A stretch of DNA of 64,000 bases from Oscillospiraceae bacterium (lineage in GTDB: Bacteria; Bacillota; Clostridia; Oscillospirales; Ruminococcaceae): NCBI GenBank assembly GCA_022787085.1, contig JALFVE010000049.1, positions 55,037 to 119,036 on the forward strand, written 5' to 3'. Shown here piece by piece: positions 1-64,000 of the stretch (positions are counted from its first letter, which is position 1; each line of letters begins with the position of its first letter). The notes beneath the pieces were generated by a model. That model made no database searches. It was given only the letters and a program-made list of their open reading frames with translations, and was not told where the DNA came from. The position numbers were made by a program, and so were the translations under genes.

Positions 1-156
1 TACGATGTTGACCTTCTCTCGGGAAGATATGCTGTTGACGCTAAGTCTATCATGGGTATTTTCAGCCTTGATCTCTCCAAGCCCATCGCTCTTGAGGCTC
101 ACACTGATGACGCTGCAGAGTTCTTTGAGAACATCAAGCAGTACATTGTTGAATAA
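1..156 (+). CDS. HPr-family phosphocarrier-like protein, C-terminal part (5' truncated by window)
   Basis: Open frame from base 1, reads YDVDLLSGRYAVDAKSIMGIFSLDLSKPIALEAHTDDAAEFFENIKQYIVE*; AKSIMGIxSL is the HPr-like motif. Confidence 0.75.
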   Translation, partial: YDVDLLSGRYAVDAKSIMGIFSLDLSKPIALEAHTDDAAEFFENIKQYIVE

Positions 157-268
157 TTTTTGATTCTTGCAATCGGGCGGCTGCTTCGTTTTATCGGGGC
201 AGCCGTTTTCATTTCACCCTGTTTGTCCTATTTCAGTGCGTGCCGTCATAGAATATAAGGGTGATGAT

Positions 269-1411
269 ATGAAGCTGATAAAACGATTTGCCGCAATTAT
301 TCTGTCTGCTGCGCTGATGATTTCCTTTGCCGCAGGCACATCGGCGGGCGAGGAGAAATATGCCGAAAGCTATGTCCTGATGGAGCCTGTCACAAAAACG
401 GTGATCTGCGAGAAAAAAGGCAGAGCAAAAGTCAGAATGGGCTCTCTCAATAAGCTGATGACCGTATTATTGGCGGCGGAGGCTGTGGAAAGGGGAGAGC
501 TTTCCTTTGATACAGTTCTCACCACAAGCGAGAATGCCAATTCAAAGCAGGGTGCGCAGATATGGCTGATGCCGGGGGAGAAAACCACGATGCTTGAGCT
601 TCTCAAGGGTGTGATAATCGGCAACGCCAATGACGCCGCCTGCGTAATTGCCGAAAAAATCGGAGGAACCGAGGAAAAATTCGCCGAGCTGATGAATGCC
701 CGTGCAAAGGAGCTTGGGATGAACGATACCCTTTTTACCGAATGTACGGGCTATTATGACGATGAGAACCAATATACCACCGCATATGACGCCGCACTGC
801 TTCTATGTGAGCTTTCGGAGCATGAGGAGCTTACGGAAATATTTACCACCCGTCTTGAGGATATCAAGGAGGGAAAGGTCCAGCTTGTGACCTCAAATCC
901 AATGGGACATCATTATAAAGGCTCTGTGGGCTTCAAATGCGGAACGGGACCCTCCTCGGGATATTTCGCCGCAGAGGGCGCCTGCCGTGACGGGATATCC
1001 TTTGTCTGTGCAGTGATGGACTGCAAGGACGAGGACAGGGCGCTGGGGCTTGCAAAGGAGCTGCTTGACATGGGCTTTGGCAGTTATACAGTCGTATCCC
1101 TTGAGATACCCGAGGAACTGCCCGACCGTATACGCGTTAAAAACGGCAGATCGCCCGAGCTTCGGATATCAGCGGGACAGACGGGCTGCGCTGTGGTGGG
1201 TAAGGGCAGCGGAGGGAATATCACCTCCCGGATTATTCTCCCGTCTTATGTGTATGCTCCCGTTAAAAGGGGAGACAAGGTGGGGGAGCTTCGGTATTAT
1301 CTGGGAGACCGTCTTCTGAAGGAAACAGAGCTTCGGGCTGCGGAGGATATCGAGGAAAAAAACACTTTTAATGTATTGTCTGATATGCTGAAATATTTGA
1401 TTTGTTTTTAG
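269..1411 (+). CDS. D-alanyl-D-alanine carboxypeptidase family protein (PBP5/DacF-like), possibly degenerate active site
   Basis: ATG at 269 followed by signal peptide; SLNK motif, ENANSKQGAQIWLMPGE, LLKGVIIGNANDAA, C-terminal beta domain; ORF track start (167) is probably too early. Confidence 0.85.
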   Translation: MKLIKRFAAIILSAALMISFAAGTSAGEEKYAESYVLMEPVTKTVICEKKGRAKVRMGSLNKLMTVLLAAEAVERGELSFDTVLTTSENANSKQGAQIWLMPGEKTTMLELLKGVIIGNANDAACVIAEKIGGTEEKFAELMNARAKELGMNDTLFTECTGYYDDENQYTTAYDAALLLCELSEHEELTEIFTTRLEDIKEGKVQLVTSNPMGHHYKGSVGFKCGTGPSSGYFAAEGACRDGISFVCAVMDCKDEDRALGLAKELLDMGFGSYTVVSLEIPEELPDRIRVKNGRSPELRISAGQTGCAVVGKGSGGNITSRIILPSYVYAPVKRGDKVGELRYYLGDRLLKETELRAAEDIEEKNTFNVLSDMLKYLICF

Positions 1412-1552
1412 TTAAAACAACTAATTTTTCGATTATCGAGTTAATGTTGCCAAAAAATCTTGCAAATTTCCCGAAAATATAGTAATATAATATTGTGTAT
1501 GGATTGATTGTCACATTTGGAGAGAAATGTGAAGATTTAGGAGGATAAAAAA

Positions 1553-2893
1553 ATGGCACCTTTACATCTTAATTCAAAATATCTTGAGAGCTTTATCGCT
1601 CCTCATGAGATGGAGGCTGTTAAAGCGCAGGCTGAGCTTGCCGCAAAGACCTTAGAGGAAAGAACAGGCGCAGGAAACGATTTTCTGGGCTGGGTCGATC
1701 TTCCCGTTGATTACGATAAGGATGAATTTGCAAGGATAAAGGCAGCTGCCGCAAAGATCCGCTCCAATTCCGATATTCTCATCGTTATCGGCATCGGAGG
1801 CTCGTATCTTGGCGCAAGAGCCGCTATCGAGCTTATGAAGTCCCCGCTTTACAATAACCTTAAAAAGGATACACCCGATATTTACTATGTGGGCAACAAC
1901 ATTTCTCCCACATATCTTAATGAGATAGTATCTCTCTGCGAGGGAAAGGATTTCTCAGTAAACGTTATTTCCAAGTCGGGAACTACCACCGAGCCTGCTC
2001 TTGCATTCAGAGTGTTCAGAGCTCTTGTTGAGAAGAAGTACGGCAAGGAGGGCGCTAAGGAGAGGATCTTCGCTACCACCGACAAGGCAAGAGGAACTCT
2101 CAAGGAGCTTTCCGACAAGGAGGGCTATGAGACCTTCGTTATTGCCGATGACGTGGGAGGAAGATATTCAGTTCTCACAGCAGTAGGACTTCTTCCCATC
2201 GCCGTTGCAGGCTGCGATATTGATGCTGTAATGGCAGGCGCAGCTCAGGCAAGAGAAGACTTGGGGGCTGACTTTGACAGCAATGACTGCTATAAGTATG
2301 CCGCAATCAGAAATATCCTTTACAGAAAGGGCAAATCTGTTGAGATACTTGAGGCTTATGACCCCTCCTTCGCAATGATGGCAGAATGGTTCAAGCAGCT
2401 CTTCGGAGAGAGCGAGGGCAAGGACAACAGAGGTATTTATCCCTCTTCCTGCATATTCTCCACAGACCTCCACTCCATGGGTCAGTTCATTCAGGACGGC
2501 TCAAGAGTAATGTTCGAGACTGTCGTTGATATCAAGAAGCCCAAGCAGGACTTCTTCCTTGAGGACGACGCTCAGAACCTTGACGGTCTGAACTTCCTCA
2601 CAAATCAGAATATGTCCGTTGTAAACAGATGCGCTTTTGAGGGTACTATTCTTGCGCACACCGAGGGCGGCGTTCCCAATATCGTTCTCGAGCTTGAGGA
2701 TACCACCGAAAAGAGCTTCGGCTATATGGTTTACTTCTTTGAAAAGGCTTGCGCCGTAAGCGGCTATATGCTGGGAATCAATCCCTTCAATCAGCCGGGC
2801 GTTGAGAGCTACAAGAAAAATATGTTCGCTCTCCTCGGCAAGCCCGGCTATGAGGATCAGAAATCCGCTCTTGAGGCAAAGCTCGGCAGATAA
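1553..2893 (+). CDS. pgi: Glucose-6-phosphate isomerase
   Basis: [43 protein letters not shown] motifs; aggagg RBS. Confidence 0.95.
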
Positions 2894-3046
2894 AAACGGC
2901 TTCTACCCTTTATGGGTGATGATAAAAGGAGCCTGTCAGTCATGGCGGAATTATCCGTCGGCTCATTCGGCAGCACAGCGGCGCCGTATGAGATCCGCTG
3001 CGGGACTCCTGAAAAATACATTTCCCCCGCTGAGAATGGAGTTATT

Positions 3047-3457
3047 ATGGTAAAGATTATTACAGGTAATAAGGGCTCAGGTAAGACTAAGATCCTCATT
3101 GACATGATCAATGCCGCTTCCCAGAACACCGATGGCTACGTTGTCTGCATTGATAAGAGCGACAAGCTCAGATACGATATCGGTCACAGCGTAAGAATCG
3201 TTGATACCGATGTTTATAGAATCTATTCTTTTGAAGCATTCTTCGGTCTTGTTGCAGGTCTTGTTGCAGGAAACTACGATATCAAGGATATCTTCGTAGA
3301 TTCTATCCTCAAGGTTGGCGGAGCTGATTTCGAGGCACTGGGCGCACTTTTTGCAAAGATCGACAAGCTCACAGGCGACGATGTAAATGTAGTATTCACC
3401 GTTTCCGCCGATAAGGCTGATCTTCCCGAGAGCGTTACAAAGTACGCTGTCAAGTAA
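3047..3457 (+). CDS. Small P-loop ATP-binding protein
   Basis: Start ATG 3047; N-terminal Walker A GNKGSGKT, Walker B-like DIKDIFVDSI; 136 aa. Confidence 0.6.
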   Translation: MVKIITGNKGSGKTKILIDMINAASQNTDGYVVCIDKSDKLRYDIGHSVRIVDTDVYRIYSFEAFFGLVAGLVAGNYDIKDIFVDSILKVGGADFEALGALFAKIDKLTGDDVNVVFTVSADKADLPESVTKYAVK

Positions 3458-3484
3458 AAAATTATAAAAATTTTTCGCAGGCTA

Positions 3485-3513
3485 TTGACATATTAAAATG
3501 TGTGTGATATAAT
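3485..3513 (+). promoter_or_regulatory. Sigma-A type promoter for the yceD-rpmF unit
   Basis: TTGACA (3485-3490), 17-nt spacer, TATAAT (3508-3513). Confidence 0.8.
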
Positions 3514-3543
3514 ATAGCTTGTGTGTTGGTGCAGGAGCGTATT

Positions 3544-3987
3544 ATGGTTATAGGCTTAAAGCAGCTTTACGAGATCACTGGGGAAAGATTTGACATATGT
3601 TCGGAAATTTCTCCCGAAAGGCTGAAAGAAATACATGGTTATAGCTTTATCGGTCCTGTTAGTCTGAAGGGCGTTATTCAGAACCGTGCGGGGGTTGTTT
3701 CCCTTGATTACAGCACGGAGTTGACGATTTCCGCCGAATGTGACAGATGTCTCTGCGGGTTTGAACGGAGCTATTCATTTGATTTCGAGCATATTCTTGT
3801 CAGGAGCCTGAACGGCGATAATGATGAATATGTGGTGACTGAAAATGATAAGCTCGATCTGGACGAGCTTGCTGTGAATGATATTCTGCTGCAGATGCCG
3901 ACAAAGCTGCTCTGCAAGGAGGATTGCAAGGGATTGTGTCCGAAATGCGGTGCGGATCTAAACATTTCCGACTGTGACTGTGAATAA
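3544..3987 (+). CDS. YceD/DUF177 family protein
   Basis: Upstream of rpmF; CxxC pairs CDRCLCGF and CKGLCPKCGADLN; start ATG 3544 with aggag RBS preferred over GTG 3523. Confidence 0.85.
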   Translation: MVIGLKQLYEITGERFDICSEISPERLKEIHGYSFIGPVSLKGVIQNRAGVVSLDYSTELTISAECDRCLCGFERSYSFDFEHILVRSLNGDNDEYVVTENDKLDLDELAVNDILLQMPTKLLCKEDCKGLCPKCGADLNISDCDCE

Positions 3988-4087
3988 CAGAAATGCTTGT
4001 TTTGCATTAAACATATTCGCAAAGAATGTTTATCAAATCAAGCTGTCAGGAATTTGATTATCTTAAATGATAAGGAGGTGCTGGATA

Positions 4088-4270
4088 ATGGCAGTACCAA
4101 AGAGAAAGGTTTCCAAGGCAAGACGTGATAAGAGACGTTCCGCTGTTTGGAAGCTGGACACCCCCGCTTTTTCAAGATGCTCACACTGCGGCGAGCTTAC
4201 CGCTCCTCACAAGGTTTGCAAGAACTGCGGATATTACAAGGGCGTTGAGGTAATTAAGAAGGAAGCGTAA
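4088..4270 (+). CDS. rpmF: 50S ribosomal protein L32
   Basis: MAVPKRKVSKARRDKRRS...CSHCGE..PHKVCKNCGYYKG. Confidence 0.96.
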   Translation: MAVPKRKVSKARRDKRRSAVWKLDTPAFSRCSHCGELTAPHKVCKNCGYYKGVEVIKKEA

Positions 4271-4282
4271 TTTAGTTTCCTC

Positions 4283-4319
4283 AAAAAGCAGAGCAGGAGC
4301 GATCCTTCTCTGCTTTTTT
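4283..4319 (+). terminator. Intrinsic terminator after rpmF
   Basis: aaaaagcagag ... ctctgctttttt hairpin followed by T-run. Confidence 0.8.
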
Positions 4320-4345
4320 CTTAAAAAGAAAATTGCGGAGGTATT

Positions 4346-5641
4346 ATGTCTGCTGAAATTACGGGCGTTGCTGCCAAATCACCCGCTGCCCGCCACGGGA
4401 TAAAAACGGGGGATATCCTTGTATCAATAAACGGTCATAGGATATCCGATGTGCTTGATTATATGTATTATTCCTCAGAAAATACCGTCACATTGCTTCT
4501 TGAGCGAGAAAAAAAGCATCTTATGCTAAAAATCCGCAAGAGTGAGTATGATGATCTTGGTCTGGAATTTAACACCTTTCTCATGGATAAAAAGCAGAGC
4601 TGCTGCAATAAATGCGTATTCTGCTTTATCGACCAGATGCCCGAGGGAATGAGGAAGACCTTATATTTCAAGGACGACGATGCCCGCCTGTCATTTTTGC
4701 AGGGAAATTATGTCACTCTTACCAATCTGAAGCAGGAGGACATTGACCGAATTATCGAAATGAAGCTGAATATCAACATTTCGGTGCATACTACCAATCC
4801 CGAGCTTCGCTGCAAAATGATGAACAACCGCTTTGCGGGGGAGAAGATAAATTATTTAAGACAGCTTGCAGATGCAGGTATTTCCATGAATTGCCAGATA
4901 GTGCTCTGTCCCGGTCTTAATGACGGAGACGAGCTTCGGAGGACTCTTACCGATCTGGGGAATTTAATGCCCAATATCAGCAGCGTTGCAATTGTTCCTG
5001 TGGGACTTACCAAATTCAGAGAGGGGCTTTACCCCCTTACGATGTTCGACAAGGAAGGCGCAGGACAGGCTATTGACATAATCGAGAGCTTTCAGAAGGA
5101 ATTTCTGGAAAAATACGGTACACGCCTTGTATTTCCCTCGGACGAGTTTTATCTCAAGGCAGAGAGACCGCTTCCCGATGCCGAATTTTACGAGGAATAT
5201 CCTCAGTATGAAAACGGCGTCGGAATGATGCGTTCCCTTTATGATGAATTTTTTGAGGCTCTTGAGGCTGCGGAATGTGAAAAAATAAACAGGGATATTT
5301 CCATTGCCACAGGCGCAGCAGCCTTTGACATGATCTCGGAGCTTGCCCTTGCCGCCGAGAAAAAATTCGGCATACGGTGCAGGGTATATAAAATAATAAA
5401 TCACTTTTTCGGAGAAACAATAACCGTAACAGGGCTGTTAACAGCGGGAGATATCATTTCACAGCTTAAAGATAAGGAGCTGGGAACAGAGCTTCTGCTG
5501 TCAAAATCAATGATAATCCATGACGGGGATTTGTTTCTTGACGATTATACAATTTCAGATGCGGAAAAAATGCTTGGCGTTAAGCTCAGATTTGCGGAAA
5601 ATGACGGCAGTTCGCTGCTTGACGCCATTCTTGGAAGATAG
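4346..5641 (+). CDS. DUF512/PDZ-domain radical SAM-like protein
   Basis: N-terminal PDZ-like (GIKTGDILVSINGHRI) plus CCNKCVFCFIDQMPEGMRKTLYFKDDDARLSFLQGNYVTLTNL, diagnostic of the DUF512 family. Confidence 0.88.
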   Translation: MSAEITGVAAKSPAARHGIKTGDILVSINGHRISDVLDYMYYSSENTVTLLLEREKKHLMLKIRKSEYDDLGLEFNTFLMDKKQSCCNKCVFCFIDQMPEGMRKTLYFKDDDARLSFLQGNYVTLTNLKQEDIDRIIEMKLNINISVHTTNPELRCKMMNNRFAGEKINYLRQLADAGISMNCQIVLCPGLNDGDELRRTLTDLGNLMPNISSVAIVPVGLTKFREGLYPLTMFDKEGAGQAIDIIESFQKEFLEKYGTRLVFPSDEFYLKAERPLPDAEFYEEYPQYENGVGMMRSLYDEFFEALEAAECEKINRDISIATGAAAFDMISELALAAEKKFGIRCRVYKIINHFFGETITVTGLLTAGDIISQLKDKELGTELLLSKSMIIHDGDLFLDDYTISDAEKMLGVKLRFAENDGSSLLDAILGR

Positions 5642-5685
5642 ATATTTTCTTATTTTGGAAGGATATAGGAAAGGAAGGTAATAAA

Positions 5686-7014
5686 ATGCTGCCTATTCTT
5701 GCAATAGTGGGTCGTCCCAATGTGGGAAAATCCACTCTTTTCAATAAGCTCACAGGCAAGCGCCTGTCCATTGTGGAGGACACTCCCGGAGTGACCCGAG
5801 ACCGCATTTATTCAAAGTGCGAGTGGCGAAACAGGGAATTTATGATAGTTGATACGGGCGGAATCGAGCCTGCCAGCGACGATATTATCCTTGCCCAGAT
5901 GAGACGACAGGCGCAGGTCGCCATTGAAAAAGCGGATGTTATCGTGTTTCTCACCGATATCCGCTGCGGAGTGACCGCAGATGATTTCGAGGTGGCTTCC
6001 ATGCTCCAGAAAAGCGGAAAGCCCGTTATTCTGGCTGTAAACAAATGCGATAGTATCGGCGATCCTCCTCCCGAGTTTTATGAATTTTACAATCTTGGCA
6101 TGGGCGATCCCATCGCAGTATCCGCACAGCACGGACATGGCTCGGGAGACCTTCTTGATGAAGTTTTCAAGCATTTTCCCGATGACGAGACGGATGAGTA
6201 TAATGATGAATATATCAAGGTCGCAGTTATCGGCAAGCCCAATGTGGGTAAATCCTCGCTTATCAACAGGATAGCAGGGGAGGAGCGTGTTATCGTTTCT
6301 GACATTGCAGGAACCACCCGTGACGCAACCGATACTATAATTGAAAATGAAAACGGAAAATATGTGTTTATTGATACCGCAGGGATAAGAAGAAAATCCA
6401 AAGTTACCGAGAAGATCGAGCATTACAGCGTTCTCAGAGCATATATGGCTGTGGACCGCTCTGATGTCTGCATTATCGTTATCGACGCTCTTGTTGGCTT
6501 TACCGATCAGGATTCCAAGGTTGCTGGCTATGCCCATGAGCAGGGCAAGGCGTGCATCGTTGCCGTAAATAAGTGGGACGCCGTTGAAAAGGACTCCAAC
6601 ACCATGGACGAATTTACCAATGAGCTGAAGGAAAAATTCAGCTTCATGTCCTATGTGCCATTTATTTTCATCTCTGCAAAAACAGGTCAGCGAATCGACA
6701 AGCTTTTCCCCCTGATCAACAGCGTAAATTCCCAGAACAGCATGAGAATTACCACAGGAATGCTCAATGATGTGCTTTCCTACGCCACCACAAGAGTCCA
6801 GCCTCCCTCCGACAAGGGCAGGAGACTGAAAATATATTACATGACTCAGGCATCCACAAAGCCGCCCACGTTTGTAGTATTTGTTAACCGTGCAGACCTG
6901 TTCCATTTCTCCTATCAGAGATATATCGAAAATCAGATCCGTCAGACCTTCGGACTTACGGGCACACCCGTCCGCTTTGTTATCAGGGAACGTGATAACA
7001 GCGATACAAAATAA
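5686..7014 (+). CDS. der: Ribosome biogenesis GTPase Der (EngA)
   Basis: Two G domains: GRPNVGKSTLFNKL and GKPNVGKSSLINRI; C-terminal KH-like domain. Confidence 0.97.
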   Translation: MLPILAIVGRPNVGKSTLFNKLTGKRLSIVEDTPGVTRDRIYSKCEWRNREFMIVDTGGIEPASDDIILAQMRRQAQVAIEKADVIVFLTDIRCGVTADDFEVASMLQKSGKPVILAVNKCDSIGDPPPEFYEFYNLGMGDPIAVSAQHGHGSGDLLDEVFKHFPDDETDEYNDEYIKVAVIGKPNVGKSSLINRIAGEERVIVSDIAGTTRDATDTIIENENGKYVFIDTAGIRRKSKVTEKIEHYSVLRAYMAVDRSDVCIIVIDALVGFTDQDSKVAGYAHEQGKACIVAVNKWDAVEKDSNTMDEFTNELKEKFSFMSYVPFIFISAKTGQRIDKLFPLINSVNSQNSMRITTGMLNDVLSYATTRVQPPSDKGRRLKIYYMTQASTKPPTFVVFVNRADLFHFSYQRYIENQIRQTFGLTGTPVRFVIRERDNSDTK

Positions 7015-7073
7015 CACCGTCGGGGTATTTTATTTCTCCGTTTATAACATGAAAACAAGAGGTTGATAAATAA

Positions 7074-7781
7074 ATGTTGATTCTCACATTGCTGATAACA
7101 GCGGTCATTTCTTATCTTCTCGGAAGCTGCAACAGCGCCATAATAACCGTTAAGCTATTAAAGCATGAGGATATCAGAGAGCATGGAAGCAAAAATGCAG
7201 GGCTCACAAACACCCTGCGGTGCTACGGCAAGCTTCCCGCACTGATAACCCTGATCGGCGACCTTGCCAAGGGCGTGATCGCTGCATTTGTATCCATATA
7301 TATAGCAAAGCTGCTTCTGGGGGCAGATTTTGAGAGCGTTTATTTCATTGACAGACGTGCGATCGGCTACATATCGGGACTCTGCTCGATTCTCGGACAT
7401 ATTTTTCCGCTTTATTACGGCTTCAAGGGCGGCAAGGGAGTACTGGTTTCCTGCTCCATTCTGCTGGTAATAGACCCTGTAACCTTCTGTATCGTAATAC
7501 CGTTTTTCGCATTGGTCGTAGCGATTTCAAGGTATGTTTCCTTAGGCTCCATACTTGCGGCGGCTGTTTATCCCATAATCACATTCTTTGTTCATTATTT
7601 CATCTATGACGTGGGAGTGTCAAGGTCACTGCTCCATACGGGACTTGTTCTTTGCACAAGCATACTTCTGATATATATGCACCGCTCCAACATTCAGCGC
7701 CTTAAAAACGGCACCGAAAATAAATTCGGCAGCAAGAAAAAGGATAACGGCGTAATGAACGATTCTGACGAAGTGAAATAA
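7074..7781 (+). CDS. plsY: Acyl-phosphate:glycerol-3-phosphate acyltransferase PlsY
   Basis: SYLLGSCNSAIITVKLL, HGSKNAGLTNTLR, FPLYYGFKGGKG motifs; adjacent to gpsA. Confidence 0.93.
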   Translation: MLILTLLITAVISYLLGSCNSAIITVKLLKHEDIREHGSKNAGLTNTLRCYGKLPALITLIGDLAKGVIAAFVSIYIAKLLLGADFESVYFIDRRAIGYISGLCSILGHIFPLYYGFKGGKGVLVSCSILLVIDPVTFCIVIPFFALVVAISRYVSLGSILAAAVYPIITFFVHYFIYDVGVSRSLLHTGLVLCTSILLIYMHRSNIQRLKNGTENKFGSKKKDNGVMNDSDEVK

Positions 7782-7794
7782 AGGAGGATACAAC

Positions 7795-8808
7795 ATGGAT
7801 AAGTCAAATATACTCGTACTTGGCTCGGGCGGCTTCGGACTCAGCCTTGCGGTAATGCTGAACGGAATGGGACATGATGTTACCGTATGGTCAAAATTCC
7901 GCTCCGAGCTTGACGATATCAGGCGGGACGGCGAAAACAAGGCAAAGCTTCCCGGCGTAAAAATAAGCGAAAAGATAAGGCTCACCGACGATATTTCAGA
8001 GGCAACGGGCAAGGATCTGGTAATTTTCGGGATACCCGTTAATTTCGTAAGATCGGTTGCAGGGGAGGTCGCTCCCTATATTGATGAAAAGACCGTTCTT
8101 GTCAATACGGGAAAGGGACTTGAGGGCGGCTCTCTGAAATTCATCAGTCAGGTTATTTTTGAGGAAACGGGCAAAAAAATCGTAGTTCTCACAGGACCCT
8201 CCCACGCCGAGGAGGTAGCTATCGGAATGCCTACAACCGTTATTGCTGCATCCGAAATTCCCGAGCAGGCTGAATATGTTCAGAGCGTCATGTCAAACAG
8301 CACACTCAGGATTTACAATAACGATGATGTGATCGGCTGTGAGATAGGCGGCGCAATGAAGAATATCATCGCTTTGTGCGCAGGAATATGCGATGGCATG
8401 GGCTTCGGCGACAATACCAAGGCAGCTCTTATGACCCGCGGAATATGGGAGATATCCCGTTTGGGAATGGCTCTGGGCGGCAAGCAGGAAACCTTTGCGG
8501 GACTGTCGGGAATCGGTGATCTTATTGTGACCTGCACAAGTATGCACAGCCGCAACAGGCGTGCGGGAATACTTATCGGTCAGGGCGTTGACCCCGACGA
8601 AGCAGTAAAGCAGGTTGGAACCGTCGAGGGCTATTTCTGTACCAAGGCTGCCTATGAGCTGTCGAGAAAATGCGGAATATGCCTGCCCATCACCGAAAAG
8701 TGCTATAACGTGCTTTATAACGGCGCAAATCCCAGAGACGCTATCCGTGAGCTTATGGGAAGACCAAAGCGCCATGAGAGCGAGATATGCCTTTATGATT
8801 TAAAGTGA
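7795..8808 (+). CDS. gpsA: NAD(P)H-dependent glycerol-3-phosphate dehydrogenase
   Basis: VLGSGGFGLSLAVMLNGMGHDVTVW, TGPSHAEEVA, GLSGIGDLIVTCTS. Confidence 0.96.
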   Translation: MDKSNILVLGSGGFGLSLAVMLNGMGHDVTVWSKFRSELDDIRRDGENKAKLPGVKISEKIRLTDDISEATGKDLVIFGIPVNFVRSVAGEVAPYIDEKTVLVNTGKGLEGGSLKFISQVIFEETGKKIVVLTGPSHAEEVAIGMPTTVIAASEIPEQAEYVQSVMSNSTLRIYNNDDVIGCEIGGAMKNIIALCAGICDGMGFGDNTKAALMTRGIWEISRLGMALGGKQETFAGLSGIGDLIVTCTSMHSRNRRAGILIGQGVDPDEAVKQVGTVEGYFCTKAAYELSRKCGICLPITEKCYNVLYNGANPRDAIRELMGRPKRHESEICLYDLK

Positions 8809-8831
8809 GCTTCTTTATAAAATATTCTATG

Positions 8832-8863
8832 TCCTCTCCGAGTAATTCGGAGGGGATTTTTTT
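8832..8863 (+). terminator. Intrinsic terminator after gpsA
   Basis: tcctctccga-gtaat-tcggagggga stem then ttttttt. Confidence 0.85.
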
Positions 8864-8935
8864 ATCCTATCTTCAAGGCATATTTATCTGTTCAGCCGAA
8901 TAGAATGTACAAACAAAGGAAAGAAGGCAGTAAAA

Positions 8936-9853
8936 ATGACGGCAGTATCAGAAGTATTAAGATATTTCAGTCCCCGAGTCTCAAGGTCACTGTCGGGAGT
9001 GAGGGCTGAGGTCAGCGAGATAAGGCTGCGTGCGGGAGCGCCCCTCAGCATAACCCTCCCCGAAAAATATTCCTATGTAACGGAAAGCGGAGTGCTGACC
9101 GATTACGAATCTCAAGGGCTGAGGGTAACGATTGAAGATATCAGGCACTGCTTTGAAGCGGTCTGCAGATATTCGGTCCACAGCTGTCAGAATCAGATAA
9201 ACCGAGGCTTTGTGACCGTTGCGGGAGGCCATCGTGCAGGGCTGTGCGGAACGGCAGTCTATTCACCGTCGGGTGTGATCGAAAATGTGAAATACATAAA
9301 CGGCATAAATTTCCGGATAGCGGGGGAGGTCATAGGTGCAGCTGACAAAATAGCGGACAAGGTCATGGGAAACGGGCTTAAAAGCATACTCATATTCGGA
9401 GCGCCCTGCTCGGGAAAAACCACCGTATTAAGAGATCTGTGCCGCAGAGTGGGAGACAGCTATCCCGTTTCACTTGTGGACGAGCGTTTTGAGATAGCTT
9501 CTTCGAGCGGAGGAACGGCGAAAAATCGAGTGGGTGCAAATACCGATGTATTCAGCGGCTTTTCCAAAACGGACGGAATAAGCACAGCGGTTCGGGTAAT
9601 GTCCCCCCGAATGATAGTCTGCGACGAGATAGGATCCGAGGAGGATATCAAGGCACTGAAAAAGGCATGGATAAGCGGCGTAAAAATAGCAGCGTCAATG
9701 CATGGAGGAAGCATAAGGGAGCTGCTTTCGGGAAACGTCTATCCACTTATTGCCTGCGGAGCCTTTGACTATGCCGCATTTACGGAGGACAGGCAGATAA
9801 AACAGGTATTAAGCTCCGAGGAGCTTGTAAAACTGTATGAAAGGAGGGGATGA
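8936..9853 (+). CDS. spoIIIAA: Stage III sporulation protein AA (ATPase)
   Basis: Walker A GAPCSGKTTVLRDL, SLVDERFEIA; first gene of an eight-gene spoIIIA series. Confidence 0.94.
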   Translation: MTAVSEVLRYFSPRVSRSLSGVRAEVSEIRLRAGAPLSITLPEKYSYVTESGVLTDYESQGLRVTIEDIRHCFEAVCRYSVHSCQNQINRGFVTVAGGHRAGLCGTAVYSPSGVIENVKYINGINFRIAGEVIGAADKIADKVMGNGLKSILIFGAPCSGKTTVLRDLCRRVGDSYPVSLVDERFEIASSSGGTAKNRVGANTDVFSGFSKTDGISTAVRVMSPRMIVCDEIGSEEDIKALKKAWISGVKIAASMHGGSIRELLSGNVYPLIACGAFDYAAFTEDRQIKQVLSSEELVKLYERRG

Positions 9854-9856
9854 AGC

Positions 9857-10378
9857 ATGGTAAAGCTTTTGGGAACTATTCTTCTGCTTTTCATGTCAGC
9901 ACTCACAGGCTCATTTGCAGCGGAGGGACTGAAAGCGAGAGTCAGGGAATTAAAGCAGCTAAGGCTGTGCCTTGAATCGCTGAGACTTATGATACGCTAC
10001 GAAGCCCTTGAGGTAACGGAGATCGTCCGCAGGCTTTCCGAGGACAGCACATTTTCGGGGCTTGCATTTATTGCCCCTTTGAAAAAATATACAGATGAAG
10101 CCTGTGAAAGCGGAAAAATGACCTTCGGTGAGGCGTGGGACAAGGCATTAAGTGAAAACAGGGGCAGTCTTTCGGAGGAGGATATAGCTCTTGCATCCCG
10201 TGCGGGAAAAATTCTCGGCTCCTGTGACTGCGACGGACAGCTTTCCGCCCTAACGTTATTGTGCGAGGAGGCGGACAGGCTTATCATGGACGCAAAGGAG
10301 CAGTATATGGCAAAGGGAAAGCTTTACCGAGCACTTGGAGCAATAACGGGTGCGGTGATCGCTGTGATAGTGGTATGA
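9857..10378 (+). CDS. spoIIIAB: Stage III sporulation protein AB
   Basis: Position and length in operon; N-terminal TM and LCLESLRLMIRYEALEVTEI motif. Confidence 0.9.
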   Translation: MVKLLGTILLLFMSALTGSFAAEGLKARVRELKQLRLCLESLRLMIRYEALEVTEIVRRLSEDSTFSGLAFIAPLKKYTDEACESGKMTFGEAWDKALSENRGSLSEEDIALASRAGKILGSCDCDGQLSALTLLCEEADRLIMDAKEQYMAKGKLYRALGAITGAVIAVIVV

Positions 10379-10403
10379 TGTTGATGAAAGGAACGGTAAA
10401 AAC

Positions 10404-10598
10404 ATGGATATCGAGCTTATTTTCAAGGTGGCGGGAGTGGGGATAATTGTATCGGTGCTGAATATCCTGCTCAAAAAAGCTGAGCGGGACGAGCAGGCGC
10501 TGATGACAACGCTTGCGGGGCTTGTGGTGGTGCTAATGCTGATGATCGACGAGATCGGAACGCTGTTCGAGACCGTCCGTGAGACCTTCGGAATATAG
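10404..10598 (+). CDS. spoIIIAC: Stage III sporulation protein AC
   Basis: 64 aa, MDIELIFKVAGVGIIVSVLNILLKKAERDEQA; two TM segments. Confidence 0.93.
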   Translation: MDIELIFKVAGVGIIVSVLNILLKKAERDEQALMTTLAGLVVVLMLMIDEIGTLFETVRETFGI

Positions 10599-10600
10599 CC

Positions 10601-10996
10601 ATGACAGGGGATAAGCTTGTAATAATTGCGGGAGTGTGCATATTTGCGGCAGCCATGTGCCGGATATTTGACAGCGGCTCAAGGGAATACGGGGTGCTTA
10701 TCAAAACGGTGACAGCCGCAGGGATAGCCGCAGCCGTTATCGCAGGGCTTCTGCCCGCAGTGGAAAAGATTGAGGAGCTGTATGAAAAAATTCCCGCAGG
10801 AAACGTGTATCTGACAATACTTCTCAAGGGACTCGGAATATGCTATCTCACACAGCTTGCTTCCGATATATGCAAAGACAGCGGAGAGGGTGCGCTGGCA
10901 GTTCATGCGGAAATGGCGGGAAAGACAGCGCTGTTGATAATCGCCATTCCCTTGTTTGAAAAGACGGCTCAGCTTGCGCTGGAGCTTATTTATTAA
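10601..10996 (+). CDS. spoIIIAD: Stage III sporulation protein AD
   Basis: Integral membrane protein, operon position, LLKGLGICYLTQLASDICKDSGEGALA motif. Confidence 0.93.
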   Translation: MTGDKLVIIAGVCIFAAAMCRIFDSGSREYGVLIKTVTAAGIAAAVIAGLLPAVEKIEELYEKIPAGNVYLTILLKGLGICYLTQLASDICKDSGEGALAVHAEMAGKTALLIIAIPLFEKTAQLALELIY

Positions 10997-11007
10997 AGGA
11001 AAATGAA

Positions 11008-12159
11008 ATGAAAAAAATTATAAAAGCGATCCGTGTGCTTATTGCAGCCATGATCCTGATATGCGCCGTATCGGGCAATGTATCCGCCGAGGAACCTCTG
11101 CTTGGCGAGCTTGCGGAGGAATACGGCATCAGCGGACTGTCCGACGGTCTATCCTATGATGCGGGAAGCTTTCTTGAAGAAAACGGCATTTCCCCCGACG
11201 ACCCAGACAGCATCACAAAAATAACCCCCAAAACCGTCCTGTCCTATCTGTATGAAAAGCTTTGCCACACCGCAGCCGCTCCCATAAGGCTTTTCGGAAT
11301 GATACTTGCTGCCGTCATGCTCGGAGCAGCTGCGGGAGCGGCGGCAGATTCTATGGGAAAAAGCGGAAGTACGGAGCTGTACAGGACAATAACAGTGCTT
11401 TCCGCCGTGATCATAACCGTTCCGTCCATAGGCTCATGCCTTGAAAATGCCGCAGAAACCCTGACAAGCGGAAGCGAGTTTATGCTGTGCTATGTTCCCG
11501 TATTTGCGGGAGTGGCAGCATCGGCGGGAAATGCCGCCTCGGCGCTCAGCTATAACGCAGTGGTCCTGATAATCGCAGAGGCAGCGGCAAGGATAGCTTC
11601 GGACGTATTTATGCCCGTTTTGTCCCTGTGCATGGCTATGAATATAATAGATGCAGTTAATCCCTCTTTCAGTCTGTCCTCGGTAACGGGGCTTATGAAG
11701 AAGTTGACGGCATTGCTTCTGGGCTTTGGAATGACCATATTTACGGGGCTTTTGTCTATCCAGTCCATAGTGGGCGCATCTGCGGACACGCTGGGAGTAA
11801 AGGCAGCTAAATTTATGGTATCAAACTTCGTCCCCGTGGTGGGAAGCGCAGTGGCGGACGCATATTCAACCATGCGCTCGGGGCTGGGACTGCTCAGGGG
11901 AGCGGCAGGCGCCTTCGGGATAATCGCACTCTGCATAACTCTTCTGCCGCCCATTCTTGAAACGGCGTGCCTCTATCTTGCAATGACTGCGGGGGAGGCA
12001 GCAGCGGAGATGTTCGGTATAAAGGAGCTGGGAGCATTTTTCAGGGGAGCGGCATCGGTGCTGTCTCTGGGGCTTGCGGTGCTTGCCTGCTTCGGGGTTA
12101 TGTTTGTAATATCCACTGTCATACTGATGGCAGCGGGGCTTGGAACAGTAAATGCATAG
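11008..12159 (+). CDS. spoIIIAE: Stage III sporulation protein AE
   Basis: Large polytopic membrane protein with signal peptide, operon position, NFVPVVGSAVADAYSTM motif. Confidence 0.93.
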   Translation: MKKIIKAIRVLIAAMILICAVSGNVSAEEPLLGELAEEYGISGLSDGLSYDAGSFLEENGISPDDPDSITKITPKTVLSYLYEKLCHTAAAPIRLFGMILAAVMLGAAAGAAADSMGKSGSTELYRTITVLSAVIITVPSIGSCLENAAETLTSGSEFMLCYVPVFAGVAASAGNAASALSYNAVVLIIAEAAARIASDVFMPVLSLCMAMNIIDAVNPSFSLSSVTGLMKKLTALLLGFGMTIFTGLLSIQSIVGASADTLGVKAAKFMVSNFVPVVGSAVADAYSTMRSGLGLLRGAAGAFGIIALCITLLPPILETACLYLAMTAGEAAAEMFGIKELGAFFRGAASVLSLGLAVLACFGVMFVISTVILMAAGLGTVNA

Positions 12160-12172
12160 GAGAGTAATAAAT

Positions 12173-12658
12173 ATGGATATGCTTTGTTCGGCGGCGGCAT
12201 CCGCCTGTGTGCTTGGGATAATATTCTCGGTGATAAACGGAATGACCCCCTCGGAAAAGCTTTCAAGGCAGATGAATATCATCTTTTCGCTAATTATGAT
12301 AGCCGTTGTTATTGCGCCTTTTGCAAAGAAGGAGCTGAGCTTTGATTTTGAAAATATCAGCGAGCAGGCTCCCGAGGATATGTCATACATATTCGATAAT
12401 CATCTTGAGGATATGATAAGTACAAATATCAGCGATAATCTTGGAAAGGCTCTTGCGGACCAGGGTATATTTCCCGTAAAAATTTCCGTAGATATAAATA
12501 ATTCCGACGAGGACAGCATATCTATTATCAAAGCAGAAATAATTCTGCGGGACAGCTCCCAATCCGAAAAAGCCGCAGAAACGGCGGCGCAGGAGCTTGG
12601 GATCGAAAAATCCCTGGTAACAGTAAAAACAGAGGAGAATGACAATGCAGCTAATTAA
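12173..12658 (+). CDS. spoIIIAF: Stage III sporulation protein AF
   Basis: Two N-terminal TMs and soluble domain; operon position. Confidence 0.85.
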   Translation: MDMLCSAAASACVLGIIFSVINGMTPSEKLSRQMNIIFSLIMIAVVIAPFAKKELSFDFENISEQAPEDMSYIFDNHLEDMISTNISDNLGKALADQGIFPVKISVDINNSDEDSISIIKAEIILRDSSQSEKAAETAAQELGIEKSLVTVKTEENDNAAN

Positions 12659-13166
12659 CAGGCTTCGGGGAATATACGATAAGCTCACAAAAAGCAAAAA
12701 GGCAATGACAGCCGCAGCCGCACTCGGTATTGCGGGAATGGTCATGATATTACTCAGCGGAGGAAAAGAAGATGAAAAGAAAACGGAAATACCCGTCTGT
12801 TCAGAGGAAGAAAGCGTGTGGACAGACTATTGCTCCGATACAGAGCGGCGGCTGGAGGAGATACTGTCCGCCATAGACGGCGTGGGAGCGGTAGAAGTGA
12901 TGATAACGGTCAGCTCCACAGAGGAGTACATATATGCACAGGCTGAAAACGTAAGCGGCGACAAAATGCAGAACGAATACGTTACAGTCAAAACGGATAA
13001 GGGAGAGGAGGCGCTTGTAAGAAAGGTCAATACCCCCGTAATAACGGGAGTAGCGACAGTATGCGAGGGAGGAAGGTCCGACAGAGTGAAGGAAGAGATC
13101 TACCGAACGGTGACAGCCGTTCTCGGGATACCCTCAAGCAAAGTTTATGTAACCGCAATGGAATAA
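12645..13166 (+). CDS. spoIIIAG: Stage III sporulation protein AG
   Basis: Single TM, DYCSDTERRLEEILSAIDGVGAVEVMITVSSTEE typical of SpoIIIAG ring domain. Confidence 0.92.
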   Translation: MQLINRLRGIYDKLTKSKKAMTAAAALGIAGMVMILLSGGKEDEKKTEIPVCSEEESVWTDYCSDTERRLEEILSAIDGVGAVEVMITVSSTEEYIYAQAENVSGDKMQNEYVTVKTDKGEEALVRKVNTPVITGVATVCEGGRSDRVKEEIYRTVTAVLGIPSSKVYVTAME

Positions 13167-13192
13167 ATTTATTTAAAATGGAGGAATCAATT

Positions 13193-13777
13193 ATGCGCAA
13201 ACCAAATCTTATCATAGGCAAAAAGCAGATAATCCTTGCAGGATTGACCCTTGTTCTGGGAATTGCAGTGTACATGAATTATGTGTTCTCGGAGGTGGGG
13301 GATGAGATCGCCGCAGATGCAGAGGTGAAGCAGGCAGCAGAAAGCACAAGGGTTAATTACGGCGATGCGGCATTTGTCAATGCGGACAGCGGAGAGGAAA
13401 TAAAGGAGGTATCCGCCGATGTGGATTCGTCCGATTATTTTGCTCAGGCAAGGCTTTCGAGAATGACCTCACGGGATGACGCAGTTCAGACCCTTTCTGC
13501 AATTCTTAACGGCGGCGATCTGACCGAGGAGGAAAATGCGGCATATACAATGGAGGCTGTAAATCTTTCGCAGCTTTCCGAAAGCGAAAGCAAGATAGAG
13601 TCTCTCATCAAGGCGCAGGGCTTTGAGGACTGCGTTGTGTATCTTGACGGTGAGACCGCAAGCATTGTTGTTCGCTCTGAGGGGCTTGCAGCAGACGAAG
13701 CAGCACAAATTAAAGATATTCTATTAACAGAGGTGACAATTCCTGCAGAAAATATCAGAATTTTTGAAGTTAAGTAG
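13193..13777 (+). CDS. spoIIIAH: Stage III sporulation protein AH
   Basis: Single TM and YscJ/FliF-like ring domain; start ATG 13193 rather than the ORF-track 13061. Confidence 0.92.
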   Translation: MRKPNLIIGKKQIILAGLTLVLGIAVYMNYVFSEVGDEIAADAEVKQAAESTRVNYGDAAFVNADSGEEIKEVSADVDSSDYFAQARLSRMTSRDDAVQTLSAILNGGDLTEEENAAYTMEAVNLSQLSESESKIESLIKAQGFEDCVVYLDGETASIVVRSEGLAADEAAQIKDILLTEVTIPAENIRIFEVK

Positions 13778-13806
13778 TTGTGTATTTCCCAAAGATGTGA
13801 TATAAT
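13778..13806 (+). promoter_or_regulatory. Candidate sigma-A promoter for nusB
   Basis: TTGTGT (13778-13783), 17 nt, TATAAT (13801-13806). Confidence 0.55.
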
Positions 13807-13852
13807 AGAAATAATGAATATATTAACCGCTTTTGCATACTAAAGCGGAAAG

Positions 13853-13912
13853 TATAAGCCCGCCTGTAGGATACCGAAAAAAATCGTATCCTTACAGGCT
13901 TTAGGGCTTATA
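13853..13912 (+). promoter_or_regulatory. Long hairpin in nusB 5' leader, candidate regulatory RNA structure
   Basis: tataagcccgcctgtaggatac pairs with gtatccttacaggctttagggcttata (short bulges). Confidence 0.6.
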
Positions 13913-13940
13913 TCACATAAGGCGGGAAAGGATATTGAAT

Positions 13941-14390
13941 ATGGGTAAAGCATTAAAGAAAAGCCACATCAGAGAGGCAGCGTTTCTGCTTATTTTTGAA
14001 AAAATGTTCAGGGACGACAGCTGCGATGAGATAATCGAATCTGCAAAGGAAGCGGACGAGTATGATTTTGACGGGGAGGTATGCCGTATTTTCAAGGCTG
14101 TTACCGAAAAGACTGAGGAGCTTGACGGCATTATCTCGGAATACAGCGAAAAGCGGAAGGTCGGCAGAATCGGAAAGGTGAGTCTTGCAATTCTCAGACT
14201 TGCGGTCTATGAATGTATGTTTGAGGAAAGCGTTCCTGTAAATGTCGCTGTCAGCGAGGCTGTGAACCTTGCCGAAAAATATGCCTTTGATACGGATAAG
14301 CAGTTTATCAACGGTATTCTCGGCTCCTTCTCCCGCAGCGGAAAAATTCCTCAGAAAAATATTCCCGAAAAGCCTCAGGGTGATAAGTAA
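13941..14390 (+). CDS. nusB: Transcription antitermination factor NusB
   Basis: REAAFLLIFEKMF, AILRLAVYECMFEESVPVNVAVSEAVNLAEKYAFDTDKQFINGILG. Confidence 0.95.
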   Translation: MGKALKKSHIREAAFLLIFEKMFRDDSCDEIIESAKEADEYDFDGEVCRIFKAVTEKTEELDGIISEYSEKRKVGRIGKVSLAILRLAVYECMFEESVPVNVAVSEAVNLAEKYAFDTDKQFINGILGSFSRSGKIPQKNIPEKPQGDK

Positions 14391-15343
14391 TGCCGCTGTT
14401 TTTAGGGCTTGATACCAGCAATTATACAACCTCCGCAGCGCTTTTTAACAGCGATGACGGTAAAATGATATCATGCAAAAGGCTGCTGACGGTGAAAAGC
14501 GGCGAAGCGGGACTGCGCCAGAGTGATGCTGTTTTTCAGCATACAAAGCAGCTTCCCGAGATCGTTAAGGAGCTTTGTGCCGAGTGCGGCGGAGTATCGG
14601 AAATTTCGGCAGTGGGCGTTTCATTCAGACCAAGGAATACCGAAGGTTCTTATATGCCCTGCTTTCTATGCGGAGAGGGACTTGCGGACAGCTTCAGCGC
14701 ATTGAATAATATTCCTGTGTATAAGACCTCACATCAGATCGGTCATATTCTTGCAGCCTTGTATTCGTCGGACAGGCTCTCCATGATAAATTCGCCCTTT
14801 ATCGCATTTCATGTAAGCGGCGGAACCACCGACTGTCTATATTGTCAGCCAGATGAAGCGGAGCTTATAAAAGCTGCCGAAACGGCAACATCCCTTGATT
14901 TGAAGGCGGGGCAGCTTATTGACCGAACAGGCATAATGCTTGGGCTTGATTTCCCCTGCGGCAAGGCTCTTGAAGCTCTTGCGGAAAAAGCGGACAAGAG
15001 CATTAAGGCAAGAGCAGTCATGAAAAACGGTTCGTGCTGTCTATCGGGCTTTGAAAACAAGGCTCAGTCAATGCTAAGAGAGGGCGAATCCCCGGAAAAT
15101 ACCGCAAAATATATTCTTAATGCCGTATTTTCCACGGTTTATGAGATGACGAAATATGCCCGCAGCGTTTACGGAGAGCTTCCCGTAATTTATGCGGGAG
15201 GGGTCATGTCAAACGGGTATATCAAAGGGCTTATCACAGAAAAAATCCGCAATGTGTATTTTTCGGCACCCGAGTTTTCCTGCGACAATGCCGCAGGAAC
15301 GGCGCTTTATGCATATTATACTTATGAAAGGCAGTTCAAATGA
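14390..15343 (+). CDS. TsaD-like peptidase M22/glycoprotease family paralog
   Basis: LGLDTSNYTTSAALF, HQIGH metal motif, FHVSGGTTDCLY, CDNAAGTALYAYY. Confidence 0.8.
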   Translation: MPLFLGLDTSNYTTSAALFNSDDGKMISCKRLLTVKSGEAGLRQSDAVFQHTKQLPEIVKELCAECGGVSEISAVGVSFRPRNTEGSYMPCFLCGEGLADSFSALNNIPVYKTSHQIGHILAALYSSDRLSMINSPFIAFHVSGGTTDCLYCQPDEAELIKAAETATSLDLKAGQLIDRTGIMLGLDFPCGKALEALAEKADKSIKARAVMKNGSCCLSGFENKAQSMLREGESPENTAKYILNAVFSTVYEMTKYARSVYGELPVIYAGGVMSNGYIKGLITEKIRNVYFSAPEFSCDNAAGTALYAYYTYERQFK

Positions 15344-16527
15344 GCAGTATTCTTACGGTGTCCCAGCTCAACAGATATATGTCCTTTAAGATTAAGGAGG
15401 ACGGGAAGCTCAGAGGGCTTCTTGTCAAGGGAGAGATATCGGGCTTTACTCATCACATGAGAACGGGACATTTTTATTTCACCCTCAAGGACGGAACATC
15501 TGCCATAAAGGCAGTAATGTTCAGCAGCTATGCGGGTTCTCTGAAATTCATGCCGCAAAACGGAATGAACGTTATCGTCATGGGCAGCGTGCAGGTCTTC
15601 GAAAGAGACGGGGTATATCAGCTTTATGCAACCGATATCCAGCCCGACGGTATCGGAGCGCAGTATCTTGCTCTGGAGCAGCTCAAGGAAAGGCTGTCGG
15701 AGGAGGGGATTTTTGACCCGATTTATAAAAAGCCCCTGCCCAAATTTCCCGAAAAAGTGGGTATCGTTACCGCAAAGGGCGGAGCGGCTCTGAAAGATAT
15801 CCTGAATATTCTGAGCAGACGATATCCCGTATGCGAGGCTGTTATTTTCCCCTGCGTGGTTCAGGGAGAATATGCCGTGGATTCTGTCTGTGACGCTCTG
15901 GAATTTGCCGATGAAAGCGGCTGCGATGTTATAATCTGCGGCAGGGGCGGCGGCTCCTATGAGGATCTGTCCGCTTTCAACAGCGAGAAGATAGCAAGAA
16001 CAGTCTTTGCCATGAATACCCCTGTTATTTCAGCAGTGGGTCATGAAACGGATACCACTCTTATTGATTATGCGTCAGATCTCAGAGCTCCTACTCCTTC
16101 TGCGGCGGCAGAGCTGGCAGTTCCCGAATTATCGGCGCTTTATGAAGCTCTTGCGGCATATAAAAATACCCTTGATAACGCTTTGAGCAATGTGATATCG
16201 GGAAAAAGGCAGAGGCTTCTGGAGCTCGGATCGGAGCTTAAAAATTATGCTCCATCTGCGGCTTTGTCGGCACTCCGGGAGCGGGTAATATCGGGTGAAA
16301 AGCGGCTTTCGGAAGCAATAAATATATATTTTGAAAGAAAGCACGGGGAGATCGCTTCGGGAGCGGCGGCTCTCGATTCTCTCAGTCCCCTGAAAATAAT
16401 GTCAAGGGGCTACAGCCTTGTTTATAAAGAAAATACTCTTGTAAAGTCAGCGGAAATGCTTTCCGAGGGCGACAGGATAACCATAAAATTTGCCGACAGC
16501 GAGACCAGCGCTGTTATCGGCGGGTAA
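15340..16527 (+). CDS. xseA: Exodeoxyribonuclease VII large subunit
   Basis: OB-fold LRGLLVKGEISGFTHHMRTGHFYFTLKD; ICGRGGGSYEDLSAFN; VGHETDTTLIDYASDLRAPTPSAAAE. Confidence 0.97.
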   Translation: MSSILTVSQLNRYMSFKIKEDGKLRGLLVKGEISGFTHHMRTGHFYFTLKDGTSAIKAVMFSSYAGSLKFMPQNGMNVIVMGSVQVFERDGVYQLYATDIQPDGIGAQYLALEQLKERLSEEGIFDPIYKKPLPKFPEKVGIVTAKGGAALKDILNILSRRYPVCEAVIFPCVVQGEYAVDSVCDALEFADESGCDVIICGRGGGSYEDLSAFNSEKIARTVFAMNTPVISAVGHETDTTLIDYASDLRAPTPSAAAELAVPELSALYEALAAYKNTLDNALSNVISGKRQRLLELGSELKNYAPSAALSALRERVISGEKRLSEAINIYFERKHGEIASGAAALDSLSPLKIMSRGYSLVYKENTLVKSAEMLSEGDRITIKFADSETSAVIGG

Positions 16528-16542
16528 AGGACGGTCAGAAAA

Positions 16543-16728
16543 ATGAGCTTTGAAAAATCCGTAAAACAGGTGGATGAGATAATTGGAAGGCTTTCCGAGG
16601 GAGATGTTCCCCTCGAGGAGGCAGTGGAGCTGTATAAAACAGGGGCGTCGGAGCTTGCAAAATGCCGTAAGCTTCTTGAGGAAGCCGAGAAGGCCGTTAT
16701 GACGGTCACAAGTGCGGAGGAGCTTTGA
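16543..16728 (+). CDS. xseB: Exodeoxyribonuclease VII small subunit
   Basis: MSFEKSVKQVDEIIGRLSEGDVPLEEAVELYKTGASELAKCRKLLEEAE, adjacent to xseA. Confidence 0.95.
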   Translation: MSFEKSVKQVDEIIGRLSEGDVPLEEAVELYKTGASELAKCRKLLEEAEKAVMTVTSAEEL

Positions 16729-16730
16729 TA

Positions 16731-17609
16731 ATGGTTGAACTTGATCGAAGAGCGGAGCTTATTAACCGCAGGCTTGAGGAGCTTATGAGCGTTTACACCG
16801 AAGAAAATGCCGCTCATCAGCTTATCTGCGCCGAAGCGATGAAATATTCCCTTTCAGCAGGCGGAAAGCGGGTCAGACCGGTTCTTGTGATGGAATTTGC
16901 CCGAATTTGGGGAGATTCCGAGGGTAAGGCAGCCGACAGTGCCTGCGCACTTGAGATGATACACACATTTTCGCTTATCCATGACGATCTCCCTTGCATG
17001 GACGATGACGACCTGCGCAGGGGAAAGCCCTCCTGTCATAAGAAATTCGGCGAGGATATGGCGCTTCTTGCGGGAGACGCATTGGAAAATTATGCCTTTG
17101 ATGTTATCGCTTCGGATGATAAGCTCTCCTTTGAGCAGCGGGTGAAGCTGATAAAATGCCTCTCGGAGGCAGTGGGTGTTATGGGAATGATCGGCGGTCA
17201 GACCGTTGATGTCCGAAATGTGGGCAAGCCCTTTGACGCAGAGCTGCTTCTGAAAATGTATTCCATGAAAACGGGTGCACTGATAAAATGTGCCTGTGTG
17301 ATGGGCTGTATCTGCGCAGAGCGATATGACATGATACCTGCAGCAGAGGAGTATGCCGAAGCTTTGGGACTTGCCTTTCAGATAGTTGACGATATCCTTG
17401 ACATCACAGCGGATGAAAAAAAGCTCGGTAAGCCCGTTCACAGCGATGCAGAGCTGAACAAGGCCACATACCCCGCCGTATTCGGGCTTGAAGCCGCAAA
17501 GCTCAGAGCGGAAGAGCTTACCGAAAAAGCAGTCAGCGTTGCAGAAGGCTTTCCCGACAGCGGATTTTTGTCGGAGCTTACAAAATATCTTCTTAAAAGG
17601 GATTATTAA
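16731..17609 (+). CDS. ispA: Polyprenyl synthetase (farnesyl diphosphate synthase type)
   Basis: GGKRVRPVLV, LIHDDLPCMDDDDLRRGKPS, FQIVDDILD. Confidence 0.93.
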   Translation: MVELDRRAELINRRLEELMSVYTEENAAHQLICAEAMKYSLSAGGKRVRPVLVMEFARIWGDSEGKAADSACALEMIHTFSLIHDDLPCMDDDDLRRGKPSCHKKFGEDMALLAGDALENYAFDVIASDDKLSFEQRVKLIKCLSEAVGVMGMIGGQTVDVRNVGKPFDAELLLKMYSMKTGALIKCACVMGCICAERYDMIPAAEEYAEALGLAFQIVDDILDITADEKKLGKPVHSDAELNKATYPAVFGLEAAKLRAEELTEKAVSVAEGFPDSGFLSELTKYLLKRDY

Positions 17610-17630
17610 TGAAAGAGGCTGTTAAACGAT

Positions 17631-18110
17631 ATGCAGTATTATAATTATATTCTTGTGACCTCAGTTCTCGGATGGTGCATAGCTCAGCTCCTTAAAACGA
17701 TCATCAATCTGATAAAATATAAGAAATTCAGCTTTGAAAGGCTGTTCGGTGCAGGCGGCTGGCCCAGCGCACATTCGGCAATGGTATGCTCGGCTGCTGC
17801 GGGAGTATATCGGATCGAGGGAGTTGAGTCAACTCAGTTTGCGATAATGTGCATAGTGGCGCTTATAACCATGTATGATGCTATGGGAGTCCGCAGGGCT
17901 GCGGGTCAGCACGCAAAGGCGATAAACAGGATAAACCGTATCCTTGAAAGCAAGCCCGCATCCTCGGGCAAGCCACTTGAGGATATTGCTCAGGCTGCCA
18001 ATACAAGCATAGCGGTTATGAAGGAATATCTGGGACATACTCCCTTCGAGGTTGCCAGCGGTGCGCTTCTGGGTATTATTCTTGCTTTTTTAATGCCTGT
18101 GAACTTTTAA
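17631..18110 (+). CDS. Divergent PAP2 family/DUF212 (YuiD-like) membrane protein
   Basis: GGWPSAHSAMVCSAAAGV, YDAMGVRRAAGQHAKAINRI. Confidence 0.87.
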   Translation: MQYYNYILVTSVLGWCIAQLLKTIINLIKYKKFSFERLFGAGGWPSAHSAMVCSAAAGVYRIEGVESTQFAIMCIVALITMYDAMGVRRAAGQHAKAINRINRILESKPASSGKPLEDIAQAANTSIAVMKEYLGHTPFEVASGALLGIILAFLMPVNF

Positions 18111-18125
18111 AAAGGATCGTGAAAA

Positions 18126-20009
18126 ATGAAAGACAATAAAACAGTAAGGCTTGTGGAGCTTGACCTTCCCTCAGACCTGAAAAAGCTTTCCATTCCCCAA
18201 TGCGTGAGCCTTTGCAGAGAGATCAGAGATATCCTTATCGGCACAGTAGCGGAAAACGGAGGACATCTTGCTTCAAACCTTGGAACTGTGGAGCTGACAA
18301 TGGCGCTCCATCGTGTTTTCTGTTCGCCATATGACAAGATAATCTGGGACGTGGGTCATCAGGCTTATACACATAAGATCCTGACGGGCAGGCTTGACGA
18401 GTTTTCGACGCTCAGAACAGAGGGGGGTATCTCGGGCTTTGCAAAGCCATCGGAATCCGAGCATGACATATTTATAAGCGGTCACAGCAGCAATTCGATC
18501 TCTGCCGCCTGCGGTATTGCAAGAGCAATGCGGCTGCAGGGGGATAACCATAATGTTATTGCCGTTATAGGAGACGGTGCATTTACGGGCGGAATGGTCT
18601 ATGAGGGGCTTAACAATGCGGGAAAAAGCGACGATAACCTTATTGTTATTCTGAATGACAATGAAATGTCCATCTCCAAAAACGTGGGAGCGCTGGCAAA
18701 ATATCTGTCCTCACTCAGAGGCAGAAAGGCTTATGTTGAAGCGAAAAAAAGCGTTGAAACCGCTCTCGACAGAACTCCTGTCATCGGAAAGCCTGTGAAG
18801 GAATTTATGCTTGCCTCAAAGGATGCTGTAAGATGGTTTCTCTATCGCTCCAGCGGACAGCCTGCGGGTGCCACAATGTTTGAAAATCTGGGATTTATCT
18901 ATTTAGGACCCGTTGACGGGCACGACCTTAAAAGCCTTGAAGAAACTCTTAAAGCCGCAACTGCCGCAAAAAAGCCCGTTCTTATCCATGTAAATACCGT
19001 TAAGGGAAAGGGGTACCGTCCTGCGGAGAAGAATCCCGGAGCATTTCATGGGCTTGCTCCCAAGGCTATGAAGCAGGGAGATCCCGAGATAATAAGCAGC
19101 GACAGCTTTTCCGCCGTTTTCGGGGAGGAGCTTGCAAAATTAGGTTCCTCCGACAAGCGCATCTGCGGAATAACTGCTGCAATGAAATACGGAACGGGAC
19201 TAAACAGATTTGCCCAGGTATGTCCCGACAGGTTTTTTGATGTGGGAATTGCCGAACAGCACGCCGTGACCTTTGCCGCAGGACTTGCGGTAAGCGGAAT
19301 GATACCTGTTTTTGCGGTGTATTCAAGCTTTCTCCAGCGAGGCTACGACCAGATAATTCACGACGCTGCCATCTGCCGTACTCATATCGTTCTCGCCATT
19401 GACCGTGCAGGAATTGTGGGTGAGGACGGGGAGACACATCAGGGACTTTTTGATGTTCCCATGCTAACGGGGATACCGAATATCACTGTATTCTCTCCCT
19501 CGGATTATGACGAACTGAGGCTTTGTCTCAGAAAGGCAATTTATTCTACACCCTCCGTTGCGGCGGTAAGATATCCCCGAGGCTCAGAATGCTGCAGTAT
19601 TCACATGAAGCTTGATGAGGAAAATATGCTCTGCTTTGATAGTAACGGCGGAAGCGTTCTGGTCATAGGCTATGGAAGAACAGGGGCTGCTGCTGCCGAA
19701 ACTGTCAGGGAAAGCGGATTGCTCGCCGATGTACTCAAGCTTGTTAGAATATTTCCACTGGAAAATAATGTTATTGATATCTGCATGAATTATGAAAAGA
19801 TAATCATATTCGAGGAATCTATGCGCAGCGGCGGAATAGGCGAGCATATTGCCGCCGCTTTGTCAGAGAGAGGGCATAAGGGACAGGTGAAAATAAATGC
19901 TGTCAAGGGCTTTGTCAAGCAGGCAAAGACAGAAAGCGTTCTGGAACGTTTCTGCCTCGACAAGGCAGGTATCAAGAAAAAAATATCGGAGCTTATCCGA
20001 GCGGAATAA
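18126..20009 (+). CDS. dxs: 1-deoxy-D-xylulose-5-phosphate synthase
   Basis: GHLASNLGTVELTMALHRVF, GDGAFTGGMVYEGLNNAG, FDVGIAEQHAVTFAAGLA. Confidence 0.97.
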   Translation: MKDNKTVRLVELDLPSDLKKLSIPQCVSLCREIRDILIGTVAENGGHLASNLGTVELTMALHRVFCSPYDKIIWDVGHQAYTHKILTGRLDEFSTLRTEGGISGFAKPSESEHDIFISGHSSNSISAACGIARAMRLQGDNHNVIAVIGDGAFTGGMVYEGLNNAGKSDDNLIVILNDNEMSISKNVGALAKYLSSLRGRKAYVEAKKSVETALDRTPVIGKPVKEFMLASKDAVRWFLYRSSGQPAGATMFENLGFIYLGPVDGHDLKSLEETLKAATAAKKPVLIHVNTVKGKGYRPAEKNPGAFHGLAPKAMKQGDPEIISSDSFSAVFGEELAKLGSSDKRICGITAAMKYGTGLNRFAQVCPDRFFDVGIAEQHAVTFAAGLAVSGMIPVFAVYSSFLQRGYDQIIHDAAICRTHIVLAIDRAGIVGEDGETHQGLFDVPMLTGIPNITVFSPSDYDELRLCLRKAIYSTPSVAAVRYPRGSECCSIHMKLDEENMLCFDSNGGSVLVIGYGRTGAAAAETVRESGLLADVLKLVRIFPLENNVIDICMNYEKIIIFEESMRSGGIGEHIAAALSERGHKGQVKINAVKGFVKQAKTESVLERFCLDKAGIKKKISELIRAE

Positions 20010-20022
20010 GGTGAAAAAAGTC

Positions 20023-20817
20023 ATGCGGCTTGATATATATCTTTTTGAAAACGGATTTGTAAAAAGCCGTGAGACGGCAAAGAGAATGATATCCGAGGGC
20101 GGTGTTTCCGTAAACGGCAGTATTGTGACAAAGCCTTCAAAGGATGTTTCGGAAGGCGATGAAGTGAAGCTTTGCGCCCCTCTTCCCAAATATGTGGGCA
20201 GGGGAGGAATGAAGCTTGAAAAGGCTCTTGAATCCTTTCAGCTGTCTGTTAACGGACTTGTCTGCATGGATATCGGAGCATCAACGGGAGGCTTTACCGA
20301 TTGTATGCTTCAAAATGGCGCAGAGTATGTCTATGCCGTTGACGTGGGACATGGACAGCTTGATGAAAAGCTCATATGCTCACCTCGGGTTAGGAATATG
20401 GAAGGGGTAAATATCAAGGATGTTTCTCTGTCGGATTTTGACAGGGCAATAGATCTTATATCCGTTGATGTATCCTTTATTTCACTTAAAAAAGTGATTC
20501 CGAAGATATGTGAGCTGCTTTCCGAAAACGGCACTGCGGTAATGCTTGTGAAGCCGCAGTTTGAATGCGGCAGAGCGGATATCGGCAAGAATGGCATTGT
20601 CCGTTCCGAAAATGTCCACAGAGCGGTGCTCAGCGATATGATCTCCTTTTGCAATTCAAGCGGACTTTTCGTAATGGGAGCCGATTATTCGCCCATTCAG
20701 GGGGGAGACGGCAATATCGAATATTTGATCTATGCGGAGAAAAACGGCGGAGCGGCAAAGCCTGTCGATTGCGCAAAGATAACTGCGGCAGCTCATCAGA
20801 GCTTTAAGAAAGCGTGA
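20023..20817 (+). CDS. tlyA: TlyA family rRNA (cytidine-2'-O)-methyltransferase
   Basis: S4 domain MRLDIYLFENGFVKSRETAKRMI; CMDIGASTGGFTDCMLQNGA; alternative GTG start at 20011. Confidence 0.92.
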   Translation: MRLDIYLFENGFVKSRETAKRMISEGGVSVNGSIVTKPSKDVSEGDEVKLCAPLPKYVGRGGMKLEKALESFQLSVNGLVCMDIGASTGGFTDCMLQNGAEYVYAVDVGHGQLDEKLICSPRVRNMEGVNIKDVSLSDFDRAIDLISVDVSFISLKKVIPKICELLSENGTAVMLVKPQFECGRADIGKNGIVRSENVHRAVLSDMISFCNSSGLFVMGADYSPIQGGDGNIEYLIYAEKNGGAAKPVDCAKITAAAHQSFKKA

Positions 20818-20822
20818 TATTT

Positions 20823-21683
20823 ATGAAAACTGTGATATACCCGAATTTTTCAAAAAAGAATGCCTTTGAGACTACAGGAAAGGTATGCTCAATGCTCCAC
20901 AACATGGGCTTTGAGATCGCCTGCTCTGATGAGCTGAAGGAACGTTTCCCTGTGAAAAAATATTTAAAATTCAGCCCCATAAAAGAAGCGGTGGAGGACT
21001 GCGACCTGATAATCGCCGTAGGCGGAGACGGTACTATCCTCGAGGCTTCTGCCTATGCTGCGGAATCCGACAAGCTGCTTCTGGGGATAAATACGGGGCG
21101 GCTTGGCTTTATGGCGTCAATGGAGCCTGACGAGCTGTATAATCTTTCAAGGCTTATGAGCGGAGATTACACAGTCGAAAACCGAATGATGCTTGACTGC
21201 GAATTTATTGGCGGCGGGAAAAGCGAACGATTTACTGCACTGAACGATATCGTTATTTCCAGCCAGTTCGGGCGGCTGTCGGATTATTTCGTTTCCATAA
21301 ACGGAAATATTGTCAGTACGATAAGGGCGGATGGTGTTATATTTTCCACACCAACAGGCTCCACAGCCTATGCACTTTCTGCAGGGGGACCTATCCTTGA
21401 GCCGGGGCTTGAGTGTATCCAGATGACTCCTGTCTGCCCTCATTCCCTTGTTTCACGGACAATGCTCTTTTCAACGGATAAGGCTCTTGAGGTCACATTC
21501 AGCTCAAGGGACATTTCTCCGCTTTATCTGAGCATTGACGGTCAGATCTGCGAAAGTGCTGAGAAGGACGACAGGCTGATAATAACCCGTTCCCGAAAAT
21601 TCCTTCGGCTTATCGACATTCAGGGCAATTCCTTCTTCAATGCCGTAAACAAAAAGCTTCTGAATCCTATTAAGGATATGTAA
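20823..21683 (+). CDS. nadK: NAD kinase
   Basis: VGGDGTILEAS, GINTGRLGFM, TPTGSTAYALSAGGPI. Confidence 0.96.
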   Translation: MKTVIYPNFSKKNAFETTGKVCSMLHNMGFEIACSDELKERFPVKKYLKFSPIKEAVEDCDLIIAVGGDGTILEASAYAAESDKLLLGINTGRLGFMASMEPDELYNLSRLMSGDYTVENRMMLDCEFIGGGKSERFTALNDIVISSQFGRLSDYFVSINGNIVSTIRADGVIFSTPTGSTAYALSAGGPILEPGLECIQMTPVCPHSLVSRTMLFSTDKALEVTFSSRDISPLYLSIDGQICESAEKDDRLIITRSRKFLRLIDIQGNSFFNAVNKKLLNPIKDM

Positions 21684-21702
21684 AAAAGGGTGTGTTAACC
21701 GA

Positions 21703-22158
21703 ATGACAAAGTCTCAGAGACATGAAATTATTCTTGAGATAATTAAAAGCGGCTCTGTTGAAACTCAGGAAATGCTTCGTGAAAGGCTTCTCGAGGGCGG
21801 GATAGATGTCACTCAGGCGACCCTTTCCCGTGATATCAAGGAGCTTGGACTGATAAAAAAGCAGGACAGGTATTTCGTGCCTCAGAAAAGCACAGCCGAG
21901 ATACCCACACTTATCAGGGAATCGGTAAATTCCATAGATCATGCCATGAATATGGTAGTTTTCAAGTGCCATGCGGGAATGGCAATGGCAGCCTGCGCAA
22001 TGTTTGACAAGCTGGGCTACAGCGGCGTTGTGGGTACATTGGCGGGAGACGACACCATTTTCATTGTAATGCGTTCGGAAAAGGACGCAGCGGCTTTCGT
22101 TAAGGAAATGCAAAGCGTTATTTTCAGCAGCAAAAAGGGTGATATTAATGCTCAGTGA
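21703..22158 (+). CDS. argR: Arginine repressor ArgR
   Basis: RHEIILEIIKSGSVETQEMLRERLLEGGIDVTQATLSRDIKEL; VVGTLAGDDTIFIVMR. Confidence 0.96.
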   Translation: MTKSQRHEIILEIIKSGSVETQEMLRERLLEGGIDVTQATLSRDIKELGLIKKQDRYFVPQKSTAEIPTLIRESVNSIDHAMNMVVFKCHAGMAMAACAMFDKLGYSGVVGTLAGDDTIFIVMRSEKDAAAFVKEMQSVIFSSKKGDINAQ

Positions 22159-23824
22159 GCTTTATATAAAAAATCTTGCCATAATTGAAGAGGCTTCCAT
22201 TCCGTTTTCGGATCACTTTAATGTGTTCACAGGAGAAACGGGAGCGGGAAAATCTATTCTAATAAACGGAATAAATGCTGTTCTTGGGCAGCGCATCACA
22301 AAGGATATTGTTCGTGCAGGCTGTGACAAGGCAGTTATTACCGCACTTTTCACAGAGCTTTCGGACAATGTCTGCAAAAGGCTTGACGAGCTGGGTATAT
22401 CTCACGAGGACGGTCAGCTTACCCTTACCCGTGAGGTAAACTCCGACGGCGGCAGCATTGCCAGAGTAAATTCACGGGCTTCAACCGTTTCTGTTCTTCG
22501 TGAAATAGGGGAGTGCCTTGTAAATATCCACGGTCAGCATGATAATCAGATACTTATGGACCCCGAGAAGCACCTTTCCATTCTTGACAGCTTCGGCGAC
22601 CTTGAGGAACAGGCGGAGGATTATCACGGAAGCTTCAGGCAGCTTCAGGAAATATCACGAAAGCTGAAAAAGCTTTCCCTTGAAAGAAAGGAAAAGCTTG
22701 AACGTGAGGAAATGCTTCGTGAAAGGGTCGAGGAGATCGGAAGTCTTAATATTGAAGAAAATGAGGACGAGCTCCTTGAAGCAGAATATAAGATTGCGCA
22801 GAGCAGCGAGGATATCTGCTCAGCTTTGAATGAGGCTCATAGCTTTCTAAACGGCGTGGAGGACAGCGATATCCCCGGAGCCTCCGAGCTTATTTCAAAT
22901 GCCTGCGACAGTCTGGGTGCATTTTCGGAAACGCTTCCTTCCCTTAAAAAGCTTTCCGAACGTCTTGAAAATGCCCGTGTGGAAATTGAGGATATCGTTT
23001 CGGAAATCGCTTCGGAGCTTGATAAGATCGACATTGACGCTGAAAGATACGGATATCTCACTGACCGCATCAGCGAGCTTAACAGGATAAAAAAGAAGTT
23101 CGGCCCCGAGCTTTCGGATGTTCTTGACTGTCTGAACTCCGCTTCCAGGGAGCTTGAGGATATCGAGACATCCTCCGATGAGATCGAGCAGATAGCTATG
23201 CAGAGGGAAAAGCTTCTTGCGGAGGTTTCCGAAAAGGCGAAGCGGCTTTCTGCGGCAAGAGCGGAGGCTGCTGAAAGATTTTCTGCTCAGGTTGAGGAGG
23301 AGCTAAAATTTCTCGATATGCCGAATGTAAAAATTTGCGCCGCAATGGAAAAGGGCAAGCTTACCGCTGCGGGCATGGATTCGGTGGAATTTATGATCTC
23401 CACAAATGCGGGCGAAGGTATGAAGCCCATGTCAAAGATTGCTTCGGGAGGAGAGCTTTCCAGAATAATGCTGGCTCTCAAGAATGTTATTGCCGAAAAG
23501 GACAATATCCACACCCTGATTTTTGACGAGATCGACACGGGAGTAAGCGGAAGAGCGGCTCAGAAGATCGGAATCAAGCTAAAAAGCGTTTCAAAGCGTC
23601 AGCAGGTGCTGTGCGTAACGCATCTGTCTCAGATGGCAGTCATGGCTGATAATCATCTGCTTATCGAAAAGCAGACCAGAAATGACCGCACCTTCACATC
23701 TGTTCACAAGCTTGATTTTGATGAGCGCAAGCGTGAGATAGCAAGAATAATGGTGGGAGAAAATATTACCGATACTGCGCTAAAAAATGCGGAGGAGCTT
23801 CTTCTTGCTTCCGAAAAAATATAA
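22148..23824 (+). CDS. recN: DNA repair protein RecN
   Basis: LYIKNLAIIEEASIPF, TGETGAGKSILI, FDEIDTGVSGRAAQKIG. Confidence 0.96.
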   Translation: MLSELYIKNLAIIEEASIPFSDHFNVFTGETGAGKSILINGINAVLGQRITKDIVRAGCDKAVITALFTELSDNVCKRLDELGISHEDGQLTLTREVNSDGGSIARVNSRASTVSVLREIGECLVNIHGQHDNQILMDPEKHLSILDSFGDLEEQAEDYHGSFRQLQEISRKLKKLSLERKEKLEREEMLRERVEEIGSLNIEENEDELLEAEYKIAQSSEDICSALNEAHSFLNGVEDSDIPGASELISNACDSLGAFSETLPSLKKLSERLENARVEIEDIVSEIASELDKIDIDAERYGYLTDRISELNRIKKKFGPELSDVLDCLNSASRELEDIETSSDEIEQIAMQREKLLAEVSEKAKRLSAARAEAAERFSAQVEEELKFLDMPNVKICAAMEKGKLTAAGMDSVEFMISTNAGEGMKPMSKIASGGELSRIMLALKNVIAEKDNIHTLIFDEIDTGVSGRAAQKIGIKLKSVSKRQQVLCVTHLSQMAVMADNHLLIEKQTRNDRTFTSVHKLDFDERKREIARIMVGENITDTALKNAEELLLASEKI

Positions 23825-23853
23825 AAAATCCCTCAGACAATCTGTCTGAGGGA
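23823..23853 (-). terminator. Intrinsic terminator for the minus-strand tRNA-Leu
   Basis: Perfect 11-bp stem tccctcagaca/tgtctgaggga; on the minus strand followed by TTTTTT. Confidence 0.85.
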
Positions 23854-23940
23854 TGGTGCCGGTAGTCGGGGTCGAACCGACACGGTATCGCTACCAACGG
23901 ATTTTGAGTCCGTCACGTCTGCCAATTCCATCATACCGGC
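23854..23940 (-). tRNA. tRNA-Leu (anticodon CAA), CCA encoded
   Basis: Minus strand GCCGGTATGATGGAATTGGCAGACGTGACGGACTCAAAATCCGTTGGTAGCGATACCGTGTCGGTTCGACCCCGACTACCGGCACCA: acceptor, anticodon loop CTCAAAA, long variable arm and T arm all pair. Confidence 0.96.
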
Positions 23941-23995
23941 ATATGAGATATTTTATCACACTGCGGGAAATTTGTCAAGTGTTTTTTTCAAAATA

Positions 23996-24024
23996 TTGAC
24001 TTTACCTGTTATCTATGGTATAAT
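23996..24024 (+). promoter_or_regulatory. Sigma-A type promoter upstream of thrH-like gene
   Basis: TTGACT (23996-24001), 17 nt, TATAAT (24019-24024). Confidence 0.75.
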
Positions 24025-24082
24025 AATATAAAATCTGCCTTGTATGGCAGGATTACTTATGAGAAAAGTGAGGAAATTTAAC

Positions 24083-24685
24083 ATGAACATAGTTTGTCTT
24101 GACCTTGAAGGCGTTCTCGTTCCCGAGATCTGGATAGCATTTGCGGAAGCAAGCGGAATCCCCGAACTTAAAAAAACCACTCGTGACGAGCCCGATTACG
24201 ATAAGCTTATGAAATGGCGCATCGGTATTCTCAAGGAGCATGGTCTGGGATTAAAGGAAATTCAGGACACCATTGCTAAGATCGACCCCATGCCCGGCGC
24301 AAAGGAGTTTTTGGATGAGCTTCGTTCCCTGACTCAGGTTATCATTATCAGTGATACCTTTACTCAGTTTGCTTCGCCCCTTATGAAGAAGTTGGGCTGG
24401 CCTACTATTTTCTGCAACTCTCTTGAGGTTTCGGAAAGCGGTGAGGTCACAGGCTTCAAAATGCGCTGCGAGCAGTCAAAGCTCACTACTGTAAAGGCTC
24501 TTCAGTCCATTGGCTATGATACTATTGCCAGCGGCGACAGCTACAACGATCTCGGAATGATAAAGGCAAGCAAGGCAGGCTTCCTTTTTAAGAGCACTGA
24601 TAAGATCAAGAATGACAATCCCGAGCTGCCAGCTTTTGAGACCTACGAGGAGCTTATGGCTGCTATCAAAAGGGTTCTTGACTGA
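24083..24685 (+). CDS. thrH: ThrH-like HAD phosphatase (phosphoserine phosphatase/homoserine phosphotransferase family)
   Basis: NIVCLDLEGVLVPEIWIAFAE...GIPELKKTTRDEPDYDKLMKWRIGIL; GDSYNDLGMI. Confidence 0.88.
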   Translation: MNIVCLDLEGVLVPEIWIAFAEASGIPELKKTTRDEPDYDKLMKWRIGILKEHGLGLKEIQDTIAKIDPMPGAKEFLDELRSLTQVIIISDTFTQFASPLMKKLGWPTIFCNSLEVSESGEVTGFKMRCEQSKLTTVKALQSIGYDTIASGDSYNDLGMIKASKAGFLFKSTDKIKNDNPELPAFETYEELMAAIKRVLD

Positions 24686-24710
24686 TTTTTGAATTTGTTT
24701 GAAAAAACAC

Positions 24711-24738
24711 TTGACAAATCCGAAATTTAGGCTATAAT
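24711..24738 (+). promoter_or_regulatory. Promoter of T-box/threonine ammonia-lyase unit
   Basis: TTGACA (24711-24716), 16 nt, TATAAT (24733-24738). Confidence 0.75.
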
Positions 24739-24759
24739 AAAATTATCGGATATTATTAC

Positions 24760-25036
24760 AAATGCGCTGACGGGGACGGAGCGCCCGACAAAGTAATCAG
24801 AGAGTCTGCATTTGGTGCGAGCAGGCGGCTTTTAAGGCATTTTTCTCCCATCACCCCTGAGCTTTGCGGCTGAAAGGCATTTTGCTTATTAAGCGGCAGC
24901 GGGCTTCTCCCGTTACAGAGAGTTTCCGTTGATGGACGGAAAGCAGAGCGGCGGCGCCTTTCTGGCGGCGCAATAAGAGTGGTAACGTGGGTACATTTGT
25001 CCTCACCTCTTGAATAAGGGGTGAGGTTTTTTATTT
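24760..25036 (+). promoter_or_regulatory. T-box leader (tRNA-sensing), likely Ile specifier ATC
   Basis: AGTA and AGAGAG stem I motifs, distal GGTGCGAG loop, ATCA specifier region, T-box AGAGTGGTAACGTGG (about 24976-24990), then terminator hairpin cctcacctc...ggggtgagg-tttttt. Confidence 0.85.
25001..25036 (+). terminator. T-box regulated terminator
   Basis: cctcacctcttgaataaggggtgagg followed by ttttttattttt. Confidence 0.85.
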
Positions 25037-25073
25037 TTCCGAAATAATCTGAAAATATAAAGGAGAAAAGGTT

Positions 25074-26270
25074 ATGCTTACACTTGACATGGTTTACAGT
25101 GCGTCCTACAAGCTCAAAGAGGTCATCAGAAAAACCGATATCATTCCTGCTCCGAAGCTTTCGGATAAATGCAGTGTTTTTCTTAAAACCGAGAATTTGC
25201 AGGTCACAGGCTCTTTTAAGGTAAGAGGTGCATATTACAAAATTTCTCAGCTTTCCGATGAGGAAAAAGCAAGGGGAGTTATTGCCTGCAGTGCGGGAAA
25301 TCATGCACAGGGCGTTGCTCTTGCGGCTGCAAAGAACGGTATAAGGTCTCTTATCTGTCTGCCCGACGCTGCGCCTATTTCAAAAATCGAGGCGACCCGT
25401 TCCTACGGTGCGGACATCTGCCTTGTGGACGGCGTGTATGATGACGCATACGCAAAGGCAATAAGTCTCAGGGACGAAAAGGGATACACCTTTATTCACC
25501 CCTTCGACGACGAATATGTTATCGCAGGACAGGGAACCATCGGCTTAGAGCTTCTCGAGCAGCTTCCCGATGCGGACGCAGTTGTAGTTCCCGTCGGCGG
25601 CGGCGGACTTATTTCGGGAGTTGCATTTACTCTCAAAAAGCTCAAGCCCGAGATCAAGGTCTACGGTGTTCAAGCGGCGGGCGCTCCAAGCATGGAGCAG
25701 TCTCTTGCTCATGGCAAAATTGAGCGGCTGTCTTCCGTTTCCACCATTGCGGACGGAATTAAGGTTATGGAGCCCGGAGTCAACACCTTTGAAATGTGCA
25801 AGGAATACGTTGACGGTATTGTCACAGTTACCGATGATGAGATATCAAGCGCTATTCTTGCTCTTATGGAGCAGCACAAGCTTATTGCCGAGGGTGCGGG
25901 AGCCGTTCCCGTTGCGGCAGTTATGTTTGACAAAATTCCCGAGATCGAGGGCAAAAAGGTGATATGCCTTGTTTCGGGAGGAAACATTGATGTTACAATT
26001 CTCAGCCGTGTTATTGAGAGAGGTCTGCTGAAATCGGGCAGGACCTGTCTGCTTAACATTGAGCTTATCGACAAACCGGGTCAGCTCAAGGGCGTTTCGG
26101 ACATAATTGCTTCTCTGGGCGGAAATGTTATTTCTGTTCATCACGAGCGTGCAAACGAGGGCGCGGACATCAACGGCTGCTACCTGAGAATTATTCTTGA
26201 GACGAGAAATCACGAGCATATTGCTCAGATAAGGAATACGCTGACAGATGCGGGGTTTATCCTTAAATGA
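25074..26270 (+). CDS. ilvA: Threonine ammonia-lyase (threonine dehydratase) with C-terminal ACT domain
   Basis: [24 protein letters not shown] lysine motif, [28 protein letters not shown]-like tail. Confidence 0.93.
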
Positions 26271-26298
26271 TCAATGTATCATTGTAGGTGAAAGTGAG

Positions 26299-26694
26299 AT
26301 GATGCTTATGAACGAAAAAGTCAGGCTATTGATCTCTGAGGCAGATAAAGCGATAAAAGAAGAACGTTTTGATGATCTGATGGATTTTTATACCGATGAT
26401 GCTGTTCTGGTAGTAAAGCCCGGGCTTGAAGTGCAGGGCAAACAGGCCATAAAGAATGCGTTTATAAAAATAGCTGAATACTTTAAGAACAGTATTGAGC
26501 CGACGCAGGGGAATATGATAATGCTGGAAGCCGGTGACACGATCTTAGTCTTATCACAAACGTTGTTAGATGCGGACAACAAATCTGAATCGCAATACAG
26601 TATGGAACGAAGAGCAACATATGTCTATCGTAATGTGAATGGAAAATGGTTATGCGCCATTGACAATTCATATGGTACGTCATTGCTTGATTAA
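26299..26694 (+). CDS. SnoaL-like/DUF4440 family protein
   Basis: [28 protein letters not shown]...[23 protein letters not shown]2-like fold signature; start uncertain (26299 or 26308). Confidence 0.75.
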
Positions 26695-26722
26695 TAAATA
26701 TAAAATTCAAGGAGGAAAAACC

Positions 26723-27097
26723 ATGTCAGAAAAAATCTACACCAAAAACGCTCCCGACGCTATCGGTCCTTACTCACAGGCTGTAAAGTGCGGAAATCTT
26801 CTTTTCACATCGGGTCAGATCGCAATAAACCCTGCAACGGGCAATGTTGACGCTCAGGGGATAGAAGCCCAGACAAGGCAGATATGCGAGAATCTGAAGG
26901 CTGTGCTTGCCGAAGCGGACTGCACATTTGACAATGTGGTAAAGACCACCTGCTTCCTTGACAGCATGGACGATTTTGCGGCTTTCAATTTGGTTTACGG
27001 TGAGTATTTCACAAGCAAGCCCGCTCGCTCCTGCGTGGAGGTGTCAAAGCTTCCCAAGGGCGTTCTTGCGGAGGTCGAGGTAATCGCTGAGCTGTGA
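26723..27097 (+). CDS. ridA: RidA family reactive intermediate/imine deaminase
   Basis: APDAIGPYSQAVKCGNLLFTSGQIAINPATG; RSCVEVSKLPKGVLAEVEVIAEL. Confidence 0.96.
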   Translation: MSEKIYTKNAPDAIGPYSQAVKCGNLLFTSGQIAINPATGNVDAQGIEAQTRQICENLKAVLAEADCTFDNVVKTTCFLDSMDDFAAFNLVYGEYFTSKPARSCVEVSKLPKGVLAEVEVIAEL

Positions 27098-27103
27098 TTT
27101 TTC

Positions 27104-27143
27104 GGTTCGGAGGGTAGAAATACCCTCCGAACCTTGCTTTTAT
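27104..27143 (+). terminator. Terminator after ridA
   Basis: Perfect 13-bp stem ggttcggagggta-GAAA-taccctccgaacc followed by ttgctttta. Confidence 0.8.
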
Positions 27144-27218
27144 GTGATGTTGCACACATTTTTTTGCACACCGACGGCAATTTTTTACCTATTACCGACA
27201 AATTTTTTCTGAAAACGC

Positions 27219-27247
27219 TTGCATTTCGGTGAAAAATGTGCTATAAT
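27219..27247 (+). promoter_or_regulatory. Promoter of rimP-nusA-infB operon
   Basis: TTGCAT (27219-27224), 17 nt, TATAAT (27242-27247). Confidence 0.7.
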
Positions 27248-27320
27248 ATTTAAAGTACACCAATAGTTTGAGGCAAAGATCGGAGCAATCCGGTCTTTCT
27301 TGTTTGATGGAGGTATGCTT

Positions 27321-27845
27321 ATGGCAGTTAAAAAGGGAGGCAAGGGCGGAAATACGGTAGCTGCGGTTTTTGAGATCGCTATGCCCATTGCCGACAGTCT
27401 CGGGCTCACTATCTGGGACATTACCTACGACAAGGAGGGCGCACTGCGATATCTCAGGGTCCTTATCGAAAAGCCCGACGGATTTATTGATATGAATGAC
27501 TGCGAGGCTATGACGAGACCCCTTTCTGCGGCTCTTGACGAAAAAGACCCCATAGACGAGCAGTATATGCTTGAGGTCGGCTCACCGGGGCTTGGCAGAG
27601 AGCTGAAGCGGCAGGAGCATTTTGAACGCTTTCTTGAATGTCCGCTGCGCATAAGATACATCCGTGAAAAAGACGGCATTAAGGAATTTATAGCTGTGCT
27701 CACTGCGTATAATAGGGAAAGCGGCAGCATTACCGTTGAAACGGAGCGGGGAACAGAGGAGATCACGCTCTCCGAGACCGCTTTTGTCAAGCTATATGAC
27801 GATGAGGAGCTTCCCGATGAATTTTACAGTGACGATGAAGCTTAA
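27321..27845 (+). CDS. rimP: Ribosome maturation factor RimP
   Basis: Upstream of nusA; GLTIWDITYDKEGALRYLRVLIEKPDGFIDMNDCEAMTRPLSAALDEKDPI...LEVGSPGLGREL. Confidence 0.95.
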   Translation: MAVKKGGKGGNTVAAVFEIAMPIADSLGLTIWDITYDKEGALRYLRVLIEKPDGFIDMNDCEAMTRPLSAALDEKDPIDEQYMLEVGSPGLGRELKRQEHFERFLECPLRIRYIREKDGIKEFIAVLTAYNRESGSITVETERGTEEITLSETAFVKLYDDEELPDEFYSDDEA

Positions 27846-27874
27846 AATATATTTTCAGGAGGAATTTCAGCAAA

Positions 27875-28918
27875 ATGAATAAGGAATTTTTTGACGCACT
27901 TGAATGTCTCGCAAATGAAAACAACATTCCGCTTGACGCTCTTGTGGAAAAGATCGAACAGGGTATTTTGAAGGCGGTCAGAAAGGAATATCCCGACTGC
28001 GATGATTTTTTGGTCGATATTGATCCCGATGAGAACAAATTTGATGTCTGCGTTATGAGAAACGTTGTTGACGATGAGCCTATTGATCTTAATGAGATAA
28101 ACATTGAGGAAGCAAGGACCATCGTTCCCAACTGCTCCTGCGGCGATGCTGTTCCCTACAAGCTGGATACCGCTAAGTTCGGCAGAGTTGCTGCTCAGTA
28201 TGCCAAGCAGTCCATCAGGCACGATGTAAAGGAATTTGAAAAGGAAAAGCTTATTGCTCAGTACAAGGATAAGGTTCACGAGATCATTTCCGCTACCGTT
28301 CAGAAGGTCGAGCCTGCTACCGGAAACGCTGTTCTGCTTGTTGACAAGAATGAGATCTATCTCTACAAGAACGAGCAGATACCCGGAGAGGTACTTACCG
28401 AGGGCGATATCATCAAGATCTATGTTGTGGGTATCATGAATCCCGACAGAAAGCCCTCCGTTAAAATTTCCCGTACACATAAGGACCTTGTAAAGAGACT
28501 CTTCGAGCTTGAGATCCCCGAGATTTACGACGGTGTTGTTGAAATAAAGTCCATAGCAAGAGAGGCAGGCTCCCGCACTAAGATCGCTGTCTGCTCCAAG
28601 GATCCCAATGTTGACTGCGTTGGCGCCTGCATCGGTCCCAGACGTTCAAGAATAGGCAAGATCGTTGAGGAGCTGGGCGGCGAGAAGATAGATATCATCA
28701 TCTATGATGAGGATCCTGCGGTATTTATCGCAAAGGCTCTTGCTCCCGCAGATGTTGTGAAGGTTGAAATTGCTGAGGGCGAGGAGAAAATGTGCACCGT
28801 TATCGTTCCCAACAATCAGCTTTCTCTCGCAATCGGAAATAAAGGTCAGAACGCCAAGCTTGCAGCCCGTCTCACAGGCTACAAGATCGACATCAAGCCC
28901 GAAAATCCTGTGGAGTGA
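27875..28918 (+). CDS. nusA: Transcription termination/antitermination factor NusA
   Basis: N-terminal NusA domain, S1, KH domains: DCVGACIGPRRSRIGKIVEELGGEKIDIIIYDEDPAVFIAKALAPA. Confidence 0.97.
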   Translation: MNKEFFDALECLANENNIPLDALVEKIEQGILKAVRKEYPDCDDFLVDIDPDENKFDVCVMRNVVDDEPIDLNEINIEEARTIVPNCSCGDAVPYKLDTAKFGRVAAQYAKQSIRHDVKEFEKEKLIAQYKDKVHEIISATVQKVEPATGNAVLLVDKNEIYLYKNEQIPGEVLTEGDIIKIYVVGIMNPDRKPSVKISRTHKDLVKRLFELEIPEIYDGVVEIKSIAREAGSRTKIAVCSKDPNVDCVGACIGPRRSRIGKIVEELGGEKIDIIIYDEDPAVFIAKALAPADVVKVEIAEGEEKMCTVIVPNNQLSLAIGNKGQNAKLAARLTGYKIDIKPENPVE

Positions 28919-28960
28919 TCCGCATTGATATATATTTTAAAAGTCAGATGAGGTGATATT

Positions 28961-29233
28961 GTGGCAGGCGTTAAGAAAATTCCAATGAGAATGTGTCTCG
29001 GCTGCGGTGAGATGAAGCCGAAAAAAGAGCTTATCCGTGCGGTCAAGTCTCCCGATGGTGAGATATCTCTCGATCTTACGGGAAAAAAATCGGGCAGAGG
29101 TGCTTATGTTTGCCCCGACCCAAACTGCCTGAAGCTTGCAAGAAAAGCTAAACGCTTTGAAAAAAGCTTCGAGTGCCGCATATCAGACGAGGTTTACGAT
29201 ACTATGGAGAGAGAGCTGAATGAACGGCAATAA
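28961..29233 (+). CDS. rnpM: YlxR/DUF448 family (RNase P modulator RnpM)
   Basis: RMCLGCGEMKPKKELIRAV...GRGAYVCPDPNCLKLARK; GTG start. Confidence 0.92.
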   Translation: MAGVKKIPMRMCLGCGEMKPKKELIRAVKSPDGEISLDLTGKKSGRGAYVCPDPNCLKLARKAKRFEKSFECRISDEVYDTMERELNERQ

Positions 29234-29531
29234 AGAAAAAATTTTCAATCTGCTTACGATTTGCAGAAAAGCGGGAAGAATGACCATGGGCTTTGATTCT
29301 GTTAAGGAATCCATTCTTACGGGCAAGGCTAAGGCTGTTTTTCTTGCGAATGATATTTCTCCAAAAACGGAGAAGGAAGTCAGATTTTTCGCCGATAAAA
29401 ACGCGCTTTCCGTCAGCGTATTGCCTGCTGCCATTGCAGAGATCGAGTTCTACACGGGCAGAAAAGCGGGTGTGATCGGTATCTGCGACGAGGGCTTTGC
29501 GTTGAAATTGACCGAGCTTTTACAGTCGTAA
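29220..29531 (+). CDS. L7Ae/L30e family ribosomal protein (YlxQ-like)
   Basis: LLTICRKAGRMTMGFDSVKESILTGKAKAVFLANDIS; between rnpM and infB. Confidence 0.9.
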   Translation: MNGNKEKIFNLLTICRKAGRMTMGFDSVKESILTGKAKAVFLANDISPKTEKEVRFFADKNALSVSVLPAAIAEIEFYTGRKAGVIGICDEGFALKLTELLQS

Positions 29532-29558
29532 CGTAATATTAGGAGGGTGTTATAGCCT

Positions 29559-32219
29559 ATGAGTACAAAACAGACGCAGACAAAAAATAAAATCAGCGAT
29601 GTTGCCAAGGACCTTAAGGTTTCAAATCAGGAGCTTGCAGAGCTTGTGTCCGAGAAATTCGGTTCGCCCAGAAAGCCTTCTGCAAGCATAAATCAGGATG
29701 AGCTTAATTATATTCTCGAGCATTATTCACAAAATAATCAGGTTGACAGCTTTGAACCTTATTTTGCTTTAAGAAATGAAAAGCCTGCTCCAAAGCCTGT
29801 TGCAGAAAAGCCTGCTGCGGAGAAAAAGCCTGCAAATAAGAAGAATGAATCAAAGCAGCCTAAGTCTGATGCTACCGAAAAGACTGCAAACAAGGAAGCT
29901 GCAAAGGTTCCTGCTCAGGTAAAGGAGACTAAAAAACCCGAGGCTCCCAAGGCATCGGCGCCTAAGACTGAGGCTCCCAAGACGGAAGCTCCCAAGACTG
30001 AGACTCAGAAATCCGATAAGAAGCCTCAGCAGAATGTTCCTGTCCGCAAGGATACTCAGAAATCCGCTGTGGAGAAGTTTGAGAATCAGATCAAGAAATC
30101 CAATGAGCAGAAGAAGAATCAGGCTGCAAAGGCTTCCGAAAAGAAGCAGGAAGCAAAGCCTGCTGAAAACAAATCCACTAAGACAAAGCTTGGCGGCAAT
30201 TTCTCCACAGAGAGTGTTAAGGTGGAGCAGAAGGTCCGCACTGTTGACACAAGAGGCAGCTATGTGGATATCGACAAGTACAATGAAAAGTATGAAAATA
30301 TCGCTCCCGTAAACGGCGGAGGCGGCGGAAAGCACGGCAAGGATAACTTCTCAAAGAAGCAGAAGCTCACTCAGAAGTCCGCTCAGCGAAACAAGCAGCA
30401 GTATTCCAGCAAGAAGGAAACTGAGGCTGAAAAGCTTCGCAGACTTGAGCTTGAGCGTGCAAGAAAGCAGCAGCTCAAGGTGCTTATTCCCGATGAGATC
30501 GTGGTTTCCGAGCTGGCTTCTCGTCTCAAGGTAACTGCTACGGAAGTCATCAAGAAGCTTATGGGTCTTGGTGAAATGTGCACAATAAATCAGGTTATTG
30601 ACTTCGACACCGCTTCTCTGGTTGCCGAGGAGCTGGGTGCAAAGGTTGAAAAGGAAGTTATCATTACCATTGAGGAGAGGCTCATTGATGACAGTGAGGA
30701 TGACGGTGAGGGCGAGGAAAGAGCTCCCGTTGTCGTTGTTATGGGTCACGTTGACCATGGTAAAACTTCTCTTCTTGACAGGATCAGAAACGCTAATGTT
30801 ACTGCTTCCGAGGCAGGCGGAATCACTCAGCATATAGGTGCGTACCGTGTTAAGTGCAAGGGCAAGGAGATCACATTCCTGGATACTCCCGGTCATGAGG
30901 CGTTCACTTCTATGCGTGCAAGAGGCGCTTCCGTTACGGATATTGCTATTCTCGTTGTTGCTGCCGACGACGGAATCATGCCTCAGACAGTTGAGGCTAT
31001 CAACCATGCAAAGGCTGCGGGTGTAAGCATTATCGTTGCCATCAACAAGATGGATAAGGAGGGTGCTAATCCTCAGAACGTTATGCAGCAGCTCACCGAG
31101 CACAACCTCGTTGTTGAGGAATGGGGCGGCGATGTTATCTGCGTTCCCGTTTCCGCAAAGACAGGCATGGGAATTGACGATCTGCTTGAAAATATCCTTC
31201 TCGTTGCCGAGGTGGCTGAGCTGAGAGCTAATCCCAACAGGCTCGCAAAGGGTACTGTTATTGAAGCTCGTCTTGATAAGGGAAGAGGTCCTATTGCAAC
31301 AGTCCTCGTTCAGAACGGTACTCTCAGAACAGGCGATATTATTATCGCAGGTACTTCTGTGGGCCGTGTAAGAGTTATGACAAATGACAAGGGGGTTGTG
31401 GTTCACGAGGCAGGTCCTTCCTATCCCGTTGAGATCACAGGTCTTGCTGAGGTTCCATCCGCAGGTGACATTTTCAATGCTGTTGAGGACGAGCGCCTTG
31501 CAAGAGAGCTTGTTGAACAGCGTAAGCATGAGGCTAAGCAGGAGCAGTTCAAGCAGTATCAGAAGGTTACACTTGACAATCTGTTCAGCCAGATCGAGCA
31601 GGGCGAGATCAAGGAGCTTCCCATTATCGTTAAGGCTGACGTTCAGGGCTCTGTTGAGGCTGTGAAGCAGTCCCTTGAAAAGCTTTCCAACGATGAGGTT
31701 CGCATTAGAGTTATCCACGGAGCTGTAGGTGCTGTTTCCGAGGGAGACGTTATGCTTGCAAGCGCTTCTAATGCTATTATTGTCGGCTTTAATGTTCGCC
31801 CCGACCCTGTGGCTGCGGATAATGCCGAGCGTGACGGCGTTGATATACGTCTTTACCGCATTATTTACGACGCTATTGAAGAAATTACCACCGCTATGAA
31901 GGGTATGCTTGCTCCCAAGTTCCGTGAGATCGCTATGGGTCGAATCGAAGTTAGACAGGTTTACAAGATCTCAAGCGTTGGTCTTGTCGCAGGCTCATAT
32001 GTTCTCAGCGGCAAGGTCACAAGGGCAAGCCAGATCAGAGTTGTTCGTGACGGTATCGTTATCGCTGAGGATAAGATGTCCAGCCTCAAGCGCTTCAAGG
32101 ACGATGTCAAGGAGGTCGCTGAGGGCTACGAATGCGGTATCACACTTGAGAAATTCAACGATATCAAGGAAGGCGATATCTTCGAGGCATTCATCATTGA
32201 GGAATATCGTCCCGACTGA
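29559..32219 (+). CDS. infB: Translation initiation factor IF-2
   Basis: [43 protein letters not shown]-rich N-terminal linker. Confidence 0.98.
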
Positions 32220-32243
32220 TAATATAGAAAGGACGGCTTAGAT

Positions 32244-32627
32244 ATGCCTAATTTTAAAAATGCAAGGTTATCCGAGGATATCAAAAGAGAGATTTCCGGG
32301 CTTATCAGAGAGCGCATCAAGGATCCGAGAGTGAAATTCGGTCTTGTTTCCGTTGTCCGCACCGAGCTTTCCGGGGATAATTCCCACTGCAAGGTGTTTA
32401 TTTCACATCTTGACGGCATGGAGGCTTCTAAAAATGCCGTCAAGGGGCTTGAAAGCGCTTCATGGATGATTAGAAAGGAAATTTCAAACAAGCTTCATCT
32501 GAAAAAATGTCCCGAGCTGAAATTCATTGCGGATGATTCCATCGAACATTCCGCCGAAATTGCTAAAATGCTTGAGGATATGGATATTTCCGATTCATCG
32601 GACGAAGCTTCGGAGGACGAAGAATAA
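32244..32627 (+). CDS. rbfA: 30S ribosome-binding factor RbfA
   Basis: RLSEDIKREISGLIRERIKDPRVKFGLVSVVRTELSGDNSHCKVFIS. Confidence 0.96.
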   Translation: MPNFKNARLSEDIKREISGLIRERIKDPRVKFGLVSVVRTELSGDNSHCKVFISHLDGMEASKNAVKGLESASWMIRKEISNKLHLKKCPELKFIADDSIEHSAEIAKMLEDMDISDSSDEASEDEE

Positions 32628-32652
32628 TTTAACACAAGGAGAGGCGAGGAGT

Positions 32653-33633
32653 ATGAACGGCAAGTCTCAGAGCATTAGTATTGCTGACGCTGCGGGTTTT
32701 CTGAAAACAAACGATAATTTTTATATCCTTACCCATATGAGTCCCGACGGTGACGCTATGGGAAGCGGTTTCGGGCTTTGCTTTGCTCTGCGTGCAATGG
32801 GCAAAAGGGCTAACGTTCTCTGCTCCGACCCTTTCCCTAAAAGATACGGCTTTCTTTACGGGGATTACGCTCCCATGAAATTTACCCCTCAGACTATTGT
32901 TACCACCGATCTTGCGGATACCACCCTTTTCGGCAGAGAGCTGCAGGTTTACGGCGATTATGTTGATCTTGCCATTGACCATCACATTTCCAACACGGGT
33001 TACGCTTCAAGGCTGCTCCTTGACGGAAATGCCACTGCTGCCTGCGAGCTTCTTTATCAGGTGCTGAAGGAGGGGAATATGCCCATTGACAAGAATATCG
33101 CTGCCTGCCTTTACACGGGAATTGCAACGGATTCGGGCTGCTTCAGATTTGAAAACACCACTCCAAAGGCTCACATCATCACCGCTGAGCTTATGAGCTA
33201 CGGCATCCCATTTGCAAAGATAAACCGTCAGCTTTTCGATATCAAGAGCAAGGCGAGGTTTATGGTGGAGCAGTATGTTATCAATAATCTGGAGACATAT
33301 CTTGACGACAAGTGCGCCATGATCGCCGTTACTTCGGAGACTATTGAGGAAACAGGTCTTGCTCCCGAGGAATTTGAGGGGCTTGCTTCTATTCCAATGC
33401 AGATCGAAGGTGTTGAGGTGGGCGTTACCATCAAGGAAAAGGAGCCGAATAAATACAAGGTTTCCATGAGAAGCGCAGAAAATGTGAATGTTTCTGATAT
33501 CTGTGCCAAGCTTGGCGGCGGCGGACATATCCGTGCGGCAGGCTGCACTGTGGAGGGAGACCTTTCACAGGTGAAGCTGAAGCTTTTATCGGTTATTGCG
33601 CCTGCAATGGGGTTTGATCTATGGCTGTCATAA
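32653..33633 (+). CDS. DHH/DHHA1 family phosphoesterase (NrnA-like)
   Basis: THMSPDGDAMGSGFGL, DLAIDHHISNTGYA, GGGGHIRAAG. Confidence 0.93.
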   Translation: MNGKSQSISIADAAGFLKTNDNFYILTHMSPDGDAMGSGFGLCFALRAMGKRANVLCSDPFPKRYGFLYGDYAPMKFTPQTIVTTDLADTTLFGRELQVYGDYVDLAIDHHISNTGYASRLLLDGNATAACELLYQVLKEGNMPIDKNIAACLYTGIATDSGCFRFENTTPKAHIITAELMSYGIPFAKINRQLFDIKSKARFMVEQYVINNLETYLDDKCAMIAVTSETIEETGLAPEEFEGLASIPMQIEGVEVGVTIKEKEPNKYKVSMRSAENVNVSDICAKLGGGGHIRAAGCTVEGDLSQVKLKLLSVIAPAMGFDLWLS

Positions 33634-34532
33634 ACGAACTGAACGGGATAATTTGTGTGAACAAGCCCGAGGGCTTCACCTCCTTTGACGTTATCGCCAA
33701 AATGAGAGGGATCCTAAAAATGAAGCGGCTGGGTCATGGCGGCACCCTCGATCCCATGGCAACTGGTGTTCTGCCTGTTTTTGCCGGAAGTGCGGCAAAG
33801 GCAAGCGAAATGCTTCCCGACCATGACAAGGTGTATGAAGCGGGATTTCGGCTGGGGTTGGTTACCGATACTCAGGATATTACTGGTAAAACGCTTTCGG
33901 AAAGCGGTCTTGCTGTGAGCAGACAAGCTCTTGAGGACGCTTCCGGGACTTTTGTTGGTGATATTATGCAGATCCCGCCTATGTATTCGGCTGTTTCGGT
34001 AAACGGCAAAAGGCTTTATGAGCTGGCAAGGCAGGGGATTACTGTTGAGCGGAAGCCCCGTCCCATTACCGTTTATTCGCTGGATATTCTTGAATATAAC
34101 GAGGATGAACGGTCAGGCAGGCTGAAAATTTCCTGCTCGAAGGGAACCTACATCCGTACTCTCATTAACGACATAGGAGAGAGGCTTGGCTGCGGAGGGA
34201 TTATGACCTCTCTGGTGAGAACCGCTGCCTGCGGATTTTCCCTTTCCGATTGTGTTACAATTGAACAGCTTCAGCAGGAGGCGGACAGGGGGGGAGATTT
34301 TTCATCCTTTGTTATGCCTGTTTCGGAGGTGTTTGACTACCTTCCCAAGGTAAGGCTCAGCGATGCGCAGGAAAGAATGTACCGAAACGGGATTCGTCTC
34401 GATTTTGACAGGATTTGCAAAGATACTCCCGATGGGGAGAGATATGCGGTTTTCGGCGCTTCTGGATTTATCGGTACGGCTGTATTAATGCCCGAGGAGC
34501 GGCTTCTGCGGGTGGAAAAGAATTTTTTCTGA
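33621..34532 (+). CDS. truB: tRNA pseudouridine(55) synthase TruB
   Basis: NGIICVNKPEGFTSFDVIAKMR, GHGGTLDPMATGVLPV. Confidence 0.97.
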   Translation: MAVINELNGIICVNKPEGFTSFDVIAKMRGILKMKRLGHGGTLDPMATGVLPVFAGSAAKASEMLPDHDKVYEAGFRLGLVTDTQDITGKTLSESGLAVSRQALEDASGTFVGDIMQIPPMYSAVSVNGKRLYELARQGITVERKPRPITVYSLDILEYNEDERSGRLKISCSKGTYIRTLINDIGERLGCGGIMTSLVRTAACGFSLSDCVTIEQLQQEADRGGDFSSFVMPVSEVFDYLPKVRLSDAQERMYRNGIRLDFDRICKDTPDGERYAVFGASGFIGTAVLMPEERLLRVEKNFF

Positions 34533-34543
34533 GGTGATCTGAT

Positions 34544-35470
34544 TTGATTGAATTGTCGCCCTCCGTTATAATGAACGGCAGAGGAACGGCTGCCGCACTT
34601 GGAATTTTTGACGGCGTTCACCGCGGTCACAGGGCGGTCATTGGAAAGGCTGCGGAGGAGGCTGAAAAAAACGGTCTTTCCGCTGCAGTCTGCACCTTTA
34701 AAACAAGTTCGGTAAACACCAAGGGAAGCAGCTATCGCCCCATTTACAGCGATAAAACAAAGCTTGTTCTTCTTGAAAAAGAGGGAGCACATTATGTTTA
34801 CAGTCCCGATTTTTCCGAGGTTCGGGATATGAGCCCCGAGGAATTTGCGGTAAAGATCCTTCAAGGTGTTTTAAATGCACGCATCGTGGTTTGCGGCAGG
34901 GATTTCCGATTCGGAAAAAACGCCGCCTGTTCCGCAGAGGGTCTGAATGAGATATGTGACCGTCTGGGAATGAGGCTCTGCGTGGTTGACGATATTACCG
35001 AAAACGGAGTCAGGATATGCTCTGCTGATATCAGGCGATATATTGCAGATGGCGATATCAGGTCAGCAAATCTGCTCCTGGGGCATGATTATGCGGTTAC
35101 GGGTCAGGTTGTTCACGGCAATCATTTCGGTAGGCAGATGAATTTCCCTACCGCCAATCAGCGTATGCGGGGGGATTTTGTAATGCCGAGATTCGGTGTT
35201 TACGCCTCCTATGCGGAGCTTGACGGAAAAATATACAGGGGCATTACCAATATCGGAGTTAAGCCTACTGTGGAAAGCTCGGGTATTCCCTTGGCGGAGA
35301 CTCATTTTCCGGGATTTTCGGGGGAGCTTTACGGACGGGAGATAATTGTAAGGCTGGTTGAATTTATTCGCCCCGAGATTCATTTTGATAATACGGACAA
35401 GCTTAGAAAGCAAATTGACAGTGATGTTCGGAGCGTCATGTCGGCGGAATATGCCGTCAGAGCTCTTTAA
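34544..35470 (+). CDS. ribF: Bifunctional riboflavin kinase/FAD synthetase
   Basis: LGIFDGVHRGHRAVI, GHDYAVTGQVVHGNHFGRQMNFPTAN; TTG start. Confidence 0.95.
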   Translation: MIELSPSVIMNGRGTAAALGIFDGVHRGHRAVIGKAAEEAEKNGLSAAVCTFKTSSVNTKGSSYRPIYSDKTKLVLLEKEGAHYVYSPDFSEVRDMSPEEFAVKILQGVLNARIVVCGRDFRFGKNAACSAEGLNEICDRLGMRLCVVDDITENGVRICSADIRRYIADGDIRSANLLLGHDYAVTGQVVHGNHFGRQMNFPTANQRMRGDFVMPRFGVYASYAELDGKIYRGITNIGVKPTVESSGIPLAETHFPGFSGELYGREIIVRLVEFIRPEIHFDNTDKLRKQIDSDVRSVMSAEYAVRAL

Positions 35471-35498
35471 TAATTTTTTTTGAAAGGATATGCTTTAA

Positions 35499-36962
35499 AT
35501 GGACGTTTCAAAGAGAATACGCACCCGTTTTGCACCCAGCCCCACAGGCTTTATGCATATCGGAAATCTGCGTACCGCAATTTATACTTATATTATTGCA
35601 AGAAAATACGGCGGAGACTTCATTCTGAGAATTGAGGACACCGATCAGGAAAGATATGTTGAGGGTGCTGTCGAGAAAATCTACGATACCCTCAGAGTTT
35701 GTGGTCTTAACTGGGACGAGGGTCCTGATGTGGGAGGTCCTGTTGGTCCTTACATTCAGTCGGAGAGAATGTCTCTGTACAAGGAATATGCTTTAAAGCT
35801 TATTGAGTCCGGTCACGCATATTACTGCTTCTGCACCAAGGAGAGAATAGACGCTCTTCACAAGGCTCAGAAGGAGGCTAAGCTCTCTAATATGATGTAC
35901 GACCGTCATTGCAGAGATCTGCCTCAGGAGGAGGTCAAGAGACTTCTTGACGCAGGCACACCCTATGTTATAAGGCAGAAGATGCCTCTTGAGGGCAGCA
36001 CTACCTTCCATGATGTTCTTTACGGCGATGTTACTGTTGAGAATACTATCCTTGACGATCAGGTGCTTATCAAGGCTGACGGTATGCCCACATATAATTT
36101 TGCAAATGTTATTGACGATCATCTGATGGGAATAACCCATGTTGTTAGAGGAAACGAATATCTTTCCTCTGCGCCTAAATATAATCTGCTTTACGAGGCA
36201 TTCGGCTGGGAGGTTCCTCAGTATATCCATGTGGAGCATATTATGAGAGACGCTCATCACAAGCTTTCCAAGCGTGACGGCGATGCTTATTTCGGAGATT
36301 TCGTTGAAAAGGGATTTTATGTTCCTGCTATCATAAATTACATTGCTCTTCTGGGCTGGGCTCCCAAGGGCGAAAATGAGATCTTCTCCCTTTCCGAGCT
36401 GGTGGAGGAATTTGACATAAGCGGTCTGTCCAAGTCGCCTGCGGTTTTTGATATCGTTAAGATGAAGGCTATCAATGCTGAGCATCTGAGAAGGCTTCCC
36501 CACGACGAATTTAAGGCGCTGGCTCTCCCGTACATCCGTCAGACCTGCAAGCGTGAGGATATTGACATTGATGTCCTTATCAGGACTCTTCAGCCCCGAA
36601 CAGAGCTTTTCACCGATATTCCCGAAAAAGTGGATTTCATTGACGAAATGCCCGAGTACAGTGAGGAGCTTTACTTTAACAAAAAGATGAAAACCAATAC
36701 CGAGACGGGTCTTTCTGCTCTGAAAATGCTGCTTCCCGTTCTGGAGGGCGTTTCCGACTGGAATGAGGAGAATATTCATGCTGCTGCTTTTGCCGAGATC
36801 GAAAAGCAGGGCGTTAAGAACGGTTTTATGCTCTGGCCTCTCCGTGTGGCTCTTTCGGGCAAGGCGCTCACTCCCGGCGGCGGAATCGAGCTTGCGGCTG
36901 TTCTCGGAAAGAATGTCACTATTGACAGGGTAAAAGCTGCTATTGCTAAGCTGGAGAAATAA
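35499..36962 (+). CDS. gltX: Glutamate--tRNA ligase
   Basis: RTRFAPSPTGFMHIGNLRTAIYTYIIARKYGGDFILRIEDTDQERYVEGA; HKLSKRDGDAYF (KMSKS equivalent). Confidence 0.97.
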   Translation: MDVSKRIRTRFAPSPTGFMHIGNLRTAIYTYIIARKYGGDFILRIEDTDQERYVEGAVEKIYDTLRVCGLNWDEGPDVGGPVGPYIQSERMSLYKEYALKLIESGHAYYCFCTKERIDALHKAQKEAKLSNMMYDRHCRDLPQEEVKRLLDAGTPYVIRQKMPLEGSTTFHDVLYGDVTVENTILDDQVLIKADGMPTYNFANVIDDHLMGITHVVRGNEYLSSAPKYNLLYEAFGWEVPQYIHVEHIMRDAHHKLSKRDGDAYFGDFVEKGFYVPAIINYIALLGWAPKGENEIFSLSELVEEFDISGLSKSPAVFDIVKMKAINAEHLRRLPHDEFKALALPYIRQTCKREDIDIDVLIRTLQPRTELFTDIPEKVDFIDEMPEYSEELYFNKKMKTNTETGLSALKMLLPVLEGVSDWNEENIHAAAFAEIEKQGVKNGFMLWPLRVALSGKALTPGGGIELAAVLGKNVTIDRVKAAIAKLEK

Positions 36963-37106
36963 TTTGTGATCTTATTGATAATACAGCGTGTTGGGACGGA
37001 GTTTTTCTCATTTTTCACCGATTACGCTGTATTATCACATGATTTTCACATGATCTCAGTAAAATATTTATACTACTGATGATTTTTCAAGAGGTGACTG
37101 TTTAAA

Positions 37107-38195
37107 ATGATAGAGGTCAAAAACCTTACAAAGCATTACGGGACTAAAAAGGCTGTGGATAACATCTCCTTTACCGTAAATGACGGCGAGATATTGGGTT
37201 TTCTCGGTCCCAACGGTGCGGGAAAATCCACTACTATGAATATTCTGACAGGATATATCTCCTCAACCGACGGCGAGGTGCTTATTAACGGCATTGATAT
37301 TCTTGATAATCCTACAGCGGCTAAGAAGGAGATAGGCTATCTTCCTGAGATACCTCCTCTTTATCCCGATATGTCCGTTAAGGAATATCTGAATTTCGTT
37401 TATGACCTGAAAAAGTGCAAAATACCCCGTGAGGCTCACATTGAAGACGTTTGCAAGCTTGTGAAGATAACCGATGTTTACGGCAGGCTTATCAAGCATC
37501 TGTCAAAGGGCTACAGGCAGCGTGTGGGCATGGCTCAGGCTCTTATCGGTAATCCCAAGATTCTTATTCTGGACGAGCCTACCGTTGGTCTTGACCCCAA
37601 GCAGATCCTTGATATCAGAAATCTTATCAAGCGTCTGGGTAAAAAGCATACTGTAATTCTGTCCTCCCATATCCTTTCGGAGATTCAGGCTGTATGCGAC
37701 AGGATCGTTATTATAAACAAGGGTTCAATCGTTGCCGATGATACTACGGAAAATCTTACAAGGGCTGTTTCCGATGATCTGAGATACACCGCAAGAATAG
37801 ACGGTCCCAGAGAAGAGGTCATCAAGCTTATCAAGGGTATCAAGGGCGTTGAGGACGTTACTGCCGAGATGGAAAGAGAGCCCGGCATTTTCGATTATGA
37901 GATCGAGGTGCAGGAGAAATCCGACATCAGGCGTGATCTTTTCAAACGCCTTGCTGAGCGCAACTGGTATATGCTGGGTCTTAAATCCAACGAGATGACA
38001 CTTGAGGATATCTTCCTGAAGATCACCATGGGAAGTGATATCAAGGTGGGCGCTAAGCCTGTTGATGAAAACACTCAGAGAGAGCTTATGGACCAGGTTT
38101 CCGGAGCTGTGCTTGCGGCGGATGCTGTAAGTCAGTCAAAAATATCAGGCGAGGAGCCTGAGCCTGAAAGTGAAAGCGATGGAGGGGACGAATAA
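37107..38195 (+). CDS. ABC transporter ATP-binding protein (GldA-like)
   Basis: GPNGAGKSTTMNIL, LSKGYRQRVGMAQALIGNPKILILDEPTVGLDPKQ. Confidence 0.92.
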   Translation: MIEVKNLTKHYGTKKAVDNISFTVNDGEILGFLGPNGAGKSTTMNILTGYISSTDGEVLINGIDILDNPTAAKKEIGYLPEIPPLYPDMSVKEYLNFVYDLKKCKIPREAHIEDVCKLVKITDVYGRLIKHLSKGYRQRVGMAQALIGNPKILILDEPTVGLDPKQILDIRNLIKRLGKKHTVILSSHILSEIQAVCDRIVIINKGSIVADDTTENLTRAVSDDLRYTARIDGPREEVIKLIKGIKGVEDVTAEMEREPGIFDYEIEVQEKSDIRRDLFKRLAERNWYMLGLKSNEMTLEDIFLKITMGSDIKVGAKPVDENTQRELMDQVSGAVLAADAVSQSKISGEEPEPESESDGGDE

Positions 38196-38902
38196 TGGGC
38201 GCAATTTACAAAAGAGAGATGAAGGCATTTTTCACATCTCCCATAGCATACATTTATCTGGCGATCTTTTATCTTATAAGTGCATTTTATTTTGTGGGAA
38301 ATAATATCATGGGTGCTACCACCGATATGTCCTACGCCTTTCTCGGCATTTTTATGATAATTATGCTGTTTATTCCGCTCCTTACCATGAGGCTTATGTC
38401 CGACGAGAAAAAGCAGAAAACCGATCAGGGGCTGCTTACGGCGCCTGTTAACTTAGCAGAGATAGTTTTGGGTAAATTCTTCGCTGCCACTACGGTTTTC
38501 CTTGTGGGAATGGCAATTTACATTCCTTATGTGCTGGTGCTTAACAGCCTTGCGGGTCATCTTCCATGGGCGACTATTATCGGTCATTTTCTGGGTCTTC
38601 TCCTTGTTGGTGCGTCTTTTGTTTCAATCGGTCTGTTTGTTTCCTCACTCACTGAGATTCAGATCGTTGCAGCGATTATCAGCCTGCTTATCAACTTCCT
38701 GCTTTATATGATTGACGTTTTCGCTTCGAGAGTGACCTTTGCTCCCCTTAAAGCGGTAATGGTCTCGGTAGGCTTTTACAACAGATATACCGAGTTTACT
38801 CAGGGTATTCTTAACGTTACCAGCGTTGTATTTTTCGTCAGCGTTATATTTATTTTCAATTTCCTTACGGTAAGGGTGCTTGAGCGCCGCCGCTGGAGCT
38901 AA
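38195..38902 (+). CDS. ABC transporter permease (GldF-like, ABC-2 type)
   Basis: IYKREMKAFFTSPIAYIYLAIFYLISAFYFVG; six TMs; TRVLERRRW end. Confidence 0.9.
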   Translation: MGAIYKREMKAFFTSPIAYIYLAIFYLISAFYFVGNNIMGATTDMSYAFLGIFMIIMLFIPLLTMRLMSDEKKQKTDQGLLTAPVNLAEIVLGKFFAATTVFLVGMAIYIPYVLVLNSLAGHLPWATIIGHFLGLLLVGASFVSIGLFVSSLTEIQIVAAIISLLINFLLYMIDVFASRVTFAPLKAVMVSVGFYNRYTEFTQGILNVTSVVFFVSVIFIFNFLTVRVLERRRWS

Positions 38903-38930
38903 GTTTTTTTATCTGAAAGGAATGAATCAA

Positions 38931-40499
38931 ATGTCTAAAAATAAAAATGAAGCTGAGATTAGTTCTGCCGAAGTCTCTGCGGAGAGCACTGCGGAAAAGA
39001 AAAAAAGCAGCTTTAACAAAAGAAAGCTGAAATACGGCTCCATTGCTGCTGCTATTACAATTATCGTTGTGGCTATCGTGGTGCTTGTGAATGTCATTGT
39101 CAACATGGCTTCAAACAAGGTGAATATGTCCATCGACCTTACCGCAAACGGCAATTTTGAGATATCCCAGCAGACTATCGACTATCTTGACACTCTGAAT
39201 CAGCCTGTGAATATCGTTTGCCTCTCAGACGAGCTTACCTTCCAGACTGCAACATATATTTATTACAAGCAGGCATATGAGGTGCTGAAAAAATATTCCA
39301 TTTACAGCGATCTGGTTAATCTTACCTTTGTGGATATGATTGCAGACCCCACCTATGCCGAGCGGTACAAGGAGTCCTACAAGGGCGAGATAAATCAGTA
39401 CAGCATTATTGTGGAAAATGAGGCTAACGGACGTATAAAGGTTTTTGGTATTCAGGATCTTTACAATACCGAATCTCAGTTTGATTACAGCAGCTTTTCA
39501 TATACGGAAGTTCCTGTTTCCTCAAAGGCTGAGCAGGAGATAACATCCGCAATTATGTACGTTACCGATCCCGATCCCATCAAGGCGGTTGTTTTCAAGA
39601 GCGAGACCTCCGGAACCTCCTATGACAACGTTTATAATCTCCTTTCCTCCAACGGCTATGAGGTCAGCGAGATAAATCCTCTTGCGGAAACTATTCCCGA
39701 GGATACGGATATTGTTGTTATCAATGCGCCTCTCAATGACTATGACTCCGCTGTTATTGATATGCTTTATGCATTCCTTGACAACGATGGCAAGCTTGGC
39801 AAAAACCTTATTTACTTTGCCGATTACAGCCAGAAAACTACTGGAAATATGGACACATTCCTTGAGGAATGGGGTATCCGTGTGGAGAACGGGATCGTTG
39901 CGGACAGCGATATGAACAATCTCCAGAGTCAGAATCTTTATATTATCCGTGACTATATCACCGAAAATGATTATTCCACTAACCTTGCCAATTCATCACT
40001 TCCCGTGATCGATTTCCAGTCAAGACCTCTTACTCTCCTCTTTGAAAACAAGGACACAAGAAGCACTGTTCCTCTGCTCCAGACTAAGGATACTGCATTT
40101 ATTATGACCGATGAGGTTCAGCAGGCAATCAAAAACGGAGATAGCTCGGGAATAAATTACGGTGTTCAGACAACCATGGCTCTCGGAAGAAAGTATATTT
40201 TCGACGAGGAAAACAATATGGTTTTCAGCAATGTTCTTGTTATCGGTTCCTCCGAGACCCTTGATGAAAGCTTTACCTCTACCACCTATTTCAACAACGG
40301 CGATTATTTCATTTCCGTTGTGAACACTATGGCAGGAAAGAACAGCGGTATTTCTATCGTCGCAAAGGATCTGGGCTCTGACAGCTTCGATATTGACAGC
40401 GGTACTGCAAATAAGTATTTTACTCTGTTCATCATTATCATTCCGGTTGCTGTTGTTATTATCGGAATCGTGGTTTTCATCAGAAGGAGAAGCAAGTAA
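38931..40499 (+). CDS. GldG-family ABC-associated membrane protein
   Basis: N-terminal TM, large extracytoplasmic domain, C-terminal TM; MSIDLTANGNFEISQQTIDYLDTLNQPVNIVCLSDE; downstream of GldA/F-like genes. Confidence 0.85.
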   Translation: MSKNKNEAEISSAEVSAESTAEKKKSSFNKRKLKYGSIAAAITIIVVAIVVLVNVIVNMASNKVNMSIDLTANGNFEISQQTIDYLDTLNQPVNIVCLSDELTFQTATYIYYKQAYEVLKKYSIYSDLVNLTFVDMIADPTYAERYKESYKGEINQYSIIVENEANGRIKVFGIQDLYNTESQFDYSSFSYTEVPVSSKAEQEITSAIMYVTDPDPIKAVVFKSETSGTSYDNVYNLLSSNGYEVSEINPLAETIPEDTDIVVINAPLNDYDSAVIDMLYAFLDNDGKLGKNLIYFADYSQKTTGNMDTFLEEWGIRVENGIVADSDMNNLQSQNLYIIRDYITENDYSTNLANSSLPVIDFQSRPLTLLFENKDTRSTVPLLQTKDTAFIMTDEVQQAIKNGDSSGINYGVQTTMALGRKYIFDEENNMVFSNVLVIGSSETLDESFTSTTYFNNGDYFISVVNTMAGKNSGISIVAKDLGSDSFDIDSGTANKYFTLFIIIIPVAVVIIGIVVFIRRRSK

Positions 40500-41963
40500 A
40501 TGAAGTCCAATGTTAAGCTTTTGATAATCGGCGCAGCGGTTCTTGTTGTTCTTGCAGCCGCTGTTATCCTGCTGAATGTCATGGGAGATTCGGAGGAATC
40601 CTCTGAAACTGTTGAGGAGACAACTACCGCTTCCAAAACTCTTTCAAGGCTCCTATATGACAAGGATCCCGCTCAGATCGACAATATCCATGTGTCAAAC
40701 GAGTCGGGAGAGTATGACATTGTAAAATATGACGACAGCTCCTGGTTTGTGAAGGATTTTATAGGTCTGCCTCACAGTGCTGTGGCTGTGAATAGCATTT
40801 GCTCAAGCGCTGCGACGCTCACATCTCAGCAGGTAGCTTCGGAAAATGCGGAGGATCTGTCTGTTTACGGTCTTGACAAGCCTCGTGCTGATGTTACAGT
40901 AACCTTCGGCGGCGGCTCTGATGTCAAAGAACTGCTTATCGGCAATGAGTCTCCTTCAGATGGACTTTGCTATGCTTCCTTTAAGGGGGAAAATACCGTT
41001 TATGCGGTGGATACCTCTGATGTTGAGGTGTTTCTGAATGACAGGTTTTATTTCCTTGCCAAGACGGTTTACACCCCAAGGCAGGCTCAGGACGAAAATG
41101 ACACCACCGATTACACAAAGATCACAAGTCTTTCCATTTCCAGAAAGAATATTGATTACGATATCGTTCTTGAATATGATGTTCGTCAGGACGATGAAAA
41201 TGCCGTTTACGGCAATTCCTCAAGCCATGTTATGACAAGCCCTGTTTGTCTTGATCTCAATCCCGATAATTCCTACGATCTGATAAACAGCGTTTTCAAT
41301 CTGACTGCCACAGAGATAGCAGTTGCGGCTCCCACAGACGAGATCATCGCTCAATATGGTCTGGCAGATCCCTTCTGCGAGGTAAGCTTTGATATTACGG
41401 GCGGAGATTTCTATCTGATAATCGGAAACGAGTACACTGATGAAAACGGTGTTCCCAAGGGAAGATTCTGCATGGCTGACGGTATTGACATTATTTATAT
41501 GTTCGATTACAGCATTCTTCCTTGGGCGACTGTCATGCCTCTGGATATTACCATGTCAATGATCACAAGCACTTATATTTACACCATTAACTCTCTTGAG
41601 ATCGAGGCCGGCGGCAAGGATGCGATTTTCGAGCTTAGCGGCGGCAGCGATGAATTCAAGGTGGAATGTGAGGGTATTGATGACGTTTCCGAGGGTATAT
41701 TCAAGGACTATTATCAGTTTATCCTCCGTGCGCCTGCCGAGGAGCTTTACCTTGAGGACTGCTCCGACCCTGCGGATATTACACTGACGATCATTCATGA
41801 AAACGGTGTTGATAAGCTGGAATTTATAAATTCAACAGACAGAAAATCCATTATACGTCTTAACGGCAGGACCAGCTTCAGATGCAGGACCGCTTATGTG
41901 AACAGGCTTATTGAAAACACTGAGCATCTTCTGAATGGCGAAAATATTGTTACCACTTGGTAA
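40500..41963 (+). CDS. DUF4340 domain-containing protein
   Basis: Single N-terminal TM; repeated VSNESGEYDIVKYDDSSWFVKDFIGLPHSAVAVNSICSSAATLTSQQVA module. Confidence 0.85.
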   Translation: MKSNVKLLIIGAAVLVVLAAAVILLNVMGDSEESSETVEETTTASKTLSRLLYDKDPAQIDNIHVSNESGEYDIVKYDDSSWFVKDFIGLPHSAVAVNSICSSAATLTSQQVASENAEDLSVYGLDKPRADVTVTFGGGSDVKELLIGNESPSDGLCYASFKGENTVYAVDTSDVEVFLNDRFYFLAKTVYTPRQAQDENDTTDYTKITSLSISRKNIDYDIVLEYDVRQDDENAVYGNSSSHVMTSPVCLDLNPDNSYDLINSVFNLTATEIAVAAPTDEIIAQYGLADPFCEVSFDITGGDFYLIIGNEYTDENGVPKGRFCMADGIDIIYMFDYSILPWATVMPLDITMSMITSTYIYTINSLEIEAGGKDAIFELSGGSDEFKVECEGIDDVSEGIFKDYYQFILRAPAEELYLEDCSDPADITLTIIHENGVDKLEFINSTDRKSIIRLNGRTSFRCRTAYVNRLIENTEHLLNGENIVTTW

Positions 41964-42061
41964 GCTTTATGACATTTTCCGCATTTTCGAGATGGTATAA
42001 TTGAATTATTCGGTTGGCAAAATCTTTTTTAATAAAAATTATGAAAATGTTAAAAAACTAC

Positions 42062-42090
42062 TTGATTTTTAGATATTTTTGTGATATAAT
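42062..42090 (+). promoter_or_regulatory. Promoter of 96-aa ORF
   Basis: TTGATT (42062-42067), 17 nt, TATAAT (42085-42090). Confidence 0.65.
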
Positions 42091-42139
42091 GATTTCAAGA
42101 AGATTTGCAGATCAGACTATGATATAAGGAGGAGCAGCT

Positions 42140-42430
42140 ATGAGTGACACAGCAGAAGCAAAAAAGACAGATTTCTTTACTTACAAGGGTTATCCGCTGG
42201 TAAGAAAAGGGGATCAGATATATTACGGCAATATGTACGACACCTATGTTATTATGATGCAGATCATGGAAAAGACCAAGGTCGGCGATCTTGATGTTGC
42301 CAGCAAGGTGAAGATCTACAAAATGGCTACCGATGAAAAACTGAATCCCGTTGAGGCTATTATCAAGCAGAGCGAAAAGAGCAGCCTTTATGAGGCTCTC
42401 GATATTGCTTATGCATGGCTTTCAAGGTAA
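42140..42430 (+). CDS. Hypothetical protein, 96 aa
   Basis: aggaggagc RBS, own promoter and downstream hairpin; no family recognised. Confidence 0.75.
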   Translation: MSDTAEAKKTDFFTYKGYPLVRKGDQIYYGNMYDTYVIMMQIMEKTKVGDLDVASKVKIYKMATDEKLNPVEAIIKQSEKSSLYEALDIAYAWLSR

Positions 42431-42443
42431 TTAAACTGCTTTT

Positions 42444-42474
42444 GGCACCCTTTGATCATCCATCAAAGGGTGCC
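42444..42474 (+). terminator. Strong hairpin after 96-aa ORF
   Basis: Perfect 13-bp stem ggcaccctttgat-catcc-atcaaagggtgcc; no T-run. Confidence 0.6.
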
Positions 42475-42487
42475 ATGTTGTATCATG

Positions 42488-42519
42488 AAAAAATCCCGCT
42501 GTCGTAATGGCAGCGGGAT
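42488..42519 (-). terminator. Terminator of minus-strand GH44-like gene
   Basis: atcccgctg/cagcgggat stem followed on minus strand by TTTTTT. Confidence 0.8.
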
Positions 42520-42523
42520 AATA

Positions 42524-44593
42524 TTATTTCCTGTCAAATATGAGAATATAGATCACGCCGCCTATTACCGTGAGGCACATCATGCTGATTATTATTTTCA
42601 GCGGCAGCGGGACGGAGGGGGGAGCTTCTTCTTCCTGAGGATCGCTATGTGATGTATCCTCGGAAATGCTTGTACTTTCCGTTAGCTCGGTTTCCGAGAC
42701 TGTCTCCTTTGCGGTTTCCGAGGATTCGGTCTGAGATTCTGTCAGGTCGGGAACGGTTTCATCCGATGGGTTTATAACTTCCGTTTCGGATTCGGTCATG
42801 TCCGATATCACAAGAAGAGACTGGGTCTCGGAGGGAACTGTGCTGTCCTCGGGCAGATGAGATTCCTCCGAAATATCCGTATCGCTCTCGGTGCTTTCGG
42901 TTGTCCAGACGCTTTCGGATATGTCTGTTTCTTCGGCAGAGGTTCCGTTCAAAACAAGAATATATGCTCCTAAGGGGTCTGCGGTGAATGAAACCGTATT
43001 ATCATCATAGGTGAAATTTTCGATATCACATTCCTCAATATCCGCATTATCAGAATTAATGGCAAATGCGCTCTCAAGCTCATAGCTGTATTTCTCCGAG
43101 CTTATGACGATATCAAAATCCTTTTCTGTTACCATCTGCTTGTTGGTGAGAATTATTCTCAGCTTTTCAGGTTCATCAGAATCCACGGCGGCATATACTG
43201 AGCTTAACTCATCATTATGATTTTCGGAGAAAACAAGGGTATCTCCAAATCCGCTGCCATTGCCGTCATAGTCGGTATAAAGATTAAGAGCCGCCTTCTG
43301 GAATGGATATTTATCCGAAAGGGGAGAAAGGCAGGCAAGATATACCTCCTGCTCCGCAAATACGCCAAGTGCGTCTATTTCTGCAATGGCGCCGCTCATA
43401 TTTTCCCCTCCGCCGAAATCATATTCGGAAAAGGACAGCCTTGTTTTCGGGTAATTCATTCGAATTGACGCCTGAAGATTAGGGATCACGGGTGTGAACT
43501 GCTTATTCATCATTACCGTTACTGAGGTCTCGGTATAATCGGGATCCCAGAGAGTTCTCACCGACTGCATTCTCAGGGCGTTTGCCACCTGATCCGTACC
43601 CGTTCTTATATCTTCACCCAGAGGGGTCTGGGCTTCTGTATAATAGTGGACGTCAAGCACATCAAGGAGACGATAGCCTGTCTGAGCGCTTCTTGCACGC
43701 ATCTCACTTAGATAATAGTCGATAAACCATGAATATTCGCCCTCGGCGGCTGAAAGCCCTGTGTCAGATGGGTTCCCGAGATCTATACAGCCTTGGAGTC
43801 CGCTGACTGACGGTCCGAAAACAAAGGCATTGCTGTCGATTGCCTTAACTGCATTTGCAAGGCTCGCTGAACGATCAGCAAGCTCTGAAAAGGTCAGGGG
43901 AGAGAGATTCAGAACAGGGAAATTTGTATTCCATTTGTCAGGCTCGCTGTCAAGAAAATATCCGTTTATTCCGCCCTCGGAGGCTGTTCCGAAGCGGTTT
44001 ACAAGAAAGCTCACATATTCGTCAATATATACCGTATCATCATTTATATCGGGATGATTGAGGTATGTATCGTTCTTGCTGAATAAAACCTGTTTCCATC
44101 TGGTATTCTTTGATGACTCGTCGTTTGCCACTATACCCATAGAATCGGCTGCTGCATAGCCCATCATTGGCAGCGTCAGAAGCTTAACGGGGATATTATT
44201 CATTCTGCTCCTTGCTGCAAGCTTTTCGGCACAAAGCCCCGGTGTTTCCCACTTTGAGGAAGGATAATCGTCGACAAGGGAAATGTCGTTGGCGTTCATC
44301 CCTTCGGCGCCTGAGTTGGAATAGTTTGTTTCCCAGTTATAGGACGAGAGAGAGACACCCCTTTGCTTGATTACTGTGGGTGATATGTTTTTCAGGTCTC
44401 CTATGTCGTTTATGCCGTAAATATAGGGACTGATCTTTTTTTGCCCCTTATCTGTATCCACAAAAATGCTGGCGCCGCCTGTTGTGGGAATTATTTCCAC
44501 AAACAATCCGCTGTCTGCAAATGCCTTGCCTGTTAATGTACAGGCTGCGGCTATGGCTGCGGCGCAGGATAATATCTGTTTATACTTTTTCAT
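42524..44593 (-). CDS. Glycoside hydrolase family 44-like secreted protein with Ser/Thr/Glu-rich linker and C-terminal TM anchor
   Basis: Signal peptide MKKYKQILSCAAAIAAACTLTGKAFA; SPYIYGIND, GYFLDSEPDKWNTNFPVL, LSFSEYDFGGGENMSGAIAEIDALGVFAEQ; C-term PLKIIISMMCLTVIGGVIYILIFDRK. Confidence 0.8.
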   Translation of the reverse strand: MKKYKQILSCAAAIAAACTLTGKAFADSGLFVEIIPTTGGASIFVDTDKGQKKISPYIYGINDIGDLKNISPTVIKQRGVSLSSYNWETNYSNSGAEGMNANDISLVDDYPSSKWETPGLCAEKLAARSRMNNIPVKLLTLPMMGYAAADSMGIVANDESSKNTRWKQVLFSKNDTYLNHPDINDDTVYIDEYVSFLVNRFGTASEGGINGYFLDSEPDKWNTNFPVLNLSPLTFSELADRSASLANAVKAIDSNAFVFGPSVSGLQGCIDLGNPSDTGLSAAEGEYSWFIDYYLSEMRARSAQTGYRLLDVLDVHYYTEAQTPLGEDIRTGTDQVANALRMQSVRTLWDPDYTETSVTVMMNKQFTPVIPNLQASIRMNYPKTRLSFSEYDFGGGENMSGAIAEIDALGVFAEQEVYLACLSPLSDKYPFQKAALNLYTDYDGNGSGFGDTLVFSENHNDELSSVYAAVDSDEPEKLRIILTNKQMVTEKDFDIVISSEKYSYELESAFAINSDNADIEECDIENFTYDDNTVSFTADPLGAYILVLNGTSAEETDISESVWTTESTESDTDISEESHLPEDSTVPSETQSLLVISDMTESETEVINPSDETVPDLTESQTESSETAKETVSETELTESTSISEDTSHSDPQEEEAPPSVPLPLKIIISMMCLTVIGGVIYILIFDRK

Positions 44594-44674
44594 TGGCAGA
44601 CTCCTATACAACTGAATTGTTCATAGGTATATTATATACTGTTTCAGATCATATTTCAAATGCAATTTATGGCT

Positions 44675-45784
44675 TTATTTAAGGATAAACAGCTTTGCAC
44701 AGGCTGTCAGGACTGCAAGGAATACTACATTTGCAGCTGTAAATATTCCGATGAAGCGCAGCTTGCTTTTTCCAGAGCTGACGGACCCTGAGTAGCACTT
44801 GAAAGAGATAAGGCTTGCAAGTGATGCGATCATTGTTCCCAGTCCGCCTATATCACAGCCTATTATCAGGGCTTTGTATTTATCTGTAAAGCCCGAAAGC
44901 ATTACTGCTGTGGGTACATTTGAGATAAACTGACTCAGAATAAGCGAACACTCAAACTCCCGTCCGTTAAGAGCGGCGACAATTGTTTTTGATACACCCG
45001 GAATATTTCGGAGATTGCCGACAAAGATGAAGAAGCAGGCAAATGTTATTAGAAGTCCGTAATCCACCTTGGAAAATATCTTTGGCTGGATTATTGCAAC
45101 TACAAGACAGACGGAGGACAACACATAGATTATGTCTATTACTCTGAATACATACAGGATGCAGAGTATAAACAGTATGGCATAGAGAACAAGATATCGG
45201 GGATTCTTTATTTCAAGCTCGTCACCTGTGTCTATGGATATCGCTTCCTTTTTTATAAAAACTGAGGCTATTAAAAGAAGCACAAAGCCAATTCCCGTTA
45301 CATACAAGGTTATTCCGAAAAATTCGGGGACGGACATTTCGGAAATCGAAAAGAGAAGAAGATTCTGAGGATTTCCTATGGGAGTGAAGGCTCCGCCGAT
45401 ATTTGCGGCAATTGTCTCAAGTACGATGACATAAACGGGTGATCGCCCTATCTTTTCATAGAGCATGATAGTAAAGGGGACAAAGGCGATCAGCGCAACG
45501 TCGTTGGTTATCAGCATGGAAATAAAGAATACTGTGAATATCAGCGTCATGGCAAGCCGTCTTGTATCTCCCGCAAGGCTGATAACGCTTACTGACAGCT
45601 TTTTGAAAACATTATTCTCGGAAAAGCCCGCCACTACTGCCATGAGGGAGAATAATATCCCGATAAGGTCAGCGTCGATATATTCCACATAATCCGTTAC
45701 GGGAACGAACATACAGGATATAAGCGCCGCCGCTGCTGCAATTATTGTGACGGCTTCCTTTTTTAAAAGCTCTTTGAAGCTCAA
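44675..45784 (-). CDS. SLC13/ArsB-NhaD superfamily permease
   Basis: SMLITNDVALIAFVPFTIMLYEKIGRS, IAANIGGAFTPIGNPQNLLL; about 10 TMs. Confidence 0.82.
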   Translation of the reverse strand: MSFKELLKKEAVTIIAAAAALISCMFVPVTDYVEYIDADLIGILFSLMAVVAGFSENNVFKKLSVSVISLAGDTRRLAMTLIFTVFFISMLITNDVALIAFVPFTIMLYEKIGRSPVYVIVLETIAANIGGAFTPIGNPQNLLLFSISEMSVPEFFGITLYVTGIGFVLLLIASVFIKKEAISIDTGDELEIKNPRYLVLYAILFILCILYVFRVIDIIYVLSSVCLVVAIIQPKIFSKVDYGLLITFACFFIFVGNLRNIPGVSKTIVAALNGREFECSLILSQFISNVPTAVMLSGFTDKYKALIIGCDIGGLGTMIASLASLISFKCYSGSVSSGKSKLRFIGIFTAANVVFLAVLTACAKLFILK

Positions 45785-45797
45785 AACAAAGTCACTC

Positions 45798-46655
45798 CTA
45801 AAATGCTGCGTTGATCAGTATGCCGCTGAGAACGCCTATGATATAGAGAAATAGGACAAAGATAAGGTTGTCCTTGATTTTTTTATTGGTTCTGAACAAT
45901 ACTGCAAGTCCCATTCCCGCACCTGTGCAGAGACCGCCCACAGCGGTTCCGAAGGGAATACTGCCGTTTGCATAAAGCTCTGTGATGATTACGGAGGCTG
46001 CACAGTTTGGTATCATACCCACAAGGGCTGCGGCAAAGGGCTGCCATATGCCCATATTATTTAGAAATGAGGCTACATTATCCTCTCCCGCAAAGCCTAT
46101 TATCAACCCCAGAACAAGATTTACTATAAGAATAAATATGAAGATGGAAACTGTATGCTTCAGGGCTGAGATCCATATACCGTGGCTTCCGCAGCCACAG
46201 CCGCTGCACATTTCGTCAAAATCCGCTTCATCATCATTTGAAAGAAGAAATTTTCCGATATATGAAAAGAGCACGCCTCCGATAATTGCAATGACAAGCT
46301 TTGCGGCTATGAGCTTCCACAGCGAGCCTATTTTGTCGGGATGAGCAATAAGGATGGGAATAGCCTCATCGGAGGTGGAGATATATACTGCCATCAGTGT
46401 GCCTGCGCCGATTATTCTGCTGGCATATAGATTAGTGGCGGCAATGGAAAATCCGCATTGAGGAACGCAGCCTAAGGCAGCTCCTGCGGCGGCTCCGCCG
46501 AATTTTGAATGACCTGCTTTTTCAAGAGCTGTTGACAGCTTCTCTCCCGCATGATGCTCGATAAATTCCATGAGCAGAAAAGCGGCATACAGAAAGGGCA
46601 GCATTTTTACCGAATCCAGCAGTGCGTCAAGGACAATATCTAAAATCAAATCCAT
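45798..46655 (-). CDS. Putative manganese/arsenic efflux permease (MntX-like)
   Basis: GAALGCVPQCGFSIAATNLYASRIIGAGTLMAVYISTSDEAIPI; GMIPNCAASVIITELY; start 46655 with GGAG RBS. Confidence 0.78.
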   Translation of the reverse strand: MDLILDIVLDALLDSVKMLPFLYAAFLLMEFIEHHAGEKLSTALEKAGHSKFGGAAAGAALGCVPQCGFSIAATNLYASRIIGAGTLMAVYISTSDEAIPILIAHPDKIGSLWKLIAAKLVIAIIGGVLFSYIGKFLLSNDDEADFDEMCSGCGCGSHGIWISALKHTVSIFIFILIVNLVLGLIIGFAGEDNVASFLNNMGIWQPFAAALVGMIPNCAASVIITELYANGSIPFGTAVGGLCTGAGMGLAVLFRTNKKIKDNLIFVLFLYIIGVLSGILINAAF

Positions 46656-46682
46656 ATAAATCTCCGATATTATTAAAAATTT

Positions 46683-46702
46683 ACATATATATATATATAT
46701 TA
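46683..46702. repeat. Short AT dinucleotide repeat
   Basis: acatatatatatatatatta upstream of the MntX-like gene. Confidence 0.7.
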
Positions 46703-46745
46703 ATTGAAGCATATTTTTCGCTGTTTGTCAAGGATTTTTTCGGAT

Positions 46746-47627
46746 TTATCTGACCTCGTTCACAAGTTTTCCTATACCCTCAACTTCACACTCGATCACA
46801 TCGCCGCTTTTCAGATATTTCGGCGGCTTGAAGCCCATTCCTACGCCTCCGGGAGTTCCCATTGAGATAATGGTTCCTGCTTTTATCATCATTCCGCTTG
46901 AAAGCTCCTCAAGGGCATAGGAGATATTGTGGATATACAGAGAGGTATTGCTCTTCTGCCTCAGCTCGCCGTTGACCTTGCATGAGATATCAAGCTTCGG
47001 AGGAAATTCAAATTCATCTGCGGTGACAAGGCATGGACCCATGGGAGCGAAGCCGTCAAAGCTCTTTCCTCGAAACCACTGTTTGTGGCGCATCTGGATA
47101 CATCTTGCGCTGACATCGTTCATTATGGTATAGCCGAAAACATATTCAGCTGCATTTTCAGACTTAACGTTCAGGGCATCCTTTCTTACAACAAATGCCA
47201 TTTCAGCTTCGTAATCAAGCTCGGTGACAATGTCGAAATGACCGTTTATATAGTCTCCGCAGGGAACAGCTTCATTAACGTGCTTTGCGAAATAAATTGG
47301 GAATTTCCTTTCTCCGCCGTATTCAGCGCCCATCACTCCCACGCTTTCCTCTGCATGGTCACGGAAATTTACTCCCAGGCAGATTATGTCTCTCGAGGGA
47401 CGGGGGATAGGGGCAAGGAGCTTTATTTCGGAGAGAGGGATTCCGCCCTTATATTCTGCAAGCCTTGCAGTCATTGCTGAAAGCTCTGAATCGCTTATTT
47501 TAGAAACAAGAGACTCCATATCGGCATACTCCGCTCCAAGCTCTGAGAAGGGGACTGCACGCTGTCCGTCGGGGGTTATTGCTCCAATGACCTCGGAATT
47601 ATTGTATAAAAATGTGATAAGCTTCAT
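46746..47627 (-). CDS. Fumarylacetoacetate hydrolase family protein
   Basis: IICLGVNFRDHAEES, ELDYEAEMAFVVRKD, GYTIMNDVSARCIQ, KSFDGFAPMGP, IISMGTPGGVGMGFKPPKYLKSGD. Confidence 0.93.
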   Translation of the reverse strand: MKLITFLYNNSEVIGAITPDGQRAVPFSELGAEYADMESLVSKISDSELSAMTARLAEYKGGIPLSEIKLLAPIPRPSRDIICLGVNFRDHAEESVGVMGAEYGGERKFPIYFAKHVNEAVPCGDYINGHFDIVTELDYEAEMAFVVRKDALNVKSENAAEYVFGYTIMNDVSARCIQMRHKQWFRGKSFDGFAPMGPCLVTADEFEFPPKLDISCKVNGELRQKSNTSLYIHNISYALEELSSGMMIKAGTIISMGTPGGVGMGFKPPKYLKSGDVIECEVEGIGKLVNEVR

Positions 47628-47730
47628 AGTTCTACCGCCTTTTTTAAATATTACTATACTACTTTAGCATATTTCTACAAAAAAGTCAATCAGATTTTGT
47701 TATAATAAAAAAATTTCCCTCGCTGAATTG

Positions 47731-47759
47731 TTGCATTTTGAGGAAATATCTGATATAAT
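47731..47759 (+). promoter_or_regulatory. Promoter of amino acid ABC transporter genes
   Basis: TTGCAT (47731-47736), 17 nt, TATAAT (47754-47759). Confidence 0.7.
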
Positions 47760-47800
47760 AAATATATTATGCTTATGCTCCGAAAGGATTGATATTCTAA

Positions 47801-48505
47801 ATGACAACTCAGGATATTATAAACGTCACAGGGATTCTTTTAAATTATCTTGTTCCTACATTGAAGCTTTTCGGCTTTACTCTGCTGTTTTCCATTCCTC
47901 TCGGCATGATCGCAGCGATGCTGAAAATGTGCCGCTTTAAGCCTATTTCTTGGCTTACAAATATTTACATCCTGATAATGAGAGGAACGCCTCTCATGCT
48001 CCAGGTCATTGCGGTTTATTACATAATCCCGTATCTCAAGCTTGCCGAGGGGCTTCCGAAGCCGATAGCTTCCATTCTTGCGGGTATTGATATCCGAAGC
48101 GAGAATTATATGTTTTATGCGGTACTGGCGGCTTTTTCGCTTAATTATGCCGCTTATTTTGCTGAGATATTCCGAGGGGGCATTGAATCCATCCCAAAGG
48201 GACAGTATGAGGCTGCTGCCGCTCTGGGCTTTACCAAGACTCAGACATTTTTCAGAATTATCCTCCCACAGGTCGTTAAGAGGATCGTTCCCGCCTCCTC
48301 TAATGAGGTCATCACTCTTGTGAAGGATACCTCCATTGCCAATGTTGTTGCGTATGCTGAGATCACCCTCAAGGCTCGTCAGCAGATGCAGGTGTACAGC
48401 TCGCTTTTGCCTCTTGTCATTGCGGGTGTGTTCTATTTTATTCTGGCGACCCTGCTCACATTTCTTTTCTCATTTATCGAGAAAAAGCTCAGCTATTACA
48501 GGTAA
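47801..48505 (+). CDS. Polar amino acid ABC transporter permease
   Basis: IYILIMRGTPLMLQVIAVYYI; EIFRGGIESIPKGQYEAAAALGFTKTQTFFRIILPQVVKRIVPASSNEVITLVKDTS. Confidence 0.94.
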   Translation: MTTQDIINVTGILLNYLVPTLKLFGFTLLFSIPLGMIAAMLKMCRFKPISWLTNIYILIMRGTPLMLQVIAVYYIIPYLKLAEGLPKPIASILAGIDIRSENYMFYAVLAAFSLNYAAYFAEIFRGGIESIPKGQYEAAAALGFTKTQTFFRIILPQVVKRIVPASSNEVITLVKDTSIANVVAYAEITLKARQQMQVYSSLLPLVIAGVFYFILATLLTFLFSFIEKKLSYYR

Positions 48506-48523
48506 AGGAAAGGGTCGGTTAAT

Positions 48524-49288
48524 ATGTCAATGCTTGAAATAAATAAGCTTTCTAAAAGCTTCGGAGGCTTTGAGGTTTTAAAGAATATTTCATTTTCTGT
48601 GGAAAAGGGACAGGCTGTGTCTATCATTGGTCCTTCGGGAAGCGGAAAATCTACTCTTCTCAGGATCGTTAATCAGCTTGAAAAAGCAGACGGCGGCTCT
48701 ATTTCCATATGCGGAATACCGATGATAACCTGCGATGACAGCGGCAGGGCGGTTTATGCAAATTCAAAAACCCTCAGAGAGGTTCGCCTTAAAATCGGTC
48801 TTGTTTTCCAGAATTTCAATCTGTTCCCTCATTTCACGGTGCTGAGGAATATTACCGAGGCTCCTGTATGCGTTCTCGGAATGGACAAGAAGGAAGCCGA
48901 AGAGAGGGCGATGAAGCTGCTTTGCAAAATGAACCTTTCTTCAAAGGCAAATGAATATCCCTGCAATCTTTCGGGTGGTCAGCAGCAGCGTGTTTCCATT
49001 GCGAGGGCGTTGGCGCTTAATCCCGATATGCTGTTTTTTGACGAGCCGACTTCCGCTCTCGACCCCGAGCTTACAGGCGAGATTCTGAAGGTAATAAAGG
49101 CTCTGGCTCAGGCGGAGATGACAATGGTTATTGTCACTCATGAAATGGCATTTGCAAAAGAGGTTTCGGACAGGGTCATCTTTATGGATAAGGGCGTTAT
49201 TATTGAAAACGGTACTCCCGAGGAGGTTTTCGAGAAGTCTGAGAATGAGAGGACAAAGCAGTTTCTGCAAAGATATAATAATCCGTAA
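48524..49288 (+). CDS. Polar amino acid ABC transporter ATP-binding protein
   Basis: [53 protein letters not shown]. Confidence 0.95.
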
Positions 49289-49289
49289 A

Positions 49290-49332
49290 ATATATGGGGA
49301 TATCGTACTTCTGCGGTATCCTCATATTTTTT
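49290..49332 (+). terminator. Terminator after amino acid ABC genes
   Basis: atatggggatatcg ... cggtatcctcatat hairpin followed by tttttt. Confidence 0.7.
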
Positions 49333-49385
49333 GGATCACTTGGCAGAAAAATTCGGAAAATTATCCGAAATTACGGTTAAAGGGC

Positions 49386-49414
49386 TTGCATAAAAGAAAG
49401 ATTTGTGCTATAAT
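49386..49414 (+). promoter_or_regulatory. Promoter of ruv operon
   Basis: TTGCAT (49386-49391), 17 nt, TATAAT (49409-49414). Confidence 0.7.
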
Positions 49415-49459
49415 GAAATATAAGTCTGAAATAATAGGTTTGCCAAGGAGCGTGCTTTT

Positions 49460-49945
49460 TTGATAATTCTTGGAATTGACCCCGGCTATGCCATTGTGGG
49501 CTACGGAGTGCTCGATTATAACGGATACAGCTTCAAGCCAAAGGGCTATGGAGCTATTACCACAGAGGCAGGTGCGGATTTTGCGCTGAGGCTGCTGGAT
49601 ATTTACAACGACATGAATACTGTTATTGACAAGTACAAGCCCGACGCTATGAGCATTGAAAAGCTCTTTTTCAACACTAATCAGAAAACGGGTATTGACG
49701 TTGCTCAGGCAAGGGGAGTGATCGTCCTTGCGGCGGCGGAAAACGGTATCCCCATTTTTGAATATACTCCGCTCCAGGTGAAGCAGTCTGTGGTGGGGTA
49801 CGGCAGAGCTGAGAAAAAGCAGGTCATGGAGATGACAAGAAGTATTCTGGGTCTTGCTAATGTGCCGAAGCCCGATGATACCGCTGATGCGCTGGCTCTT
49901 GCCATTTGTCACGGTCACAGCTCATCATCGGTGCAATATGAATGA
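49460..49945 (+). CDS. ruvC: Crossover junction endodeoxyribonuclease RuvC
   Basis: ILGIDPGYAIVGYGV, SIEKLFFNTNQKTGIDVAQARGVI, DDTADALALAICH; TTG start. Confidence 0.96.
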   Translation: MIILGIDPGYAIVGYGVLDYNGYSFKPKGYGAITTEAGADFALRLLDIYNDMNTVIDKYKPDAMSIEKLFFNTNQKTGIDVAQARGVIVLAAAENGIPIFEYTPLQVKQSVVGYGRAEKKQVMEMTRSILGLANVPKPDDTADALALAICHGHSSSSVQYE

Positions 49946-49969
49946 TGCTTTGGAAAGGAATGAAAAATA

Positions 49970-50581
49970 ATGATCTACAGCGTCAGAGGAACGCTTATCA
50001 TCAAGGAAGCGGGACTTGCTGTTATTGAATGTGCAGGCGTTGGCTACGGCTGCCGTACTACCTACAACACCCTCGCTTCTCTGGGTAATGTCGGTGAAGA
50101 AGCTATGCTCTACACCTATTTGCAGGTCAGGGAGGATGGAACTGAGCTTTTCGGCTTCTATGACAAAAAGGAGCTGGGCTGCTTTAAAATGCTGCTGGGC
50201 GTTTCGGGTGTGGGTCCCAAGGTGGCTCTTTCCATTTTATCGGATATTGATCCCAACAGCTTCGCTCTTGCTGTTGCCACAGGCGATCACAAGCAGCTTA
50301 CCAAGGTCAAAGGCGTTGGTCCCAAAATGGCTCAGAGGATCGTTCTGGAGCTTAAAGACAAGCTCTCAAAGGAACAGATGAGCTTCACTCAGGCTGCTCC
50401 TGCGGGAAAGGTGAACAGAGCATTTATTTCGGGAGGAGCTGCTGCGGAGGCTGTGGACGCTCTGCTTGTTCTCGGATATACTCAGGCGGAGGCGGAGGAC
50501 GCTGTTTCAAAGCTTGATCCCTTGCTGTCTCCCGAGGAGCTTATCAGGCTTGCTTTGAAGGGTCTTGCAAAATTTAAATAA
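49970..50581 (+). CDS. ruvA: Holliday junction branch migration protein RuvA
   Basis: MIYSVRGTLIIKEAGLAVIECAGVGYGC, LGVSGVGPKVALSILS, KVKGVGPKMAQRIVLELKDKL. Confidence 0.96.
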   Translation: MIYSVRGTLIIKEAGLAVIECAGVGYGCRTTYNTLASLGNVGEEAMLYTYLQVREDGTELFGFYDKKELGCFKMLLGVSGVGPKVALSILSDIDPNSFALAVATGDHKQLTKVKGVGPKMAQRIVLELKDKLSKEQMSFTQAAPAGKVNRAFISGGAAAEAVDALLVLGYTQAEAEDAVSKLDPLLSPEELIRLALKGLAKFK

Positions 50582-50593
50582 GGACTGGTTTTT

Positions 50594-51805
50594 GTGCTTG
50601 TTTTTCCGAATTACAAGAAATGCTCGGTCAATGTTATCTCATCTATAAAAAAATATTATCGTATCCCGACCAGCGTTCCCTCCATCGAAAAGCTGGACAA
50701 CGAGCTGAACAGAATGTTTCAGAATGTGGTTCTTATCGTTCTTTGCGGGGCGGGGGAGAATATGCTCAGAGCTGCTTTGAAGCCTTCGGATATCCTGCTG
50801 AAAAAAATGACGGAGCAGCTGACTTCTGTTTGTCCCTCATATCCTGCGGCGGCAGAGGTAAGCTCTGTTTCGGGGCTTTATCCCAATGAGCACGGCAGGC
50901 TTGGACAGACTATGTTTTTCAAGGAATTCTGCCGTACAGTGGAGCTTTCCTCCAATCTTGATCCCTATTCCAATCAGCCTGTTTCGGTGGCGAATGCGGC
51001 GGATTTTATTCTGCCTTATGAAAATATTTTCGGTGAAATTGCAGGCTCGATCTTAGGCGGTGTTCAGCCCTTTTCTATTGCTCAGCCCGGCATCAGGATC
51101 GCCGAAAACCAAAGCTATCACAAGGTTGCTGACAATCCTAAGCGTATGTTTGAGCTTATTAAAAAGATTGCTGAGACCGATCAGAATACATTCACCTATG
51201 TTCAGTGGAATGCTCCTCAGGAAGCTGCCATGAAATTCGGCTGCGAAAGCAATGAGACAAAAAGCATTATCAGGGATATCAACGACACTGTGAACGGGTT
51301 GTCGAAATCCATGACGGACACGCTTATTATCGTGACCTCCACTCACGGAATGAAGGACATCTCCTCGGAGATAATGCTTAATCTGAAATACGAGCTTTGC
51401 GATTGTCTGCTTATGCCCCCCGTATTCGGCGGACGTGCTGTGAATTTTTATGTTAAGGCGGACTGCCGCTCGGATTTTGAAAAGCTTTTCGCAAGAGACC
51501 TTTCCGAGGATTTCCATCTTATGAGCAGAGCCGATATTTTTAAAAGAGAGCTGTTCGGCTGCGGAAAAACCAACAAGAAAATTTATGATTTTATCGGGGA
51601 TTACTGTGCTTTTGCCATCGGAGACAAGTCACTGACCTTCAGAGCCTTGAATCAGAAGCATCGTTCTCCCGATAAGGCAGGCTCGGGAGGAATCACCTCC
51701 GACGAAATGTGTCTCCCTCTTTGTGTGATATCCACAAAGCAGACCTCGGGCAGGAAGCGCCCGTTTCCCGAGAACATTACCCCGAAATCCTTCACTGATT
51801 ATTGA
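50594..51805 (+). CDS. Alkaline phosphatase/nucleotide pyrophosphatase-superfamily protein, probably catalytically degenerate
   Basis: Scaffold motifs [57 protein letters not shown] resemble the PF01663-type clostridial family, but with metal-ligand substitutions. Confidence 0.75.
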
Positions 51806-51821
51806 AAGGAGTGACTCCGAA

Positions 51822-52871
51822 TTGCTGGAACAAAGCGATATGGAGCTTGATTTTGAGGAGCGCATGGTTTCGCCCGAATCCATGCCCTCCGATGATGATA
51901 TAGATTATTCCCTCAGACCGAAAGCTTTGAATGAATATATCGGTCAGGACAAGGTAAAGGAGAATCTGGCGGTTTACATCAAGGCAGCTAAGCAGAGAAA
52001 CGAATCTCTCGATCACGTTCTGCTTTATGGTCCTCCGGGGCTTGGAAAAACCACTCTGTCTACCATTATTGCTCATGAAATGGGTGTGAATATCAGGACT
52101 ACCTCGGGTCCTGCTATTGAAAAGCCCGGCGATCTGGCGGCTTTGCTTACAAATCTTTCCGAGGGTGATGTGCTGTTTATTGATGAGATCCACAGGCTTT
52201 CACGTTCCATTGAGGAGATACTTTATCCTGCAATGGAGGACTTTGCTCTGGATATCATTGTGGGCAAGGGTCCTGCTGCACGTTCTTTGAAGGTTGAGCT
52301 GCACAGATTTACTCTCGTGGGTGCCACCACCCGTGCGGGACAGCTTACTGCCCCCTTGAGAGACAGATTCGGTATTATTCAGCGGCTTGAGCTTTATTCT
52401 CATGAGCAGCTTTCAGATATTATAATGCGAAGTGCGGTCATTTTAGGAATTGCCTGCGACAATGACGGCGCTGCAGAGATAGCCAAACGTTCACGGGGAA
52501 CTCCCCGTATTGCAAACAGGCTCTTAAAACGGGTCAGGGATTTTGCCGACGTTATCGGCAAGGGCAGGATAAATGGCGAGATCGCCGCCATTGCTCTCGA
52601 CCGAATGGAGATAGATTCGCTGGGGCTTGACAGCCTTGACAAGCGTTTTCTGAATATGCTTATCAAGGGCTACGGCGGAGGCCCTGCGGGACTTGAGACC
52701 CTTGCTTCCGCTATCGGTGAGGAAGCTGTTACTCTTGAGGACGTTTGCGAGCCGTATCTTATGCAGCTGGGATTTATTTCCCGTACACCGAGAGGTCGGT
52801 GCGCTACCGCTCTTGCCTATAAGCATCTCGGAATAACAGCGCCCGATAAACAGACCTCTTTATTTGAATAA
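51822..52871 (+). CDS. ruvB: Holliday junction branch migration ATPase RuvB
   Basis: [66 protein letters not shown]. Confidence 0.97.
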
Positions 52872-52894
52872 TTTCGAGGAGATTTCGTATTTAT

Positions 52895-54232
52895 ATGAGC
52901 ATTTCACTTAGTTCGGAGGGGAGCTTCTGCGCGCCTGCAAAGGATATCTCCTGCGAAGCGGCACTTGTTTTCGGATATGCCGCTGCTGTGGTCTTATGCA
53001 GAAAAAGCGGCGGAAATATTTTTGTTGGAAGGGATACAAGACGTTCATCAGATGCTTTTGAAGCTGCACTTACGGCGGGAATATTGTCGGCGGGGGCTGA
53101 TGTGACCTCTCTCGGCATTATCCCCGAGCCAGCGGGTGCCTATCTTGTTAAAAAGCTTGGTGCGGACGGATTTATTATGATTGGCGACCCCGATCGGGAG
53201 GCGGCTCACAGCGGCTTTTTCTTTTGCGATTCGGGAGGACTCAGGATATCCTCTGATATTGCGGAAAAAATTACGGCAGAACTTACCGTTAAAACAGTTC
53301 GCTGTTCTGAACGTTTCGGCAGAAAAACGGTTTATGAAAACGCTGTTTCGGAATATGCTGACTTCATTCTAAGAAATTCCGACACGGAGCTTTCTGGAAT
53401 GACAATTGCGGCAGACTGTGCAAACGGTGCGGTCGCCCTCGCTGCCGAGGAGCTTTTTTCCTCTCTCGGGGCGAAGGTTTATCTGCTTAGCTGCGAGCCT
53501 GACGGGGATAATATCAACAGCTCCTGCGGGCTGTCCCATATGGAAGCTCTTGCGGATTTTGTCAGGGAGAAAAAATGCGATATGGGCATATCCTTTGACG
53601 GCTTCGGCTCAAAATGCCTTGCTGTGGACGAAAATGGAATAACTGCTGACGGTGAGAAGCTTTTAGCTGTTTTCGCCAAGGATATGACGGAGAGAAGGCT
53701 GCTTGCAAATAATTCTGTGGTGGTTTCCGCTTCGGCAAATCTGGGATTTTCCGTTTTTGCCGAAAAGAATAATATAAAGCCCGTTTCCACAAAGGCGGGG
53801 GGAAGCTACATCCTTGAAAAAATGCTTGCAGGGGGCTTTTCTCTCGGAGGAGAGCAGTCGGGCAGGTTAATTTTCGGAGATATGAACTGCGAAAGCGATG
53901 GTCTGCTTACGGCTGTAAGGCTTATCTCTGCTGTAAAGCGCTCGGGTAAAACGCTCGGTGAGCTTTGCTCGGTCATGGAAAGATTCCCTCAGGTGGCAAT
54001 TAATGTTAAAATATCCGAAGGCTGGCGGGAGGCTTGGAAAAATATTCCTGAGCTGGAGGAATTTATCGAGAAAAAGGAAAAAGAGCTCGGCGGAATGGGC
54101 AGGATAGTTGTTCGAGAAAGCCCTGCTGAGCCTGTTATTAAGGTGACGGTTGAGGGCAGGCGATTTGACGCAGTTAACACAATGGCTGTTGAGATTGCTG
54201 AAAAGGTCAGAAGCCTCTGCGCCGCTATTTGA
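52895..54232 (+). CDS. Phosphohexomutase (GlmM/PGM)-family protein, probably catalytically degenerate
   Basis: FVGRDTRRSSDAFEAALTAGILSAGADVTSLGIIPEPAGAYLV, GGEQSGRLIFGDMNCESDGLLTAVRL; catalytic Ser and DGDxDR loops not conserved. Confidence 0.8.
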   Translation: MSISLSSEGSFCAPAKDISCEAALVFGYAAAVVLCRKSGGNIFVGRDTRRSSDAFEAALTAGILSAGADVTSLGIIPEPAGAYLVKKLGADGFIMIGDPDREAAHSGFFFCDSGGLRISSDIAEKITAELTVKTVRCSERFGRKTVYENAVSEYADFILRNSDTELSGMTIAADCANGAVALAAEELFSSLGAKVYLLSCEPDGDNINSSCGLSHMEALADFVREKKCDMGISFDGFGSKCLAVDENGITADGEKLLAVFAKDMTERRLLANNSVVVSASANLGFSVFAEKNNIKPVSTKAGGSYILEKMLAGGFSLGGEQSGRLIFGDMNCESDGLLTAVRLISAVKRSGKTLGELCSVMERFPQVAINVKISEGWREAWKNIPELEEFIEKKEKELGGMGRIVVRESPAEPVIKVTVEGRRFDAVNTMAVEIAEKVRSLCAAI

Positions 54233-54253
54233 TTCACAGAAAGGATTTTACCC

Positions 54254-55153
54254 ATGAGAATTGCTGACAGATGGAAGGATTATAGGCTGATCGACAGCTC
54301 ATGCGCTGAAAAGCTGGAGTGCTGGGGAAAATATAGCCTTGTTCGCCCCGACCCTCAGGTGATCTGGAAAACCGATAAAAAATCTCCCCTCTGGGACAAG
54401 GCTGACGGGCATTATTTTCGTTCAGATAAGGGCGGGGGACAATGGAGCTTTGCCAAAAAGCTTCCCGACAGCTGGCAGATCGCTTATGAACTGAGCATCG
54501 GGGAGAAGCTAATTTTCAATATCCGTCCCACGGGCTTCAAGCATACGGGATTATTTCCCGAGCAGGCTGTTAACTGGGATTTTACATCGGAGCTTATCAG
54601 AAACAGGATAAGCGAGGGCAGAGAGGTCAATGTGCTGAATCTATTTGCATATACAGGCGGAGCTACTCTTGCCTGCGCTGCTGCTGGAGCTTCCGTATGT
54701 CATGTGGACGCTTCAAAGGGAATGGTTCAGTGGGCAAGAGACAATGCCGCTTCCTCGGGGCTTTCAGACAGACCTGTAAGGTGGATAGTGGACGACTGCG
54801 AGAAGTTCGTTGCAAGAGAAATAAAGCGGGGAAGAAAATATGATGCTGTTATCATGGACCCTCCTTCCTACGGCAGAGGACCTAATCAGGAGGTCTGGAA
54901 GCTGGAGGACTGCATTTATGACCTTGTAAAGCTTTGCACGGGAGTGCTGAGCGATGCCCCGCTGTTTTTCCTGTTGAACAGCTATACTACGGGACTTTCT
55001 CCTTCGGTCATGGCTTATATTATCGGAGAGACGGTGGGAGAGAAATTCAAAGGCAGCGTTACCGCTGACGAGATCGGTCTCCCGGTGGAAACAGGAAAAT
55101 ATGCTCTTCCCTGCGGCTCAACAGCGATGTTTATTTCAGAGTCGGCAAAATAA
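54254..55153 (+). CDS. Class I SAM-dependent rRNA methyltransferase (RlmI/K-like)
   Basis: NLFAYTGGATLACAAAGASVCHVDASKGMVQWARDNA, DAVIMDPPSYGRGPNQEVWKLE. Confidence 0.9.
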   Translation: MRIADRWKDYRLIDSSCAEKLECWGKYSLVRPDPQVIWKTDKKSPLWDKADGHYFRSDKGGGQWSFAKKLPDSWQIAYELSIGEKLIFNIRPTGFKHTGLFPEQAVNWDFTSELIRNRISEGREVNVLNLFAYTGGATLACAAAGASVCHVDASKGMVQWARDNAASSGLSDRPVRWIVDDCEKFVAREIKRGRKYDAVIMDPPSYGRGPNQEVWKLEDCIYDLVKLCTGVLSDAPLFFLLNSYTTGLSPSVMAYIIGETVGEKFKGSVTADEIGLPVETGKYALPCGSTAMFISESAK

Positions 55154-55165
55154 CGGAGGCAGTTT

Positions 55166-56041
55166 ATGGATAATATTATTTCTGCGCAGAATCTGATGTT
55201 CTATTACTCGGAGCTGTCGGAGGACGAAAACGGTGAGGCTAATGAATCGGGAAAGGTGCTTGTTTTCGATGATCTGAGCCTTGACATTAAAAAGGGCAGC
55301 TTTACCGTTATTCTCGGGCACAATGGCTGCGGAAAATCTACATTTGCAAAGCACACTAATGCAATACTGCTTCCCTGCGGAGGAAAAATGACTGCTGCGG
55401 GCTTTGATACTGCCGATGAAAGCAGGCTTTTTGACATCAGAAAGCATATCGGCATGGTCTTTCAGAATCCCGATAATCAGATAGTTGCTTCGGTTGTGGA
55501 GGAGGACGTGGCGTTTGCCCTTGAAAATATGGGGGTTTCTCCCGATGAAATGCGGGTGCGGGTCGACGAGGCGCTCAAGGCTGTTGGAATGTATGAATAC
55601 CGTGAGCACGCTCCTTCACAGCTCTCGGGCGGTCAGAAGCAGAGAGTTGCTATTGCGGGAATAATTGCAATGCAGCCGGACTGCATCGTTCTTGATGAGC
55701 CTACTGCCATGCTCGACCCTGCGGGACGCAGGGAGGTCATGAAAACCATTAAGCGGCTCAATCGTGAAAACGGCGTCACCATCGTTCTTATTACCCATTA
55801 CATGGATGAGGCGGCACAGGCGGACAGGGTTGTGGTCATGGACGGGGGAAAAATTATTCTCGATGATACGCCGTCTGAGGTGTTCTCCCATGTGGAAAGA
55901 CTCCGGGAGGTTGGACTTGACGTTCCCCAGTCTACTCAGCTGATGTATCTCCTTCGTGAAAACGGACGAGCCGACGCTGACACTCACATTATCAGCGAGG
56001 AAGAATGTGCCGATTATCTTGAAAGGCTGCTTCGGGGCTGA
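55166..56041 (+). CDS. ecfA1: Energy-coupling factor transporter ATPase EcfA1
   Basis: GHNGCGKSTFAKHTNAILLP, VFQNPDNQIVASVVEEDVAFALENMGV, LSGGQKQRVAIAGIIAMQPDCIVLDEPTAMLDP. Confidence 0.93.
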   Translation: MDNIISAQNLMFYYSELSEDENGEANESGKVLVFDDLSLDIKKGSFTVILGHNGCGKSTFAKHTNAILLPCGGKMTAAGFDTADESRLFDIRKHIGMVFQNPDNQIVASVVEEDVAFALENMGVSPDEMRVRVDEALKAVGMYEYREHAPSQLSGGQKQRVAIAGIIAMQPDCIVLDEPTAMLDPAGRREVMKTIKRLNRENGVTIVLITHYMDEAAQADRVVVMDGGKIILDDTPSEVFSHVERLREVGLDVPQSTQLMYLLRENGRADADTHIISEEECADYLERLLRG

Positions 56042-56133
56042 TGATTTTTTAATCATATTCTAATCCTGTTTATTTGCAGATTTAAGGTTGAGGTGGTATT
56101 ATAATATCACAAAATCTGAAAGGGGATTTCTAT

Positions 56134-56415
56134 ATGATGATTCTTACTCTTATAACTTTGGTTTCACTTCTTGTAATTGCAGGCATTACTGTATTGTCGC
56201 TTTTTTCCGGAGTGGGAGTTCTGCTGTTTATGTGCATTGCTGCTATTATATGTATTCTTGCAGGTGTTTGGCTTCTGCTTTCACTTCTTGGCAAGGGAAT
56301 TTTCTCGCTTCTGAAATGTGTATTTTTCCTCGTTCTCATGCTTATCCCTGCGGTAAATATCATTGCTCTTATTGCTCTGATAGTTATTTCTTACAGATCG
56401 CTGAAAAACAGTTAA
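56134..56415 (+). CDS. Small hydrophobic membrane protein, 93 aa
   Basis: Strongly hydrophobic ORF with gaaagggg RBS; no family recognised. Confidence 0.6.
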   Translation: MMILTLITLVSLLVIAGITVLSLFSGVGVLLFMCIAAIICILAGVWLLLSLLGKGIFSLLKCVFFLVLMLIPAVNIIALIALIVISYRSLKNS

Positions 56416-56424
56416 GGAGAATGT

Positions 56425-57180
56425 ATGATTTCTGTTATTATTTCGTTAATAATTTTGATCGCTGCTGTAGGGTATTTTGTTTCCGACATTCGGGGAAGGT
56501 TTAACAGGGAATATATCGGCACAGGTGTATTCTATCTGTTCTTTCCGATTCTTCACGCTGCTGCGATAGGCATTTCTTCTGCTGTAATGTACGGAGTCAA
56601 GCCCGATTTCGGAATTATTGATGACGAGGCTTCGCAGAAAAAGTTTATTTATATTCTTCTCTGCTTTATTATTGCGGTTCCCGAGCTGATCGTTTCGGTT
56701 ATCGGAGCGGTCAGATTTATCGGGCATAATCGGAAATCGGGGTTAACCGACGCTCATTACAGGCTGAGCATGACAGCGGCGGCTCTTTGTATTCCCTTCG
56801 GTGCGGCGGCAATGGCTTTTGCGGTTATTCTGTGCATTGGAATGATTTCATATCTTTCTCTGGGAATACTCGCCCTGCTTTTCATCGGACTGCTCACCTT
56901 CTGCATTGGCTTTGTGGTCGTGATAGTGTTATTTCCGTTTATTATGGCATATTGGGGATTAACAGCTGTTATCGGCTGCCTTCCCGTTATAAATCTTTTC
57001 CTTGTTCTTGGCGCTGCTTTCTGCATTTTTTATTTTATAGCCGCATACGGCGGAATAAGCTCTGCGATTTCCCTTTGCAGATGCGGAAAGATAAGCAAAA
57101 AAAGAGCTGTTCTCTATTCGGTGCTGTCTCTGTTTATGTTTACAAATATTTTTGCGCTTTCTAAATTGAAAGCCAATTGA
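56425..57180 (+). CDS. Hypothetical polytopic membrane protein
   Basis: 251 aa, about six TM segments, aaggag RBS; no family recognised. Confidence 0.65.
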   Translation: MISVIISLIILIAAVGYFVSDIRGRFNREYIGTGVFYLFFPILHAAAIGISSAVMYGVKPDFGIIDDEASQKKFIYILLCFIIAVPELIVSVIGAVRFIGHNRKSGLTDAHYRLSMTAAALCIPFGAAAMAFAVILCIGMISYLSLGILALLFIGLLTFCIGFVVVIVLFPFIMAYWGLTAVIGCLPVINLFLVLGAAFCIFYFIAAYGGISSAISLCRCGKISKKRAVLYSVLSLFMFTNIFALSKLKAN

Positions 57181-57239
57181 TTTTACGAAAAATAAAAACA
57201 TTATCCTTTTGGGAAATGTATTTTAATTCGGAGGTTTAA

Positions 57240-58118
57240 ATGGCTATTATCAAAACCGAAAAGCTTACCTATACCTACAGTCAGGGGACGCCCTTTGAAA
57301 AGACTGCGGTGAATAATGTTGACCTTGAAATTGAGGAAGGAGAGCTTGTGGGCATTATCGGGCACACAGGTTCGGGCAAGTCTACCCTTATTCAGCATCT
57401 GAACGGGCTTATCAAGCCTACCTCGGGAAGGGTCATTATTGACGGGACGGATATCTGGGGCAAGGATGTGAAGCTTCGGGATATCCGCTTTAAGGTGGGC
57501 TTGGTTTTTCAGTATCCCGAATACCAGATATTTGAGGAGACTGTTTACAAGGACATTGCTTTCGGTCCTAAAAATATGGGACTGGATGAAAAGGAGATCG
57601 ATAAGAGAGTTCGTGAAACGGCAGAGCTCGTGGGAATCAGTCCCGAGCTTCTGAATAAGTCTCCCTTTGAGCTTTCCGGCGGTCAGAAGCGAAGGGTGGC
57701 TATTGCAGGGGTAATGGCAATGCGACCCAAGGTGCTTATTCTTGATGAGCCTACCGCAGGGCTTGATCCAAAGGGCCGTGAGACTATTCTCGGGCAGATA
57801 AAGAGATATCACGAGGAAACACAATCAACTGTCATGCTTGTTTCCCACAGCATGGAGGACGTTGCCCGATTTGCAAGCAGGATACTTGTTATGAACAAGG
57901 GTGAGGTGCTTTGCTATGACACTCCTCCCGCTGTATTTGCAAGGGCTGATGAGATATCCGCTGTGGGGCTTTCGGTGCCTCAGATAACAAAAATATTTGC
58001 TATCCTGCGAAGCAGAGGCATTGATATCAGGGGAGATGTTTATACGGTGGAATTTGCTCTAAAAACCATCAGCGAATACCTTGAGAGCCATGGCAGGGGA
58101 GGTATTGCAAATGCTTAA
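57240..58118 (+). CDS. ecfA2: Energy-coupling factor transporter ATPase EcfA2
   Basis: GHTGSGKSTLIQHLNGLIKPTSG, VFQYPEYQIFEETVYKDIAFGPKNMGL, LSGGQKRRVAIAGVMAMRPKVLILDEPTAGLDP. Confidence 0.95.
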   Translation: MAIIKTEKLTYTYSQGTPFEKTAVNNVDLEIEEGELVGIIGHTGSGKSTLIQHLNGLIKPTSGRVIIDGTDIWGKDVKLRDIRFKVGLVFQYPEYQIFEETVYKDIAFGPKNMGLDEKEIDKRVRETAELVGISPELLNKSPFELSGGQKRRVAIAGVMAMRPKVLILDEPTAGLDPKGRETILGQIKRYHEETQSTVMLVSHSMEDVARFASRILVMNKGEVLCYDTPPAVFARADEISAVGLSVPQITKIFAILRSRGIDIRGDVYTVEFALKTISEYLESHGRGGIANA

Positions 58119-58920
58119 GGATATTACCATCGGACAGTATTTCCCCGGAAATTCTCCCGTTCACAAGCTGGACGCACGCTTCAAGATCGTCATTACAGCT
58201 GTTTTTATTATTATGATTTTCTCCGCAGACAGCTTTTTATCGCTGTTTCTTGCGTTTTTGTTCTTTGTGATCGCCTTTGCTGCGTCAGGGCTTTCGCCAA
58301 AGTTAATCATCAAAAGTATGAAACCTATTGTGCCTATTATCATATTCACATCTGTGCTGAACATCTTCTTCATTGACGGCGTTACCGTTTTTGAGATATG
58401 GAAGATCAGGATCACGGATAACGGGCTTATTACCTCGGGATATATGATAATAAGGCTTATTGCGCTTATCTGCGGCTCTTCTCTGCTGACCTATACAACA
58501 TCGCCGATCGTGCTTACCGACGCTATCGAGCAGATGATGAAGCCCTTGGGCAAGCTTCATTTCCCCGTTCACGAGCTTGCCATGATGATGACCATTGCTT
58601 TGAGATTTATTCCTACTCTCATTGAGGAAACGGACAAGATAATGTCAGCTCAGAAGGCAAGAGGAGCTGACATGGACAGCGGAACTCTCCCTCAGAGAGC
58701 TAAGGCGCTGGTGCCTGTTATTATCCCGCTTTTCGTGTCCTCCTTCAGAAGAGCCGAAGAGCTTGCTCTTGCCATGGAGTGCCGCTGCTATAACGGCGGT
58801 GAAGGTCGGACAAAGCTTAAATCGCTGGTATCGGGCGGCTCGGATTACGCTGCGCTTTGCCTCTCCCTTTTGTTTTTATGCGGCGTTCTGATCATTGACA
58901 TGGGCAGGATAATAATTTAG
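58111..58920 (+). CDS. ecfT: Energy-coupling factor transporter transmembrane protein EcfT
   Basis: GQYFPGNSPVHKLDARFKI; MTIALRFIPTLIEETDKIMSAQKARGAD; AMECRCYNGG. Confidence 0.95.
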   Translation: MLKDITIGQYFPGNSPVHKLDARFKIVITAVFIIMIFSADSFLSLFLAFLFFVIAFAASGLSPKLIIKSMKPIVPIIIFTSVLNIFFIDGVTVFEIWKIRITDNGLITSGYMIIRLIALICGSSLLTYTTSPIVLTDAIEQMMKPLGKLHFPVHELAMMMTIALRFIPTLIEETDKIMSAQKARGADMDSGTLPQRAKALVPVIIPLFVSSFRRAEELALAMECRCYNGGEGRTKLKSLVSGGSDYAALCLSLLFLCGVLIIDMGRIII

Positions 58921-58939
58921 TTTGAAAGGGGGCTTTAGG

Positions 58940-59683
58940 TTGTCAGCCCGTAATTTAAAGGTTAAAATTGCATATAACGGGTCGGCATACCATGGCTTTC
59001 AGAGACAGGAAAATGCTTTGTCCGTTCAGAATGTCATTGAGGACAGGCTGTCCCGTCTAACTGCTTCCGCTGTGAAGATCAACGGCTGCTCCCGTACAGA
59101 TACGGGAGTTCATGCCAATGAATTTTTCTTTTCATTTATTACCGAACATCCTATTCCCTGCGGCAATATTATCCGTGGAATGAACAGCATCCTGCCCGCC
59201 GATATTGCGGTCCTTGACTGCGAAGAGGTCTCCATGGATTTTCATGCGAGGTATTCCTGCACAGGGAAGGAATATATTTACAAGATCCTCAACCGAAGTG
59301 TGAGAGACCCCTTTCTTGATGGGCTTGCGCTTCATTATCCATTTGAGCTTGATGTGGATAAAATGAACAGGGCTGGAAAATTTATTGAGGGAACTCATGA
59401 TTTTCTTTCCTTCTGCGGCTCTCTGGGTGTGAAGGAAAATACTGTACGCACGGTTTTTCTGTGCGAAACGAGGCGTGAGGGTGACATGGTCATTCTGACT
59501 GTCAGGGGAGACGGGTTCCTTTACAACATGGTCAGGATAATTGCTGGAACTCTTATTGAAGTTAGTGAAGGGCGGATCTCTTCCGAGGAGCTGCCCGATA
59601 TTCTTGAAAGCAGAGACAGGAACCGTGCGGGTATTACGGCAAAGCCATGCGGTCTTTATCTCAATCGTGTATTCTATGAATGA
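58940..59683 (+). CDS. truA: tRNA pseudouridine(38-40) synthase TruA
   Basis: LKVKIAYNGSAYHGFQRQENALSVQN, CSRTDTGVHANEF; TTG start at 58940 preceded by gaaaggggg RBS. Confidence 0.95.
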   Translation: MSARNLKVKIAYNGSAYHGFQRQENALSVQNVIEDRLSRLTASAVKINGCSRTDTGVHANEFFFSFITEHPIPCGNIIRGMNSILPADIAVLDCEEVSMDFHARYSCTGKEYIYKILNRSVRDPFLDGLALHYPFELDVDKMNRAGKFIEGTHDFLSFCGSLGVKENTVRTVFLCETRREGDMVILTVRGDGFLYNMVRIIAGTLIEVSEGRISSEELPDILESRDRNRAGITAKPCGLYLNRVFYE

Positions 59684-59695
59684 GGAGGCGTTAAT

Positions 59696-60877
59696 ATGCC
59701 CGTTACGGATATTTCCGAGCTTAGAAAAAGGAGACAGGCTAAGCAGACGAAAAATATGATAATTAAGGTGTTCATTATCCTTCTTATATGCGGCGCTGCG
59801 CTTATTGCCGCCTTGACTAAGGATATGTGGCTGCCTTATTTTAAGGGGATACTTACGACTATACCCGAAAATCTTTCCTCCGAGGGCACGGCTGAAATGT
59901 CTGAGGGGAAATTTCCTCTCAAGGTCGAAGGCGGCTCGGGCTTTCAGCTTATGGATATGGATGGTTCCCTTGCTCTTCTTGATGAATCACGTTTTCATGT
60001 TTACAGCACTGACGGAAAGGTCATGAACGAGCGTCAGCACACCTTTGCAAACCCGATACTATGCGTTTCAGGCTCCAAGGCTCTAATTTACGATGAGGGC
60101 GGAAGAGATTTCAGCCTTGAGAGCAAGTATAAGAATATTTACTCGAAAACCGCTGACGATGTTATCTATCTTGCAAAGCTTTCAAAATCGGATTATGCCG
60201 CAGTCGTCACAAAGTCGGACAAATATCTTGCGATGCTCAAGATTTACGATCCCATGGGCAATCCCATCTTCACATATTTCAGCTATGACAGCCGTATTAT
60301 TAATGTGACCTTTACCGATAACAGCAGTGGATGTATCGTTACTGTTCTGAGCGCTGAGGGCGGTCAGCTCATTTCCCGCATGAAGCGCTTCGATTTTAAT
60401 GACACTGAGCCTATGTGGGAGAGCGACGGTGTTGCCACTCTTGCTCTCGATGTGGAATTTACCGACGATGGCATCATTATGATAGGTGATACTGCTTCTG
60501 CGGGCTTTACCGGGGACGGTGTGCTGGTTTCTCAGTATGTTTACAGCGATCCTATTACCGATTACAGCACTTCGGGTCAGATATCCGCCGTTATCACCGA
60601 AAATACCGATATCAGAAAAACACGGCTTATTTCGTTTAATGGGGCGGACTGCGCTTCTCCTGTGGTGATATCTCTGGACGAGGAGGCAAAGAAGGTTTCT
60701 GCCGATAATTCTCAGGTTTACATTCTTAATGATTCCAGTATTGAGATTTACAGCTCAGATGGGATACTATGCGGCGAGATACTTCTTGAGGACGATTTCG
60801 ACGATTTCTGCAAATGCGCAAAATACATATTCCTGTTAGGATATGACAGCGTTAATCGTATCAGTTACAGCGGATAA
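59696..60877 (+). CDS. DUF5711-like single-TM protein with predicted beta-propeller domain
   Basis: Cytoplasmic N-term, one TM, repeated beta-rich segments; no catalytic motif. Confidence 0.6.
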   Translation: MPVTDISELRKRRQAKQTKNMIIKVFIILLICGAALIAALTKDMWLPYFKGILTTIPENLSSEGTAEMSEGKFPLKVEGGSGFQLMDMDGSLALLDESRFHVYSTDGKVMNERQHTFANPILCVSGSKALIYDEGGRDFSLESKYKNIYSKTADDVIYLAKLSKSDYAAVVTKSDKYLAMLKIYDPMGNPIFTYFSYDSRIINVTFTDNSSGCIVTVLSAEGGQLISRMKRFDFNDTEPMWESDGVATLALDVEFTDDGIIMIGDTASAGFTGDGVLVSQYVYSDPITDYSTSGQISAVITENTDIRKTRLISFNGADCASPVVISLDEEAKKVSADNSQVYILNDSSIEIYSSDGILCGEILLEDDFDDFCKCAKYIFLLGYDSVNRISYSG

Positions 60878-60907
60878 TGCTTTATTTCGAGGTGATAATT
60901 TTAAAAA

Positions 60908-61876
60908 ATGATCCAATATGTCTATGACATAGTCGCAGCTGTAATTCTGATCGCATTTATCGGTCGGGGATTCAAGCGGGGAGTGCTCAGGACTGTTCTC
61001 AGTCTGATATGCATGATTATTGCATTTACTGCTGCTGCGGCTTGCTCGTCATATCCTGTGACTTCAAAAATATATGATGATTACTTTTCAGAGACTGTAA
61101 ATGAGCATATTGATTCTGCTGTCAAGGAGGTCAGGGACGAAGCGTCAAAAAAGATCAAGGATGAGGCTATGCAGTCCGCTGACAGCTTCATTGATGATAA
61201 TCTGGGCGGCTCGGATGAATTAAAGCAGCTTGTAAGGGATTATCTGGGCACTGATGATGATGTGCTTCGCAGTCAGATATCAGATGCTTTCTCATATTTT
61301 CAGCTTGATATCAGCTCCCTATTGACTAATCAGTATTTTCGTGATAAAATAGATATTATAGCCTCTGAATACAGCGGCACTGTTGCGGCTGAAATCAACA
61401 GCAGGCTGCCCTTTGGCATAACGGTGTCTCAAAGCTCGGTGGAAGAGATCTTTAAGGACACTGAGGCTCACGAAGCAGTTATTTACGAGCTTCTTGGCAT
61501 CAAGTCCCAAGACTCGGCAACAACAGGCGCAGCTAATTATCTGGAGAAGAAAATCGTTCGCCCCACTGCGATTAGAATGATCGGTACTATTGTTTGGGTG
61601 GTAGTTTTTTCTGCTGTCAGCATTGTTCTCAGAATTGTTGTCAGCATTGTTCTCATTGTCAGGAAGATTGAGCCTGTTAAGACCTGTGATTCCTTGCTGG
61701 GAGGCGTTCTCGGAGCCGCTGTGGGTGCTATGGTTGTCGTTTCATCGGTCATTCTCATCGTTATCTTAGTCAGGTTTACAGGCGGAATGACTTATATGAA
61801 CGAGGATATTTTTTCCCGTACCCTTTTCTTCGGAAGGCTGTATGATCTTGCAAAGGGCTTCAGTTTTTTGAAATAA
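60908..61876 (+). CDS. CvpA family membrane protein
   Basis: YDIVAAVILIAFIGRGFKRGVLRTVLSLICMIIAF; C-terminal TM cluster. Confidence 0.78.
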   Translation: MIQYVYDIVAAVILIAFIGRGFKRGVLRTVLSLICMIIAFTAAAACSSYPVTSKIYDDYFSETVNEHIDSAVKEVRDEASKKIKDEAMQSADSFIDDNLGGSDELKQLVRDYLGTDDDVLRSQISDAFSYFQLDISSLLTNQYFRDKIDIIASEYSGTVAAEINSRLPFGITVSQSSVEEIFKDTEAHEAVIYELLGIKSQDSATTGAANYLEKKIVRPTAIRMIGTIVWVVVFSAVSIVLRIVVSIVLIVRKIEPVKTCDSLLGGVLGAAVGAMVVVSSVILIVILVRFTGGMTYMNEDIFSRTLFFGRLYDLAKGFSFLK

Positions 61877-61929
61877 TGTAAATATTTTCTCATTGTCCGA
61901 CGATCATTCGGGCGGAAAGGAATGATTTA

Positions 61930-64000
61930 ATGCTTTGCAGCAGATGCAAAAAAAGAGAGGCAATGGTGTTCATCACATCAATGCAGGGAGGCGAAAAGCG
62001 AAACGAGGGGCTTTGTCTTGTCTGCGCCCGTGAGCTTAACGTGCCTCAGATCAAGGAATATATGGATCAGATGGGTGTTACCGATGACGATATAGAGGAA
62101 TTTGCCGACGCTATGAGTGGCGTTAAGGACAGCTTTGACATGGAGATGTTCAATCAGGGCGGCACCAACTCCCTGCCCGGATTTTTCAATGCTCTTTTCG
62201 GCGGTTTGCAGAATGAAAATAAAAATCCTTCGGAAAATGCGGTTTCTTCAGAATCAGATACGGAGGCGACCGAGAGACGTGAGCGCATCAGAAAGGGCAA
62301 GGATACCAAGGAAACAAAGGCTAAAAAGAGGAAATATCTCAGCTCCTTCTGCACAGATCTTACATCCCGTGCAAAGGAAGGCAAGCTTGATACAATTATC
62401 GGAAGAGATAAGGAAATTGCCCGCACTATTCAGATTCTTTGCCGCAGACAGAAGAATAATCCCTGTCTGATCGGTGAGCCGGGCGTTGGAAAAACTGCCA
62501 TTGCCGAGGGTCTTGCTCAGCGTATTGCAGCGGGGGAGGTCCCCTTTCAGCTTGCTGACAAGGAGGTTTTTCTTCTCGATCTTACTGCTCTTGTGGCAGG
62601 CACTCAGTTCAGAGGTCAGTTTGAAAGCCGTATGAAGGGGCTTGTTGACGAGGTTAAGGCTGAGGGCAATATTATTCTTTTTATTGATGAGATACACAAT
62701 ATTGTTGGTGCGGGAGACAGCGAAGGCTCGTCCATGAATGCGGCTAATATTCTCAAACCCCCTCTCAGTCGAGGCGAGGTTCAGGTCATCGGTGCAACCA
62801 CCTTTAAGGAATACCGCAAGTATATCGAAAAGGACAGCGCACTTGAGAGACGTTTTCAGCCTGTTACTGTTAACGAGCCTACTGTTGATGACACAGTTGA
62901 GGTTTTAAAGGGAATAAAGCATTTTTATGAGGAGCATCATAAGGTCAGAATCAGCGATGAGCTTGTAAGGCTTTGCGCAGTTCTTTCCGAGAGATATATC
63001 AGCGACAGATATCTTCCCGACAAGGCGATAGATCTTCTTGATGAAGCCTGCGCAAACAGAAGCATTTCCAGCGAGGTGCTTGCTCTTCATCAGAAAAAAA
63101 CAGGGGAGGTTTCAGCGCTTGAGAATGAAATAAAGGCTCTCGAGGACGGCAGCGAGCCGAATTTTGAGGAGCTTGCTGAAAAAAAATCCCAGCTTATCAG
63201 GGTACAGAACGAGCTTGACGCACTGACGAAAAAGGTTTCCGCAATCAACGTAACCGAGCAGGATCTTGCTAAGGTTATCGAGCTTTGGACTGGTATTCCC
63301 GCAAACAAGATCGAGGAAACAGAGCTTAAAAAGCTTTCGGCTCTTGAAGGCTCAATGAAAAAAAGGATAATTGGTCAGGATAAGGCTGTTGAGCTTGCCT
63401 GCAAGGCTATAAAGCGTTCCCGTGCGCAGCTTTCAAAACGCCGCAGACCTGCTTCGTTTATTTTTGTAGGTCCCACAGGCGTTGGTAAGACCGAGCTTGT
63501 TAAGGTGATAAACGACGAGCTTTTCAGCGGAAATGATACTCTTATCCGTCTTGATATGACTGAGTTTATGGAAAAGCACGCTGTTTCAAGGCTTATCGGC
63601 TCTCCTCCGGGATATGTGGGCTATGACGAGGCAGGTCAGCTTACGGAAAAGGTGCGCCGTCACCCTTATTCGGTGGTGCTTTTTGACGAGATTGAAAAGG
63701 CTCACCCGGATATTATGAATTTACTGCTCCAGATACTTGACGAGGGCAAGGTGAATGACGCTCAGGGCAGGTCTGTGAACTTTGAGAACACCATCATCTG
63801 TATGACCTCAAATGCAGGCTCTTCGGATAAGACCACAAGCCTCGGCTTCAACAACACGGAAGAGGAGATAACCAAGGAAAAGGCTATGAAGTCTCTTTCC
63901 GAGTTCCTTCGCCCCGAATTTATGAGCCGTGTTGACGAGATAGTTGTTTTCAGTCCTCTTTCCAAGGAGAATTATGCGGAGATCGCAGGGCTTATGCTTT
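61930..64000 (+). CDS. ClpA/B-type AAA+ ATPase with N-terminal zinc finger (ClpE-like), 3' truncated by window
   Basis: ATG 61930 with ggaaagg RBS; CSRCKKREAMVF...CLVCAREL; D1 IGEPGVGKTAIAEGLAQRI; D2 VGPTGVGKTELVKVI; SPPGYVGYDEAGQLTEKVRRHPYSVVLFDEIEKAHPD; open to window end so absent from ORF track. Confidence 0.93.
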   Translation, partial: MLCSRCKKREAMVFITSMQGGEKRNEGLCLVCARELNVPQIKEYMDQMGVTDDDIEEFADAMSGVKDSFDMEMFNQGGTNSLPGFFNALFGGLQNENKNPSENAVSSESDTEATERRERIRKGKDTKETKAKKRKYLSSFCTDLTSRAKEGKLDTIIGRDKEIARTIQILCRRQKNNPCLIGEPGVGKTAIAEGLAQRIAAGEVPFQLADKEVFLLDLTALVAGTQFRGQFESRMKGLVDEVKAEGNIILFIDEIHNIVGAGDSEGSSMNAANILKPPLSRGEVQVIGATTFKEYRKYIEKDSALERRFQPVTVNEPTVDDTVEVLKGIKHFYEEHHKVRISDELVRLCAVLSERYISDRYLPDKAIDLLDEACANRSISSEVLALHQKKTGEVSALENEIKALEDGSEPNFEELAEKKSQLIRVQNELDALTKKVSAINVTEQDLAKVIELWTGIPANKIEETELKKLSALEGSMKKRIIGQDKAVELACKAIKRSRAQLSKRRRPASFIFVGPTGVGKTELVKVINDELFSGNDTLIRLDMTEFMEKHAVSRLIGSPPGYVGYDEAGQLTEKVRRHPYSVVLFDEIEKAHPDIMNLLLQILDEGKVNDAQGRSVNFENTIICMTSNAGSSDKTTSLGFNNTEEEITKEKAMKSLSEFLRPEFMSRVDEIVVFSPLSKENYAEIAGLML

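Follow-up and report, generated by a model that had tools for sequence, protein, structure and literature searches.

The phosphoglucosamine mutase GlmM is essential, and a further, non-enzymatic role is suspected for it in Gram-positive cells. Studying that role is difficult, since cells deprived of GlmM also cease to make cell wall. In Bacillus subtilis, GlmM cannot be replaced by a PgcA variant whose phosphoglucosamine mutase activity is raised; the authors of that study favour a second essential function for GlmM (PMC6797236). One non-catalytic, protein-binding role is established in B. subtilis and Staphylococcus aureus, where GlmM binds and inhibits the c-di-AMP cyclase CdaA/DacA (PMC8573169, PMC6368335; structure 9g69). 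In both species a single GlmM does both jobs. Among vertebrate phosphohexomutases, PGM5 (aciculin) is an inactive paralogue with a non-metabolic role that exists beside the active enzyme (PMC7761743). PGM5 belongs with eukaryotic PGM1 and not with GlmM; most of its catalytic and binding residues are kept and substrate is still bound (PMC7761743). No description of a GlmM pseudoenzyme was found among the open-access journal papers searched.

The window analysed here, a stretch of 64,000 nucleotides, contains an open reading frame that probably encodes such a protein, namely a displaced GlmM (GlmM-A) that has become a dead pseudoenzyme and is held under purifying selection for a non-catalytic task, most likely the binding of a protein. 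As judged from sequence, the pattern would be that of an enzyme whose reaction has been taken over by another copy and which is retained for a different task. Like PGM5, the protein would be an inactive phosphohexomutase beside an active one, and a non-metabolic role is proposed for it as well; unlike GlmM-A, PGM5 shows no repeated inactivation at one locus. With the CdaA-inhibiting GlmM proteins it would share a non-catalytic role in protein binding, with the difference that catalysis here appears to have moved to a second, canonical copy, GlmM-B.

The profiles PF02878, PF02879, PF02880 and PF00408 match the open reading frame in this order, each above its cut-off in a Pfam profile search. 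The best curated model, TIGR01455 (bacterial GlmM), covers the protein end to end (residues 16-439) with a score of 371.1 bits against a cut-off of 447.55 bits. Its nearest solved structures are those of GlmM from S. aureus, B. subtilis and B. anthracis, at about 35% identity, and an AF2 model built from an alignment of eight sequences (pLDDT 85) finds its best structural matches among GlmM structures (TM about 0.9, and 0.92 for B. subtilis GlmM). In descent, locus, four-domain organization and overall fold the protein is like GlmM (TIGR01455; 6gyz, 7ojr, 3pdk), from which it departs in its score below the family cut-off and in the replacement of the catalytic Ser, the second and third Mg ligands, the His, the Lys, GDR, the SGH His and SGT (Table 1).

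Table 1. Features of the GlmM-A locus, in positions of the window
Feature	Position	Strand	Basis
ruvB, upstream neighbour, conserved at canonical and inactivated loci	51822..52871	+	
GlmM-A pseudoenzyme gene (probable), ATG start, 445 aa	52895..54232	+	open frame; profile matches; alignments; AF2 model
N-terminal substrate loop LSSEGSFC (LFGTDGxRG in canonical relatives; TDGxR replaced by SEGxF)	52907..52930	+	alignments
Phosphoserine loop IGDPDRE (canonical ISASHNP/S)	53180..53200	+	alignments
SGFF at the former NGIK motif, Lys replaced by Phe109	53210..53221	+	alignments
Mg loop FDGFGSK (canonical FDGDADR), with the first Asp retained, the second and third Asp lost and Lys in place of Arg	53594..53614	+	alignments
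VGDR substrate loop, replaced by AGGS	53795..53806	+	alignments
Sugar loop GGEQSGR (canonical GGEQSGH), kept except for His replaced by Arg324	53846..53866	+	alignments
WKN motif of domain IV, Trp381 to Asn383	54035..54043	+	alignment of inactivated and canonical A copies
Phosphate loop RESPAEP (canonical RESGTEP; SGT lost)	54113..54133	+	alignments
SAM-dependent methyltransferase gene, downstream neighbour, conserved at canonical and inactivated loci	54254..55153	+	

In ungapped alignments to GlmM structures and to relatives, the column of the catalytic serine holds Pro99 (codon CCC at 53189-53191), flanked by Asp98 at position -1 and Asp100 at position +1. The preliminary description of this gene had read the loop with a shift of one residue and had placed an aspartate at the phosphoserine position; its suggestion that this aspartate might mimic phosphoserine falls away, the residue being a proline. 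The three motif replacements on which it relied, IGDPDRE, FDGFGSK and RESPAEP, are real, the last lying one base away from the position first given, and the GGEQSG loop that it called intact is indeed present, but the histidine that follows has gone. That histidine, TDGxR, the NGIK lysine and VGDR are losses beyond those described earlier. Three of the 11 key catalytic or ligand-binding residues are left, and the clade of the window's genome retains GGEQSG and the DTR arginine. Taken together with the canonical GlmM encoded elsewhere in the genome, these replacements support the earlier view that the protein is not a normal mutase, and mutase activity is presumably absent from it.

The canonical glmM, for which the preliminary description had proposed to search the complete genome, was found in GlmM-B, a protein of 447 aa that scores 549.9 bits and is about 33% identical to the window protein. 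The possibility that the window gene is the sole GlmM of its genome is ruled out by this intact copy. Four phosphohexomutase loci, the window gene included, were recovered from the genome by Pfam search, the third encoding a PgcA-type phosphoglucomutase of 571 aa. The fourth encodes a second dead relative of 403 aa (L070:5654-6862, + strand, contig C51) and adjoins nadB. Orthologues of this protein of about 400 aa occur in 11 genomes of the genus (L067-L077), some of which have an intact GlmM-A; they are without the catalytic Ser or the metal loop, evolve with a dN/dS of 0.07-0.13, and have a predicted fold that still matches phosphohexomutases (TM 0.6-0.7).

Intact GlmM-A proteins of the genus are encoded at the same locus as the window protein and are about 46-53% (roughly 50%) identical to it. 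Around the intact genes the order is ruvC-ruvA-ruvB-A-methyltransferase-ecfA1-ecfA2-ecfT-truA, and the order ruvB-A-methyltransferase is common to genomes with canonical and with inactivated copies; the window open reading frame is the ancestral GlmM of its lineage, still in place. Between ruvA and ruvB, a PF01663 gene (type I phosphodiesterase/nucleotide pyrophosphatase-like; 50594-51805, + strand) is present in the window's clade and in G004 and G006, and is absent from this position in G008 and G013.

Inactivated copies of GlmM-A occur in at least 24 genomes of gut bacteria from seven genera of one family, a lower bound that comes from a non-random sample; 47 chosen genomes were screened across the family, and the genomes are mostly drafts. 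Ten of the carriers belong to the window's genus, four each to g47 and g50, three to g237, and one each to g225, g235 and g203. All inactivated copies with known flanks adjoin ruvB or the methyltransferase gene, and their recurrence at the same locus in 24 genomes rules out a sequencing artefact or a chimera. The third Mg-binding Asp is lost in each of the 21 tabulated inactivated copies, whereas all 17 canonical A copies and all six GlmM-B proteins compared keep it, as they keep their catalytic residues. Since inactivated copies occupy one locus in 24 genomes and the canonical sequences used for comparison keep their catalytic residues, the pattern of inactivation lies far beyond chance. The first Mg Asp is retained in 19 of the 21 copies. 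Decay is graded across the genera, from nine of the 11 key residues kept (G367) down to two, and the replacement residues at the active site differ between inactivated lineages. Common to the inactivated copies are the lost active site and the retained overall fold; ligand binding is not retained throughout. On an eight-gene species tree a single inactivation for all ten carriers of the genus is rejected (AU p = 0.0005), and one clade uniting the window's clade with G004 and G006 is not rejected (AU p = 0.21). Inactivation of GlmM-A had several independent origins.

GlmM-B is present in 20 of the 24 genomes with an inactivated A, and was not seen in genomes of the genus that have an intact A. 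It was not found in G003, a fragmented draft with an inactivated A. It was also not detected in the three near-complete g237 genomes (L160, L161, L162), which have an inactivated GlmM-A and a PgcA-like mutase; a side activity of PgcA (PMC6797236) is a possible route to GlcN-1-P in these bacteria. Both A and B are apparently intact in G264 and G174. Genomes with GlmM-B and no copy of A (G284, G423, G425, G447 and G449) exist as well, so that the role of A would be dispensable in some lineages. In a tree of the B proteins, that of the window's genome joins one from another genus before the B proteins of G013 and G010; because of this grouping, B must have entered or been retained more than once, and it has at least two sources within the window's genus. 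The neighbours of GlmM-B vary between genomes and give no hint of function. By parsimony, GlmM-B would have arrived before A was inactivated.

Between copies that share an inactivation, dN/dS amounts to 0.131 (0.090-0.184) for G009/G018, 0.065 (0.033-0.112) for G004/G006 and 0.247 (0.166-0.353) for G000/G003 (bootstrap intervals in brackets); saturated pairs, those with dS above 1, were left out of the argument. As an internal control, GlmM-B gives 0.039 and 0.058 for the first two pairs at similar dS, and the inactivated copies evolve about 3-4 times faster than GlmM-B. Because the frames are open and dN/dS is 0.07-0.25 between copies that were already inactivated, protein-level selection continues, although selection against misfolding alone could also produce low dN/dS values. 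A recent pseudogene is ruled out by dN/dS and the open frames. Canonical pairs are most conserved in domain I. In inactivated pairs this domain is the least conserved, and constraint has shifted to domains III and IV, with domain IV the most conserved. Positions invariant in canonical copies are kept less often in active-site motifs (mean 0.54) than elsewhere (0.70; Mann-Whitney p = 0.0009), a difference that may be inflated because a low GlmM score was among the grounds on which the sequences were chosen. All 21 inactivated copies have Trp381 of domain IV, as against about 65% of canonical A copies; the residue may owe its retention to shared ancestry.

These observations are consistent with a course of events in which a canonical GlmM-B took over phosphoglucosamine mutation from GlmM-A, whereupon GlmM-A at the ancestral locus would have become catalytically dead with its four-domain GlmM fold kept. 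Purifying selection would then maintain GlmM-A for a task of the ancestral enzyme that needs no catalysis. This task would most likely be the binding of a partner protein, GlmM-A serving as a regulator or scaffold in the supply of cell-wall precursors or in signalling at the envelope; that inactivated GlmM-A has such a protein-binding role is our conjecture. The chances appear evenly balanced for a wider proposition, in which a conserved function of GlmM needs no catalysis, can be separated from mutase activity, and has repeatedly been continued in this bacterial family by a displaced and inactivated enzyme, the window protein being a dedicated regulator or scaffold without sugar-phosphate binding. 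The two roles of GlmM appear to have been separated several times in this family, and since the separation seems to be natural, the pseudoenzyme would offer a clean handle on the second role. For annotation the locus calls for caution, as some two dozen dead proteins would be named GlmM if homology were the sole criterion.

Other readings of the inactivated copies have to be weighed against this one. The faster evolution relative to GlmM-B, the graded decay and the complete loss of A from some genomes would all be expected of a functionless relic that decays slowly while its place in a co-transcribed gene cluster keeps the frame open. Such a relic seems improbable, however, given dN/dS values of 0.065-0.25 with upper 95% bounds of 0.35 or less for pairs sharing an inactivation, the lack of internal stops in every inactivated copy found, and the concentration of losses at the active site. 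That the protein remains a catalyst, working by another mechanism or on another substrate, is very hard to credit: the retained fold and the first Mg Asp speak for it, but a nucleophile in the Ser column, a complete metal loop and a phosphate loop are all missing, and the new residues vary between lineages. The preliminary description had favoured a sugar-phosphate sensor with a retained sugar loop, that is, a ligand-binding pseudoenzyme reporting hexosamine phosphate levels. Herring PGM5, an inactive relative, can indeed still bind substrate (PMC7761743), and GGEQSG and the DTR arginine survive in the window's clade. The sensor is nevertheless weakly supported at best and in our view doubtful, because most ligand contacts of the window protein (the phosphate loop, the NGIK Lys, GDR and the SGH His) have gone and the remaining loop is often lost in independently inactivated relatives, where it reads, e.g., GGSPTGH or GADHCGH. 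A non-catalytic subunit that regulates GlmM-B in mixed dimers would fit the dimerization of GlmM through domain I (PMC8573169) and the presence of GlmM-B in nearly all carriers of an inactivated A. Yet A shares only about 33% identity with B, conservation within the inactivated copies is lowest in domain I, and the three g237 genomes have an inactivated A without GlmM-B, all of which makes this arrangement improbable as well.

The retention of GlmM-A for protein binding has as a special case that the retained job is the inhibition of CdaA, catalysis having passed to GlmM-B. The binding of CdaA by GlmM in other bacteria, the presence of CdaA in 18 of 20 genomes of the genus and an alteration of CdaA itself in the window's clade (RHR to RHK) are in line with this, and residues of the known contact were looked for as support. 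They are not conserved: the window protein has Val, Asn and Ser where B. subtilis GlmM makes contact through Asp151, Glu154 and Asp195, and the position of Arg126 of B. subtilis CdaA is Ser in the CdaA of the window's genome and Thr in that of a relative with canonical A. Moreover, the surface known to contact CdaA belongs to domain II, but the strongest constraint lies in domains III and IV. Since the specific contact residues are not conserved, CdaA is no more than a candidate partner, and its inhibition by GlmM-A is unlikely. The change from RHR to RHK occurs in six genomes of the window's clade (L078, L055, L079, L080, L083 and L084); in the CdaA sequences read from relatives that do not belong to this clade, the motif is RHR. 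In G007 and G006, CdaA (L081:2608-4068 and L082:674-2071) has two DAC domains in tandem; in the second, DGA is changed to QQA or SQA and RHR to RHK, and this is probably a pseudo-cyclase domain fused to the cyclase.
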